Assembly: GCA_023251805.1 (NCBI GenBank)
Contig: JAHEYB010000010.1
Coordinates: 21,932-69,626, forward strand
DNA from: Bacteroidota bacterium
Lineage (GTDB): Bacteria; Bacteroidota; Bacteroidia; 2-12-FULL-35-15
Length of the DNA: 47,695 bases
Direction of reading: 5' to 3'
Shown: piece after piece, positions 1 to 47,695 of the stretch
How the letters are laid out: every line of letters starts with the position of its first letter
Position numbering within the stretch: the first letter of the stretch is position 1
The notes under the pieces: model-generated
Seen by the model: only the letters and a program-made list of their open reading frames with translations
Told to the model about the DNA's origin: nothing
Databases searched by the model: none
Program-made: the position numbers and the translations under genes

Positions 1-2201
1 CCAATAACACTTTCGGAGCTATAAATTTTGTAGAAATAAATTCCATTTTCTAATCCATCTCTTGAAACTTCAAACTGTTTAGCAGTAATGCCATTTATCG
101 ATTTTACTTTTTTACCCAATACATCCGTTAATTCAAAAGAATAAGCATCGGATACATTCGATTTTATTTCAAATACTGTAACATCATTAAATGGATTAGG
201 AGAAACTAAAACAGAATTCAAATTAGTTTGGCTTGCAATTCCTGTTGTTAAACCTTGGAATGGTGGAACATCAATCACTTGAATAGACAAGCCCATTGAA
301 CGATTTAGAGAATCCACATTTGTAAGCATATCGCAATAAGTATCTGTACAACCACTTCCATTATCAACCGTTAAACATAAATTATATGGACCTGTTCCTG
401 CATAAATATGAGACGGTGTTGCAAGCGTAGAAGTTGTGCCATCGCCAAAATCCCATAGATACGTTAACGAAGCACCATAAGATAGATTATACACATACAA
501 TGCATTTGGATCTGAAGTAGTTGTATCATCAGCAATATTGAACAAAGAAACACAACTCGCCAAAGTGCCGGAAACATTCACTGGCAAACAAAGTGTATCT
601 GCTCCGCAAACAGGAGATGTTGCAATTAAACAAACATTGTACACTCCCGGACTAGGAAAAACAAAAGAAGGTGTTGTTGCAGTTGAAGTGCCTGCTCCAC
701 CAAAATCCCAAGCATATGTGTTGCTCGGACCTGTAGAAGAGTTAAATCCGAAAAAATTATATGCGTTAGTAGAGTCCGGAACCATTGTGAAATTGGCTGC
801 TACATCGTTTGTAGAATAAATGTTTGCTGTATCGGTTAGTGTACATCCATTCATATCTGTAATCGTTACAGAATATGCTCCGGCACATAGTCCGGTTAAT
901 GATGCACTTGCACCCCAAGAATAAACGTAAGGAGTTGCTCCACCAGTGGGTGCTACAACAGCTGCTCCATCACAAATACTACAAGAAGAAGTATTTGTTG
1001 TGGTCATTCCGGAAGACGTTATTGCATCTACATACACTATTGTCAGAGCGATTGCGGTGCATCCACCAAGTGTAGCTGTAACAGTATATGTTATACTAGT
1101 TGCCGGACATGATATTGGATTAGGAATTAAAATACTACTTAGGTCTGTTGCCGGATTCCAAACAAAAGATGCTCCACCGGGTGTTGTACTTGCAGATAAG
1201 CCAATACAGCTGCCAGCACAAGTTGTATAAGATGATGGGATTGTAATTGTTGGTGTTGGGTTAACCGTGACTGTTGAAACAGCTGTGTTTGTGCAACCAA
1301 GCACATTGCCCGTAACAGTATACGTTGTTGTCACGGTTGGCGATGCTGTTGCTGTTCCCGCTCCACTGGGAGTCGCTCCCGAGCTCCATGCATATGTTGT
1401 TGCACCCGAAGCACTCAGATTAGCAACATCTCCTGCACATATTGTTGGCGAGTTAACAGTAACTACTGGCAAAGGCATGACAGTAACTGTTGAAACAGCA
1501 GAAGCAGTGCATCCTGCCGAAGCTCCTGTAACAGTATAGGATGTAGTAGTAGCCGGACTAACACCTAAAGGATTTATAGTAGCCCCTGTACTCCAAACAT
1601 ATGTTGTGGCGCCACCTGCTATCAATGTTGCTGTTCCTCCTGCACAAATTGTTGGTGAGTTAACACTAACAGCTGGCAAAGGATTAACAGTAACTGTAAC
1701 CGGACCGGTTGCAATGCACCCTTGCGCATCACTAACTGTAACGGTGTATGAAGTTGTGCTTGAAGGACAAACGCTAGGAGTAAAACCAAACAGGCCGCAA
1801 CACCATGTATAAGTGTATGCCGGTGTTCCACCAGAAGCCAAAGGAGTAAGCGTTGTGCAACTTCCTGCGCAAACAGGAGAGCTGGAAGCACCAACAGTTA
1901 ATAATGGTGGCTGAGTTATATTTATGGTTGCTGTTGCTGTCGACATATCACTATTATCAGTGACCGTAACTGTATAATTTGCTGCACATAAGCCTGTGGC
2001 AGAAGCGGCAGATCCTCCGCTGGGAGACCAAGAATAGGTAAAAGGACCAACACCTCCACTCACCGTTGCAGTCGCGGCACCATTACAAAATCCATAACAA
2101 GTAATCGGGAAATCGAGTGTCATGCTAACTGTATGACCTGCTGCCATTGAAGAAAGAATGCTTGATGATACTAGTAAACAAGAGAGTAGTAATTTTTTCA
2201 T
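1..2201 (-). CDS. Secreted T9SS cargo protein with Ig-like and PKD repeats (3' end outside window)
   Basis: The frame is open without a stop from the ATG at 2201-2199 to the window edge (733 full codons). It begins MKKLLLSCLLVSSSILSSMA, a typical signal peptide. Repeated Ig-like units follow, each with a conserved Cys, a Trp and a YTVT-type strand. Two PKD-like units come next, recognised by the YAWDFGG and YLWDFGDG motifs. The last part contains VSPNPFNDV and ends in ENGIYFYKIYSSESVIG, which matches the C-terminal type A sorting domain of T9SS cargo. Only about the last ten residues should be missing. By family knowledge the product is carried across the outer membrane by T9SS and released or attached at the surface; the binding target is unknown. 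No catalytic domain is visible. The gene is divergent from the CvpA gene. Confidence is high for cargo class and low for any specific role. Confidence 0.85.
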   Translation of the reverse strand, partial: MKKLLLSCLLVSSSILSSMAAGHTVSMTLDFPITCYGFCNGAATATVSGGVGPFTYSWSPSGGSAASATGLCAANYTVTVTDNSDMSTATATINITQPPLLTVGASSSPVCAGSCTTLTPLASGGTPAYTYTWCCGLFGFTPSVCPSSTTSYTVTVSDAQGCIATGPVTVTVNPLPAVSVNSPTICAGGTATLIAGGATTYVWSTGATINPLGVSPATTTSYTVTGASAGCTASAVSTVTVMPLPVVTVNSPTICAGDVANLSASGATTYAWSSGATPSGAGTATASPTVTTTYTVTGNVLGCTNTAVSTVTVNPTPTITIPSSYTTCAGSCIGLSASTTPGGASFVWNPATDLSSILIPNPISCPATSITYTVTATLGGCTAIALTIVYVDAITSSGMTTTNTSSCSICDGAAVVAPTGGATPYVYSWGASASLTGLCAGAYSVTITDMNGCTLTDTANIYSTNDVAANFTMVPDSTNAYNFFGFNSSTGPSNTYAWDFGGAGTSTATTPSFVFPSPGVYNVCLIATSPVCGADTLCLPVNVSGTLASCVSLFNIADDTTTSDPNALYVYNLSYGASLTYLWDFGDGTTSTLATPSHIYAGTGPYNLCLTVDNGSGCTDTYCDMLTNVDSLNRSMGLSIQVIDVPPFQGLTTGIASQTNLNSVLVSPNPFNDVTVFEIKSNVSDAYSFELTDVLGKKVKSINGITAKQFEVSRDGLENGIYFYKIYSSESVI

Positions 2202-2316
2202 TTGAGTAGTATAATTGAACAATTAATTTTTAATAAGTTTATCTGAGAGGCATTATTTAAAAAGTGTTTCAGGCTTTCTTTGTAGATGGAATTTGGAGGT
2301 GATTGGTTGCACAGAA

Positions 2317-2370
2317 AAAAATCCCCCTTCCATCGCTATTGCAAACGCTATCCCCCTTTTGCAAAGGGGG
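2317..2370. repeat. CCCCCTT/AAGGGGG palindromic repeat
   Basis: A C-run at 2322 is followed by a perfect stem, 2352-2359 pairing with 2363-2370 (CCCCCTTT/AAAGGGGG). The same type of element occurs at 3023, 13758 and 34699 and in a longer form inside atpG. It fills most of the gap between the T9SS cargo gene and the CvpA gene. Confidence 0.7.
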
Positions 2371-2398
2371 AATTGCCATACAATTAACCTTAGAGTAA

Positions 2399-3010
2399 AT
2401 GAACTTTATAGACATTATTATTTGCATTCCTTTGGTGTGGGGCCTTTACAAAGGTTTCACAAAAGGACTTATCATTGAAGCGGCTACAATTGTGGCTTTT
2501 GGCTTAGGTGTTTGGGGTGGAATTCATTTTTCAGATTATTTCGCAAGCAAGCTTTCTACTTGGTTTGACTGGCAATCACCTTATTTGCCTGTCATTTCTT
2601 TTGCACTTACTTTCCTTATCATTATTGCTTTTGTTTTTCTTGTTGCCAAGACGATTCAAAAGATGGTAGATGGTGTTGCACTAAGTGCAATCAATAAAAT
2701 TGGTGGCGCCATTGCAGGAACTTTAAAGTTTGCCTTGATACTGAGTGTGGTGATTTTTGTAATGGATGCAATCGAAGAAAGTTATCCGATGGTTTCCTTC
2801 AAAACAAAAGAAGAATCATTGCTCTATCGCCCGATTGGCAAAATAGCGCCTACCTTGATTCCTGCGCTTAATAAAAGTAAAGTCGCTGAGTTGATGCCGA
2901 AGGCGGAAGATGCAAAAATAAGTATTGAAATAAATCCTGATGATTTAAAAAAGCTGCCTCCAGTTGAGGTTGATGTGAAATTGAAGGACAAATCTCCGCA
3001 AGGAAGATAA
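2399..3010 (+). CDS. CvpA family membrane protein
   Basis: The 203-residue product starts MNFIDIIICIPLVWGLYKGF and has about four hydrophobic segments (roughly residues 3-20, 28-45, 62-83 and 100-120), followed by a polar, charged C-terminal tail. The opening D-I-x-x-x-x-x-x-x-G-x-x-K-G pattern is characteristic of CvpA (colicin V production) proteins, inner-membrane proteins of poorly defined molecular function. The start is preceded by AGAGTAA. The C-terminal part is rich in Lys, Asp and Pro and is probably cytoplasmic. It is convergent with the ATP synthase operon; a hairpin with runs on both sides lies between them. The family call is fairly sure; function is not known from sequence. Confidence 0.82.
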   Translation: MNFIDIIICIPLVWGLYKGFTKGLIIEAATIVAFGLGVWGGIHFSDYFASKLSTWFDWQSPYLPVISFALTFLIIIAFVFLVAKTIQKMVDGVALSAINKIGGAIAGTLKFALILSVVIFVMDAIEESYPMVSFKTKEESLLYRPIGKIAPTLIPALNKSKVAELMPKAEDAKISIEINPDDLKKLPPVEVDVKLKDKSPQGR

Positions 3011-3013
3011 ATC

Positions 3014-3040
3014 ATCCCCCTGCCCCCTTCAAAGGGGGAC
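3014..3040. repeat. CCCCCTT/AAGGGGG palindromic repeat
   Basis: The stem is CCCCCTT (3023-3029) pairing with AAGGGGG (3032-3038), preceded by a second C-run at 3015. It begins just after the CvpA stop codon and belongs to the same family as the element at 2317-2370. Confidence 0.7.
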
Positions 3041-3062
3041 ATGCTCCGAAATTAAATTTGTA

Positions 3063-3099
3063 GAAACAAAAAAGACTTGCGACAAACGTCACAAGTCTT
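3063..3099 (-). terminator. Terminator of the atpB-E-F-H-A-G operon
   Basis: Perfect 8-bp stem AAGACTTG (3072-3079) with CAAGTCTT (3092-3099). On the minus strand it is followed by a T-rich tract (the A-run at 3067-3073). It lies 29 nt beyond the atpG stop. Confidence 0.7.
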
Positions 3100-3127
3100 A
3101 ATACTTGATACTAAATACCTGATACTT

Positions 3128-4066
3128 TTATCCAGCCAACGCTTCTGCTCCACCCACGATTTCTAAGATTTCGTTTGTGATAGCCGCTTGACGCGCTTTG
3201 TTGTACGTTAATTTCAATTCTTTAATTAATGATCCTGCGTTATCAGTTGCTTTGTGCATAGATGTCATACGTGCTCCGTGTTCTGCTGCGTGTGAATCCA
3301 ATAATGCTTTGAACAATTGTGTTTTTAATGAACGAGGAATTAAATCGGCAACGATAAATTCTTTGCTTGGTTCAAAAATATATTCTCCGACCCCACCCGA
3401 CCTCCCCGAAGGGGAGGAGTTAGTCCCAACATTGGCCTGTGCGCTGTTCTCCCTTCCCTTTGGGGAGGGCTGGGGAGGGGCGACAGGAAGGTATTGTTCA
3501 GTAGTAGTAATTTGTACTGCAGCATTTTTAAATTGATTATAGATTAATTCTACTTTATCAAATTGTCCATCAGCAAATACTTGCATAATTTTTTCTGCAA
3601 CAGGCGCAACATTTACAAAAGTTAAGCTATCGTACAATTCATTTAATCCGCGAGGCATATCCGAACCAATGATTCCGTATTCTGTTTTCTTGAAAAAGTC
3701 ATTTGCTTTTTTTCCGATACACAACACACTTACATTGTGTCCTTTGTAGTCTTCACGAGCTAGTTTGCTAGCTGCTTTCAAAACGTTTGCATTAAATCCT
3801 CCACACAATCCACGGTTAGAAGTGATCACGACTAACAATACATTTTTAATCGGACGTTGTTTTGAATATTGTCCATCTGAACTATCCAAACTAGCACTTA
3901 AGTTTTCAAGAATTTCTTTTAGCTTACTTGCATACGGGCGCATTTGAGTAATTGCGTCCTGTGCTCTACGCAACTTAGCAGCACTCACCATTTTCATAGC
4001 GCTTGTGATTTGTTGTGTTGAACTTACAGATACAATTCGGTTACGAACCTCTTTTAAATTTGCCAT
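3128..4066 (-). CDS. atpG: ATP synthase F1 subunit gamma, with in-frame palindromic insert
   Basis: This is the central rotating shaft of F1 at the cytoplasmic face of the inner membrane. The N-terminus MANLKEVRNRIVSVSSTQQI and the C-terminus with ALLDSHAAEHGARMTSM and NEILEIVGGAEALAG are clear gamma signatures, forming the coiled coil that turns inside the alpha3beta3 ring. The product is 312 residues; bacterial gamma is usually about 285-295. The excess lies at residues about 196-228, a low-complexity stretch rich in Pro, Ser and Gly. It is encoded by a GC-rich double palindrome (3383-3481) that interrupts the usual link between the EQYLP and YIFEPSKE blocks. Reading frame and flanking motifs are intact, so I read it as a functional gene carrying a tolerated insertion. 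It is the last gene of the operon, 103 nt after atpA. Confidence 0.97.
   Translation of the reverse strand: MANLKEVRNRIVSVSSTQQITSAMKMVSAAKLRRAQDAITQMRPYASKLKEILENLSASLDSSDGQYSKQRPIKNVLLVVITSNRGLCGGFNANVLKAASKLAREDYKGHNVSVLCIGKKANDFFKKTEYGIIGSDMPRGLNELYDSLTFVNVAPVAEKIMQVFADGQFDKVELIYNQFKNAAVQITTTEQYLPVAPPQPSPKGRENSAQANVGTNSSPSGRSGGVGEYIFEPSKEFIVADLIPRSLKTQLFKALLDSHAAEHGARMTSMHKATDNAGSLIKELKLTYNKARQAAITNEILEIVGGAEALAG
3383..3481. repeat. GC-rich palindromic element inserted in frame in atpG
   Basis: The segment contains CCTCCCC (3401-3407) pairing with GGGGAGG (3411-3417), and a near-perfect pair CCCTTCCC (3451-3458) with GGGGAGGG (3462-3469). Its G/C runs contrast sharply with the AT-rich gene around it. 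It is 99 nt as delimited, a multiple of three, and encodes Pro/Ser/Gly-rich residues with no stop. Confidence 0.8.
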
Positions 4067-4096
4067 CTTTTACAATTGGTGGTTTGTTGATTTAGT

Positions 4097-4146
4097 GAAA
4101 TGGAGAATTTTTATTTCGCTAAGCGAACATCAACCTTCTCCATTTC
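4097..4146. repeat. Nested stem-loop between atpA and atpG
   Basis: The outer stem is GAAATGGAGAA (4097-4107) with TTCTCCATTTC (4136-4146), 11 bp and perfect. Inside is TTCGC (4115-4119) with GCGAA (4123-4127). No T-run follows on the minus strand, so a processing or stability element is more likely than a terminator. Confidence 0.65.
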
Positions 4147-4169
4147 TCTAATTTTCCAATTCTCTAATT

Positions 4170-5747
4170 TTATTTATAGTTTGCAGATAAATCCTTTGCT
4201 ACTGCTTCCAACACATTTGTGATTTCGTCAGTAAATTTTCCTGCTTTTAAATCGTTCAAAATATTTTTGTGTTTTGCTTCCAAAAACGCAATGTATTCTG
4301 CTTCAAATTCTTTTACTTTATTAATTGGAACATTACGCAACAATCCTTTTGTTCCACAGTAAATAATTGCAATTTGTTGCTCCACACGTGCCGGAGAAAA
4401 TTGTGCTTGTTTCAAAATTTCCACGTTACGTGCACCTTTATCCAATACTGATTTTGTAGCAGCATCTAAGTCGGAACCAAATTTAGAGAATGCCTCTAAC
4501 TCACGATACTGTGCTTGATCCAACTTCAATGTACCAGCCACTTTTTTCATTGATTTAATTTGAGCGTTACCACCCACACGTGATACCGAAATACCTACGT
4601 TGATTGCGGGACGAACACCTGCGTTGAATAAATTCAACTCCAAGAAAATTTGTCCATCTGTAATAGAAATTACGTTTGTAGGAATGTATGCAGAAACGTC
4701 ACCCGCTTGTGTTTCAATGATTGGCAATGCTGTTAATGATCCACCACCTTTTACAATTCCTTTGATAGAATCTGGTAAGTCATTCATGTTTTTTGCGATA
4801 TCATCATTCGAGTTGATTTTCGCAGCACGCTCTAATAAACGACTGTGTAAGTAGAATACGTCACCTGGATATGCTTCACGCCCTGGAGGTCTACGTAACA
4901 ACAAAGAAACCTCGCGGTAAGCAACCGCTTGTTTTGATAAATCATCATAAACAATTAAAGCTGGTTTTCCTGAATCGCGGAAGAACTCACCAATTGCAGC
5001 ACCTGCGAAAGGAGCGTAAAACTGCATTGGAGCCGGATCAGATGCTGTTGCCGCAACAATTACTGTATACGCCATTGCTCCGTTTTCTTCCAATACACGT
5101 TGAATATTCGCTACAGTCGAACCTTTTTGTCCGATTGCAACATAGATACAAAATACAGGCTGACCTGCTTCGTAAAATTCTTTTTGGTTGATGATGGTAT
5201 CAATTGCAACCGCAGTTTTTCCTGTTTGACGGTCACCAATGATTAACTCACGTTGTCCACGTCCGATAGGAATCATGGCATCAATCGCTTTCAATCCTGT
5301 TTGTAATGGCTCTGTAACTGGCTGACGATAGATAACACCAGGTGCTTTACGCTCCAAAGGCATTTCATATAATTTCCCTGTAATTGGGCCTTTACCATCA
5401 ATAGGGTGACCCATTGTATCAACAACACGCCCTAACATTCCTTCACCAACTTGTAGAGAAGCAATTCTACCGGTACGTTTTACAACATCGCCTTCTTTAA
5501 TATCGTTTGAAGAACCTAAAGTTACAGCACCAACGTTGTCTTCTTCCAAGTTCAATACAATTCCTTTTAATCCGCTAGCAAATTCAATTAACTCTCCGGA
5601 TTGAACTTTTGAAAGTCCGTAAATACGAGCAATACCATCTCCTACTTCTAGCACGGTACCAACTTCTTCCAATTCTTGCTCCGATTTGAACCCGGATAAT
5701 TGCTGTCTTAATATTGCAGATACTTCTGCTGGTTTTACTTCTGCCAT
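4170..5747 (-). CDS. atpA: ATP synthase F1 subunit alpha
   Basis: The 525-residue product is full length for F1 alpha, the non-catalytic nucleotide-binding subunit of the alpha3beta3 hexamer. The N-terminus [20 protein letters not shown] is the segment that contacts delta. The P-loop reads GDRQTGKT at about residue 170. [20 protein letters not shown] in the C-terminal part is a strongly conserved alpha block that includes the arginine reaching into the catalytic site of beta. The start ATG follows the atpH stop by 98 nt, and that gap holds a palindromic repeat. No beta or epsilon gene lies nearby; in Bacteroidota atpD-atpC commonly form a separate locus. No defects were seen. Confidence 0.98.
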
Positions 5748-5804
5748 TTTTTTTAAGTTATAATGTTGTAAAGTTTAAATGTTAAAAAGTTTTTGTACAG
5801 ATTC

Positions 5805-5834
5805 GTTGTCACCCTGAGCGTAGTCGAAGGGCGT
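5805..5834. repeat. CCTGAGC...CGAAGG type dispersed repeat in the atpH-atpA gap
   Basis: The segment reads TCACCCTGAGCGTAGTCGAA followed by GGGCG. The CCTGAGC and CGAAGG blocks recur in the longer element at 7451-7512. CCCT at the start and AGGG at the end can pair. Confidence 0.6.
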
Positions 5835-5845
5835 AATTCGTAGTG

Positions 5846-6403
5846 TTAAAATTCTTTTATAAATGGGTTTTCTTTAAATGTACGCTTCAAGCTATTAATT
5901 TTTCTGGCGATACTTGCATCCACTTGTTTATCTCCTACACGAATAATAAATCCGCCAATAATATTTTTATCAATTTTTTCTTGCAAAACAACTTCACTGT
6001 TGGAATCGCCTTTTACAATTTCCATTACTTTTTTGCGAGTCACATCATCAATCCCATTTGCTGTAGTAACTACTGCTGTCAATATTTTTTTCTTTGTTTT
6101 ATATTGATTTACAAATTCAGAAGCGATTTGTGGCAAATAGATTTCACGTTTTTTATTCGTGATTAATTGAAGATATGATTCGGTTACTTTGTTCAATTTT
6201 CCTTTGAATATTTCTGCCAAAACAGCTTGTTTTTTGTCCGTTTTAATAATCGGACTTTTCAAGAAAACAACAAAATCATGATTGGATTCACAAAGCGCAA
6301 CAACAGTTTTCATGTCACTGTAAGCTTGCTCCAACATCCCTTGCTCCATCGTTAAGTCGATGAATGATTTTGCGTATCGTGATGCTACTCTTGTTCCTTG
6401 CAT
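5846..6403 (-). CDS. atpH: ATP synthase F1 subunit delta (OSCP)
   Basis: This is the peripheral-stalk subunit that joins the top of F1 alpha to the b subunits. The 185-residue product has the standard length. It begins MQGTRVASRYAKSFIDLTME, the conserved RYAKALxxxA-like helix of the N-terminal domain. The C-terminal domain contains DKNIIGGFIIRVGDKQVDAS, matching the delta signature that ends with an IGG-hxhxxGDxxxDxS pattern. It lies between atpF and atpA in the usual order. A 67-nt gap to atpF contains an 8-bp hairpin. No anomalies were seen. Confidence 0.96.
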   Translation of the reverse strand: MQGTRVASRYAKSFIDLTMEQGMLEQAYSDMKTVVALCESNHDFVVFLKSPIIKTDKKQAVLAEIFKGKLNKVTESYLQLITNKKREIYLPQIASEFVNQYKTKKKILTAVVTTANGIDDVTRKKVMEIVKGDSNSEVVLQEKIDKNIIGGFIIRVGDKQVDASIARKINSLKRTFKENPFIKEF

Positions 6404-6431
6404 TGTTATAGTTGTTGGTTATTCGTTGATG

Positions 6432-6457
6432 GTTGTTAGCTTCCAAAAACTAACAAC
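6432..6457. repeat. Stem-loop between atpF and atpH
   Basis: Perfect 8-bp inverted repeat GTTGTTAG (6432-6439) with CTAACAAC (6450-6457). It lies 29 nt upstream of the atpH start on the minus strand and has no T-run. Confidence 0.6.
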
Positions 6458-6470
6458 TAGGAACAAACAA

Positions 6471-6965
6471 CTAATTTAAGTTAACGTCTTTCAATAAAGT
6501 ATTTACTAAACTTTTTTGTTTTTCGTCAGAAGATAATTCTGATTTCAAAATCTTTTCCGCGATTTCAATTGACAATGATGCTACTTGATTTTTCAATTCA
6601 GTGATGGCAGCCATTTTTTCGTTTTGAATATTTTCGCGTGCAGCTGACAACATTCTTTCTCCTTCTTTTGTTGCAATTCCTTTTGCATCAGCAATCATTT
6701 TCTCTCTGATTTCACGAGCATCTTTTAAAAGTTGATCGCGTTCATTTCTTGCATCTGCCAATATTTTTTCATTGTTAGATTGCAATGCTTTCATTTCTTC
6801 TTTTGCTTTTTCAGCTGAATCCAATGCATTTTGGATAGATGCTTCTCTTTCGTGAAGCATGTTCAAAATTGGTTTCCAAGCAAACTTTTTCAGGATAAGC
6901 ATAATCAATCCAAAAGAAATTACCATCCAAAAAATAAGACCAAACTCCGGTTTAACTAATTCCAT
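6471..6965 (-). CDS. atpF: ATP synthase Fo subunit b
   Basis: The 164-residue product has one N-terminal membrane segment (about residues 8-25, FGLIFWMVISFGLIMLILKK) followed by a long charged helix rich in Glu, Lys and Ala that forms the right-handed coiled-coil stator. It begins MELVKPEFGLIFW, typical of Bacteroidota b subunits. The KFAWKPIL motif just after the membrane segment is the conserved KFxWxPI block. Length and position in the operon are normal. There is no second b-type gene, so a homodimeric stalk is inferred. Confidence 0.96.
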   Translation of the reverse strand: MELVKPEFGLIFWMVISFGLIMLILKKFAWKPILNMLHEREASIQNALDSAEKAKEEMKALQSNNEKILADARNERDQLLKDAREIREKMIADAKGIATKEGERMLSAARENIQNEKMAAITELKNQVASLSIEIAEKILKSELSSDEKQKSLVNTLLKDVNLN

Positions 6966-7006
6966 GTTTTTATAAATTATAAATCTGTTTTTTACTTTTC
7001 AACTAG

Positions 7007-7053
7007 ACGGGTTACAAACCTGTTACACTTTTTCAGACAGGTTACAAACCTGT
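7007..7053. repeat. Two tandem copies of a 17-bp palindrome (ACAGGTTACAAACCTGT)
   Basis: Copies at 7007-7023 (one mismatch, ACGGGTT at the left arm) and 7037-7053 (perfect) are spaced 30 bp apart. Each arm is 7 bp with a 3-nt loop. They lie between atpE and atpF. Confidence 0.7.
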
Positions 7054-7060
7054 CATACTT

Positions 7061-7096
7061 AAAAATCTGTACTGCAACCAACCGTTGCAGTACAGA
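7061..7096 (-). terminator. Terminator-like hairpin directly after atpE
   Basis: Perfect 13-bp stem, TCTGTACTGCAAC (7066-7078) with GTTGCAGTACAGA (7084-7096), 5-nt loop. On the minus strand it is followed by TTTTTAAG. It lies 12 nt past the atpE stop and before atpF, so it is either a partial terminator or a 3' stabiliser of the atpB-atpE message. Confidence 0.65.
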
Positions 7097-7108
7097 AAAT
7101 TTGTTCTC

Positions 7109-7381
7109 TTACTTCAAGAAAATTACAAGAAGTCCGATTACCATTGCGAAGAACGCAGCACCTTCAACAAGAGCAGCCGTCAAAATCATGTTTGAACGGA
7201 TGTCGTTGATAGCCTCCGGTTGACGAGCGATTGCTTCCAATGCACTTCCACCAATTCGGCCAATACCAATTCCAGCGCCCACTGCCGCTAATCCTGCACC
7301 TAATCCAGCGATACCGTAACCGATACCAATGTTTGGTCCAAATGACTCAGCAGATGTTGCTAATAAAGTTGATAATAACAT
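7109..7381 (-). CDS. atpE: ATP synthase Fo subunit c
   Basis: The 90-residue product forms two transmembrane helices of the rotor ring. Helix 1 contains the Gly-rich GAGLAAVGAGIGIG packing motif. The polar loop reads ARQPEA, the conserved RQP contact with gamma and epsilon. Helix 2 has the ion-binding carboxylate at Glu73 in LVEGAAFFA. The residue after Glu73 is Gly rather than Ser or Thr, and no Gln is seen in the matching helix 1 position, so proton rather than sodium coupling is inferred. The short N-terminal extension is usual for the phylum. A strong hairpin follows the gene. Confidence 0.97.
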   Translation of the reverse strand: MLLSTLLATSAESFGPNIGIGYGIAGLGAGLAAVGAGIGIGRIGGSALEAIARQPEAINDIRSNMILTAALVEGAAFFAMVIGLLVIFLK

Positions 7382-7450
7382 ATTATTTTGTTTTTATTTT
7401 CCTCTGATTTAATTTGCTGTCAAAGGAGTTCAGCAGTAATATATTTACCT

Positions 7451-7512
7451 CACCCTGCCTTTCCTTCGATGTGTCTGCTTCAACGCAGAATGCTCAGGAT
7501 GACGGCAGGCAT
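7451..7512. repeat. Long palindromic repeat between atpB and atpE
   Basis: The outer arms are CCTGCC (7454-7459) and GGCAGG (7504-7509); the inner arms are TCTGC (7474-7478) and GCAGA (7485-7489). Read on the minus strand it contains ATCCTGAGC and CGAAGG blocks related to the repeat at 5805. It begins 8 nt beyond the atpB stop on the minus strand. Confidence 0.65.
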
Positions 7513-7520
7513 GAACCTAT

Positions 7521-8705
7521 TTAAAAGTTTCTATCGTGATCGTGATCATCCTGATGGTTGTGCATATCGTGACCTTCGTCAATTGCAGAACCAAAATACA
7601 TCGCTGCCAGTAATGTAAATACATACGCTTGTAAAAATGCTACCAGCAATTCTAACATTCCCATAAAAATGGTAAATGCCACTGAAAATACTCCTACTCC
7701 CCAACCTAATCCTGTGCTCATTTCAGCAAAGATGAAAATCAAACTGAAGAATGATAATGCAATAATGTGACCTGCCAACATGTTCGCAAACAATCGTATC
7801 ATCAATACAAATGGTTTCAAGAACATTCCGAAAATTTCAATCGGGGTTAACAATACCAACACTCCGATTGGAACGCCAGGCATTGCAAAAATATGTCTCC
7901 AGTAATGTTTGTTTGCTGTAATTAAAGTAATCACAAACACAACAGCTGCCAATACTAATCCGATAGCGATATTTCCTGTTACGTTTGCTCCTCCTGGAAT
8001 AACCGGAATTAATCCAAGTAAGTTATTAATCCAAATGAAGAAGAAAACAGTAAGTAAAAAAGGAAGGTATTTTTTATATTTTTTTTCTCCTATTGCAGAT
8101 TTAGCAATATCATCTCTCACAAAAATAATCAAGGGCTCTAATAAACCTTGCATTCCTTTTGGAGCTTGTCCGGGGTTCCTTTTGTACATTTTTGCAGCAG
8201 AAATAAACATCCACAACATCAAGGCAAAACTCACAAACATTGCCAACACATTTTTTGTAATGGAGATGTCCCACAGTCCGTTTGTCACCTCTTCGTCTAT
8301 CGTGGCTTCGTGCGCATCTACAACATCCATTTCTTCTACCGCAACAATGTGGTTTTTTTCTAATTTATAACCATTGTAGGTTTTGTGTCCGTGTTGAAAT
8401 TTGCTTGATAAAAAGATAGATAATCCACGTTCTTTAGAGTAAAGAATCACTGGTAATGGAAGTGCGATTGAGTGCTCGCCTTCTCCGGCAATGTGCCAGT
8501 CATGAGCATCTGTAATATGACCGATAATTAATTCCCCGGCATTGAATTTTTTGCTTTCTTCTACATTTTCATTGTGCTTTGAAGCGGGTGCAGACTCAAC
8601 AACTTTATCTTTTTCTTGTGGTTCGTAAGCAAATACCGAAACGCTGGTAAAAAGCAGTACTAAAAGGAGGTAAAAATGCTTGAAAATATTGGTTTTATTC
8701 GCCAT
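7521..8705 (-). CDS. atpB: ATP synthase Fo subunit a
   Basis: This is the stator channel subunit carrying the half-channels for protons. I place the start at 8705 (MANKTNIFKHFYLLLVLLFT...), giving 394 residues. That start yields a clean signal-like segment ending in FAYEP, and the upstream codons would overlap the promoter box. Residues about 25-125 form a polar domain before the first membrane helix, a known feature of Bacteroidota subunit a. The essential arginine lies in LMIRLFANMLAGH. Five or more membrane helices follow. The C-terminus is unusual: DEGHDMHNHQDDHDHDRNF is rich in His and Asp and looks metal-binding. First gene of the six-gene operon. Confidence 0.95.
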   Translation of the reverse strand: MANKTNIFKHFYLLLVLLFTSVSVFAYEPQEKDKVVESAPASKHNENVEESKKFNAGELIIGHITDAHDWHIAGEGEHSIALPLPVILYSKERGLSIFLSSKFQHGHKTYNGYKLEKNHIVAVEEMDVVDAHEATIDEEVTNGLWDISITKNVLAMFVSFALMLWMFISAAKMYKRNPGQAPKGMQGLLEPLIIFVRDDIAKSAIGEKKYKKYLPFLLTVFFFIWINNLLGLIPVIPGGANVTGNIAIGLVLAAVVFVITLITANKHYWRHIFAMPGVPIGVLVLLTPIEIFGMFLKPFVLMIRLFANMLAGHIIALSFFSLIFIFAEMSTGLGWGVGVFSVAFTIFMGMLELLVAFLQAYVFTLLAAMYFGSAIDEGHDMHNHQDDHDHDRNF

Positions 8706-8743
8706 TGCACAAAATACGTTACACTGTTTTTCAAATTCGGGTG

Positions 8744-8751
8744 CAAACTTA
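8744..8751 (-). promoter_or_regulatory. -7 box of the atpB operon promoter
   Basis: On the minus strand the sequence reads TAAGTTTGC, an exact match to the Bacteroidota TAnnTTTG box, 38 nt upstream of the atpB ATG at 8705. I see no clear -33 TTG at the usual distance. Confidence 0.5.
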
Positions 8752-8772
8752 GGCAATAATAATCAAGATTTA

Positions 8773-8822
8773 AAATAAAAAAACCCTTTTTTTTGATGAT
8801 TTCTATCAATGTAAAAAAGGGT
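8773..8822 (-). terminator. Terminator between the AtpI-like gene and atpB
   Basis: Stem ACCCTTTTTT (8783-8792) with AAAAAAGGGT (8813-8822), plus an inner TTGAT/ATCAA pair (8793-8797 with 8805-8809). The minus strand continues into a T-rich tract (complement of 8773-8782). It separates the porW-to-AtpI group from the atpB operon. Confidence 0.7.
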
Positions 8823-8855
8823 GTTATAAAGCTATGATTATGGGCGACAAAAAGC

Positions 8856-9236
8856 TTATTTTTTAAAGTGGCGAATGAGCGTAATTACCTCAAATCCACT
8901 ATATAAAAAGTAGGAAATTAAAAAACAAATAATAAAGCCTTGAGCGGTATCACGACTTGCTAATCCATAAGCTAAAATAATGACTAAATAAGCAAAGAGT
9001 TTTAGGGCTGTAATCCCCATAAAATAATTGACGAATTTTTTCGGGTCGTTGTTAGCCGTTTTTATTAAAACAACATGAATAAACGCAGTAGTAAAAATAA
9101 AAAAAAGCCAAATTATCCAATAGAGCTTCGATTGAAAATGTGCTGAGGCAAAATGTTGCCAAGTAAGTAAAATAGCAAGAGTAACAGCAGAGAAAATGGC
9201 CAACTTTATGAAAAAGGAACGAAAACTTGTTGCCAT
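8856..9236 (-). CDS. AtpI-like four-helix membrane protein
   Basis: The 126-residue product has four predicted membrane helices (about residues 9-26, 38-58, 68-90 and 97-117) and short polar loops, ending in RHFKK. Size, topology and position, directly after AtpZ and before atpB, match the ATP synthase protein I slot. In other bacteria AtpI helps c-ring assembly or stability, and here the same role is inferred from context. I see no diagnostic residue motif, so the assignment rests on topology and neighbourhood. It starts only 2 nt after the AtpZ stop, implying translational coupling. Alternative: an unrelated small membrane protein. Confidence 0.6.
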   Translation of the reverse strand: MATSFRSFFIKLAIFSAVTLAILLTWQHFASAHFQSKLYWIIWLFFIFTTAFIHVVLIKTANNDPKKFVNYFMGITALKLFAYLVIILAYGLASRDTAQGFIICFLISYFLYSGFEVITLIRHFKK

Positions 9237-9238
9237 AT

Positions 9239-9466
9239 TTATTTTTTGATGAAATCTTTGATGAAGTAGTAAATGGCTAAAAAAACGGATGCCATTGCTA
9301 GAACGAGCGTGAAAATAGGAAATTTTAACCCTAAGTATTTATCCAATTGGATGCCACCATAGGTTCCGCCACCCATAATAAGCGCCATTTTTATTCCCAT
9401 TCCGGAATACTTCACATAAAGATTAGGCTGTTTTTTCGGAAAGTTGGGTTTGTTCTGTTCGTTCAC
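9239..9466 (-). CDS. AtpZ/AtpI family protein
   Basis: The 75-residue product has two membrane helices. The conserved core is YSGMGIKMALIMGGGTYGGI followed by QLDKYLGLKFPIFTLVLAM. The GGGxxGGIxLDxxLG pattern is the hallmark of the AtpZ (ATPase gene 1) family, found at the head of F-type ATPase operons and linked to magnesium transport or c-ring assembly. The start codon lies inside the 3' end of the bactofilin gene (44-nt overlap in another frame), so translation is probably coupled. The stop almost touches the next gene. Confidence 0.85.
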   Translation of the reverse strand: MNEQNKPNFPKKQPNLYVKYSGMGIKMALIMGGGTYGGIQLDKYLGLKFPIFTLVLAMASVFLAIYYFIKDFIKK

Positions 9467-9836
9467 CTTTTATATCTTTTATTACTCCACCCATGCTACA
9501 AGTTCCTGTGAAGGTGGCACCAGGCTCAATGGCTATTTTGTTTGTAATAATGTCGCCACTCAATTTTGAAGATGCTTTTAAAGCCAGTAGCTCCGCAACT
9601 CCAATTTTCCCTTTTATTGTTCCTGATATATCCGCATTCTGACAAATAATCTCTCCCTCTACCATCCCTGAAACACCAATTACCAGCTTCCCTTTTACGT
9701 TAATTGAACCCGTTAAAGACCCATCAATACGCATATCGCCATTGGTTGTGATGTCTCCTTCAATAGTTGTTCCTGCTCCAATTAGATTTACCGATTGGCT
9801 GTCTGATTCATTGTTTTTTGCCATTTTATTAAACAT
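9423..9836 (-). CDS. Bactofilin (polymer-forming cytoskeletal protein)
   Basis: The 137-residue product consists mainly of short repeating strands (GTTIEGDITTNGDMRIDGS, then GSINVKGKLVIG, VEGEIICQNADISGTIKGKI) typical of the right-handed beta-helix of bactofilins. Its tails are polar and disordered. Bactofilins polymerise without nucleotide and serve as scaffolds for envelope enzymes, often M23 peptidases; an M23 gene indeed lies 2.9 kb away, divergent from porW. Initiation could be at 9836 or at a second Met at 9824. Its end overlaps the AtpZ gene by 44 nt. Confidence 0.9.
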   Translation of the reverse strand: MFNKMAKNNESDSQSVNLIGAGTTIEGDITTNGDMRIDGSLTGSINVKGKLVIGVSGMVEGEIICQNADISGTIKGKIGVAELLALKASSKLSGDIITNKIAIEPGATFTGTCSMGGVIKDIKGERTEQTQLSEKTA

Positions 9837-9896
9837 TTTAGCTGATTTTGCCTGTTTTTTATGTAAAACTAGTGCTTTTTAGCCGAAAAAGCCAAT

Positions 9897-12569
9897 TTAT
9901 TTGAAATTTTGTGTGAAAAACTGTTCGTATTCTCCAATATTTTTGTCCTTGTAAAAGATGGTATAGTTCTCAGCAGAAATAACAAATACCTGAAAAGACC
10001 CTTTTTCTAAATCTGACATCACATTTTTTTTGCTGTTGAGTGCATCAAAATAATCCATTGCTTTGTCTTTCCCTTCAAATGTTTTTACACTCACCATTTG
10101 ATGTGTGATGTCTAAAAATATACTTGTGATAGAAATGTCGGCTGTACTAAACATCTCTTGATTAAAATCCGAAAGTTTGGTTTTAAATTTATTTAAATCC
10201 CCTTTCCCGTTTTCAACTACTACTAAACAATAATATTCTCCGTCTTCTTTGAAAATAAATTTTGGCGCTTCTTTCACAACAGCTGTTGTTGTGACTGTAG
10301 AATCAGTAGTTGTGACTGTAGATGCGTTTTTTTGCTTTTTAATCATGTCCAACATTTCTTGTGCTTTTTCTTTCACAGGATCTTTTGGATACTTCACAAT
10401 CACTTGCGACAACGCATTCTCAAAAGCTGTAATATCTTGTGTTCTACCAACACACAGTGCTTTTATAAAACCAAACTTGGGCATTAAATTACTTTTTGCA
10501 TATAGAGAATCTGCTTTTTTACAATTCTCATATGCTTGAATATAATTTGAGCCTTCATACAACTTAAATGTTTCCGTATAAAAATTTTCTACCACACTTT
10601 TACTTGCTGCTATGTCATTTGCAATTCCCGGATTTCTAATAATCGCAGCAAACTCCGAATCAGGATACTCGTTCAGCAACAGGTTTTTATAATAATCTGA
10701 TTTAGGCTGATTGTTCATGGTTAAATAAATACGATACAATTGATAATAAGAAGTCAGCTTATATTTATTTTCCGGATAACGTTGCAATAATTCTTCGAAT
10801 GCCTCAACCGATTTTTGATTGTTCAACAACTGCTCCTTATAAATAGAGCCCACATTGTAATACGCATCTACAATTTTAATATTTGATTTTGCAATAGCAT
10901 CAGGAGTAAGCGGAATGTTTTTCAGATAATAATTTTTATCCTTTTTGTTTTTTGTTTTTGAACCAAGAGATGTTCCACCATTCAGTGTTTGAGCAGAATC
11001 AGTAATATCACCCGGACCTTCGTCTGTGAGTGAATTTGCAACCACCTGGTCTTTTTCACTTCTTCTCCAATTGTCTTCTAATTTACGACTTCCCCACTTT
11101 TTTACAAATGCCCCCGCTCCGAAACTAACTGTTGCGGGATTATAAAAATACCATGCACTTGAGCCGGCATTGGCATTATTATTTGTTTGTGTAGCATTGT
11201 TGTTTTGCGAAGCGTTATTCAACTGAAACAAACGTTCTTCTTCTTTAGCTTTTTCTTCTTCCTCTAGTCTGTTAATCATTTTTTCAATAGCAATCGTACG
11301 CTCGGTCTCCGACATTGCTCCCAATCGCTGTAAACTATCTTCCAGCGTAATTACATTTAAATTTACAACCAATGCCGTTAAGCTTTTTTTCTTCTCATCA
11401 ATAACAGCATAATCCACATAATCTTTTGGCAAAATGGTCATTGTGCTATCATAGTTTGCCTGTGCATTTTTATAATCCGGTCTTTCAAAATAAATATCTG
11501 CTCGTTTCAAATACGATAACGCCTTTTGTGTGTTGTTTGTGGTGCTGGTTTTAATAGATTTTGCCAGATATGTTAGTGCTAAAGGAATGTCATTCTCTTT
11601 TTGAGCAATGTCAGCAAGTGCATAATATATCTGATCTTGAAATTCAATGTTTTTATCATCTCGTAACATTTTATTCAACTGTTTCTTGATGACTTTACTT
11701 CCGCCCGAACTAATATCATACAACTTCGCACGATTAATTTGCGCATTAAATGCCATGTCGTAAGACGGGTGCAAACCTGGAACCATTCCATAATACTGAG
11801 ATGCTTTTTTGTTGTCGCCTCGCTTCTCATACATTTGAGCTAAAACATAAGTATAACGGGCTCTGGTAGTTTTGTTGCGGGTTAATGCAATTGCTTTGAT
11901 TAATGGTTGAATCGCTGCAGCATAGTCTTCCCGCTTAATTTGGTAGTCGGCTGTAACCAATGCCAGCTCTCGTTGAAACGAACGATCGGTTGGAAAGTCG
12001 GTTGCGTTTCTTATTTCATCCAAGCTTGCTTCAGTTAAGGAATAGCTTCCTATCTCATTGTTGGTACGCATCAACCAAAGCATACCCGTGTATTTTGCTT
12101 CTGGATTTGGATATATTTTAGAAACGTATTCAAACGCTTCCAATGCAGAAAAAAGATCGCGTTTATAAAAATGTGCTTTCCCAATCAACACATAATTTTC
12201 ATCAATCCATTTGCATGCATTCGGAATTTCTTTTTTTGATTTTTTTTCTGTGATGGTGTGTCGTTGAATAACAACCGATGATTTTTTTATGGTCTTATCA
12301 CAATCGCTATAAAACGTTTTAGCGCTGGTATTATTCGTATAAACAAACAAAGGAATTATTTTAGAAAAATCGTCTTTGTTAGCCTTCTCAATTTTTTTTA
12401 CGGTTTCTTTTATGTTCTCGTTTGAATAAAAATAACCATTAAAACGGGCGGTCATGTTGTGCCAACCTCGGTGCATAAAAGTATTTTTGTTGGTTTTGCA
12501 TCCATTTAAAAATAACGCAAGACAAACAAGCAAGCTCAGTATAAAATAAATATGACTCTTTTTTTTCAT
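9897..12569 (-). CDS. porW: T9SS lipoprotein PorW/SprE with TPR repeats
   Basis: The 890-residue product starts with a lipoprotein signal (lipobox LNGC, Cys24). CKTNKNTFMHRGWHNMTARF and the following FNGYFYSNE match the conserved opening of PorW/SprE. Helical TPR-type repeats fill about residues 150-400 and again 560-740. A disordered Asn/Gln-rich segment (about 450-470, NNASQNNNATQTNNN) separates them. The C-terminal 130 residues look like two small alpha/beta units. In the family, PorW is a periplasmic-side lipoprotein needed for T9SS export and, in gliding species, for adhesin movement. It is divergent from the M23 gene. The family call is strong; exact partners are inferred. Confidence 0.88.
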   Translation of the reverse strand: MKKKSHIYFILSLLVCLALFLNGCKTNKNTFMHRGWHNMTARFNGYFYSNENIKETVKKIEKANKDDFSKIIPLFVYTNNTSAKTFYSDCDKTIKKSSVVIQRHTITEKKSKKEIPNACKWIDENYVLIGKAHFYKRDLFSALEAFEYVSKIYPNPEAKYTGMLWLMRTNNEIGSYSLTEASLDEIRNATDFPTDRSFQRELALVTADYQIKREDYAAAIQPLIKAIALTRNKTTRARYTYVLAQMYEKRGDNKKASQYYGMVPGLHPSYDMAFNAQINRAKLYDISSGGSKVIKKQLNKMLRDDKNIEFQDQIYYALADIAQKENDIPLALTYLAKSIKTSTTNNTQKALSYLKRADIYFERPDYKNAQANYDSTMTILPKDYVDYAVIDEKKKSLTALVVNLNVITLEDSLQRLGAMSETERTIAIEKMINRLEEEEKAKEEERLFQLNNASQNNNATQTNNNANAGSSAWYFYNPATVSFGAGAFVKKWGSRKLEDNWRRSEKDQVVANSLTDEGPGDITDSAQTLNGGTSLGSKTKNKKDKNYYLKNIPLTPDAIAKSNIKIVDAYYNVGSIYKEQLLNNQKSVEAFEELLQRYPENKYKLTSYYQLYRIYLTMNNQPKSDYYKNLLLNEYPDSEFAAIIRNPGIANDIAASKSVVENFYTETFKLYEGSNYIQAYENCKKADSLYAKSNLMPKFGFIKALCVGRTQDITAFENALSQVIVKYPKDPVKEKAQEMLDMIKKQKNASTVTTTDSTVTTTAVVKEAPKFIFKEDGEYYCLVVVENGKGDLNKFKTKLSDFNQEMFSTADISITSIFLDITHQMVSVKTFEGKDKAMDYFDALNSKKNVMSDLEKGSFQVFVISAENYTIFYKDKNIGEYEQFFTQNFK

Positions 12570-12642
12570 GCTTCTGTATCAATTTCTATTGTCAAAACCG
12601 AAGCGGGTTTCACTACCGCAACACCTTATAACTGCAGAATCG

Positions 12643-12650
12643 CAAAAATA
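12643..12650 (-). promoter_or_regulatory. -7 box upstream of porW
   Basis: The minus strand reads TATTTTTGCG, a TAnnTTTG match, 73 nt upstream of the porW ATG. The matching -33 element is not clear. Confidence 0.4.
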
Positions 12651-12753
12651 TTTTATTTTTCTCTAAAAACGACACAAAATACTAATAATTCCGCAATAGC
12701 GCTACTAGATAACCCTCTTTTAACCAAATTATTTTGCGATATTTGTGCCTCAA

Positions 12754-13620
12754 ATGACCGAACAAAAGGATAATAAGAAGCATTTTTTGAAGCGCTTACG
12801 TCATCGTTACCGATTGGTGGTGATGAATGACGATACTTTTGAAGAAAACTTCTCGCTACGCCTAACACCATTGGGTTTGGTAATTTTATTGGGTTCCGTT
12901 ACAATTGTAATGGTAATGCTTGTCACTTCCTTAATTGCCTTTACACCTCTGCGGGAGTACATTCCCGGATATGCTGATGTTGCTATGCGAAGAGAACTAA
13001 TAAGCATGGCCATGCGCTCCGATTCACTGGAACAAGCCCTTATTGAACAAAATATGTTTAATGAAAATATCACAAAAGTGTTGAGAGGTGACATCAAGCC
13101 CGATACTGCAGGAACTAAACCGACCAAAAAAGAATACGAAAAACTGAAATTAAATGCCTCACAAAATGAGGCTGCATTAAAATATACGATTGAGTCGCAA
13201 GATAAGTACAGCTTAGCTTACGGAGCGGAAAGCAATAAAAACGGAATCAGTAATTTTTTCTTTTTTACTCCCATAAAAGGTGTGGTATCCGAGCAATTTA
13301 AAAGCAAAGAGCGACATTATGGTGTTGACATCGTTGGCCCCGAAAACGAACCAATTAAAGTAACATTAGATGGAACGGTGATTCTTGCCACTTGGTCGTC
13401 CGAAACCGGCTATACAATTACTGTTCAGCATACCAACAACCTTATTTCTGTTTACAAACATAATTCTGTTTTATTGAAAAAAGTAGGCGATTATGTGAAG
13501 GCTGGAGAAGCCATTGCCATTATTGGCAATTCAGGAGAACAAACTACAGGGCCGCATTTGCATTTTGAATTGTGGTATAACGGTAGTGCTATTGATCCGC
13601 AAGGGTATATGGTTTTCTGA
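12754..13620 (+). CDS. Membrane-anchored M23 family metallopeptidase
   Basis: The 288-residue product has a basic cytoplasmic N-terminus, one membrane segment (about residues 38-62), a helical linker and a C-terminal LytM-type domain. Zinc-ligand motifs are present: HYGVD (HxxxD), a YKH histidine and HLHFE (HxH). The domain could therefore be an active peptidoglycan endopeptidase, acting on the periplasmic side. I prefer the ATG at 12754 over the GTG three codons upstream, because ATG is far more common. The upstream region shared with porW contains T-rich promoter-like sequence but no perfect -7 box for this strand. It may work with the nearby bactofilin; that link is inferred. Confidence 0.88.
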   Translation: MTEQKDNKKHFLKRLRHRYRLVVMNDDTFEENFSLRLTPLGLVILLGSVTIVMVMLVTSLIAFTPLREYIPGYADVAMRRELISMAMRSDSLEQALIEQNMFNENITKVLRGDIKPDTAGTKPTKKEYEKLKLNASQNEAALKYTIESQDKYSLAYGAESNKNGISNFFFFTPIKGVVSEQFKSKERHYGVDIVGPENEPIKVTLDGTVILATWSSETGYTITVQHTNNLISVYKHNSVLLKKVGDYVKAGEAIAIIGNSGEQTTGPHLHFELWYNGSAIDPQGYMVF

Positions 13621-13662
13621 TGTGCAGATGATTTGATATGCAGATGTGCAGATTGATTGGAA

Positions 13663-13682
13663 CCTGCCTACCGGCAGGCAGG
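13663..13682. repeat. LPxGRQ-type palindromic repeat, intergenic
   Basis: CCTGCC (13663-13668) pairs with GGCAGG (13673-13678). The full unit is CCTGCCTACCGGCAGGCAGG. In one reverse frame such a unit encodes the peptide LPxGRQ. Short GCAGAT direct repeats flank it on the left (13624-13652). Confidence 0.75.
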
Positions 13683-13753
13683 CGCAGATTTTTATGATTG
13701 TTATGATAAAAAATGATTATTAAAAATTTGAAATAATATGGTTTAAACTGATG

Positions 13754-13788
13754 CATTCCCCCTTGGAGAAGGGGGTTAGGGGGATTGA
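13754..13788. repeat. CCCCCTT/AAGGGGG palindromic repeat
   Basis: Stem CCCCCTT (13758-13764) with AAGGGGG (13769-13775), followed by TTAGGGGGATTGA. Same family as at 2317, 3014, 34247 and 34692. Confidence 0.7.
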
Positions 13789-13830
13789 CTCATGAAACGG
13801 TAGCGCTGAAGGAATACTTTATAATATTTA

Positions 13831-15003
13831 TTGAAAACGAAATTGTCAGATAAAAAAAACATAGCAATACTTGGAAGTACCGGTTCTATTGGAACTCAGG
13901 CTTTGGACGTTATTCGTGCTAACAAAGATGCTTTTTCTGTAGAGGTGTTAACAGGCAATGGCAATGCAGATTTGCTAATCAAACAAGCCATTGAATTTGA
14001 TCCGAATACTGTTGTGATTGCTGATGAAAGCAAATATCAATACGTGAAAGATGCCTTAGCTCCTCACGATATAAAAGTGTTTGCTGGAAACAAAGCCATT
14101 GCTGAAGTTGTTCAAATGGATAGCATCGACATGGTATTGGCTGCTATTGTTGGCTATGCCGGATTGGAATCTACTTTGTCTGCAATAAATGCGGGAAAAC
14201 AAATTGCCTTGGCAAATAAAGAAACATTGGTTGTTGCAGGAGACTTGGTTACAAAACTCGCAAAAGAAAAAGGCGTGAACCTTTATCCTGTAGACTCAGA
14301 GCACTCTGCCATCTTTCAATGTTTGGCGGGTGAATTTCACAATCCAATTGAAAAAATTTATTTAACGGCTTCTGGTGGACCCTTCAGAGGAAAGGATAAA
14401 ACTTTTTTAAGTACTGTAAAAAAAGAACAAGCACTCAAACACCCCAATTGGGAGATGGGAGCAAAAATCACCATCGACTCTGCATCATTGATGAACAAAG
14501 GATTAGAGGTGATTGAAGCAAAGTGGTTGTTTGGATTGAAACCCGAACAAATTGATGTGATTGTGCATCCACAAAGCATTGTGCATTCTATTGTTCAGTT
14601 TACCGATGGTAGCATGAAAGCACAAATGGGCTTGCCAGATATGAAATTGCCGATTCAATATGCAATCGGTTATCCTAATAGAATGAAATCAGACTTTCCG
14701 CGTTTTGATTTTTTAACACATCCTCAACTCACATTTGAACCTGCCGATATAAAAACATTTCGTAACCTTGCACTTGCGTTCGAAGCTATGCACAAAGGAG
14801 GAAATGCTCCTTGTATTTTAAATGCTGCAAATGAAATTGCAGTCGCAGCATTTTTAAAAGATAAAATTGGTTTTTTACAAATGAGTGATGTAGTAGGAAA
14901 CTGTCTGCAAACAGTTGCACACATTGCTAAACCAAGCTATGAAGATTATGTGGAGACCGATAAAGAAACAAGAAGAATTGCAAAAGAATTTTTAAATTTT
15001 TGA
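13831..15003 (+). CDS. dxr: 1-deoxy-D-xylulose 5-phosphate reductoisomerase
   Basis: This enzyme converts DXP to MEP with NADPH and a divalent metal, the second step of the MEP isoprenoid pathway in the cytoplasm. Length (390 residues) is standard. Visible motifs are GSTGSIG (NADPH binding, near residue 15), ANKETLV, the metal/substrate block PVDSEHSAIFQ, SGGPF and AANEIAVAAFL. No ATG is available in frame before GSTGSIG: the stop at 13822 leaves only TTG at 13831 or TTG at 13843. A GAAGGAA lies 16 nt before 13831, so I use 13831. It is followed by rseP, the usual Bacteroidota arrangement. Confidence 0.96.
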   Translation: MKTKLSDKKNIAILGSTGSIGTQALDVIRANKDAFSVEVLTGNGNADLLIKQAIEFDPNTVVIADESKYQYVKDALAPHDIKVFAGNKAIAEVVQMDSIDMVLAAIVGYAGLESTLSAINAGKQIALANKETLVVAGDLVTKLAKEKGVNLYPVDSEHSAIFQCLAGEFHNPIEKIYLTASGGPFRGKDKTFLSTVKKEQALKHPNWEMGAKITIDSASLMNKGLEVIEAKWLFGLKPEQIDVIVHPQSIVHSIVQFTDGSMKAQMGLPDMKLPIQYAIGYPNRMKSDFPRFDFLTHPQLTFEPADIKTFRNLALAFEAMHKGGNAPCILNAANEIAVAAFLKDKIGFLQMSDVVGNCLQTVAHIAKPSYEDYVETDKETRRIAKEFLNF

Positions 15004-15103
15004 TTTATAGAATTTTAGAATTGGAAAGCAATTATCAATTAATGAGCAAAATGTTAATCTAGAAGTCGAGATCAAAAACTCTACAAATCTAAAATTATAA
15101 TTA

Positions 15104-16420
15104 ATGTTAACACAAGTAGCACAATTTATTTTAAGCCTTTCTATCCTAATCGTTTTGCACGAATTAGGACATTTTATTCCTGCCCGTATTTTTAAAACAC
15201 GTGTCGAAAAGTTCTATTTATTTTTTGATCCTTACTTTTCTTTGTTCAAAGTAAAAAAGGGAGATACTGAATATGGAATCGGTTGGTTGCCTTTAGGGGG
15301 ATATGTGAAAATATCAGGAATGATTGATGAATCAATGGACAAAGAGCAAATGAAGTTGCCACCACAAGATTGGGAATTCCGTTCTAAACCAGCTTGGCAA
15401 CGTTTGATTATTATGCTTGGCGGTGTTACAGTAAACGTCATCTTAGGTGTTTTGATTTATGCAATGGTTTTGTTTGCTTGGGGTGAAGAATATTTGCCCA
15501 CACAAAATGCTACCTATGGAATTGCTTGTGACTCACTCGCATTAAAAATGGGACTGAAAGATGGAGATAAAATTCTTTCCGTTGAAAACAAGCCAGTAGA
15601 AAGCTTCACACGCATTATCGGTGAAGTAGTATTGGGACAAGTGAAAACGATTCAAGTAGATCGTGATGGTAAAAAAATGGACATTACTGTGTCGGATGAC
15701 AACATCAGTGAAATGGTAAAAAACAGCAAAAATCCGTTTATCACTCCTCGCTTCCCATGCGTTGTAGATTCCATTGCACCTGGACTTCCAGCTGATTCGG
15801 TTGGTTTCAAAAAAGGAGATCAAATTATTGCCATCAATGGAAAGCCTGCAGCATTTTTTAATGACGTGACCACTATCTTAAAAGCAAATCCTTATACTGT
15901 AGCCAACATTGAAGTGTTGCGCGAAAACGACACGGTAATGCTTAGAACACCTGTTACTGGAGATGGAACTATTGGTTTCCAAACCCTCACACTCGATAAG
16001 TTTTTAAAACTCGATACGCTACACTACTCCTTTTTTGAAGCTTTCCCTGCAGGTGTTGCAAAAGCGAAAAAAACATTTATAGATTATATCAAACAATTTT
16101 CTGTCATTTTCACTGTAAAAGATGCACACAAGCAGTTGGGTGGATTTGGAACAATTGCTAGTGCTTACAGCAAGGAATGGGACTGGGAAAATTTTTGGGG
16201 ATTTACAGCGTTCTTAAGCATTGCATTGGCAATCATGAACATTTTGCCAATTCCTGCTTTGGATGGCGGACATGTAATGTTTCTTTTATATGAAGTAATT
16301 ACGCGTAGAAAACCAAACGAAAAGTTTATGGAATATGCACAATATGTTGGTATGTTTTTGTTGCTGGCATTGTTGTTGTATGCGAATGGGAACGATATTG
16401 CCAGAGCTATTTTTGGATAA
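15104..16420 (+). CDS. rseP: Site-2 intramembrane zinc protease RseP
   Basis: The 438-residue product has the zinc site HELGH at residues 19-23 in the first membrane helix and the second metal motif ALDGGHVMF near the C-terminus. Two PDZ domains lie between (about residues 125-195 and 210-285), matching the family layout of four membrane helices. Members cut anti-sigma factors or signal peptides inside the inner membrane. No anti-sigma gene is adjacent, so the substrate is unknown. It is 100 nt after dxr and 19 nt before a gene for a secreted protein, probably one transcript. Confidence 0.95.
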   Translation: MLTQVAQFILSLSILIVLHELGHFIPARIFKTRVEKFYLFFDPYFSLFKVKKGDTEYGIGWLPLGGYVKISGMIDESMDKEQMKLPPQDWEFRSKPAWQRLIIMLGGVTVNVILGVLIYAMVLFAWGEEYLPTQNATYGIACDSLALKMGLKDGDKILSVENKPVESFTRIIGEVVLGQVKTIQVDRDGKKMDITVSDDNISEMVKNSKNPFITPRFPCVVDSIAPGLPADSVGFKKGDQIIAINGKPAAFFNDVTTILKANPYTVANIEVLRENDTVMLRTPVTGDGTIGFQTLTLDKFLKLDTLHYSFFEAFPAGVAKAKKTFIDYIKQFSVIFTVKDAHKQLGGFGTIASAYSKEWDWENFWGFTAFLSIALAIMNILPIPALDGGHVMFLLYEVITRRKPNEKFMEYAQYVGMFLLLALLLYANGNDIARAIFG

Positions 16421-16439
16421 TTTTTTGTACCTTTTTAGA

Positions 16440-17225
16440 ATGATTTCTATAAAAAAATATTTCTTCTTTTTATTTCTTCTTTCTTTCTGTGCAAATTCTT
16501 CTGCTCAGGAAGGAACGCGTAACAACGAAACTCCCGGGAAAACAAACATTGGAAAAATTTGCTTGGTTCCTTTTGAACCCAAATTATACATGAGTGAGAT
16601 TGATCAAAAAATCAATCAACAAACAAAATGGGAATGGGAAACCATCCGTGAAAATTTCAGACGCCAACTAAACGATCAATTAAAATTAAAACTTCAAAGT
16701 ACGTTTTCTGTTCTTTCCTTTTATGCAGATTCTGCTAAAATGTCGAAAGACCTTGATTATGTTTATAATTCAACTGGCCTGGCGTACGACTTAGTTGGAA
16801 ACCCCAGTGATGCCAAAACAACAAACACGACAAAAACCGGAATTTCAAACGGACAAATTATTGTTGAGCAAAGCAGTGATAAAAAATTTATGAATACTAA
16901 ACTTACAAATCTAGAAGTGCTTTCATATTTAAACAAAAAATACCTCAGCGAATATTTTGTTTTTATCAATCAGCTCGACATAAAAAATGACATGAATTCT
17001 TATGATATTAATACCGATACCTATCAACGGGAAATTACAGTTCACTATTCTATTTTGGACATCACCGGAAAAACAATCAATGCCGGAATTGCTACTTCTC
17101 GATTTTCATCGAAAGAAAATAACCCAAAAAAAATAGTTCCACTCTGTTTTTCTCCAATAGCAACCTATATTGCTGCAAAGTTTACAGCAGTGTCTAACCC
17201 AAAGCCTGTTCCGCAAAAAAATTAG
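16440..17225 (+). CDS. Secreted protein of unknown function downstream of rseP
   Basis: I start at the ATG at 16440, which gives a clean signal peptide (MISIKKYFFFLFLLSFCANS ending in SAQEG) and 261 residues. An earlier in-frame Met would put coding sequence deep inside rseP. The mature part is mixed alpha/beta with a Thr/Asn/Lys-rich middle (TNTTKTGIS) and a strand-rich C-terminus ending with KPVPQKN. No cysteine pattern or catalytic motif is visible. It is probably periplasmic and co-transcribed with rseP. I do not recognise the family. Confidence 0.8.
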   Translation: MISIKKYFFFLFLLSFCANSSAQEGTRNNETPGKTNIGKICLVPFEPKLYMSEIDQKINQQTKWEWETIRENFRRQLNDQLKLKLQSTFSVLSFYADSAKMSKDLDYVYNSTGLAYDLVGNPSDAKTTNTTKTGISNGQIIVEQSSDKKFMNTKLTNLEVLSYLNKKYLSEYFVFINQLDIKNDMNSYDINTDTYQREITVHYSILDITGKTINAGIATSRFSSKENNPKKIVPLCFSPIATYIAAKFTAVSNPKPVPQKN

Positions 17226-17229
17226 TTGG

Positions 17230-17958
17230 TTATATTTTTATTCCAATTCCGATCCTTACAGAAAACATTTTCGGGAATGTATAAGCATCTAGAGTTGCCA
17301 CTTCCCGTTGAGCACCTGACATGGAAGGGTCCTCATTTCTTTCTTTCGTAAATGCTCCCTGTGCAACACAAATTGGAATATTAAGATCCAGAAATAATTT
17401 TTGTTTTATAAAATAAGTGATCCTTGGCGTAACAAACATTTTCAATCCCATGTTTTGTTCTGATCTTCCGAAAGCGGATGACAGGCCGGGAACCGTACGC
17501 ATGCTTTTGTAATAGGCGCTGGCGGCAAATCCCACAGAAGGAACAAATCTCTTTTCTTTCTTTTTATTGAACATTAAAATATATTCATACCGCGCTCCGA
17601 TGCTTGTTCTCACTATATTTTCCTCATACACAAGCACATTTGTTTTAATGGAATCATTCCCCGCGTAGGTTGAAAGATCCTCCTTGTTCCATTCAAGATC
17701 CGTCAGTTCGATCTCATGAAAATTATTTTTTTTCGTCCGCCACTGAACAGCAATTGTAGGGTGAAGCAATTTGAATGTGCTCGTCTTATCATGATAATAA
17801 TTGTATCCTACAGGATTGGTATACCTGAATTTTTCTGATTCCTCGTACCGTCCGAGGTTATAGATCTTGATCCCGCAGCGGTAATCTATATTGGGGTTTT
17901 GAGCTGAAGCAATTTTAAGGCTCATGATTACAATGCTTAATATTGTGAGTTTTTTCAT
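17230..17958 (-). CDS. Putative outer-membrane beta-barrel protein
   Basis: The 242-residue product begins with a signal peptide (MKKLTILSIVIMSLKIASAQ). It continues with alternating polar/hydrophobic strands and ends in MFSVRIGIGIKI, a barrel-like last strand although the final residue is Ile rather than an aromatic. Several strands pair aromatic residues at the ends (RYEYILMF, ARYEYI), as in small outer-membrane barrels. It is convergent with the preceding gene, the stops 4 nt apart. Codon use looks somewhat more GC-rich than its neighbours by eye, a weak hint of separate origin. No specific family recognised. Confidence 0.65.
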   Translation of the reverse strand: MKKLTILSIVIMSLKIASAQNPNIDYRCGIKIYNLGRYEESEKFRYTNPVGYNYYHDKTSTFKLLHPTIAVQWRTKKNNFHEIELTDLEWNKEDLSTYAGNDSIKTNVLVYEENIVRTSIGARYEYILMFNKKKEKRFVPSVGFAASAYYKSMRTVPGLSSAFGRSEQNMGLKMFVTPRITYFIKQKLFLDLNIPICVAQGAFTKERNEDPSMSGAQREVATLDAYTFPKMFSVRIGIGIKI

Positions 17959-18182
17959 TTTGTTTTTTGTTGGTGAAATTTTAGAACGGGCTCCTCAACT
18001 GAAAATTGTCTTATGAAAACTATTGTAAAAAAGAGGGCAACCATAAAATAAAAGCTGCGTCTTTGAATGATCCTTTGCATATAAAAAAGAATATTTTATG
18101 GTATATAACACCTTAAAAGTGTCTCCTGACAAGTCTTTTTTAATTTTCGTCTAAAAAGCCCCTGTAAGGTGCCGTTTTTTTC

Positions 18183-18190
18183 TAAATTTG
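18183..18190 (+). promoter_or_regulatory. -7 box of the aldehyde dehydrogenase promoter
   Basis: TAAATTTGCC matches TAnnTTTG, 44 nt upstream of the ATG at 18234. A T-run precedes it; no clear -33 TTG. Confidence 0.5.
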
Positions 18191-18233
18191 CCTGCTTGCC
18201 CAAGGGCTTGCTATCTTAAAAAAAGCAAATGCT

Positions 18234-19790
18234 ATGTCAGAAACACTTACAGCAAAATCTTTCGGAATAGAAGCTGTTCTAAAAGAATTAGGTATCAAAG
18301 AAAATAATTACGGTGCCTCTACCGGATTAAAACATATTTCTACAAAAGGAAAAAAAATTGATTCGTATTCTCCGGTTAACGGACAATTGATTGGCAGTGT
18401 AAATGCTGCTACGGCAGAAGATTATGCAGCAGTAATGAAAGCAGCGGATGAGGCCTTCAAATCGTGGAGATTAACGCCCGCTCCGAAACGTGGCGAAATT
18501 GTTCGTCAAATGGGCGACCAGCTTCGTAAATACAAAGAGCCATTAGGGAAACTAGTTTCTTATGAAATGGGAAAAAGTCTTCAAGAAGGTTTGGGAGAGG
18601 TTCAAGAGATGATTGATATTTGTGATTTCGCAGTTGGATTATCACGTCAACTTTATGGTTTAACAATGCACAGCGAACGCCCAATGCATCGCATGTACGA
18701 ACAATGGCATCCGTTTGGAGTTGTTGGAATTATTTCTGCTTTTAATTTCCCTGTAGCTGTGTGGAGCTGGAATGCTGCATTGGCATGGGTGTGTGGCGAT
18801 GTGTGTATTTGGAAACCAAGTTCGAAAACCCCGTTGTGTGCAATCGCTTGTCAAAATATCATTGCAGATGTATTAAAAAATAATAATGTTCCCGAAGGCG
18901 TTAGTTGTTTGGTGATTGGAAATGAATCAGGCGACTTAATCAATAACGATAAACGCATCCCATTGGTTTCTTTTACGGGTTCAACACGCATTGGACGTCA
19001 TGTATCAAAAACTGTTGCAGAACGTTTTGGAAATACCATTTTAGAATTGGGTGGAAACAATGCAATTATTATTTCTGAGCATTCTGATTTAAGTATGGTG
19101 TTAGTTGGTTCTGTTTTCGGAGCAGTTGGAACAGCCGGACAACGTTGTACTTCTACACGCAGATTAATTATCCACGAAAGTGTGTACGATAAAACAATAG
19201 CTGTTTTGAAAAATGCTTATGCGCAATTGAAAATTGGAAATCCATTGGATGCTAACAACCACGTTGGGCCATTGATTGATCAAAATGCAACCAAAGATTA
19301 TTTGAACGCCATTGAAAAAGCAAAACAAGAAGGCGGAAAAATAATTGTAGATGGCGGTGTTTTAACTGGAGAGGGATATGAAAGCGGCTGCTATGTTAAG
19401 CCGTGTATCATTGAAGCTAAAAATGAATATCACATTGTGCAAGAAGAAACCTTTGCTCCTATTCTTTACGTAATGAAATACAAAACTATTGAAGAGGCTA
19501 TCGCAATTCAAAATGGCGTTCCTCAAGGTTTATCTTCTTCTATTTTTACAAACAACATGCGTGAGATGGAATTATTTTTATCACATGCCGGTTCGGATTG
19601 CGGAATTGCAAATGTAAACATTGGTACTTCCGGAGCGGAAATTGGTGGCGCATTTGGTGGAGAAAAAGAAACAGGTGGCGGACGCGAGTCAGGTTCTGAT
19701 GCTTGGAAAGCTTATATGCGCAGGCAAACAAACACCATTAATTACGGAACAAGTTTACCATTAGCTCAAGGAATAAATTTTAATATATAA
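18234..19790 (+). CDS. ALDH7-type aldehyde dehydrogenase (aminoadipate semialdehyde / piperideine-6-carboxylate dehydrogenase)
   Basis: The 518-residue cytosolic enzyme oxidises an aldehyde with NAD. Active-site residues are visible: Asn171 in SAFNFPVAVWSWN, Lys194 in WKPSSKTP, Glu271 in LELGGNN and the nucleophile Cys305 in GTAGQRCTSTRR. The sequence around these sites, and GGAFGGEKETGGGRESGSD near the C-terminus, are typical of the ALDH7A1 (antiquitin) branch. Members act on alpha-aminoadipate semialdehyde in lysine breakdown. No other lysine degradation gene is in the window, so the substrate is inferred from family alone. Single-gene unit with its own -7 box and a strong terminator. Confidence 0.9.
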   Translation: MSETLTAKSFGIEAVLKELGIKENNYGASTGLKHISTKGKKIDSYSPVNGQLIGSVNAATAEDYAAVMKAADEAFKSWRLTPAPKRGEIVRQMGDQLRKYKEPLGKLVSYEMGKSLQEGLGEVQEMIDICDFAVGLSRQLYGLTMHSERPMHRMYEQWHPFGVVGIISAFNFPVAVWSWNAALAWVCGDVCIWKPSSKTPLCAIACQNIIADVLKNNNVPEGVSCLVIGNESGDLINNDKRIPLVSFTGSTRIGRHVSKTVAERFGNTILELGGNNAIIISEHSDLSMVLVGSVFGAVGTAGQRCTSTRRLIIHESVYDKTIAVLKNAYAQLKIGNPLDANNHVGPLIDQNATKDYLNAIEKAKQEGGKIIVDGGVLTGEGYESGCYVKPCIIEAKNEYHIVQEETFAPILYVMKYKTIEEAIAIQNGVPQGLSSSIFTNNMREMELFLSHAGSDCGIANVNIGTSGAEIGGAFGGEKETGGGRESGSDAWKAYMRRQTNTINYGTSLPLAQGINFNI

Positions 19791-19799
19791 TTTCGAAGC

Positions 19800-19846
19800 G
19801 CCTGCCTGCCGGTAGGTAGGTCATTGCGACCCCGAGACTTCGGGGG
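19800..19846. repeat. Compound palindromic repeat after the aldehyde dehydrogenase gene
   Basis: An LPxGRQ-type unit (CCTGCC 19805-19810 and GGTAGG 19811-19816, with a second GTAGG) is joined to ATTGCGA and a hairpin CCCCGA/TCGGGG at about 19830-19845. Two dispersed repeat types are placed side by side before the terminator. Confidence 0.6.
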
Positions 19847-19860
19847 AAACAATCTCATAA

Positions 19861-19897
19861 AAAGCGACAAATAAATACTATTTGTCGCTTTTTTTAT
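19861..19897 (+). terminator. Rho-independent terminator of the aldehyde dehydrogenase gene
   Basis: Perfect 13-bp stem AAAGCGACAAATA (19861-19873) with TATTTGTCGCTTT (19879-19891), 5-nt loop, then a run of Ts. Confidence 0.85.
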
Positions 19898-19957
19898 TTT
19901 CCCATTAAACCTTTTTGTTTTTGATTGTCTTACCGACAAATTTTTAAACAAAAACTC

Positions 19958-21214
19958 ATGAACAAGAAATTACTACTTTCAATAATGCTGCTACCGTCAG
20001 TTGTTATCAGCGTTGTTGCACAAACAAATGTGCTGCACTTAAACTTGGGCTCTCACAACGAAATAAATGACCCTGCTTATGGTGTAAATTACACCACCAA
20101 TTATGCAACTATTAAAGCCAAAGCAATGGCGGTAGCCGACAGCGTAAATGCCAACGGTGCAAAATGGAACATGCAAGTGGAATCCAATTTTATTCGCGCT
20201 TGCATTCAGCAAGATTTTGCATCCACTACCACCACCGATTTGATGGAAACAATGGACAATCTCGCTTATGTTGAAGTTGATCCACACAACCATTTAGACA
20301 CTAACAATGTGATGAATCCGAATTACAATCCTTATAATTACGCGGATTTAAATCATTTGCTAGACTCTTGTGGATTAAGCACAAGAACCAATGTCGGAGG
20401 TTTTATTTATCAATCCAGCGAATGGGATAATGCCGATGGAAATTGGACAACTTATAAAACAGGTTTACAAGGAAGAACATTTCCTTCGGTAAGCTGGACA
20501 CCTGTAATGCTTTGGGGTGGCGGAACAAAAAGCCACATAAGCGACCCATTACCTGTTGGAGTTTGGCATCCAGGCGGAGCAACAAGTGGTACTTTTATGA
20601 CAAACAATTCTTCCGAATTATTAGATATGGGAAATGGTTGTGGTTGGCTTGTTACTGATTCAACTGACATTACAGCAATGTTAGCAGATATCAACGATTA
20701 TATTTTTGCAATAAATTTTAATCCTGCAGCATCAAATACTTTTTATTCATCCACCATCATGTTTAATTTCAGAAACATTTTAGCAACAAACACTGTTGCA
20801 AAAATTAGCGAAGTGTTGCGTGGAATAAAGCCATTGGTAGCCAACGGAAGTGTAGTGTGGGAAACACTATCAGAAAAACGTGCAGATTGGTTGGGAGCAC
20901 ACAACAACACAACTGATAATTTTATTAAAGATTGCAGTGCTTTAAATGTAGGAATTACTGATCCAATTGTGGATGAAAATGGAATAAGTGTATATCCAAA
21001 TCCAGCAAATGACCAATTAAACATAGCGTTTGATAAGCAAGAGCAAAAAGACATTCAACTTTTTGATGTTACTGGAAAATTAATTTTTTCTGACAATGCA
21101 AACGATGATAAATCAAAAACAATTGATATTTCTACGTTGCCATCAAGCATTTACTTTTTAAAAGTGCAAACAGCAACAGCCTCTTACAGTAAAAAAATTG
21201 TGGTGAATCATTAA
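19958..21214 (+). CDS. Secreted protein with T9SS type A sorting domain
   Basis: The start at 19958 gives a signal peptide (MNKKLLLSIMLLPSVVISVV, cleaved near AQTN) and 418 residues; an upstream Met would add a non-signal extension. Residues about 20-330 form a single domain. It contains VEVDPHNHLD and YADLNHLLDSCG, which suggest a TIM-barrel-like or metal-binding enzyme, but I cannot assign a family. From about residue 340 the sequence ISVYPNPANDQLNIAF through SIYFLKVQTATASYSKKIVV is a clear type A sorting domain. The product is therefore exported through T9SS. It is followed by the TlpA-like gene, 41 nt on. Confidence 0.82.
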   Translation: MNKKLLLSIMLLPSVVISVVAQTNVLHLNLGSHNEINDPAYGVNYTTNYATIKAKAMAVADSVNANGAKWNMQVESNFIRACIQQDFASTTTTDLMETMDNLAYVEVDPHNHLDTNNVMNPNYNPYNYADLNHLLDSCGLSTRTNVGGFIYQSSEWDNADGNWTTYKTGLQGRTFPSVSWTPVMLWGGGTKSHISDPLPVGVWHPGGATSGTFMTNNSSELLDMGNGCGWLVTDSTDITAMLADINDYIFAINFNPAASNTFYSSTIMFNFRNILATNTVAKISEVLRGIKPLVANGSVVWETLSEKRADWLGAHNNTTDNFIKDCSALNVGITDPIVDENGISVYPNPANDQLNIAFDKQEQKDIQLFDVTGKLIFSDNANDDKSKTIDISTLPSSIYFLKVQTATASYSKKIVVNH

Positions 21215-21227
21215 TCAAAATTGAGTA

Positions 21228-21253
21228 CTTTTATTTATCCATTTAAATAAAAG
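21228..21253 (+). promoter_or_regulatory. AT-only hairpin directly before the start codon of the TlpA-like gene
   Basis: CTTTTATTT (21228-21236) pairs perfectly with AAATAAAAG (21245-21253), 8-nt loop, 2 nt before ATG 21256. It covers the place where a ribosome would bind. It could also be a weak terminator of the preceding gene, but no T-run follows. Confidence 0.45.
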
Positions 21254-21255
21254 CG

Positions 21256-22503
21256 ATGTACACATTTTCTAATATATATAAAAGCGGAATAACCTTGGTT
21301 GTTTCGCTTTTGTATTTATCGACAAGCTTTTCACAAATTCACGTTCCAATAAAAAGAGGAATTTGGAGGGGTGTCTTGCAGTTGAATGATTCTACTCAAC
21401 TTCCTTTTAATTTTGAATTAACAAGCAACAAGGACTATCCTTATATGATTGAAATAAAAAATGGAGATGAAAAAATTATCGTGACGGATATAAAACTCAA
21501 AGGCGATTCCATTACTATAAAAATGCCCGTTTTTGATTCTGAATTTAAATGCAAAAACTTTGAAGATTCTCTAAAAGGAGTTTGGATAAATCATGCGAGA
21601 AAAGAGAAAAACATTGTTCCATTTTCTGCAAAAGCAGGAGAATCAAGAAGATTTTTACATCCACCAACAAAACCGTTGGAGTTACAAGAAAGATATAAGG
21701 TAACATTTGAGCCCGGAACTGCAGATGAATATTTTTCTGTTGGTACATTCTCCACTTTTAGCGGACAAGCAAATGGAACATTTACTACCGAAACTGGTGA
21801 TTATAGATACTTAGAGGGCTACTCAGCGTATGGCGAATTTATGGTTTCTTGCTTTGATGGAGCACATGCTTTTTTGTTTAAAGCAAAAAGAAGTAATGAC
21901 AGCTTGCTAAGTGGAATTTTTTATTCTGGGGCTCATGGGCATGAAAATTTTGTTGCTGTTCAGGATGATAAATTCCAGCTCCGTAATCCTGATTCACTTA
22001 CTTATTTAAAACCTGGTTTCAAAAGTATCGACTTTAGTTTTAAAAATTTAGATGGGAAAAATATTTCTATCAAAGATGAAAAATTTAAAAACAAAGTTGT
22101 TATCATTCAAATTATGGGAAGCTGGTGTCCGAATTGTATGGACGAAACAAAATTTCTTGCTCCATTCTATGAAAAATATAATTCAAAAGGATTGGAAGTA
22201 GTAGCATTGGCATTTGAACGCACCGATGATTTTAACAAAGCTGTAAGCAATATCGAGCGCTCCAAAAAACGTTTTAATGCCAACTATGAATTTTTAATTA
22301 CCATGAAAACCGGAGCCAATCAAGCTTCTGAAGCGTTGCCAATGTTAAATAAAGTAATGGCTTTCCCAACAACTATTTACATCGACAAAAAAGGAATTGT
22401 TAGGAAAATTTATACCGGATTTAACGGTCCGGCTACCGGTGATGTCTACACAAAATATGTAGAAGAAACAACGCGCTTTGTAGAAAAGTTGTTGGCAGAA
22501 TAG
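21256..22503 (+). CDS. TlpA-like thioredoxin-fold protein, periplasmic
   Basis: The 415-residue product has a signal peptide (ending near STSFSQIH), an N-terminal strand-rich domain of about 230 residues, and a C-terminal thioredoxin domain. The active-site motif is GSWCPNCMDE near residues 292-299. TIYIDKKGIV further on is the segment before the conserved cis-Pro strand of TlpA/ResA proteins. The role is probably thiol-disulfide exchange in the periplasm; the partner is unknown. The N-terminal domain resembles the strand-rich modules that often precede TlpA in Bacteroidota. The stop abuts the stop of the convergent giant gene without a spacer. Confidence 0.82.
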   Translation: MYTFSNIYKSGITLVVSLLYLSTSFSQIHVPIKRGIWRGVLQLNDSTQLPFNFELTSNKDYPYMIEIKNGDEKIIVTDIKLKGDSITIKMPVFDSEFKCKNFEDSLKGVWINHARKEKNIVPFSAKAGESRRFLHPPTKPLELQERYKVTFEPGTADEYFSVGTFSTFSGQANGTFTTETGDYRYLEGYSAYGEFMVSCFDGAHAFLFKAKRSNDSLLSGIFYSGAHGHENFVAVQDDKFQLRNPDSLTYLKPGFKSIDFSFKNLDGKNISIKDEKFKNKVVIIQIMGSWCPNCMDETKFLAPFYEKYNSKGLEVVALAFERTDDFNKAVSNIERSKKRFNANYEFLITMKTGANQASEALPMLNKVMAFPTTIYIDKKGIVRKIYTGFNGPATGDVYTKYVEETTRFVEKLLAE

Positions 22504-25500
22504 TTACCTCTCAACGTGTACGAATCCTCTGTAGCCTTGAATTTTATTGTCATACCCTTTTATGTTGGCAGTGTAAAAATAAACCCCTGCAACAACAGGA
22601 GTGTTTTTTAAATCATTTCCATCCCAATAACCATTTAGTTCTGTCCAGTGATAAATAATTACGCCCCATCGGTCGTAAATTGTTACATCAACCTCGCGTA
22701 TTCCTTCGGTATTAAAATATAAATAGTCATTTATTCCATCTCCATTGGGAGTAATGATATTTGGAACATTTGCTAAACAAAAATAATCATCTACCAATAC
22801 ACTATCCACTGCGGTGCAGCCTGGACCTGCAGAAGCAATAACGCCAACCATTCCCGAATCACTTGCAACATATGTATCTCCCGTTGAACCATCATTCCAC
22901 AAATAGGAATATACTGATGGCAATGTAAATATCACTGTTGTTCCGCTACAAAATGCAGTATCCAAGCCCAAGTCTATTATTGGAAAATCAACAACCAAAA
23001 TGTTTAATGAACTTGAATCACTTGTACAGCCGTTTAAAGTTGTTACCAACTGATAGTTTCCGGACATTGATGAATTTGCATTTAAAATTAAATTAGATTG
23101 GTCGGTAGAAATAAATCCTCCGGGTCCAGTCCAATAATATGTTCCACCGGAAACGGTATCAGCATAAAATTGTAAGGTGTCGTCTACACAAATTGGATCG
23201 TTAGAAAATGCTGTTGCCTGCGGTTTGGGGTTAATGGAAATGGTTATTGTCGTATCGTTGAAACAACCATTTATAATTACAGCAAAATAATATGCTCCGC
23301 TATCTGTTAATGCAAGTGGCGCAAAATCAAAATAACTACTATCTGAACTACTACTTCCAAATGGAGACATCCAATAATAAGTAGCTGAAGAATCCGGAAC
23401 AGTTACTTCTAAATGAAGTGAATCTTCTTCACAATAAATTAAGTTCCCTGACATTGCAGGAATAATAGGAATCGGATACACAACTACATTTGTTATTCCA
23501 GTAGGAGTTGAACAGCCTGCTAGAGAAACTACCAATTGATACATTCCGATATCTGATAATTGTGCTGAAAAAATTGTTGGAGAAAAAAGTGAGGATGTAT
23601 AACCTCCGGGGCCTGTCCAGCTATACGTTGCACCTACAACAGGATCGGTCGACAAATAAATGTCGTCTCCTACGCAAGCTGGAGAAGTAGAATAAATTAT
23701 CGGAGGAATTGAATCTTGAAAAACAAAAACAGTTACCTGAACCATCTGACTGGAACACCCTGCGGTATCAACGCTTTGAACAAAATAAACGGACGTGCTA
23801 TCAACAAATGAAATGGTAAATGTTGTTCCTGTTCCTGCAGAACTTAATGAGGCATCAAACCATGTTAATATTCCTGAACCGCTTGCAGTAAGCGTTGCGG
23901 AGCTTCCTGAACAAACTGTAATATCCGAGGTTGTAGGATCGAGTAATGGATTATTAAGAGAAACGGTTACGCTGTTTGATATTCCCACACAACCATTTTG
24001 ATTCACCATTGCATAAAAAGTTCCATTAGAACCAACTGTTATCGATTGAGTTGTTTCAGCTCCCGGGAACCAACTATATGAAGAATAGGTTGAGTCGATT
24101 GTTAAAACGGTTGTTGTTCCCGTACAAATATATATTGTTGAATCAGGAGAAATGGTTGGTGTTGGCAGAGCATTTATTGCCACATAAAAAGAATCTATCG
24201 GGCTTGCACACATTGCATCAGAATATTGTAAAGTATAATATCCTTCATTGAGAAAAGAAACAGGAGAAATGCTTATTGACTGAAGCGTTCCCGAGAATCC
24301 ACCCGGACCTGTCCAACTATAATTTACTCCTGCGCTATCTGCTAAAAAGCCTAGTGAATCACCAACGCACAAAGTTGTGTCGCCAGAAAAACTTGGATAT
24401 ACAGATGATGTATAAACATTTATTGTCACATCAGCAATCGGGCTGTTGCAAACCGAATCGAGTGTTTGAAGATAATAGGTTGTTGTGTTTGAAATAACAG
24501 GTGTAGTATAAGATGTACCAACATTAATTGTGCTTCCTCCCGTAGCCGAAGCATACCACGCAATTGCGCCTGGGCCACTGGCAAAAATAGAAATACTTTG
24601 TCCGGCACAAATTGTTGTGTCGCTTGCCGAAGGAGCAATGGCTTGAGGTAATGCAGTTACAACAAACGGTTCCGAAAATCCAAAGCAACCATCAAAATCT
24701 GTGGTTTGTAAAATATATGTTCCCGGAGTTGTTACATATAATACTGGGTCGGTGCTTGTTGTTGAAATCCACTCGTATGCCACCATTCCTGGATTTGCTG
24801 TTAATATGAGTGTGTCGCCCGGACAAATTACAGAATCGAGTGCAGTAATTAATGATAGTGTTGTGGATTGCACAATTACAACAGAATCAATTGTTGTAAC
24901 ACCGCAATCTGTAATCTCACAAATATACGTTCCACCTGAAGTTACCGTTTGAGTAGTTGCGCTTCCGCTCAATGGTGGCTGCCATTGTATAAGTGCCGTG
25001 TTACTTGCCTGAACACTGATAATTGCACTTCCGTTTGCACAAATAAAATTTCCCGGCTCAACAACTAAATAGGGTGTGTTGTATTCTTTTGCTTCAACAA
25101 AATTTGATGTTTGTATGCAACCATCAAATGCAGTATGAATACAATAATAGAATCCCGGAACACTCACATAAATACTTTGTGTTGTCCCAATGCTATCTCC
25201 ACTTGGACTGATCCAATAATAATTTAATCCCGGTTCGCAGGTTAATAAAACGGAATCATTCGGACAAATAATTCCATCAACGGGGGAAATTGTTACAACA
25301 GGATACGGTCGTGCAATTAGTATAAAATTGTCGTATGCAGAATTACTACAACCGGTAATTGTATCAGTGTAAAACGCTGAAATTTGATATGGAATATCTG
25401 CAATGGAAGGAGCTAAAACTTCTAATGTGTCAATAAATGCATTTGTAGTATCGCCTGTGGACCAATAAAATGGGTTGACAGAGCTGGTTCCGATTATGAA

Positions 25501-27978
25501 AACCGAATCACCAGGACAAGGGTTGGCGGGCCCTGTGAGGTTTAAGCTAATAAGAGGTTTTGGATTTACAATTACATAAAAGGAACGAGAAATCGGAAAC
25601 TTTGAAGTATCAGAACCGCATAAATTTGTATACCCAACAATTGTATCATACAAAGTATACCAGCCTGTGGCAGGAATAGTTATTCCAACTGGCGAATTTG
25701 AAGGGCTGCTGGCTGATGGACTAACCCCTCCAGCTGGAACAATTTTCCATTTTGTTATTTTGTTGGGAATTGCGCCACCATTAATAGCATAGTAACCGCT
25801 ATCAATCAACATTGCGCCAATTGGTGTTCCAATACAAATTGTAATTGTATCGGTTGCTTGTAAGGTAGAGTCCAAAAAAACGATGTAAGGATCAATCACC
25901 GGATATATTTGCAAGGTGTCTTGAATATCAATATCTATTTCGTTGAAGTTGGAACAACCAAATTGAGTAGTGATAACAAAATCGTATTCTCCACTTTGCG
26001 TAACAATTATTGTACTATCATTTATATTAATAAAAGCGGGGCCTGTCCAAAAAACAGAATCAGCAATGTTTGCGTTTGTCCCCCACAATGTTATTGTATC
26101 AGGTCCACAAACCGCTATTGGTAAGGTGTTGGGGGGCTTATTTACATTTATTGAATAGCTGTCTGTTATCCATGGAGCTGCGGGAATGGGATGAATTGCA
26201 AGATAAACTGTATCAATATTTTGAAAACATCCATCTTCTCTTGAAGAAAGGAGCGTATAATTTCCTGAAGCACTTAAGGTTCCTGTGTAGGGAGTTGTGG
26301 CTCCAGTACTCCAAACATAATTATATTGTGCTCCAATATAATTTGTATCTATTTCAAATGGATTTGCAAACAGAATCGCACTTCCACAAGCATCAATTGT
26401 ATCTTGACAAATACCAATACATGGTTCGATAAAATCTTGAAAACAAGAGGATGATCCAGGGCGAACAAAATAATCAAAAGGCGCCTGAGCCATATCAACA
26501 GGGCTTGTCACAAAAATATCTTTTTGTCCGGCAGTTTCTTGTGCAACCCAGCTCTGGTAATTTGAATAGCCGCAATATGTATATCCTGAGCCTCCTGAAG
26601 TAGGAACGTTTGATGGAAAAATTGTAAACCCACTTGCATAAGGTACATTAAATCGGTTTTCAAAACTTCCTGCAATTACCGGTTTGTCTATTGTGTTAAC
26701 AGCTATTCCTGAACAATAATCATCTTTGTTGCTACCAAAATGTCGGAACCATTGACGCGCACCACTTGAGGAATATTTTGTAATAAAAACATCTCGATAA
26801 CCGCTGCTGTAAAATATTCCTGTTCCTAATGTTTGAGAGTATTCATCAAATTTACATTTAAACAATCCTGTAATATAGGCATCTCCATTGGCATCTAAAG
26901 CAATGCTTTTTGATGTTACTTCACTATCACTACCATCGTTATCTACCCACAAAACTGCTCCTGCATTTGTAAACTTCGCGATAAATATTTTATAGGTAAA
27001 TGGGCTTGTGCTGTAAACCATTGGTGTGGTAAATATTCCAAGGTTCCCTTTAAAATCTCCTGTAATCAAAATATTGTTTGCCTGATCAACGGCAATGCTA
27101 TACAAAATAGTTTGCACTGCACTCATTTTAACAAACCATTGCTCATTTCCGGTTTGGTCATACTTCATTAAATAACCCGAATTCATAACAGCATTATTGT
27201 GAATGGCATCAAATTGAATTGTGTCTGAAAATTGTCCAACTATAAAAATATTGTTTGATAAATCCACTGCCACATCAAGTCCTCTGTCATCGTACTTTGC
27301 TCTGCCTTGTTCAACCCACAAAAAATTTCCACTTCCATCGTATTTTACGGTGAAAATATCAAAAGAAGGAAGTCCGCTAAGCGGGTTAATTGCACTTGAA
27401 AGTGTTATTGTGCCAAATGTTGCCGTTCCCTTAAACTGACCTGTTGCAATAACGTTCCCAAGATTATCTGAAGTAATCCCGTACCCTGTTTCTGCATCTG
27501 TTCCTCCCACACTTCTCACCCACAGCATGTTCCCTGAAATATCATACTTTGCTATAAATACGTCCTGGGTACTGCCTACCGATGATATAGTTGTGGCTCC
27601 AAATGTGGCTGTTCCGTAATAATATCCGGTAATATATAAATTTCCGGCATCATCCGTTTTTATTGAATATCCTCTGTCTGCACCACTTCCACCAGCTTTT
27701 ACAGCCCACTGAACAATTCCGGCAGCATTGTATTTTGCTATAAAAACATCACTATTGCCTGCTGAGTTTAAGGAGAAGGTTCCAAATGTGGCTGTTGTAG
27801 TAAAATATCCGGTTGTATAATAATCTCCCGTTGGGTCAACCGCAATATCAAGTGCTTCGTCATTTGTTGCTCCCCCCTCTCCGTTCAACCAGTTTTGCGA
27901 AAAACCATTGAAAGAAAAAAGACACAAGTAACAAATTAAAGCAATCGGGTTTTTATACAAACACTTCAATTGAAACAT
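22504..27978 (-). CDS. Giant secreted protein: beta-propeller repeats, Ig-like repeats, CHU_C/gliding-type C-terminal domain
   Basis: The 1824-residue product starts with a signal peptide (ends near GFSQNW). Residues about 30-490 consist of SBBP-type repeats with the recurring pattern G-N-hh-hTGYFxGTATFG and FIAKYxxxGxxxW, forming propeller blades. Residues about 520-1730 contain about a dozen Ig-like or PKD-like units, each with a CxGxS/D opening and a YYWxGPGG or YxW strand. The last 90 residues, VPNIITPNGDGINDYLYFNT through VVAGVYFYTANIKG, form the CHU_C (gliding-associated) type B T9SS sorting domain. It is expected at the cell surface. No enzyme domain is seen. No PorP/SprF gene is adjacent to this gene. 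Confidence 0.92.
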   Translation of the reverse strand: MFQLKCLYKNPIALICYLCLFSFNGFSQNWLNGEGGATNDEALDIAVDPTGDYYTTGYFTTTATFGTFSLNSAGNSDVFIAKYNAAGIVQWAVKAGGSGADRGYSIKTDDAGNLYITGYYYGTATFGATTISSVGSTQDVFIAKYDISGNMLWVRSVGGTDAETGYGITSDNLGNVIATGQFKGTATFGTITLSSAINPLSGLPSFDIFTVKYDGSGNFLWVEQGRAKYDDRGLDVAVDLSNNIFIVGQFSDTIQFDAIHNNAVMNSGYLMKYDQTGNEQWFVKMSAVQTILYSIAVDQANNILITGDFKGNLGIFTTPMVYSTSPFTYKIFIAKFTNAGAVLWVDNDGSDSEVTSKSIALDANGDAYITGLFKCKFDEYSQTLGTGIFYSSGYRDVFITKYSSSGARQWFRHFGSNKDDYCSGIAVNTIDKPVIAGSFENRFNVPYASGFTIFPSNVPTSGGSGYTYCGYSNYQSWVAQETAGQKDIFVTSPVDMAQAPFDYFVRPGSSSCFQDFIEPCIGICQDTIDACGSAILFANPFEIDTNYIGAQYNYVWSTGATTPYTGTLSASGNYTLLSSREDGCFQNIDTVYLAIHPIPAAPWITDSYSINVNKPPNTLPIAVCGPDTITLWGTNANIADSVFWTGPAFININDSTIIVTQSGEYDFVITTQFGCSNFNEIDIDIQDTLQIYPVIDPYIVFLDSTLQATDTITICIGTPIGAMLIDSGYYAINGGAIPNKITKWKIVPAGGVSPSASSPSNSPVGITIPATGWYTLYDTIVGYTNLCGSDTSKFPISRSFYVIVNPKPLISLNLTGPANPCPGDSVFIIGTSSVNPFYWSTGDTTNAFIDTLEVLAPSIADIPYQISAFYTDTITGCSNSAYDNFILIARPYPVVTISPVDGIICPNDSVLLTCEPGLNYYWISPSGDSIGTTQSIYVSVPGFYYCIHTAFDGCIQTSNFVEAKEYNTPYLVVEPGNFICANGSAIISVQASNTALIQWQPPLSGSATTQTVTSGGTYICEITDCGVTTIDSVVIVQSTTLSLITALDSVICPGDTLILTANPGMVAYEWISTTSTDPVLYVTTPGTYILQTTDFDGCFGFSEPFVVTALPQAIAPSASDTTICAGQSISIFASGPGAIAWYASATGGSTINVGTSYTTPVISNTTTYYLQTLDSVCNSPIADVTINVYTSSVYPSFSGDTTLCVGDSLGFLADSAGVNYSWTGPGGFSGTLQSISISPVSFLNEGYYTLQYSDAMCASPIDSFYVAINALPTPTISPDSTIYICTGTTTVLTIDSTYSSYSWFPGAETTQSITVGSNGTFYAMVNQNGCVGISNSVTVSLNNPLLDPTTSDITVCSGSSATLTASGSGILTWFDASLSSAGTGTTFTISFVDSTSVYFVQSVDTAGCSSQMVQVTVFVFQDSIPPIIYSTSPACVGDDIYLSTDPVVGATYSWTGPGGYTSSLFSPTIFSAQLSDIGMYQLVVSLAGCSTPTGITNVVVYPIPIIPAMSGNLIYCEEDSLHLEVTVPDSSATYYWMSPFGSSSSDSSYFDFAPLALTDSGAYYFAVIINGCFNDTTITISINPKPQATAFSNDPICVDDTLQFYADTVSGGTYYWTGPGGFISTDQSNLILNANSSMSGNYQLVTTLNGCTSDSSSLNILVVDFPIIDLGLDTAFCSGTTVIFTLPSVYSYLWNDGSTGDTYVASDSGMVGVIASAGPGCTAVDSVLVDDYFCLANVPNIITPNGDGINDYLYFNTEGIREVDVTIYDRWGVIIYHWTELNGYWDGNDLKNTPVVAGVYFYTANIKGYDNKIQGYRGFVHVER

Positions 27979-28133
27979 TAGAGTAGTTTTTTAAAGGTAC
28001 ATCTAATATATTGTTTAAATATTAGTAATACAAACTAATTTTAAATTTATCTTACGCATTCAAATTAAGATTTTTTTGACTTCCGTTCTTCAAATCCTTT
28101 TCTTAACTTTATTAGAACAAAATTCCGGCTCAA

Positions 28134-28496
28134 ATGAAAAAATTTCTCTCTCTTGTTTTTATTCTTTTCATCTTCCTCTTTTCAAATGAAGCAAAAGCAC
28201 AAAAGCTAACACCACCACAACAGCAACAGCTTGGCACGTTGTACAAAAGCAAAAAGGTGGTTTATTTTAAGTTTCGTGTTAACTCAATGCAAGAAGTTCA
28301 GCAAATGGCAAAAATTATTTCTGTAGATAAAGTAAAAGGGGTAGAAGTTGCAGCACATGCTACAAAAGAGCAGTTTACAAAGTTTTTGCCTTTTAATTAT
28401 AAGTATACGGTAACTGCAGGGGGCAGCGCAGTTAAACCTGCCCGTCCGGCAGGCGGGAAGAAGGCGCCTGCAAAAAAGGTAGTTAAGAAAAAATAA
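28134..28496 (+). CDS. Small secreted protein with Lys-rich tail carrying a palindromic insert
   Basis: The 120-residue product has a signal peptide (MKKFLSLVFILFIFLFSNEA, cleaved near KAQK), a compact middle of about 60 residues (KVVYFKFRVNSMQEVQQMAK...) and a basic tail of PARPAGGKKAPAKKVVKKK. The tail includes an LPxGRQ-type palindrome at 28437-28453, read in a frame that gives PARPAGG. The tail resembles nucleic-acid-binding or histone-like tails, but with a signal peptide this is more likely an envelope-binding region. No family recognised. It is convergent with the XRE gene, 5 nt away. Confidence 0.7.
   Translation: MKKFLSLVFILFIFLFSNEAKAQKLTPPQQQQLGTLYKSKKVVYFKFRVNSMQEVQQMAKIISVDKVKGVEVAAHATKEQFTKFLPFNYKYTVTAGGSAVKPARPAGGKKAPAKKVVKKK
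28437..28457. repeat. Palindromic repeat inside the 28134-28496 coding sequence
   Basis: CCTGCC (28437-28442) pairs with GGCAGG (28448-28453), followed by CGGG. Same family as 13663, 19800 and 32279, here within a gene and in frame. Confidence 0.7.
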
Positions 28497-28501
28497 TTCT
28501 T

Positions 28502-28885
28502 TTACTTCTTTCTTGTCGCTTTTTTCTTTTTCTCTTCCAATAATCCAATGATTTTTTTTAGGTAGGCAACTTCATTTTGCAACAACTCGTTTTGTTGTTC
28601 CAGTGCTTTTAAGCGTTCTGTAAAAGTATATGGAAGTCTATCGTCTTTAACATGTTGCGATTGGATTCCTTCCTTTTTATATTCTTTCTGCTCAGAATAA
28701 ATCGAAAAAAAATCAAGGCGAAGAATCATTCCTATCTTATTTAACAACGCAGTATCTATACTCTCCCGTTCAAAAATATCGTACACTACATTCCTGCTGC
28801 GATTAATTTTTCTGGCAAATACACTTACAGGAATATCCTGTTTGTAGAGTTCTTCTTTGATTCTTTTTCCTATGTGAATAGCCAT
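28502..28885 (-). CDS. XRE-like HTH regulator with C-terminal coiled coil
   Basis: I start at the ATG at 28885 (MAIHIGKRIKEELYKQDIPV), giving 127 residues; the longer reading has a poor N-terminus. Residues about 5-60 form a Cro/CI-type HTH, with PVSVFARKINRSRNVVYDIF as the helix-turn-helix. The C-terminal part (YTFTERLKALEQQNELLQNE... to KKKKATRKK) is a short coiled coil with a basic end, consistent with a dimer. It is divergent from the 66-residue HTH gene at 29070. The target is unknown. Confidence 0.78.
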   Translation of the reverse strand: MAIHIGKRIKEELYKQDIPVSVFARKINRSRNVVYDIFERESIDTALLNKIGMILRLDFFSIYSEQKEYKKEGIQSQHVKDDRLPYTFTERLKALEQQNELLQNEVAYLKKIIGLLEEKKKKATRKK

Positions 28886-28962
28886 ACTCAAAGATATGCT
28901 ATGGCGGAGGTCGTATTTTATAATTTGTATCAAATAATAGTACATTAATACACTATTTTATG

Positions 28963-28991
28963 TTGCATAAATGATTTTTTTAATACATTTG
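28963..28991 (+). promoter_or_regulatory. Promoter of the 66-residue HTH gene
   Basis: The -7 box TACATTTGC at 28984-28991 matches TAnnTTTG. A -33 TTG lies at 28963-28965, 18 bp upstream. The inferred start near 28998 leaves a leader of about 70 nt. Confidence 0.6.
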
Positions 28992-29012
28992 CACAATAAT
29001 TCATTACAAACA

Positions 29013-29069
29013 CTCCTGGTTGCTCCACAGGAGGATATAAATTAAACCAGTTTATCATCCTGTAGCAAC
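29013..29069 (+). promoter_or_regulatory. Leader with two mutually exclusive hairpins
   Basis: Fold 1: CTCCTG (29013-29018) with CAGGAG (29028-29033). Fold 2: GTTGCT (29019-29024) with AGCAAC (29064-29069), stacked on ACAGG (29027-29031) with CCTGT (29059-29063), giving 11 bp with a 2-nt bulge and ending on the base before the ATG. Both folds use bases 29028-29031, so they cannot coexist. Fold 2 hides the AGGAGG at 29029-29034 only in part and holds the start codon at the stem base. Confidence 0.5.
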
Positions 29070-29270
29070 ATGAAATTTGATGAGTATCAAGAAAAACTCG
29101 GTCAGCTTTATAAGTTAATTGAATTTTCCAACACGGGCCCTCCAGCTGACATTGCCAAACACTTAAACGTTTCTGAGCGAACTGCACGCAGACTTGTTGA
29201 AAAGCTGAAAGAAAAAAATGCAGCAATTGTTTTTTGCAGAAAATCAAGGTCATATATTTTTAAAAATTGA
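29070..29270 (+). CDS. Small HTH DNA-binding protein
   Basis: The 66-residue product is almost entirely a winged-helix-like HTH: ADIAKHLNVSERTARRLVEK is the helix-turn-helix (about residues 26-45), followed by a short hairpin with FCRKSRSYIFKN. There is no effector domain. It is preceded by a good promoter and a structured leader and followed by a 131-nt spacer with three hairpins before the lipoprotein operon. Position and size suggest local control of that operon or of the divergent XRE gene; this is inference. Confidence 0.75.
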   Translation: MKFDEYQEKLGQLYKLIEFSNTGPPADIAKHLNVSERTARRLVEKLKEKNAAIVFCRKSRSYIFKN

Positions 29271-29280
29271 AAATAATTTT

Positions 29281-29371
29281 TCGCGGTCAAAATTTGTCCG
29301 CGAGAGCATCTACGTTTGCAACACAAAACTAGCGCGCAGTTTTGCTAACATATTGTCGCGAGTACAATATG
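29281..29371. promoter_or_regulatory. Three consecutive inverted repeats upstream of the lipoprotein operon
   Basis: The repeats are TCGCGG (29281-29286) with CCGCGA (29298-29303); AAAACT (29325-29330) with AGTTTT (29338-29343); and CATATTGT (29349-29356) with ACAATATG (29364-29371). Two loops contain CGCG-type cores (AGCGCGC and CGCGAGT). They may be operators or leader structures. No -7 box was found between them and the ATG at 29402. Confidence 0.5.
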
Positions 29372-29401
29372 AGTATTATCTCTAATTAAATATTATCTAA
29401 A

Positions 29402-29893
29402 ATGAAAAAATTATTGCTGTTTGCTTCGTTAGCTCTGGTTTTTGCCAGTTGCGAAAAAGAAAAACTAAGTGTTTCTAACAACTCTTCATCGATAGGAAAT
29501 CAAACATTAGCCGGTTTGATTCAACAAGGTGATTTATATGCCTATAATCAATTTTATAACCTATCGAATCAGCGTGGACCAAAACCAAGTATCAAATTTA
29601 TTCATGGAATATTTGTTTACAATCCGAACCAAGGGCCCGAAAATGGTACCTGTTTGCCTCATCCAACATGTCCCTGCCTTACAATTATTACATGGCCGGC
29701 TTTTGTTGAACCAACTACTCCTGAAGAGCAATTGATCTCAAATTATCAAGCAGCTTTTTCGGAAGCAGGACAGGGAGAATTAATTATTAACGACAATGGT
29801 AATGCCCATACAATAAATAACGTTAAAAGTATAAATGTTGTTTTCGACCGACAAATACAAGGGAAATCAACATTTAGTTATACCCTTTTGTAA
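29402..29893 (+). CDS. Lipoprotein of unknown function
   Basis: The 163-residue product has a lipoprotein signal with lipobox FASC (Cys17). A Ser/Asn-rich linker follows. The middle has a compact Cys/Pro cluster (NGTCLPHPTCPCLTIITWPAF) that might form a disulfide knot. The C-terminus (INVVFDRQIQGKSTFSYTLL) is strand-rich. First gene of a three-gene cluster: the next gene starts 3 nt after its stop. I do not recognise the family. Confidence 0.75.
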   Translation: MKKLLLFASLALVFASCEKEKLSVSNNSSSIGNQTLAGLIQQGDLYAYNQFYNLSNQRGPKPSIKFIHGIFVYNPNQGPENGTCLPHPTCPCLTIITWPAFVEPTTPEEQLISNYQAAFSEAGQGELIINDNGNAHTINNVKSINVVFDRQIQGKSTFSYTLL

Positions 29894-29896
29894 TTT

Positions 29897-31138
29897 ATGG
29901 TTAGGTATTTGATTTTTTTATTGATGCTTGTTTGTTTCCTGGGTGGCTGCACCCGGGAAACAAATCATTTTCATCTTTCCGAAACAACCGACTCTGTAAA
30001 AATTGATGAATCGAAAATTGTGATGACTCGTTTTCCTGGCGGGTTAAAAGAAATAAACGATTCTATAATCGGATTAATAAATAACAATCAATACATTTCA
30101 CTTTATAATATTGTCACCGGAGAAAATGTTTTGAATTTTTCTACTGCTTCAATCAATTTTGATTCCTTGGTAAAAAACACTTTTCAAAAACGCTTTTTAG
30201 GAAAACGTTTATACAACTATACTCCTGAATCTGCGGGTGGACTTTCTGGTGGAAATTCGCAAGTTGCCGGATTTGATTATTATAATCACTCATTTTACAT
30301 TTATGTAAACATATTGGTAGATGTAAATTATGATAATGACCCAGAAAAATTAAAAAAGCTTTATGAGGAGCCATCCTTAAAAGCGCTAAAAGAAAAATCC
30401 GGAGATTTTGATTTAATTGTTGGTGAATACCTTGAGTTTATTTTCATAACAGATGAACAATTCAATTTGACTCGCATCGTACCTCTCTTCGAAAGAAATA
30501 AATTATTGACAGATGATTATTGTCCTTATTATCTGAAAAACTATGCTGCGAATAATACTGCTTTATTTGTACCGATTCAAAAAAATCAAACTCCTGTCAA
30601 TCTTCACTCAAAAGTTTTAACCGGTAGCGGGATTTACACCCTCGCAAAAATAGATTTAAACGTTGATGAAGGAGTTGAATATGCGCTTGAAAGTAAAAAT
30701 ATTGATTTTGATGGTTATACACTTGGACAATACTATTCTTCTTGTCTTATGTTTAAGAGTTCCTTTGGAAAACTTTATTTCTCAAATGGAAAAGAGATAT
30801 GTGAAATAGAAAATGAAAAAAAATTATTTTCAAAAACATATTTAGCGCGAAATGAATGGATAAGTGATTTTTATAGCCAGGAAGGATACTTGTTACTCAC
30901 TACTTATAAAACATATAAAAAAACAAATCCAACTGAAATGGATAATGCTTATGAAATAGATAGTACTGGCAATATTTCTGCTAAAATTTTTGATCTAAAA
31001 TCACAAGCATGGAAAGAAATAAAAGAATTTAAATACAATTCATCTAAGTCATTTTATATTACAAATGATAAAATTATTTACATAGAAAAGGGAAAGGAAA
31101 ATTATGTCATTAAAACTATTCAATATGCAGAGAGCTAA
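29897..31138 (+). CDS. Lipoprotein, probable beta-propeller
   Basis: The 413-residue product has a lipobox of GGC (Cys18) in MVRYLIFLLMLVCFLGGCTR. The rest is a series of strands with repeated aromatic and Asp/Asn turns (LINNNQYISLYNIVTGENV, KLYFSNGKEICEIENEKKLF), consistent with a six-bladed propeller of the type seen in Bacteroidota lipoproteins paired with thioredoxin-like proteins. The pairing is also present here, because the next gene encodes a CxxC protein. Fold assignment is inference. Its end overlaps the next gene. Confidence 0.72.
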   Translation: MVRYLIFLLMLVCFLGGCTRETNHFHLSETTDSVKIDESKIVMTRFPGGLKEINDSIIGLINNNQYISLYNIVTGENVLNFSTASINFDSLVKNTFQKRFLGKRLYNYTPESAGGLSGGNSQVAGFDYYNHSFYIYVNILVDVNYDNDPEKLKKLYEEPSLKALKEKSGDFDLIVGEYLEFIFITDEQFNLTRIVPLFERNKLLTDDYCPYYLKNYAANNTALFVPIQKNQTPVNLHSKVLTGSGIYTLAKIDLNVDEGVEYALESKNIDFDGYTLGQYYSSCLMFKSSFGKLYFSNGKEICEIENEKKLFSKTYLARNEWISDFYSQEGYLLLTTYKTYKKTNPTEMDNAYEIDSTGNISAKIFDLKSQAWKEIKEFKYNSSKSFYITNDKIIYIEKGKENYVIKTIQYAES

Positions 31139-31619
31139 TTTTTGCCTTGTGCTGCTATGTATATTATCTTTCTCCTGTCAACAAGTTGAACGGCCTTCAT
31201 CTCATACCTACATTCATAGTATTATTGATTCTCTACCACTCAATAAAACAAAAAACATTCTCATTTATACTATCAACCCTAACGACTGTATTAGTTGCAT
31301 ATATGGATTTAAGGCAATGAACAAAGAAATAGAAGAAAATGGTAATGGTAGATTATATGTCATTTCGGTTGACCGCTTGATTGAAAAAAATGCTTTGTCT
31401 AAGAAAATAAAAGATATTGATTTTCTTCCAGAAAACGACAAGGCAATTATTTGGGACAAAAAAATCTATGATGGGATCAATGTTTCAGTAGGAAAAAATC
31501 TTCCTTCGTCTATGGTTTTTGTTTATGATCCGAGAAAAGATTCTATTCTTTATTTTCGAATCATTCGAGAAGTAAGTGATTACAAGGAATTGCGCAAAGC
31601 ACTTTGTTCTGCAAAATAA
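31125..31619 (+). CDS. Thioredoxin-like lipoprotein with CISC motif
   Basis: I prefer the ATG at 31125 (MQRANFCLVLLCILSFSCQQ), which gives a good lipoprotein signal (lipobox SFSC); an ATG at 31104 is also in frame. The 164-residue product has NPNDCISCIYGFKAMNKEI after the first strand, the position of the CxxC of thioredoxin-like proteins, and a strand order (LYVISVDRL, KAIIWDKKI, SSMVFVYDPR) that fits the fold. The role may be redox exchange or a folding helper for the two lipoproteins upstream. It overlaps the previous gene by 14 nt, so coupling is likely. Confidence 0.72.
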   Translation: MQRANFCLVLLCILSFSCQQVERPSSHTYIHSIIDSLPLNKTKNILIYTINPNDCISCIYGFKAMNKEIEENGNGRLYVISVDRLIEKNALSKKIKDIDFLPENDKAIIWDKKIYDGINVSVGKNLPSSMVFVYDPRKDSILYFRIIREVSDYKELRKALCSAK

Positions 31620-31620
31620 C

Positions 31621-32517
31621 TCAAAAATTTCTCCACCTTCCAAAAACACCTAATGGAAGTTTGTTTCCTTCTGTTGCTTGCAGGTACAATTCGCCTACAT
31701 TTAAATTTTTTCCTGCTTTTGCTTTCAACATGTTTTCGATGATGAGTGCGGAGAAGCCCAATGAATAGGCATTCAGAATTAAAAAATGTTCTTTATCATC
31801 TAGCAAATTTAAAACTCCTTGCATCATTTCATTGATGTTGTCTTCCAGTTTCCACTTTTCTCCATTCGGGCCATGACCAAATGCTGGCGGATCTAAAATA
31901 ATTCCGTTGTATTTGTTTCCTCTTTTCTCTTCGCGCTTCACAAATTTCAACGCGTCTTCCACCACCCAACGAATATTATTGAGATTGGATAAATCCATGT
32001 TTTCTTTACTCCAGGTAACAACTTGTTTAATAGAATCCACATGTGTTACATCTGCTCCAGCCGCTTTTGCTGCTAAAGACGCTCCGCCTGTGTATGCAAA
32101 CAAATTCAACACTTTAGGTTGAGGTGCTGACATTTTTTTTATTGTTTCGTAAATAAAATCCCAGTTAGATGCTTGTTCCGGAAAAATACCAACATGCTTG
32201 AACGAGGTTAGTCCTAAACGGAATTTAATTACTGCATCCGAATTATTAATTTTATATTGAATGGGCCATTGATCTGGCACCTGCCTGCCGTCAGGTAAGG
32301 TTTGTTTAAATTTTTTCCATTCTCCTGATGAACTAGAGCGAGGCATAAACTTAATGTGCGCACGTTTTTCCCATTCAGCATTGCTTAGTGTTTTATCCCA
32401 TACGGCTTGTGGCTCAGGACGAATAGTAATGTACTGCCCAAAACGTTCAAGCTTTTCGAAGTTGCCAACATCAATTAATTCGTAATCTGTAAATTTTTGA
32501 GGTGTAAGTAATTGCAT
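31621..32517 (-). CDS. Class I SAM-dependent methyltransferase (RlmI/RlmK-like), with LPDGRQ insert
   Basis: The 298-residue product has the SAM motif I VLNLFAYTGGASLAAKAAG, an acidic binding residue in THVDS and the DPP motif in IILDPPAFGHGPNG. These fit the rRNA cytosine-C5 methyltransferase group related to RlmI/RlmK, although no PUA domain is present and the real substrate is not proven. Residues 73-79 (TLPDGRQ) are encoded by a palindromic repeat (32281-32301) that looks inserted: without them the text reads KKFKQ-VPDQWPIQYK, a continuous loop. The stop lies 1 nt from that of the convergent CISC gene. Confidence 0.85.
   Translation of the reverse strand: MQLLTPQKFTDYELIDVGNFEKLERFGQYITIRPEPQAVWDKTLSNAEWEKRAHIKFMPRSSSSGEWKKFKQTLPDGRQVPDQWPIQYKINNSDAVIKFRLGLTSFKHVGIFPEQASNWDFIYETIKKMSAPQPKVLNLFAYTGGASLAAKAAGADVTHVDSIKQVVTWSKENMDLSNLNNIRWVVEDALKFVKREEKRGNKYNGIILDPPAFGHGPNGEKWKLEDNINEMMQGVLNLLDDKEHFLILNAYSLGFSALIIENMLKAKAGKNLNVGELYLQATEGNKLPLGVFGRWRNF
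32279..32301. repeat. LPxGRQ palindromic repeat inserted in frame in the methyltransferase gene
   Basis: ACCTG (32279-32283) pairs with CAGGT (32292-32296). Read on the minus strand, bases 32301 to 32281 encode TLPDGRQ. The repeat is a multiple of three bases long here and keeps the gene open. Confidence 0.75.
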
Positions 32518-32619
32518 TTTTAAATGTGCTGATTTTTGATGTGCAAATGTACCAATTTAATGCAGTAATAGAAACTAGGCAATTGTCTTAATAACACATT
32601 ACCAATCAACACATTTAAT

Positions 32620-32627
32620 TATCTTTG
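32620..32627 (+). promoter_or_regulatory. -7 box of the gltX promoter
   Basis: TATCTTTGCCCC matches TAnnTTTG, 39 nt before the ATG at 32667. No clear -33 TTG is visible. Confidence 0.6.
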
Positions 32628-32629
32628 CC

Positions 32630-32647
32630 CCGAAGGGATTCCTTCGG
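32630..32647 (+). promoter_or_regulatory. CCGAAGG/CCTTCGG hairpin at the gltX transcription start
   Basis: Perfect 7-bp stem (32630-32636 with 32641-32647), GATT loop. It begins 3 nt after the -7 box, so the start site falls inside it. The same TCCGAAGGA/TCCTTCGGA module occurs in the repeats at 34247 and 34692. Confidence 0.5.
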
Positions 32648-32666
32648 AACATGTTATTTAAAAATT

Positions 32667-34217
32667 ATGGAAAATAAGAGAGTACGATTACGTTTTGCAC
32701 CCAGCCCTACAGGTGGATTACACATGGGTGGAGTTCGAACTGCATTGTTTAGTTATTTGTATGCAAAAAAACATGGTGGAGATTTTATACTGCGTATTGA
32801 AGATACCGATCAAACCCGCTATGTAAAAGGCGCTGAAGAGTACATTATAGCTGCATTAAAATGGTGTGGAATCGAACCTAATGAAGGAGTTGGATTTGGT
32901 GATGGAAAATTTGCACCCTATCGCCAAAGCGAAAGAAAAGAGTTGGGAGTTTATGCGAAGTATGCGAAACAACTGATTGATAGTGGAAATGCGTATTACG
33001 CTTTTGATACAACAGAGGAGTTGGATGCTATGCGTAAGAGATTAGAAGCTGCTAAAGTTGTAGCTCCACAATACAATTCTGTGAGTCGTCAAAATATGCG
33101 TAATTCTTTAACGCTTTCTGAAGACGAAGTAAAAAAACTGTTGAATGCTGGAACAGCGCATGTAGTGCGATTAAAAGTTCCACGCAACGAAGAAATTCGT
33201 TTTCACGATATTATCCGTGGATGGGTTGTTGTGAATTCTACACAAGTGGATGATAAAGTTTTATTAAAAAGTGATGGAATGCCAACTTACCATTTGGCGC
33301 ATATTGTAGACGATATTGAAATGGAAGTTTCACATTGTGTTCGTGCTGAAGAATGGTTGCCATCTGCGCCAGCACATATTTTAATTTATAAATATTTAGG
33401 ACTAGAAGATAAAATGCCTTTGTTAGCACACCTTCCGCTGATTTTAAAAACAGATGGAAATGGGAAGTTATCAAAACGTGATAAGTCGGGAATTCCAATG
33501 TTCCCATTAGATTGGCATGATGAGCGTACTGGAGAAACATATACTGGTTATCGCGAAAATGGATTTTTCCCTGAAGCGTTTATTAATATGTTGGCGATGT
33601 TAGGATGGAATCCGGGAACAACTCAAGAAATATTTTCATTGGACGAATTGGTACAAGCTTTTTCGTTTGAACGTGTAAACAAATCGGGAGCAAAGTTTGA
33701 TCCTGAAAAAACAAAATGGTTCAATCAACAATATCTCCGAATGAAACCGAATAGTGAGCTTGCAGCATTGTTCATGCCGACTCTGGAAGAAAGCTTAAAA
33801 GGGACACAAGACGTAAGATACAAGAATCAAGAGTTTGTTGAGGGTGTTTGTAATTTAGTAAAAGAGAAAGCGCATTTTGTTTCTGAGTTTTGGGCAAATG
33901 GAAATTATTTTTTTATTGCTCCAACAACGTATGATGCTGATGTAATTAAAAAACGCTGGAACGAAAACAGTGCAACCTTTATTAAAGCAGTTGCTCAGGA
34001 TTTTAAAAACCTAAACACGTTTACTGCTGCCGAAACAGAAACAACATTTAAAGCAACAGCTGAAAAGCTAGGAATAAAAACCGGAGAAGTAATGCAACTG
34101 TTTCGTGTGTGTTTGAGTGGTGTTGGTGGCGGACCAATGTTATTTGAAATGGTGGAATTATTAGGAAAAGAGGAAGTGATTAAGAGGCTGGAAACAGCAC
34201 GTGCTAGTATCAAATAA
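32667..34217 (+). CDS. gltX: Glutamate--tRNA ligase
   Basis: The 516-residue class I aminoacyl-tRNA synthetase charges tRNA-Glu. The start MENKRVRLRFAPSPTGGLHM gives the HIGH-type motif (HMGG). The second catalytic motif is KLSKRDKSG (KMSKS type). RIEDTDQTR is a conserved substrate-binding block. The C-terminal half is the helical anticodon-binding domain. I chose ATG 32667 over an upstream in-frame start because the extra residues run through the hairpin and promoter. It has its own promoter; the next gene, folB, is 121 nt downstream after a repeat. Confidence 0.97.
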   Translation: MENKRVRLRFAPSPTGGLHMGGVRTALFSYLYAKKHGGDFILRIEDTDQTRYVKGAEEYIIAALKWCGIEPNEGVGFGDGKFAPYRQSERKELGVYAKYAKQLIDSGNAYYAFDTTEELDAMRKRLEAAKVVAPQYNSVSRQNMRNSLTLSEDEVKKLLNAGTAHVVRLKVPRNEEIRFHDIIRGWVVVNSTQVDDKVLLKSDGMPTYHLAHIVDDIEMEVSHCVRAEEWLPSAPAHILIYKYLGLEDKMPLLAHLPLILKTDGNGKLSKRDKSGIPMFPLDWHDERTGETYTGYRENGFFPEAFINMLAMLGWNPGTTQEIFSLDELVQAFSFERVNKSGAKFDPEKTKWFNQQYLRMKPNSELAALFMPTLEESLKGTQDVRYKNQEFVEGVCNLVKEKAHFVSEFWANGNYFFIAPTTYDADVIKKRWNENSATFIKAVAQDFKNLNTFTAAETETTFKATAEKLGIKTGEVMQLFRVCLSGVGGGPMLFEMVELLGKEEVIKRLETARASIK

Positions 34218-34246
34218 ATATTGTGGATTCAAACATCCTTTCAGCA

Positions 34247-34307
34247 AGGTCAATTCCCTCTTTTCCCATAGGGACTCCTTCGGAGGAAAGAGGGTTAGGG
34301 AGATTGA
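34247..34307. repeat. Long imperfect palindromic repeat between gltX and folB
   Basis: Left arm TCAATTCCCTCTTT and right arm AAAGAGGG with AGATTGA enclose ACTCCTTCGGAG, itself a hairpin. It combines the CCCTCTT/AAGAGGG and CTTCGGAG modules of other repeats in the window. Confidence 0.65.
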
Positions 34308-34338
34308 AGCAAATCATTAAAGAATCTAAATCATCATC

Positions 34339-34689
34339 ATGCACAAAATACTCGTACAAGGAATAAACATATATGCCTACCATGGTTGCTTGGTAGAAGA
34401 AGGCAAAATAGGGTGCAACTACATTGTTGATGTAATGATGGAAACCGATTTTACTGATGCCGCAAAAACGGATGATTTAAAAAAAACAATTGATTACGTT
34501 ATTGTGTATGATATTGTAAAAGCGCAAATGGCAATTCGCTCGAAGCTTATCGAACAAGTTGGACAACGCATTGTTGATGCGCTTAAAAAACAATTTACCT
34601 CTATTCAAAAATTAGAAGTAAAAGTAACAAAGCTCAATCCGCCTATGAATGGGAATGTTGAAAGGGTGTCAATTATAATTTCTGAGTAG
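34339..34689 (+). CDS. folB: Dihydroneopterin aldolase
   Basis: This enzyme cleaves 7,8-dihydroneopterin to 6-hydroxymethyl-dihydropterin and glycolaldehyde in folate synthesis. At 116 residues it has the usual length. It begins MHKILVQGINIYAYHGCLVE, with the YHGxxxEE active-site block. The catalytic lysine lies in KVTKLNPPMNG near residue 100. It forms a ring-shaped oligomer in the cytosol. No other folate genes are nearby. Stop at 34689, with a repeat straight after. Confidence 0.93.
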   Translation: MHKILVQGINIYAYHGCLVEEGKIGCNYIVDVMMETDFTDAAKTDDLKKTIDYVIVYDIVKAQMAIRSKLIEQVGQRIVDALKKQFTSIQKLEVKVTKLNPPMNGNVERVSIIISE

Positions 34690-34691
34690 TA

Positions 34692-34746
34692 TCAATTTCC
34701 CCTTTATTAAAGGGGGCTAGGTCCGAAGGACTCTTCGAAGGGGATT
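34692..34746. repeat. Palindromic repeat upstream of the CWC gene
   Basis: CCCCTTT (34699-34705) pairs with AAAGGGG (34709-34715), followed by GTCCGAAGGACTCTTCGAAG and GGGA. It ends 4 nt before the ATG at 34751 and thus supplies the gene's leader. Confidence 0.7.
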
Positions 34747-34750
34747 TTTT

Positions 34751-34927
34751 ATGTCCGCAAAAAAATGTTCAAAGTGTCAAACAAGTTTCGAATGCACTAA
34801 CAAAACAATGGGTTGTTGGTGCGAAGAAATTTTTATTGATATCGAAACGTTGAAAAAATTAAAATCGAAATTCGAAAACTGTTTGTGTCCGAATTGTTTA
34901 AAGGAGTTTTCAACAAAAAAAGAATGA
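34751..34927 (+). CDS. Small Cys-rich CWC-type protein
   Basis: The 58-residue ORF is MSAKKCSKCQTSFECTNKTM, then GCWCEEIFIDIETLKKLKSK and a tail with NCLCPNCLKEF. It contains nine cysteines in CxxC, CWC and CLCPNC arrangements, matching the small Cys_rich_CWC family, which probably binds zinc. Function unknown. The gene is preceded by a palindromic repeat, and its stop is 3 nt from the stop of the convergent lipoprotein gene. The short length means automatic calling may miss it. Confidence 0.82.
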   Translation: MSAKKCSKCQTSFECTNKTMGCWCEEIFIDIETLKKLKSKFENCLCPNCLKEFSTKKE

Positions 34928-34930
34928 ACT

Positions 34931-35788
34931 TTATTTCAGCTTATCAGTGGCCGTTCCAACCAAGCCCATTAATCCACTAATTCCTTTTTGAGAAGAGTTT
35001 TTTAACTCGTCCATAATAACAGAAGAAACAATTTTTGGCCAAAATAATGAAGAGTTTACATCGCCTCCTTTTGTTTCCGCTTCGGCAATAATTATTTTTA
35101 ATTCATCTCTTATTCCTTGCGGAACTGTTGGGTCTTCGCTCAATGTTTTTGCTTTTTTTAATCCTGTTTGTATGTCTCCCTTTTTTACATCAATCATCAC
35201 ATCAATTAATTTATACGGATATTCCACACCTGTCAACTGAGCAAACCCAGCAAAATGAAACTTGGCTGCATCATATTGCTCTTGTTGAACACAAACGGTT
35301 CCAATCAGCAAATGAAAAATCATCGTTTCTGTTTCCAGAAGGGCTTTATCGGGTCCTTTGGCCATCTGCGACATCCCTTTGTCGGATTCCTCTTTTGCTA
35401 AAGCTGTCCAGCCTTGTTGGTACATTGTGCAGGAATTGAGCATAGACACTAAAAACTTAAGGTTTTCGGTTGCTGCATTTTCTGATAAAATATCCGCTTC
35501 AGCAAAAGCAAATTCCGACTGATTGCTGATAGACCAGTAATACCCAAGCATTAAGCGAAAATAGGAGTCCTCCACTTTCCATCCTGCAGAATCAATTGTT
35601 TTGTTGTACCCCTCTGAAATAAAGGAGACCGATCCTTTTGACAAGAGTTTATATGTTTTGTATTTGAAAGAAGAACGTTGTTTTTCATACAGTTCTTTTT
35701 CAGTAGGTTCGCTACCACCACAAGCCGTAAAAAGCGTTGCCAACAATGAAATGGCAAGAAAGGAAAGAATTATTTTTTTAATCTTCAT
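34931..35788 (-). CDS. Lipoprotein with helical repeats
   Basis: The 285-residue product has a lipobox of FTAC (Cys23) in LATLFTACGGSEPTEKELYE. The rest is almost wholly alpha-helical. Paired helices with alternating small and aromatic residues (LLIGTVCVQQEQYDAAKFHF) resemble TPR-like repeats. The C-terminus contains GISGLMGLVGTATDKLK. No enzyme motif seen. It is a single gene in reverse orientation ahead of the tRNA-Cys region. No specific family recognised. Confidence 0.75.
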   Translation of the reverse strand: MKIKKIILSFLAISLLATLFTACGGSEPTEKELYEKQRSSFKYKTYKLLSKGSVSFISEGYNKTIDSAGWKVEDSYFRLMLGYYWSISNQSEFAFAEADILSENAATENLKFLVSMLNSCTMYQQGWTALAKEESDKGMSQMAKGPDKALLETETMIFHLLIGTVCVQQEQYDAAKFHFAGFAQLTGVEYPYKLIDVMIDVKKGDIQTGLKKAKTLSEDPTVPQGIRDELKIIIAEAETKGGDVNSSLFWPKIVSSVIMDELKNSSQKGISGLMGLVGTATDKLK

Positions 35789-35815
35789 ATATCAAATGTA
35801 ATAAAAATATTTTTT

Positions 35816-35823
35816 TACCTTTG
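35816..35823 (+). promoter_or_regulatory. -7 box upstream of the tRNA-Cys region
   Basis: TACCTTTGCG matches TAnnTTTG and lies 79 nt upstream of the intact tRNA, immediately before the tRNA 5' relic. No -33 TTG at the expected distance. Confidence 0.5.
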
Positions 35824-35834
35824 CGATAATTAAT

Positions 35835-35882
35835 ATTAGGTCCTGTGCCCGCCTTGGCGGGTAGGATGAGCGATCAAAAGCT
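35835..35882 (+). pseudogene. Decayed 5' half of a tRNA-Cys with a palindromic insert
   Basis: Bases 35835-35847 (ATTAGGTCCTGTG) are identical to 35898-35910 at the start of the intact tRNA. Bases 35862-35882 (TAGGATGAGCGATCAAAAGC plus T) match the intact D-arm/anticodon segment TAGGCTGAGCTCTGCAAAAG with a few changes. Between them, where the intact gene has its D-loop, sits CCCGCCTTGGCGGG, a palindromic repeat unit. The 3' half is absent here. Confidence 0.65.
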
Positions 35883-35901
35883 TTAAAAAAGATAATTATT
35901 A

Positions 35902-35972
35902 GGTCCTGTGGCCGAGTGGCTAGGCTGAGCTCTGCAAAAGCTCCTACTGCGGTTCGAATCCGCACGGGACCT
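35902..35972 (+). tRNA. tRNA-Cys (anticodon GCA)
   Basis: The 71-nt gene folds normally. The acceptor stem GGTCCTG pairs with CGGGACC with one G-U, and discriminator T follows. The anticodon loop is CTGCAAA, closed by GCT/AGC, giving anticodon GCA. The T-arm is TGCGG with TTCGAAT and CCGCA. The CCA end is not encoded. The last 16 nt plus 6 downstream nt are repeated exactly at 36133-36154. Confidence 0.95.
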
Positions 35973-35978
35973 CGATAA

Positions 35979-36102
35979 GATTTGATTCCATTCGCTTTTC
36001 GCGAATGGAATTTTCTTTTTAGAATAAGACAGCAAAGCCTTTTCAGCTTTAGCTGGTGAAATACTAAAAAGAAAATCGGCATGGATATGCCGGAATCAAA
36101 TC
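35979..36102 (+). ncRNA. Candidate structured RNA downstream of tRNA-Cys
   Basis: Nested perfect helices: P1 GATTTGATTCC (35979-35989) with GGAATCAAATC (36092-36102); P2 ATTCGC (35990-35995) with GCGAAT (36001-36006); P3 ATTTTCTTTTTAG (36010-36022) with CTAAAAAGAAAAT (36064-36076), holding a CAGC/GCTG hairpin; P4 CGGCAT (36077-36082) with ATGCCG (36087-36092). The 3' strand of P3 and P4 are contiguous. Transcription from the tRNA promoter to the terminator at 36163 would include it. In an alternative fold P2 extends to 11 bp and, with its T-run, ends the tRNA transcript. Whether it is a functional RNA is unproven. Confidence 0.42.
35985..36020 (+). terminator. Possible terminator of tRNA-Cys (alternative fold)
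   Basis: ATTCCATTCGC (35985-35995) pairs with GCGAATGGAAT (36001-36011), 5-nt loop, followed by a T-rich run at 36011-36020. It is mutually exclusive with P1 of the structured RNA. Confidence 0.55.
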
Positions 36103-36162
36103 TGTGACTCAGGGCACACCCTAAGGAACTATAATCCGCACGGGACCTCGATAAAATTAAAG

Positions 36163-36191
36163 GTCGCCCCCAAAGGGCGGCTTTTTATTTT
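36163..36191 (+). terminator. Terminator downstream of the tRNA-Cys direct repeat
   Basis: GTCGCCC (36163-36169) pairs with GGGCGGC (36175-36181) with one G-T pair; TTTTTATTTT follows. Confidence 0.75.
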
Positions 36192-36405
36192 AGGAGAATG
36201 GTCGTCAAACCTTGCTTGAAAGGGCGTTCAAAAAAATAAAAGAAATGCCAAAGGCCAAGGCCTTTGTTTTCTGAATTCTAAGCAATTCACCTGCTTGTTT
36301 GCCCTTCTAACCTTTCATAATTCCTCAATCAACGAATTTTTAAAAAAACTCAGTAGCTAAATCGTAAAATCTGATAGCTAAATTTTTTATACCAAGGAGG
36401 TCAAA
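36192..36405. other. Spacer before the DoxX gene
   Basis: It contains the palindrome CAAAGGCC (36249-36256) with GGCCTTTG (36259-36266), a two-copy TAGCTAAAT direct repeat near 36353 and 36375, and no ORF I can support. No clear -7 box for the DoxX gene is seen. Confidence 0.5.
36394..36401 (+). promoter_or_regulatory. Canonical Shine-Dalgarno of the DoxX gene
   Basis: AAGGAGGT ends 4 nt before the ATG at 36406. Genes elsewhere in this window lack such a motif, as is usual in Bacteroidota, so this one stands out. Confidence 0.75.
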
Positions 36406-36834
36406 ATGAACTCAATTAATAAAATAACTTCATGGGGCGATAGCCATCATGCAGGTTGGATGGATATTTTTCGTGTTGTTTTAGGAGGATATCTCTTTTA
36501 CAAAGGGGTTATTTTTGGTAAGCATCCGCAGGAAATTTATGAATTAATAAATGAAAGTTCTTTAAGCTTGTTTTCCTTTTTTCTAATTCAATGCATCCCT
36601 CTTGTGCATTTGGCTGGAGGGTTGATGATTGCTATTGGCTTACAAACAAGATGGGCAATAATCTTTCAAATTCCCATTGTTGCTGGCGCCATTTTATTGC
36701 ACTTATTTTCAGCAACACCATTAGATATTTATGCAGCGTTGATACCCACTGTTATTGTTTTTGCAGGCTTAATGATTTTCCTAATGTTTGGATCAGGAAC
36801 ATATTCTGCGGATAAATATTTCGAAGAAAATTAG
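36406..36834 (+). CDS. DoxX family membrane protein
   Basis: The 142-residue product has four membrane segments (about residues 20-36, 50-68, 72-100 and 108-128). The opening WMDIFRVVLGGYLFYKGVIF matches the DoxX pattern of an Arg in the first helix followed by F-x-x-G. GWRVDDC-like text occurs only in another frame, and the +1 reading is not coding. DoxX proteins are small inner-membrane proteins linked to quinone or thiosulfate redox reactions or to oxidative stress. The gene lies between two tRNA-Cys 3' relics, has a strong Shine-Dalgarno, and may be cargo of a former tRNA-integrated element. Confidence 0.72.
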   Translation: MNSINKITSWGDSHHAGWMDIFRVVLGGYLFYKGVIFGKHPQEIYELINESSLSLFSFFLIQCIPLVHLAGGLMIAIGLQTRWAIIFQIPIVAGAILLHLFSATPLDIYAALIPTVIVFAGLMIFLMFGSGTYSADKYFEEN

Positions 36835-36925
36835 TTTATAACTGATTCTCTTTTAGTCACTGTTTCAATTTAACCCCAGAACCATATTCAACTATTTAAC
36901 TATCAGTTAGGCAGTGACTTGATTT

Positions 36926-36962
36926 GTGACTCTGGGCGATTATTTAATCTGTACAGAACCTC
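36926..36962 (+). pseudogene. Decayed third copy of the tRNA-Cys 3' flank
   Basis: GTGACTCTGGGC (36926-36937) differs by one base from GTGACTCAGGGC at 36104-36115. AATCTGTACAGAACCTC (36946-36962) matches the tRNA 3' segment AATCCGCACGGGACCTC in 13 of 17 bases, all four differences being transitions. Order and strand are the same as in the upstream copy. Confidence 0.5.
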
Positions 36963-36973
36963 AAAATAGAAAA

Positions 36974-37009
36974 TCCCTGTACAAAAATAATTTGTACAGG
37001 GACTTTTTT
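36974..37009. terminator. Bidirectional terminator between the DoxX gene and the 37037 gene
   Basis: Perfect 12-bp stem TCCCTGTACAAA (36974-36985) with TTTGTACAGGGA (36991-37002), 5-nt loop, T-run at 37004-37009 on the plus strand and an A-rich tract at 36963-36973 for the minus strand. Confidence 0.85.
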
Positions 37010-37036
37010 ATAAAAATATATTTTCTACGATCGCTT

Positions 37037-37342
37037 TTAGAAATCAGTCATAACAGCCACAAGTGAGTTGGGTTGAATTTCTAAATATTCACGCATAATC
37101 TTCATATATGCTTCTAATTCTCCCTCTGCATGACACACCATATTATCCCCATGATTTAAATGCGCTTGAAGAGCATTCATTGAAACAGATATTTCGTGAC
37201 AATTAGAAGGGTTTCCCGGAGGCGTGTGGCAAACGGTAACTTTGTTTAGACTAGTGCTTGCTTTGAATCCTAAAAACAAAACGGATGATAATAAAACGAT
37301 TGCAACTGCAAGTAAATAATTGATTTTTTGAAAATTTTTCAT
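37037..37342 (-). CDS. Small secreted protein with CHxPPG...AHLxHGD motif
   Basis: The start at 37342 (MKNFQKINYLLAVAIVLLSS) gives a signal-like helix and 101 residues; the longer reading adds a segment without signal character. VTVCHTPPGNPSNCHEISVS followed by MNALQAHLNHGD is a recognised small module found in many secreted bacterial proteins, with paired Cys/His residues that may bind metal. After it there is an unusual C-terminal helix (EGELEAYMKIMREYLEI). Function unknown. Has a -7 box TACTTTTGC at 37364-37371. Confidence 0.75.
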   Translation of the reverse strand: MKNFQKINYLLAVAIVLLSSVLFLGFKASTSLNKVTVCHTPPGNPSNCHEISVSMNALQAHLNHGDNMVCHAEGELEAYMKIMREYLEIQPNSLVAVMTDF

Positions 37343-37363
37343 GTTGTTTGTTTTAATTTTGTG

Positions 37364-37371
37364 CAAAAGTA
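37364..37371 (-). promoter_or_regulatory. -7 box of the 37037-37342 gene
   Basis: On the minus strand TACTTTTGC matches TAnnTTTG, 21 nt before the ATG. No -33 TTG at the expected place. Confidence 0.5.
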
Positions 37372-37475
37372 GTAGATAAGACAGCTGAATCCTACGATTT
37401 AACAAGTTTTTTTGTCGACAAACACACAACATGTTGAAAATCAGTCAATTATTTTCTATCGGATTGGTTAAATCC

Positions 37476-38861
37476 TCACATTTTTATTATTTTTTTTGTT
37501 TGAATTTCTTTGCCAATTTTAATATTTACCAAATATATTCCACTTCTATAGTCCTTCCCAAAAGAAAAAGAAGGGTTTATAAGCTCCTTTTGTTCTATTA
37601 ATTTTCCGGTATAATCATATACCGAAATAACAGCGCCTCCCGTAGAAATATCAACTTTAAACTCATTTGCAGACGGGTTTGGATAAACTGTAACTATATT
37701 TTCCGGCTCCGATTCATTAATTTCTGTTGTTAAACATGTTGCACCGGTTGCCACTTTTAAATATGATTGCATAAAACTTGGTAGCGATAAGGCTCCATTT
37801 ACTCCCATAAATCCAGGATCAAGATCATAGCCGTTTTCTACATAATTACAACCACTCCCGGCAACATCGGGATTGTTAATTACCCCCAAATAAGAGGTGC
37901 CAAAAGAGCGAGCTAAATATATTTTACCATTGGGGCCTAATTGTAAACCATACAAATCATCCGTTGCGCTTAATGGTGTTTTTGATGCCAATATCAAGGG
38001 CAATGTTGCAAGTGAAATATTAAATTGCGCCAGCTTACAAGAAACAAAATAGCTTGTAACATATAAAAAATTTCCGCTCTTAGAAAATTCCACACCATAA
38101 ACATTGTCACTCATATTGATTGTCATTGGATTGGAAACAATACCTGTAGTTAAGTTAAAATCAAACAACTCTACAATGTCTTGATACCCCACCGCACAAG
38201 CCAGTCGGTCGCCACAATTATTAAATTTTAATTGTCCGTATGTGTTTTGAATAACACTCGTATTGTGAACGGCTCCAACACCGGTAATCACAGGAGGCAT
38301 TATACCAGATGTGGTTAAGTGATAAGAAAAAAACTGGTTCGTTCCCCACTTATGTGTTACAATCCAAATTCCATTTGCTCCATCTCGCACTGCTGCAATT
38401 TTTTCGGTAATGCTATCCGTCAGTAAAATGTTTTTGTTGGCAACCATCACATTTCCCAAGCCCCCATTTAAAGTCATATCAACAATAGAGTAACGAAAAT
38501 CTCCTGCACCATCCGCTCCTGCAGTAAAAATATAATACTGTGAAGACGATGAAGGAGAAGGAACAATTAGTGCTGATTGGGTAGTTGAAATGTCCCCCAT
38601 CAGCCCAGAACCATTCGACATAACCGTTTTTGTAGAATCGTAAACATCTACACCATTTGTAAAAAACTTCAGCTTTCCAGTAGCATCCGCCACGGCAGCC
38701 GTCCCTTCTGACGTATACATTGGACTTGTCATTAAAACAGGCGAGCCGCTATTAAAATCAAGTGCTGCACCACTTCCGAAAAACCACTTATTGGCTTCGT
38801 TCTGGGCAACTGCAGTTACGCTGATTGCGGAAATAAAAAGTAGGGTCGATATTTTCTTCAT
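37476..38861 (-). CDS. Secreted beta-propeller protein with T9SS type A sorting domain
   Basis: The 461-residue product has a signal peptide (MKKISTLLFISAISVTAVAQ). Residues about 22-370 form propeller-type blades: KWFFGSGAALDFNSGSPVLM and later FSKSGNFLYVTSYF and GLQLGPNGKIYLARSFG are repeated WD-like or YVTN-like units. TVYPNPSANEFKVDIST to GIYLVNIKIGKEIQTKKIIK at the C-terminus is a type A sorting domain. The product is a T9SS cargo, probably surface-associated. No enzyme residues are seen. It is the upstream neighbour of a CHxPPG protein on the same strand. Confidence 0.85.
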   Translation of the reverse strand: MKKISTLLFISAISVTAVAQNEANKWFFGSGAALDFNSGSPVLMTSPMYTSEGTAAVADATGKLKFFTNGVDVYDSTKTVMSNGSGLMGDISTTQSALIVPSPSSSSQYYIFTAGADGAGDFRYSIVDMTLNGGLGNVMVANKNILLTDSITEKIAAVRDGANGIWIVTHKWGTNQFFSYHLTTSGIMPPVITGVGAVHNTSVIQNTYGQLKFNNCGDRLACAVGYQDIVELFDFNLTTGIVSNPMTINMSDNVYGVEFSKSGNFLYVTSYFVSCKLAQFNISLATLPLILASKTPLSATDDLYGLQLGPNGKIYLARSFGTSYLGVINNPDVAGSGCNYVENGYDLDPGFMGVNGALSLPSFMQSYLKVATGATCLTTEINESEPENIVTVYPNPSANEFKVDISTGGAVISVYDYTGKLIEQKELINPSFSFGKDYRSGIYLVNIKIGKEIQTKKIIKM

Positions 38862-38913
38862 GGGTTTGATTTTGAGTAGAATAAATTTAATAAAAAAATA
38901 TCAATTAACAAGT

Positions 38914-40383
38914 TCAATGAATATTACTTTCAATCCACTCTACAAAATCGAATTGTTTGTCGATTGAATCGGCTTGAGCTTTGTCTCGCTCCGTTTTAAT
39001 TTTCTTGTAGAGTTGTTTTAGTTTTTCTTTTTTGGTTGCTGTTTGCTTTCCATCCGAAATGTATTTAATTGCTTCTAAGATTCTTTTTGCTCCAGGGTGT
39101 TTTTTTTCTTGGTCTAGAAACCTTTTTGTTGATTGGTACTGATTGTCAAAAAACAGGTCTTCTTTTTCAAACAATATAATTAGGTATAGCAAGCGAGTGT
39201 TGATTCTCTGTTCAATACGAATATTTGCTTCCCGCTCTGTATTTAAAATTTTATTCAGCCATTTAATTGCTGCTCTATAATCTTCTTCACAAAATGTAAT
39301 TACTGCCATCATAAAAAACAAATCAAAAATAGCGGGACTAAACAGCAGGCTAATTTTTTTTAATTCGGGTTCTATTCTTTTTATAACAGCAAGTCCTTCT
39401 TTCGTTTCACTTAGTTTATATAATAAGAACAATTCACTTTCGCTAGTATGGATAAAAACCATTTTTGAAAGCGTAACATTGGTTATTTTATGCGTTTGCA
39501 TAAAGCTACGTTGCTTACTAATCATTGGCATCACCTCATCATACTTCTCCATCGCAAACATTAAGTTTACCAAGTTGTTGTTGTTCGACTGATAAATATG
39601 GGGTAAATCCACAATAAATTGTTTTGTGTTTTCCAGCAATGAATTAATTTCTCTATAACAAATCAGTCTTTGTGCTGCTTTATTTTCAATCGAATAAATC
39701 AGGCCCATAGAAGAATGGAAATAATACCTAAGCCAAAACGTATCAACTTCTTTTTTTGGTGGAAAGTACTTTTTTAATTCTGCTTCTTGTGTTCTTAAAA
39801 ATAGGGTTGACACCTTTCCTCTATACATTTCAATTTGAATTTTAAATGCAATGCGCATCAAAATAGATTGAACGCGAATAACTTCCAAAATCCGAAGTTC
39901 TTCGTCAAATGTTTCATACAATTTTTTTACATCTTCATCTTTGATATATACCAAAATTTCCCAGCGAACAATTAGCTTAAGAATGGAAAATTTTTCGATG
40001 AAATAGGCCTCTTTTTTTGCTTTTAGAATTACTTTTTTGCATTGGTCGAACAGTCCCTTATTATACAACACCTCAATTTTCATAATAATATTACAATATC
40101 TTGTAAGAAATGTTCTATCTTTATGAAAGGCTGTTAAGCTATCCAAAACATGATTGTATAAATAGTGCTTTTCGGATGGCAGATTAGTAACAAATGTTTC
40201 TTTATTAAAAAATGCCTTTATCTTTGGTTCGTTGTATTCTTCTTGCTTTTCAATAGCATCAAACAGCCGGATATAATTATTTTCTCCGGCAATAACATGG
40301 CGTGATGAAAAGATTTTAAAGTATCTTTTTTCCGACATGCTGAGATTTTTTATTAATTGATGCAGTTCATCGGAGGGTTTCAT
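38914..40383 (-). CDS. Cytoplasmic helical-repeat protein of unknown function
   Basis: The 489-residue product has no signal peptide and is mainly alpha-helical. It is rich in Lys, Glu, Ile and Leu with repeated helix pairs similar to TPR (AVITFCEEDYRAAIKWLNKI). The start MKPSDELHQLIKNLSMSEKR and the end DKQFDFVEWIESNIH are well-defined. It is 52 nt upstream of the T9SS propeller gene on the same strand. I do not recognise the family; the size and repeats suggest a scaffold or regulator. Confidence 0.7.
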   Translation of the reverse strand: MKPSDELHQLIKNLSMSEKRYFKIFSSRHVIAGENNYIRLFDAIEKQEEYNEPKIKAFFNKETFVTNLPSEKHYLYNHVLDSLTAFHKDRTFLTRYCNIIMKIEVLYNKGLFDQCKKVILKAKKEAYFIEKFSILKLIVRWEILVYIKDEDVKKLYETFDEELRILEVIRVQSILMRIAFKIQIEMYRGKVSTLFLRTQEAELKKYFPPKKEVDTFWLRYYFHSSMGLIYSIENKAAQRLICYREINSLLENTKQFIVDLPHIYQSNNNNLVNLMFAMEKYDEVMPMISKQRSFMQTHKITNVTLSKMVFIHTSESELFLLYKLSETKEGLAVIKRIEPELKKISLLFSPAIFDLFFMMAVITFCEEDYRAAIKWLNKILNTEREANIRIEQRINTRLLYLIILFEKEDLFFDNQYQSTKRFLDQEKKHPGAKRILEAIKYISDGKQTATKKEKLKQLYKKIKTERDKAQADSIDKQFDFVEWIESNIH

Positions 40384-40496
40384 TGCTTCTGATATTTAAT
40401 AATGCTGTTAAAATATTCTTCTGAAAATATTGATAAATATAGTTTTTTATATTAAAAGTACCAAATCAGACTTCCAATAATATTTTGTTTTTTAGG

Positions 40497-40527
40497 TTGT
40501 TTTAAGGTCAGTAGTCCACTAAATTTG
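40497..40527 (+). promoter_or_regulatory. Promoter before the short ORF at 40561
   Basis: -7 box TAAATTTG at 40520-40527 and -33 TTG at 40497-40499 with a 20-bp spacer. It lies 33 nt upstream of the ATG at 40561. Confidence 0.6.
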
Positions 40528-40560
40528 ATTCATAATTAATCAAAAAACAGAAAAGCTACT

Positions 40561-40676
40561 ATGAAAACTACTAATTTAATTTGCATCGTTATTTTTTAAT
40601 TCTTGCCGTATTGTATTGGAAACATTGGCTTGTAAGGAAAACAAAAAAACAAGCCGATGTCTCTTTTATTTTTTGA
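40561..40676 (+). pseudogene. Short ORF needing a -1 shift: small membrane peptide or gene remnant
   Basis: ATG at 40561 encodes MKTTNLICIVIF and then TAA at 40597-40599. A -1 slip on the run of six Ts (40592-40597) reads on as LILAVLYWKHWLVRKTKKQA and DVSFIF to TGA at 40674, giving 38 residues with one membrane helix and a basic tail. A good promoter lies upstream and a hairpin plus T-rich tail overlaps the end. It is either a frameshifted remnant or a slippage-controlled mini-gene; the sequence alone cannot tell which. Confidence 0.4.
40622..40675 (+). terminator. Hairpin and T-rich tail at the end of the short ORF
   Basis: ACATTGGCTTGT (40622-40633) pairs with ACAAGCCGATGT (40649-40660) over 12 bp with one T-G pair; CTCTTTTATTTTTTG follows. 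Confidence 0.65.
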
Positions 40677-40842
40677 GGCAAGAAATTTTACTCTAAATCT
40701 ATTTACAAAATTTTATTGCTTTTTTAGGGATTAAGATTCGAGGTTGCGCTTGACGTTTTTTTCGAATACCCTATTCTTTTGTTAAACATTAAACTTATAG
40801 ATTAAGACATATAAATAGTATATAATTCAAAATTCCCCCAAC
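40677..40842. other. Upstream region of the giant adhesin
   Basis: AT-rich, with a single GC-richer patch (40741-40760). I see no exact TAnnTTTG box and no inverted repeat of note. The adhesin promoter is therefore not identified. Confidence 0.4.
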
Positions 40843-43800
40843 ATGAAACGATTTTTACATTTGTTTACCGCCATACTTGTGCTGCTTTTTTCTATCGCAT
40901 CTTTCACTGCAACAGGCTCAGGTCCGGGATGGACAACCAAATACGAGCATACCAAGTGCTTCATTGAAAACAAGGGACAATTTCAGCTGCCAAATTCAAA
41001 AATGCAAGTTGAATATGCCTATGACGCAGCATCAACCAGAATCTATTTCACTAAAACAGGTTTAACGTATAGTTTTCTAAAGGTTTGGAAAGAGGAGGAA
41101 GAAGAGGGCGAAAGAGAAAAAGATATTAAAAAAGAGCACTTTCAGGATGTTAGAACATTGGAAGAATGGAAAAAGAAAGAGGCCGAAGAACACAAAACTC
41201 AATTTATTTCGGATTATGTTTCCGTAGAATGGGAAAATTCAAACCCTAATGTTGAGATAGTTGCTGAAAACAAAGTTCCAAGTTATTTCAGTTACACCTT
41301 CAAAGATGAAACCGGCAAAAAAACAAACGAAAATTTTTTGGCGGGATACGAAAAAATCACTTACAAAAATCTTTACCCAAACATTGATGTTGAGTATGTT
41401 TTTCATCCTTCAGAAGGGATAAAATATTCCATCATTCTTCATCCGGGGGCAGACCCATCGCTAATAAAAATGAAATACGATGATTCAAAAAAATTATCTA
41501 TTGACGATGGGAATTTAAATGTTGCTACTGCGCTTGGAAAAATTATTGACCACGCCCCAATTACTTTTTATGATGGCAACATGCCAACCGTTATTAAATC
41601 GAAATTTGTAAAATCAGGCAATCAAGTTTCTTTTGAATTGGATCCTTATGATAATACAAAAACAATTATTATTGACCCTTGGGTGGTAACACCTGCATTT
41701 GCCACAAACTGGGATTGTGTTTGGGAATGTGAGAAAGATGGCGTTGGGAACGTTTATATAATTGGAGGCGTAACCCCATTACAATTATTAAAATACAGCT
41801 CAGCTGGAGCTCTTCAGTGGACATACAATACTCCATACGACACATCCAGCTGGTTAGGAACATTTGCAACCGACAATATTGGGAACTCTTATGTTACACA
41901 AGGGTCAATAGCTGCAATCCAAAAAGTAAGTACTGTTGGCGCATTGATTTGGGATAACCCTAGTCCTGGGGGGCTTTTTGCAAGTACAGAATTTTGGAAC
42001 ATTGCATTTAATTGTGACCAAAGCCAATTGGTAATTGGCGGAACAGGCGGATTCTTGCCCCCTCTTCCTTATGTGTATAATGTGGACGTTGCTACAGGAA
42101 ACATGACTGCCAGCTTGCAGGTTACCGGTGGTGCTCTATTTCCTACTCAAGAGGTACGAGCAATTACAGCATGTGGAAATGGTAAATTTTATTGGCTTTC
42201 TCATGATTCTATAGGCTTTTTTAATCAAAATTTTTCTTTCTGTCCAACCGGAAGCAGCTCAGCAAGATATCACAAAACAAATGGGTATAGCTTTGGATAT
42301 AAGTGTGAAAATTGGAGATATAACAATACAGGTATTAATGCTATTCGTGCGAATTCCAATTTCGTATATACGCACAGAGGTAGCATTGTAGATAAGCGTT
42401 CGTTAACAACAGCAAACGTTATCACATCTGCCGCAATTGCAGGGGGAACATTTTCTGGAAGCCAAGTTAGAAATACAGGGATTGATATTGATGCTTGCGG
42501 AAACGTTTATGTGGGCTCACAAAGTTCCGTTGTTAAATACGATGCCAACCTTGTTGTTTTAGCAACATACCCTACCTCCTTCAACGTGTATGATGTTCAC
42601 GTTTCAACAGGAGGAGAAATTATTGCTTGCGGAAGTACAGGAACTTCAGGTACTGCAATACGAACAGGCTACATTCAACAAATCACTGCAGGTGCATGCG
42701 CTACCATTGCGCTTACGTGTTGCGATGCAACAATTTGTGCGCCAGCAACTATGTGTGTGAGTGCTGCTGCTGTTACTTTACAAGCTGCAACGCCTGGTGG
42801 AACCTGGAGCGGAACAGGTGTAAATGCTGCTGGTGTATTTAATCCGGCTGTATCGGGTGTTGGTACATTTACCATTACTTATACGTTGGCTTGTGGTTCA
42901 GATGCCGTATCAATAATCGTTTCACCTTGTACGGCATTGGTTCTTTGTCAGAGTCCAGGTAACGTTGCTACTGTTTCAGGTGGAACGGGTCCTTACCAAT
43001 GGCAAAGTTCTTCAACAACAACTCCTTGTATTGCTGGTATTGGTTTTTGCGGTGGTCCATTTACAGTTGTTGGTCCTCCTGTGACTACTTGGACAACCTT
43101 TTTCACAGGCCCTACTGCTACGCTTCCGGGAACATATCCCATTCAAATTGTTGATGGAAGTGGCACCATCTATACGATTACAAATGCTGCCGCATATGCT
43201 GCTTTGCCTCCTTGTTCAGGTTGTCCTTCTTTAACAGCTAACATAACTGCACAAGTTAACGTTGCTTGTTTTGGTGCATCCACAGGAAGTTTTAACGCTT
43301 CTACAACTGGCGGTGCTACACCTTGGGACTATACCTTAATGCTTGGAGCTACCACAATTGCTACATTTACAAATGTTGCAGGAACACAAAGTTTCACCGG
43401 ATTAGCTGCAGGAACTTATACCTTAAATATTTTAGATAACAATGGGTGCCCGGGAACGGCTACTATTACTATCACTCAGCCTGCTGGTCCAACTACAACG
43501 GCAAATGCCGGACCGAATCAAACGGTTTGCGGAACAACAGCAACACTTGCTGGAAATACCGCCACTATTGGCACAGGGGCTTGGTCGTTGGTGAGTGGTG
43601 CCGGAACAATTACCAGTTCTACACTTCCTAATTCGGGAGTAACAGGATTAGGAGTTGGGGCCAACGTATTTATGTGGACCATCTCAAATCCTCCTTGTCC
43701 TTCTACAACTAGCACAGTTACTATAACCGGTGTTGCTACTCCTACAGTTGCAAATGCAGGCCCCAATCAAACCGTTTGTGGAACAACTGCCACACTTGCG

Positions 43801-46443
43801 GGAAATACTGCTACTGCGGGAACAGGAACATGGACATTGGTAAGTGGAGCCGGAACAATTACAACCCCTTCTTCACCAACATCAGGAATAACAGGATTGG
43901 GAGTTGGGGCTAACGTATTTCAATGGTCAATTGCAAATGCGCCTTGTCCTCCATCAACTTCAACAGTTACTATAACTGGCGTTGCAGCGCCTACAACAGC
44001 TGCTGCCGGTCCTAATCAAACAGTTTGTGGAACAACAGCTACTCTTGCTGGAAATACTGCTACTACAGGAACCGGTACATGGACATTGGTAAGTGGTGCT
44101 GGAACGATAACTACACCTTCATCGCCAACATCTGGAATAACCGCATTGGGCGTTGGACCAAACGTATTTCAATGGTCAATCACAAATGCACCTTGCCCTG
44201 CATCAACTTCAACAGTGACAATAACTGGTGTGGCTACTCCAACAACCGCTTCTGCCGGACCGAACCAAACATTGTGTAGCACAACTTTTACAATGGCAGG
44301 AAACACACCAACTGTAGGAACAGGAACATGGACATTGGTAAGTGGTGCTGGAACAATTACAACTCCAGGTTCAGCAACAACAACTATTACATCGGTAGGA
44401 GCCGGAGCAAACGTATTTATGTGGACGATTTCAAATCCGCCTTGTCCAAATTCAACTAGCACAGTAACCCTTACAAATACAGGCGGACCAACGACATCTG
44501 TTGCCGGTCCACCACAATCTGTTTGTTCCACAACTGCAACTTTAGCAGGAAATACACCTACAGTCGGAACGGGATTATGGACATTGGTAAGTGGTGCTGG
44601 AACAATCGCAACACCTACTTCTCCTACATCCGGATTAACAGGACTGGGGGTGGGGCCAAATGTTTTTATGTGGACGATTTCAAATCCGCCTTGTACACCT
44701 TCTACATCGACCGTTACAATTACTGGCGTTGCCGCTCCTACAACTTCTAATGCAGGTCCAACACAAGTTGGTTGCAGCTCAAGTTTCACAATGGCTGGAA
44801 ACACAGCAACTATTGGAACAGGAACGTGGACATTGGTAAGTGGCGCTGGAACAATCACGACAGCGGGCTCACCAACAACAACAATTACAGGAGTTGGGCT
44901 TGGAGCAAACGTGTTTATGTGGACGATTGACAATGCTCCTTGTCCTTCCAGTACAGATACCGTTACTTTAATTAATACAGGCGGACCAACAACATCTGTT
45001 GCAGGAACAAATCAAACCGTTTGTTCCACAACAGCTACATTGGCCGGAAACACACCAACAGTTGGAACAGGATTGTGGACATTGGTAAGTGGAGGTGGAA
45101 CAATTACAACACCATCTTCTCCAACATCGGGGGTAACAGGATTAGGTGTAGGACCAAACGTGTTTATGTGGACCATTTCAAATCCGCCTTGTACACCATC
45201 AACATCAACAGTTACAATTACAGGAGTTGCCGCTCCTACAGTGGCTGCAGCAGGGCCAAACCAAACCATTTGTAGCAATAGCACTACACTTGCAGGAAAT
45301 ACACCAACAACGGGAACAGGAACGTGGACATTGGTGAGTGGCGCAGGAACAATTACAACACCTTCCTCCCCAACATCCGGAGTTACAGGATTAGGGGTAG
45401 GAGCAAACGTGTTTATGTGGACGATTTCAAATCCACCTTGTCCGAATTCAACCAGCACAGTAACAATCACCAATACCGGTGGACCAAGCATTACTACTAC
45501 ATCACAAACAAATGTGGATTGTAACGGAAATACAACGGGTGCCGCAACCGTTGCAGGTTCAGGTGGAGCGGGCTCTTATACATATGCGTGGACAGGTGGA
45601 GCAGGAACAAGTGCAAGCGCAACAGGATTAGCAGCCGGAACATATACGGCAACTGTTACAGATGGAGCAGGATGTTCCAGCACAACAATTGTTACAATTA
45701 CAGAGCCTACGGCTGTATCGGGGGTAGTTAGTACAACAAACGCAACTTGCGGTTTAAGTGATGGCTCTGCTTCTGTTGCAGGGTCAGGAGGAACAGGTTC
45801 TTTAAATTATGTGTGGACTCCGGGCGGGGCAACAACCTCTTCAATAACAGGAATTTCTTCGGGCTTATATTCTGTTGCAATAACTGATTCATTAGGATGC
45901 GTAAGTTCGGCTTCCGGCACTGTTGGTTCTGTTGGGGGGCCTGCAGTAAATGCCGGGGCCGGAAGTACGATTATTTCGGGAGGAACAGCTGTTTTAACCG
46001 GAACAGGAAGTCCGGGAGTTAGTTATAGCTGGTCGCCTTCTTCTACAGTTAGTTGCGATACGTGTGCCACAACCGTTGCTTCACCAACACAAACAACCAC
46101 TTATACGCTTACAGTAACCATAAATGGTTGTACATCATCTGATACTGTTACTGTTTTTGTTGAGATTGAATGTGGAGAATTATTTGTTCCAAATGTTTTC
46201 TCACCTAATGGTGATGGCGCAAATGATGAACTTAAAGTTTATGGAAATTGTATTACCAATTTTGAGTTTGTGATTTTTGATCGTTGGGGACAAAAAGTAT
46301 TTGAAATAACCGATCCTGCTATTTCTTGGGATGGAAGATTTAATGGAAAAATGATGGATGCAGCTGTTTTTGTTTACTATCTGAAAGGAACCGTAAAAGG
46401 AGTAGATGTATCGAAACATGGAAATATCACATTGATAAAATAA
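40843..46443 (+). CDS. Giant SprB-like adhesin with CHU_C C-terminal domain
   Basis: The 1866-residue product has a signal peptide (ends near SIASFTATGS). Residues about 35-280 match the DUF7948-type N-terminal domain (FIENKGQF, then YKNLYPNIDVEYVF and LHPGADPSLIKMKYDD). A charged insert (WKEEEEEGEREKDIKKEH) lies in it near residue 86. Residues about 285-620 form a propeller. After Cys-rich and SprB-type units come eight tandem repeats of 83-84 residues (residues 882-1546), then two SprB repeats, an Ig-like unit, and a CHU_C domain (LFVPNVFSPNGDGANDELKV). This is a type B T9SS cargo. The PorP/SprF gene is 19 nt downstream, the typical cargo-partner pair. Confidence 0.92.
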   Translation: MKRFLHLFTAILVLLFSIASFTATGSGPGWTTKYEHTKCFIENKGQFQLPNSKMQVEYAYDAASTRIYFTKTGLTYSFLKVWKEEEEEGEREKDIKKEHFQDVRTLEEWKKKEAEEHKTQFISDYVSVEWENSNPNVEIVAENKVPSYFSYTFKDETGKKTNENFLAGYEKITYKNLYPNIDVEYVFHPSEGIKYSIILHPGADPSLIKMKYDDSKKLSIDDGNLNVATALGKIIDHAPITFYDGNMPTVIKSKFVKSGNQVSFELDPYDNTKTIIIDPWVVTPAFATNWDCVWECEKDGVGNVYIIGGVTPLQLLKYSSAGALQWTYNTPYDTSSWLGTFATDNIGNSYVTQGSIAAIQKVSTVGALIWDNPSPGGLFASTEFWNIAFNCDQSQLVIGGTGGFLPPLPYVYNVDVATGNMTASLQVTGGALFPTQEVRAITACGNGKFYWLSHDSIGFFNQNFSFCPTGSSSARYHKTNGYSFGYKCENWRYNNTGINAIRANSNFVYTHRGSIVDKRSLTTANVITSAAIAGGTFSGSQVRNTGIDIDACGNVYVGSQSSVVKYDANLVVLATYPTSFNVYDVHVSTGGEIIACGSTGTSGTAIRTGYIQQITAGACATIALTCCDATICAPATMCVSAAAVTLQAATPGGTWSGTGVNAAGVFNPAVSGVGTFTITYTLACGSDAVSIIVSPCTALVLCQSPGNVATVSGGTGPYQWQSSSTTTPCIAGIGFCGGPFTVVGPPVTTWTTFFTGPTATLPGTYPIQIVDGSGTIYTITNAAAYAALPPCSGCPSLTANITAQVNVACFGASTGSFNASTTGGATPWDYTLMLGATTIATFTNVAGTQSFTGLAAGTYTLNILDNNGCPGTATITITQPAGPTTTANAGPNQTVCGTTATLAGNTATIGTGAWSLVSGAGTITSSTLPNSGVTGLGVGANVFMWTISNPPCPSTTSTVTITGVATPTVANAGPNQTVCGTTATLAGNTATAGTGTWTLVSGAGTITTPSSPTSGITGLGVGANVFQWSIANAPCPPSTSTVTITGVAAPTTAAAGPNQTVCGTTATLAGNTATTGTGTWTLVSGAGTITTPSSPTSGITALGVGPNVFQWSITNAPCPASTSTVTITGVATPTTASAGPNQTLCSTTFTMAGNTPTVGTGTWTLVSGAGTITTPGSATTTITSVGAGANVFMWTISNPPCPNSTSTVTLTNTGGPTTSVAGPPQSVCSTTATLAGNTPTVGTGLWTLVSGAGTIATPTSPTSGLTGLGVGPNVFMWTISNPPCTPSTSTVTITGVAAPTTSNAGPTQVGCSSSFTMAGNTATIGTGTWTLVSGAGTITTAGSPTTTITGVGLGANVFMWTIDNAPCPSSTDTVTLINTGGPTTSVAGTNQTVCSTTATLAGNTPTVGTGLWTLVSGGGTITTPSSPTSGVTGLGVGPNVFMWTISNPPCTPSTSTVTITGVAAPTVAAAGPNQTICSNSTTLAGNTPTTGTGTWTLVSGAGTITTPSSPTSGVTGLGVGANVFMWTISNPPCPNSTSTVTITNTGGPSITTTSQTNVDCNGNTTGAATVAGSGGAGSYTYAWTGGAGTSASATGLAAGTYTATVTDGAGCSSTTIVTITEPTAVSGVVSTTNATCGLSDGSASVAGSGGTGSLNYVWTPGGATTSSITGISSGLYSVAITDSLGCVSSASGTVGSVGGPAVNAGAGSTIISGGTAVLTGTGSPGVSYSWSPSSTVSCDTCATTVASPTQTTTYTLTVTINGCTSSDTVTVFVEIECGELFVPNVFSPNGDGANDELKVYGNCITNFEFVIFDRWGQKVFEITDPAISWDGRFNGKMMDAAVFVYYLKGTVKGVDVSKHGNITLIK
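43486..45480 (+). repeat. Eight tandem 249-bp repeats in the adhesin gene
   Basis: Units start at 43486 (252 bp), 43738, 43987, 44236, 44485, 44734, 44983 and 45232 (249 bp each). Each encodes the pattern AGPNQTVCxTTATLAGNT, TGTWTLVSGAGTI and NPPCP. Units 5 and 7 share 76 of 83 residues. Units 4 and 6 share TMAGN and a TTTIT segment, showing a two-unit period in the middle of the array. Confidence 0.95.
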
Positions 46444-46462
46444 GTTTTAACATTATAAAAAA

Positions 46463-47536
46463 ATGAAAACGATAAAATCACAAAACGATAGTCTGTTCGG
46501 AAAAACATTTTTCTTGAGTGTTTTACTTGTAACATTCTCTGGTATTTCTTCTTTTGCCCAAGATATACACTTTTCGCAATTTGATGAAACACAATTACAA
46601 TTAGAGCCTGCTGACGCAGGTGTACAGCACGATGTGCGAATTGTAACAAATTACAAAAATCAGTGGCAAACAGTTGGCTCGCCATACAAAACATTCGCCC
46701 TTGCAGGTGATGTGCGCTTATTAAGGAATAAAAAACATCATTTGGGTTTAGGCCTTGATTTGTTTTCAGACAATGCAGGGGATGCAAATCTAAAATCGAC
46801 TCAAGCAAATTTGTCGCTTTCAGGAATTATTAATGCTAGTGAATATAGTAAAATTTCTGGCGGGTTGATGGTTGGTTATTCTCAACGAACCATTAATGTT
46901 GATAATCTGGAGTGGGGCGCGCAATATGATGGAATGAATTACAATGCCGCTCTGCCCACAGGAGAAACGGCTACAGCTTCGGCATTTAATTTTGTGGATT
47001 TAGGAGCAGGAATGGAATATAGTTATGGAAATAGCGAAATGTATATTTCTGCAAATGATGCACGCAGAATTAATATTGGTGTTTCCATTTTTCATCCGCA
47101 CAATCCAACTTATACTTTTTATGGTGACAGTCGACAGATTTTGCATACCAAATACGTTTTTCATGGAAATGCTGCCATTGGTGTAAAAAACACAAATCTA
47201 GTTTTAAAGCCATCATACATTGTATTTCTTCAAGGTGCTACAAAAGAAATTACGCCAGGCTTAACATTCCAATACATTTTGCAGGAAGGTTCGAAGTACA
47301 CAAAAAATAAGAAGCCTGCTGCTTTTTCTATCGGTGGTTATTATCGAATGCAAGATGCTTTTATTGCCGTTGCTAAATTTGAATATTCAAACTATGCAAT
47401 TGGTTTAAGCTATGATGTAAACCTCTCGAAATTAAAAACCGTGAGTAAGGCTCGCGGTGGATTTGAAATCTCCTTGCGCTATATCTCTCCTAGTGCATTT
47501 AGCAAGCGCTTAAGCGGAAAATCAAAGTTTATATAG
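46463..47536 (+). CDS. PorP/SprF family outer-membrane protein
   Basis: The 357-residue product has a signal peptide (ending near SSFAQD) and the characteristic start QDIHFSQFDETQLQLEPADA followed by ADAGVQHDVRIVTNYKNQW, the hallmark of the PorP/SprF family. The rest is a beta-barrel, ending with RGGFEISLRYISP. Family members hold one T9SS type B cargo at the outer membrane; here that is the adhesin just upstream (19-nt gap, same strand). Pairing of one adhesin and one SprF is inferred from position. It is followed by a strong terminator. Confidence 0.92.
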   Translation: MKTIKSQNDSLFGKTFFLSVLLVTFSGISSFAQDIHFSQFDETQLQLEPADAGVQHDVRIVTNYKNQWQTVGSPYKTFALAGDVRLLRNKKHHLGLGLDLFSDNAGDANLKSTQANLSLSGIINASEYSKISGGLMVGYSQRTINVDNLEWGAQYDGMNYNAALPTGETATASAFNFVDLGAGMEYSYGNSEMYISANDARRINIGVSIFHPHNPTYTFYGDSRQILHTKYVFHGNAAIGVKNTNLVLKPSYIVFLQGATKEITPGLTFQYILQEGSKYTKNKKPAAFSIGGYYRMQDAFIAVAKFEYSNYAIGLSYDVNLSKLKTVSKARGGFEISLRYISPSAFSKRLSGKSKFI

Positions 47537-47559
47537 TTTAAAGTTTATACATTCAGTAG

Positions 47560-47591
47560 AGGTGTTATGGTAAAACATAACACCTTTTTTT
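47560..47591 (+). terminator. Terminator of the adhesin/PorP operon
   Basis: Perfect 10-bp stem AGGTGTTATG (47560-47569) with CATAACACCT (47576-47585), 6-nt loop and a T-run to 47591. Confidence 0.88.
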
Positions 47592-47649
47592 ATGCGTTTT
47601 TGTGGGTTCCTTTTTTTTCTTACCTTAACCCCTCTTTTCATCGTGATAA

Positions 47650-47695
47650 ATGAATTTAAAAGAAACTACAACTATTGAAACTGCAGAAATTGATT
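47650..47695 (+). CDS. Start of a coding sequence running out of the window
   Basis: ATG at 47650 opens a frame without a stop for the remaining 15 codons (MNLKETTTIETAEID). It follows a terminator and an AT-rich spacer, which fits a new gene. Too short for a family call. Confidence 0.4.
   Translation, partial: MNLKETTTIETAEID

Follow-up and report, generated by a model that had tools for sequence, protein, structure and literature searches.

A palindromic element in frame within the ATP synthase gamma gene of a Bacteroidota bacterium, and its resemblance to elements that carry a DUF559 nuclease

INTRODUCTION

Short palindromic repeats are known to occur inside genes. In Rickettsia, RPEs are described as small palindromic repeats of 105-146 bp that lie in frame in conserved protein genes (PMC2229807). 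REP, BIME and REPIN sequences, which bear GTAG or CGTC tags and are associated with RAYT, consist of a tag plus a hairpin, often form inverted pairs and are sometimes located inside genes, as described for several genomes (PMC3733652). Repeats of another kind are reported for Borg elements, in which amino-acid tandem repeats are encoded by DNA repeats that create new disordered protein segments (PMC9879509).

Here we analyse a palindromic insert in the atpG gene of an uncultured Bacteroidota bacterium, located in a stretch of 47,695 nucleotides that we refer to as the window. A first-pass annotation of the window had likened the insert to the protein-coding palindromes of Rickettsia, and the likeness is apt with respect to in-frame entry, the existence of empty relatives and the number of genes affected. 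In-frame palindromic elements are a known kind of sequence, and we treat the atpG insert as a variant of them. A search of the open-access literature returned no description of the repeat units reported below (units A and B), nor of DUF559 as an in-frame element.

RESULTS

Structure of the atpG insert

The gene for the ATP synthase gamma subunit, atpG (3128..4066, minus strand), encodes 312 amino acids, of which residues 3-310 match PF00231, and is the only gamma match in its genome (G000). Alignment with relatives and a translation check identify codons 196-226 (3389..3481, minus strand) as an element-derived segment, which stands in place of an 11-residue loop. The segment reads APPQPSPKGRENSAQANVGTNSSPSGRSGGV, contains no cysteines, and is bounded by the conserved blocks EQYLP and YIFEP. 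Its exact left border is uncertain, because the loops of some relatives that lack the element also start with APPQ.

The GC-rich double palindrome that had been noticed between two conserved gamma blocks is real, and can be resolved into two inverted units, in each of which a C-rich tag precedes a GC-rich hairpin. Unit B (3451..3480, minus strand) has one mismatch to the 30-nt B consensus of the family and recurs in other genes and genomes. Unit A (3391..3417, plus strand, with its hairpin at 3401-3417) is inverted relative to B, and the two are separated by a 33-nt spacer (3418..3450, minus strand) in which no DUF559 remnant is recognisable. End to end the units and spacer measure 90 nt, which fits an RPE-like palindromic repeat of about 100 bp. 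Inspected by eye, neither the atpG site nor the metH site described below has a clear target-site duplication; the replaced loop is itself variable.

In an AlphaFold2 model of the gamma protein (mean pLDDT 70.7), residues 198-233 have pLDDT values below 50 and connect the last strand to the C-terminal helix. These residues are a flexible loop that is predicted to be disordered. The element, built of two inverted REP-like units of 27-30 nt plus a spacer, lies in this loop.

The gamma gene in relatives

The nearest gammas (P0003-P0005, 95-96% identical in the alignment) and those of genomes G003 and G035 have intact flanks and no insert; they are 292 residues long and have an 11-residue loop, e.g., QAPPATEKKQS. 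It follows that the net gain is 20 residues, with a 31-residue segment replacing 11, and not about 33 as had first been estimated, although the insertion itself stands. The distance between EQYLP and YIFEP is 14-17 residues in 26 of 28 gammas of the same genus, the others being G000 with 34 and G005 with 29. The G005 loop (L022) is non-palindromic and is perhaps a decayed insert.

A related insert is present at the same site in gammas P0002, P0036, P0050, P0121 and P0122, and in shortened form in P0024; the loops of P0007, P0067 and P0070 may be decayed or partial copies of the element. In a tree of 121 gammas calculated with the loop left out, the seven rows labelled as insert-bearing need five changes, two of them forced by well-supported branches, and P0001 falls within a supported set alongside 46 gammas that have no insert label. 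This scatter implies multiple arrivals, or repeated loss, or transfer between lineages.

A region search with the gamma insert returned five gammas among seven candidates; the search is a short-word method, from which absence elsewhere cannot be read. A pattern for the right junction of the atpG insert, which requires an intact right end and so misses decayed copies, matched in G000 only among 395 genomes of the class. In genome contigs, where records of the own genome were possibly left out, its sole match (L175) is not a gamma. No atpG carrying a full DUF559 element was found among the gamma genes examined.

A different kind of insert was observed in the atpG of G050 (L297, G050:C18:2500-6000), where a frame of 428 amino acids has about 114 extra residues in frame upstream of IYNQFKN. 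By eye, this insert resembles a biotinyl/lipoyl-type stretch and a coiled coil; its site differs from that in the window, and it has no recognisable units.

Palindromes elsewhere in the window

The window contains eight GC-rich hairpins, compared with 0-3 in ten block shuffles. The first-pass annotation had placed relatives of the atpG palindrome in the window's spacers, which is correct to the extent that cousin palindromes of other subfamilies are present, but a second copy of unit A or B was not found there, even with 9 mismatches in 29 allowed. Copies of the atpG-element subfamily are instead located on other contigs and in other genomes. The cousins, to which no strand is assigned and which lie outside long genes, are an intergenic palindrome downstream of atpG (3016..3038), a hairpin upstream of ORF 2399-3010 (2351..2371), and an intergenic palindrome (13758..13790) that is nearly identical to the ends of a free-standing DUF559 gene of G000 (L257).

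Two other repeat types were seen in the window. A further palindrome family, CCTGCCTGCCGGCAGGCAGG-like, is located at 13663-13685, 19798-19821 and 28437-28453, and positions 43465-45507, within ORF 40843-46443 (plus strand, 1866 aa), consist of eight 249-nt tandem repeats that are 65-81% alike to a reference copy.

Short elements across the genus

When the 99 bases first noticed in atpG (3383..3481) were compared with 36 genomes of the same genus, matches were found in 25. The 107 loci that were read contain 115 unit clusters, spread over 106 of the loci. A strict in-frame test demands that, on a single strand, each side of the cluster be open for 60 codons or more. By this test 39 clusters keep the frame and one is disrupting; the remaining 75 are not flanked by two long runs, and among them are intergenic copies and others close to gene starts or contig ends. 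If frame were kept by chance in one third of cases, the probability of at least 39 in frame among 40 would be 7e-18. The 39:1 excess reflects selection against disruption, not aimed insertion. The earlier proposal of a palindromic element in frame within an essential gene is thus upheld, and extends to many other genes.

The 39 in-frame clusters are located in 36 ORFs. Pfam families were matched in 34 of these ORFs, and in 20 one and the same match spans an insert (tables read by eye). The hosts include gamma, a GDP-mannose 4,6-dehydratase-family protein, LeuRS, Cas1, urocanase, hydantoinase B, phosphoglycerate mutase (in three genomes, at one loop) and a class I tRNA synthetase that we read as ValRS. 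The genes that hold the three other matches in G000 were assigned by eye: rfbB, methylmalonyl-CoA mutase and a methyltransferase gene, which is matched at its start. Only rfbB passed the strict test. In genome G013, the RluD gene contains a two-unit element that resembles that of atpG.

Units are apparently also present within, or at the end of, N termini that resemble signal peptides (L042, L047, L051, L106, L122, L140, L146 and L148). Several of these belong to PorP/SprF-like proteins, with PorP_SprF matched in L042 and the rest assigned by eye.

DUF559 nucleases between inverted units

In three host ORFs, for methionine synthase (L112), acetyl-CoA synthetase (L139) and an aldehyde dehydrogenase-MaoC fusion (L049), the units adjoin a DUF559 domain that is in frame with the host. 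More generally, DUF559 (PF04480) is embedded between similar inverted units in methionine synthase, LeuRS, IleRS, acetyl-CoA synthetase and PaaZ. The domain occurs in 31 of the 36 genus genomes, at 67 places (the places counted by hand), and 60 of the 67 loci were read. We define a copy as embedded when there are at least 100 codons upstream and at least 80 codons downstream in the same frame, which is the case for 21 copies.

Unit-like matches (mismatch limits of 9 for A and 10 for B) are present on both sides in inverted order for 18/21 embedded copies versus 0/39 other DUF559 loci; among the latter, 12 are matched on a single side and one holds a pair whose order is reversed. Eight of the 21 embedded copies have six or fewer mismatches on each side, and the A/B-type pairs around the nuclease in L213 and L216 have as few as 1-4.

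The flanks were also scored by comparing the left flank with the reverse complement of the right. In 518 controls with matching spacing, the 99th percentile of this score is 26 (maximum 34); that value is exceeded by 20 of 21 embedded copies and by 34 of 38 other DUF559 copies, one further copy being without sequence. Three observations weigh against this result. The direct-orientation score exceeds the inverted one at 7 of 59 DUF559 loci. In a cross-locus control the 99th percentile rises to 58, because units are alike from one locus to another. Nine of 19 Y1_Tnp loci, which have other palindromes, are likewise above 26. In alignments of 23 loci, the palindromes of free-standing DUF559 genes share this layout but belong to several other subfamilies. 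Genome G000, which is 80% complete, has two DUF559 matches, both free-standing, with ends that consist of other palindromes or in which none was detected; no cognate nuclease for units A and B was seen in it.

A profile built from 14 DUF559 domains matches PDB 3hrl (1.6e-31) and 3r3p, a 'mobile intron protein' (8e-07) that we take to be I-Bth0305I. Over the 24 rows of embedded or C-terminal-fusion copies, the motif columns hold E in 23/24, D in 23/24, E in 24/24, D in 24/24 and H in 23/24. DUF559 is reported to occur in Vsr-like PD-(D/E)XK endonucleases (PMC12907096). No intein family was matched, at E values up to 0.001, in the three DUF559-bearing ORFs that were scanned (L049, L112 and L139). 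A model of the acetyl-CoA synthetase is weak (mean pLDDT 52.5), with the DUF559 stretch scoring above its flanks, and is left out of the evidence.

Sites, states and distribution of the elements

Several host sites occur both with and without an element. The activation domain of metH (PF02965) was matched in 34 genomes, being uninterrupted in 24 and split at about profile position 116-119 in 10. Nine of the split genes contain DUF559; in the tenth (G009), ends of the same type enclose a DUF559 that is partly deleted. A loop of SpoIIE, which extends from DIV(A/S)GDFYW to DCTGHGVPGA, occurs in empty, short-element and full-nuclease states. It is empty, with 6 aa, in L063, L082, L215 (twice) and L255; it holds a short element, with 37-39 aa, in L045, L053, L061, L110 and L127; and it holds DUF559, with 152-153 aa, in P0189 and P0236, which come from other sources. 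The loop of L107 has 34 aa and no recognised unit. In LeuRS, five insertions within the genus are located in the NWIGKS-VFTTRPDT stretch, as are those of P0171 from Salegentibacter salegens and of P0182. The DUF559 site in iPGM P0165 differs from the site of the short elements in the genus.

An unrooted tree of 60 DUF559 rows, based on 108 columns, which are few for so many rows, places the 24 embedded or C-terminal-fusion rows on one side of a branch (95/90). The LeuRS copies form a single group (100/99), as do the Acs copies (98/90). At the metH activation site there are two distinct groups of copies, an indication that this site was reached twice. In a gamma tree for 28 genomes of the same genus and two others, which leaves out genomes that lack a usable gamma locus, the metH insert (seven rows) needs six changes, five of them forced by well-supported branches; the LeuRS and Acs inserts (three rows each) need three changes each, all forced.

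A region search with embedded DUF559 returned 1680 proteins of 1834 candidates, and the hosts among the 120 listed include LeuRS, MetH, MetRS, IleRS and Acs. Judging by Pfam accession, further hosts among the same 120 are presumably RecJ, TGT, CinA and CoA transferase. In 109 genomes of the class, DUF559 was found at E values up to 1e-15 in 56, and 39 matches in 29 genomes are within open frames of at least 500 aa (counted by hand).

DISCUSSION

Origin of the atpG insert and a possible mechanism

The explanation that we favour, and consider likely, places the atpG insert, as a nonautonomous and MITE-like form, in a family of mobile elements that are unspliced, in frame and linked to a nuclease. 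By comparison of sequences, we find insertion relative to relatives, preservation of frame, inverted ends around DUF559, short and full forms at one site, a deleted form, site-specific lineages, and patchiness. Because units of this kind also form the ends of larger in-frame DUF559 elements, which the first-pass annotation had not reported, the family resembles a nuclease-linked mobile element more than it does a free palindrome.

We infer that DUF559 mobilises the elements, and a plausible scenario is as follows. The long form would be translated as an extra domain of its host enzyme, and the nuclease may cut an empty allele or hairpin DNA, after which repair would copy the element in. Short forms may have originated by internal deletion, for which the metH copy of G009 is a candidate intermediate, and would probably have been copied in trans. 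Copies within genes would survive only if the frame was kept and the Pro/Ser/Gly-rich peptide was tolerated in a loop. Three findings weaken this account: in G000, at 80% completeness, no nuclease cognate to units A and B was seen; a clear target-site duplication was not evident by eye; and none of the atpG genes found holds the full element.

Alternative explanations

There are other possible scenarios. The one that survives best, although we think it unlikely, is that the palindrome is an independent, RPE-like repeat that spreads by template switching, gene conversion or another route, and that DUF559 elements merely share similar hairpins and a preference for tolerant loops. It is consistent with the far greater number of short elements than of A/B-flanked DUF559 copies in the genus, with short spacers that hold no recognisable nuclease remnants, and with a shortage of insert-tolerant loops, such that shared sites could reflect selection. 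It does not readily account, however, for the internally deleted nuclease element in metH of G009, for the occurrence of all three states at one SpoIIE loop, or for the close match of the A/B-type pairs around DUF559 in L213 and L216.

A second scenario is that the units are REPs moved by a Y1 tyrosine transposase, with DUF559 as a passenger. RAYT-like genes with palindromes of their own are indeed present: Y1_Tnp is matched in 29 of the 36 genus genomes, and 9 of 19 tested loci have an inverted-flank score above 26. Genes between inverted pairs of other palindromes are those of L077, L078, L082, L084, L085, L087, L088 and L090. However, 29 of 30 Y1_Tnp loci have no A or B units within the flanks examined, and the exception (L081) has a single weak B-like match with 8 mismatches. 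The palindromes that flank Y1 genes differ in sequence, e.g., GCCCCGGAGGGGC and TCCCGTAGGGA. Since the palindromes found with Y1 transposases in this genus are different ones, a RAYT origin is disfavoured, and we consider it quite improbable.

Two further scenarios concern the loop itself. Gradual low-complexity expansion, or convergence on a Pro/Ser/Gly-rich loop, would require no insertion, and would be in keeping with the variability of the loop among relatives and with the unrelated APPQ starts, by which the left end may be partly native. This is very doubtful given that unit B lies within one nucleotide in 30 of a consensus that recurs in other genes and genomes, and that close relatives have only 14 residues between the flanking blocks. 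Alternatively, the loop could be regulatory and kept for its function, since chloroplast and cyanobacterial gamma carry a regulatory insert with a redox role. The alignment of the chloroplast chain 6fkf_g covers query residues 2-197 and is interrupted after them, so that the extra segment of this chain is in the same region. A regulatory origin is nonetheless highly improbable, because the window's insert has no cysteine, is missing in the closest relatives, is predicted to be disordered, and has the same peptide as is found in unrelated proteins.

Finally, an assembly or binning artefact is conceivable for a draft genome of 80 contigs that is 80% complete, but it is scarcely credible when P0001 is found on two contigs, when gammas P0002, P0036, P0050, P0121 and P0122 have a related insert at the same site, and when such events occur in many genomes, with embedded DUF559 in the LeuRS of named species such as Salegentibacter salegens.

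Implications

If the nuclease-linked explanation is correct, in-frame mobile palindromes extend beyond Rickettsia and a handful of REP-rich genomes, and they gain a candidate enzyme, DUF559. The elements would also show how selfish DNA can add new loops, and entire inserted domains, to core enzymes. Because named flavobacteria have nuclease-bearing LeuRS genes, the idea is testable in culture. A practical implication for annotation is that the label 'DUF559 domain-containing protein' can hide a LeuRS.

Comparison with known systems

The atpG element is like an RPE, by description, in being small, palindromic, in frame in a conserved gene and absent from homologues. It differs in that the host belongs to the Bacteroidia and that units of the same type surround a nuclease gene embedded in host enzymes. 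With the REP/RAYT system it shares a tag plus a hairpin, the arrangement as an inverted pair and a location inside genes; however, units A and B lack a GTAG or CGTC tag, are not found at the ends of Y1 genes in the genus (apart from the weak match in L081), and are linked to DUF559.

The insert is similar to a MITE as well, being short and nonautonomous and having inverted ends in common with a larger coding element, as seen for 18 of the 21 embedded DUF559 copies and for the deleted metH form in G009. No clear target-site duplication is evident by eye, at a site where the loop varies. Unlike the case for MITEs, the larger element also belongs to the host protein, being translated in its frame.

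Parallels with homing endonucleases are the use of the same sites in conserved genes, site-specific nuclease lineages, patchy hosts and, by profile match, a Vsr-like fold family. In contrast to the homing endonucleases of inteins and introns, no splicing domain was matched in the three ORFs scanned, the nuclease stays in the frame of its host, the ends are REP-like hairpins, and there are nonautonomous short forms. Borg repeats and the atpG-type elements both make new disordered segments; Borg repeats are tandem and are not known to be linked to a nuclease, whereas the elements described here are dispersed.

Whether these differences amount to a new class is a separate question from the status of the atpG insert, which we treat as a variant of in-frame palindromic elements, and we judge the arguments for and against a new class to be evenly balanced. 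Such a class would consist of unspliced, in-frame, homing-like mobile elements with REP-like hairpin ends and a Vsr-type nuclease, which would form an extra domain of essential enzymes across the Bacteroidia and would shed nonautonomous palindromes that write disordered segments into proteins such as gamma.
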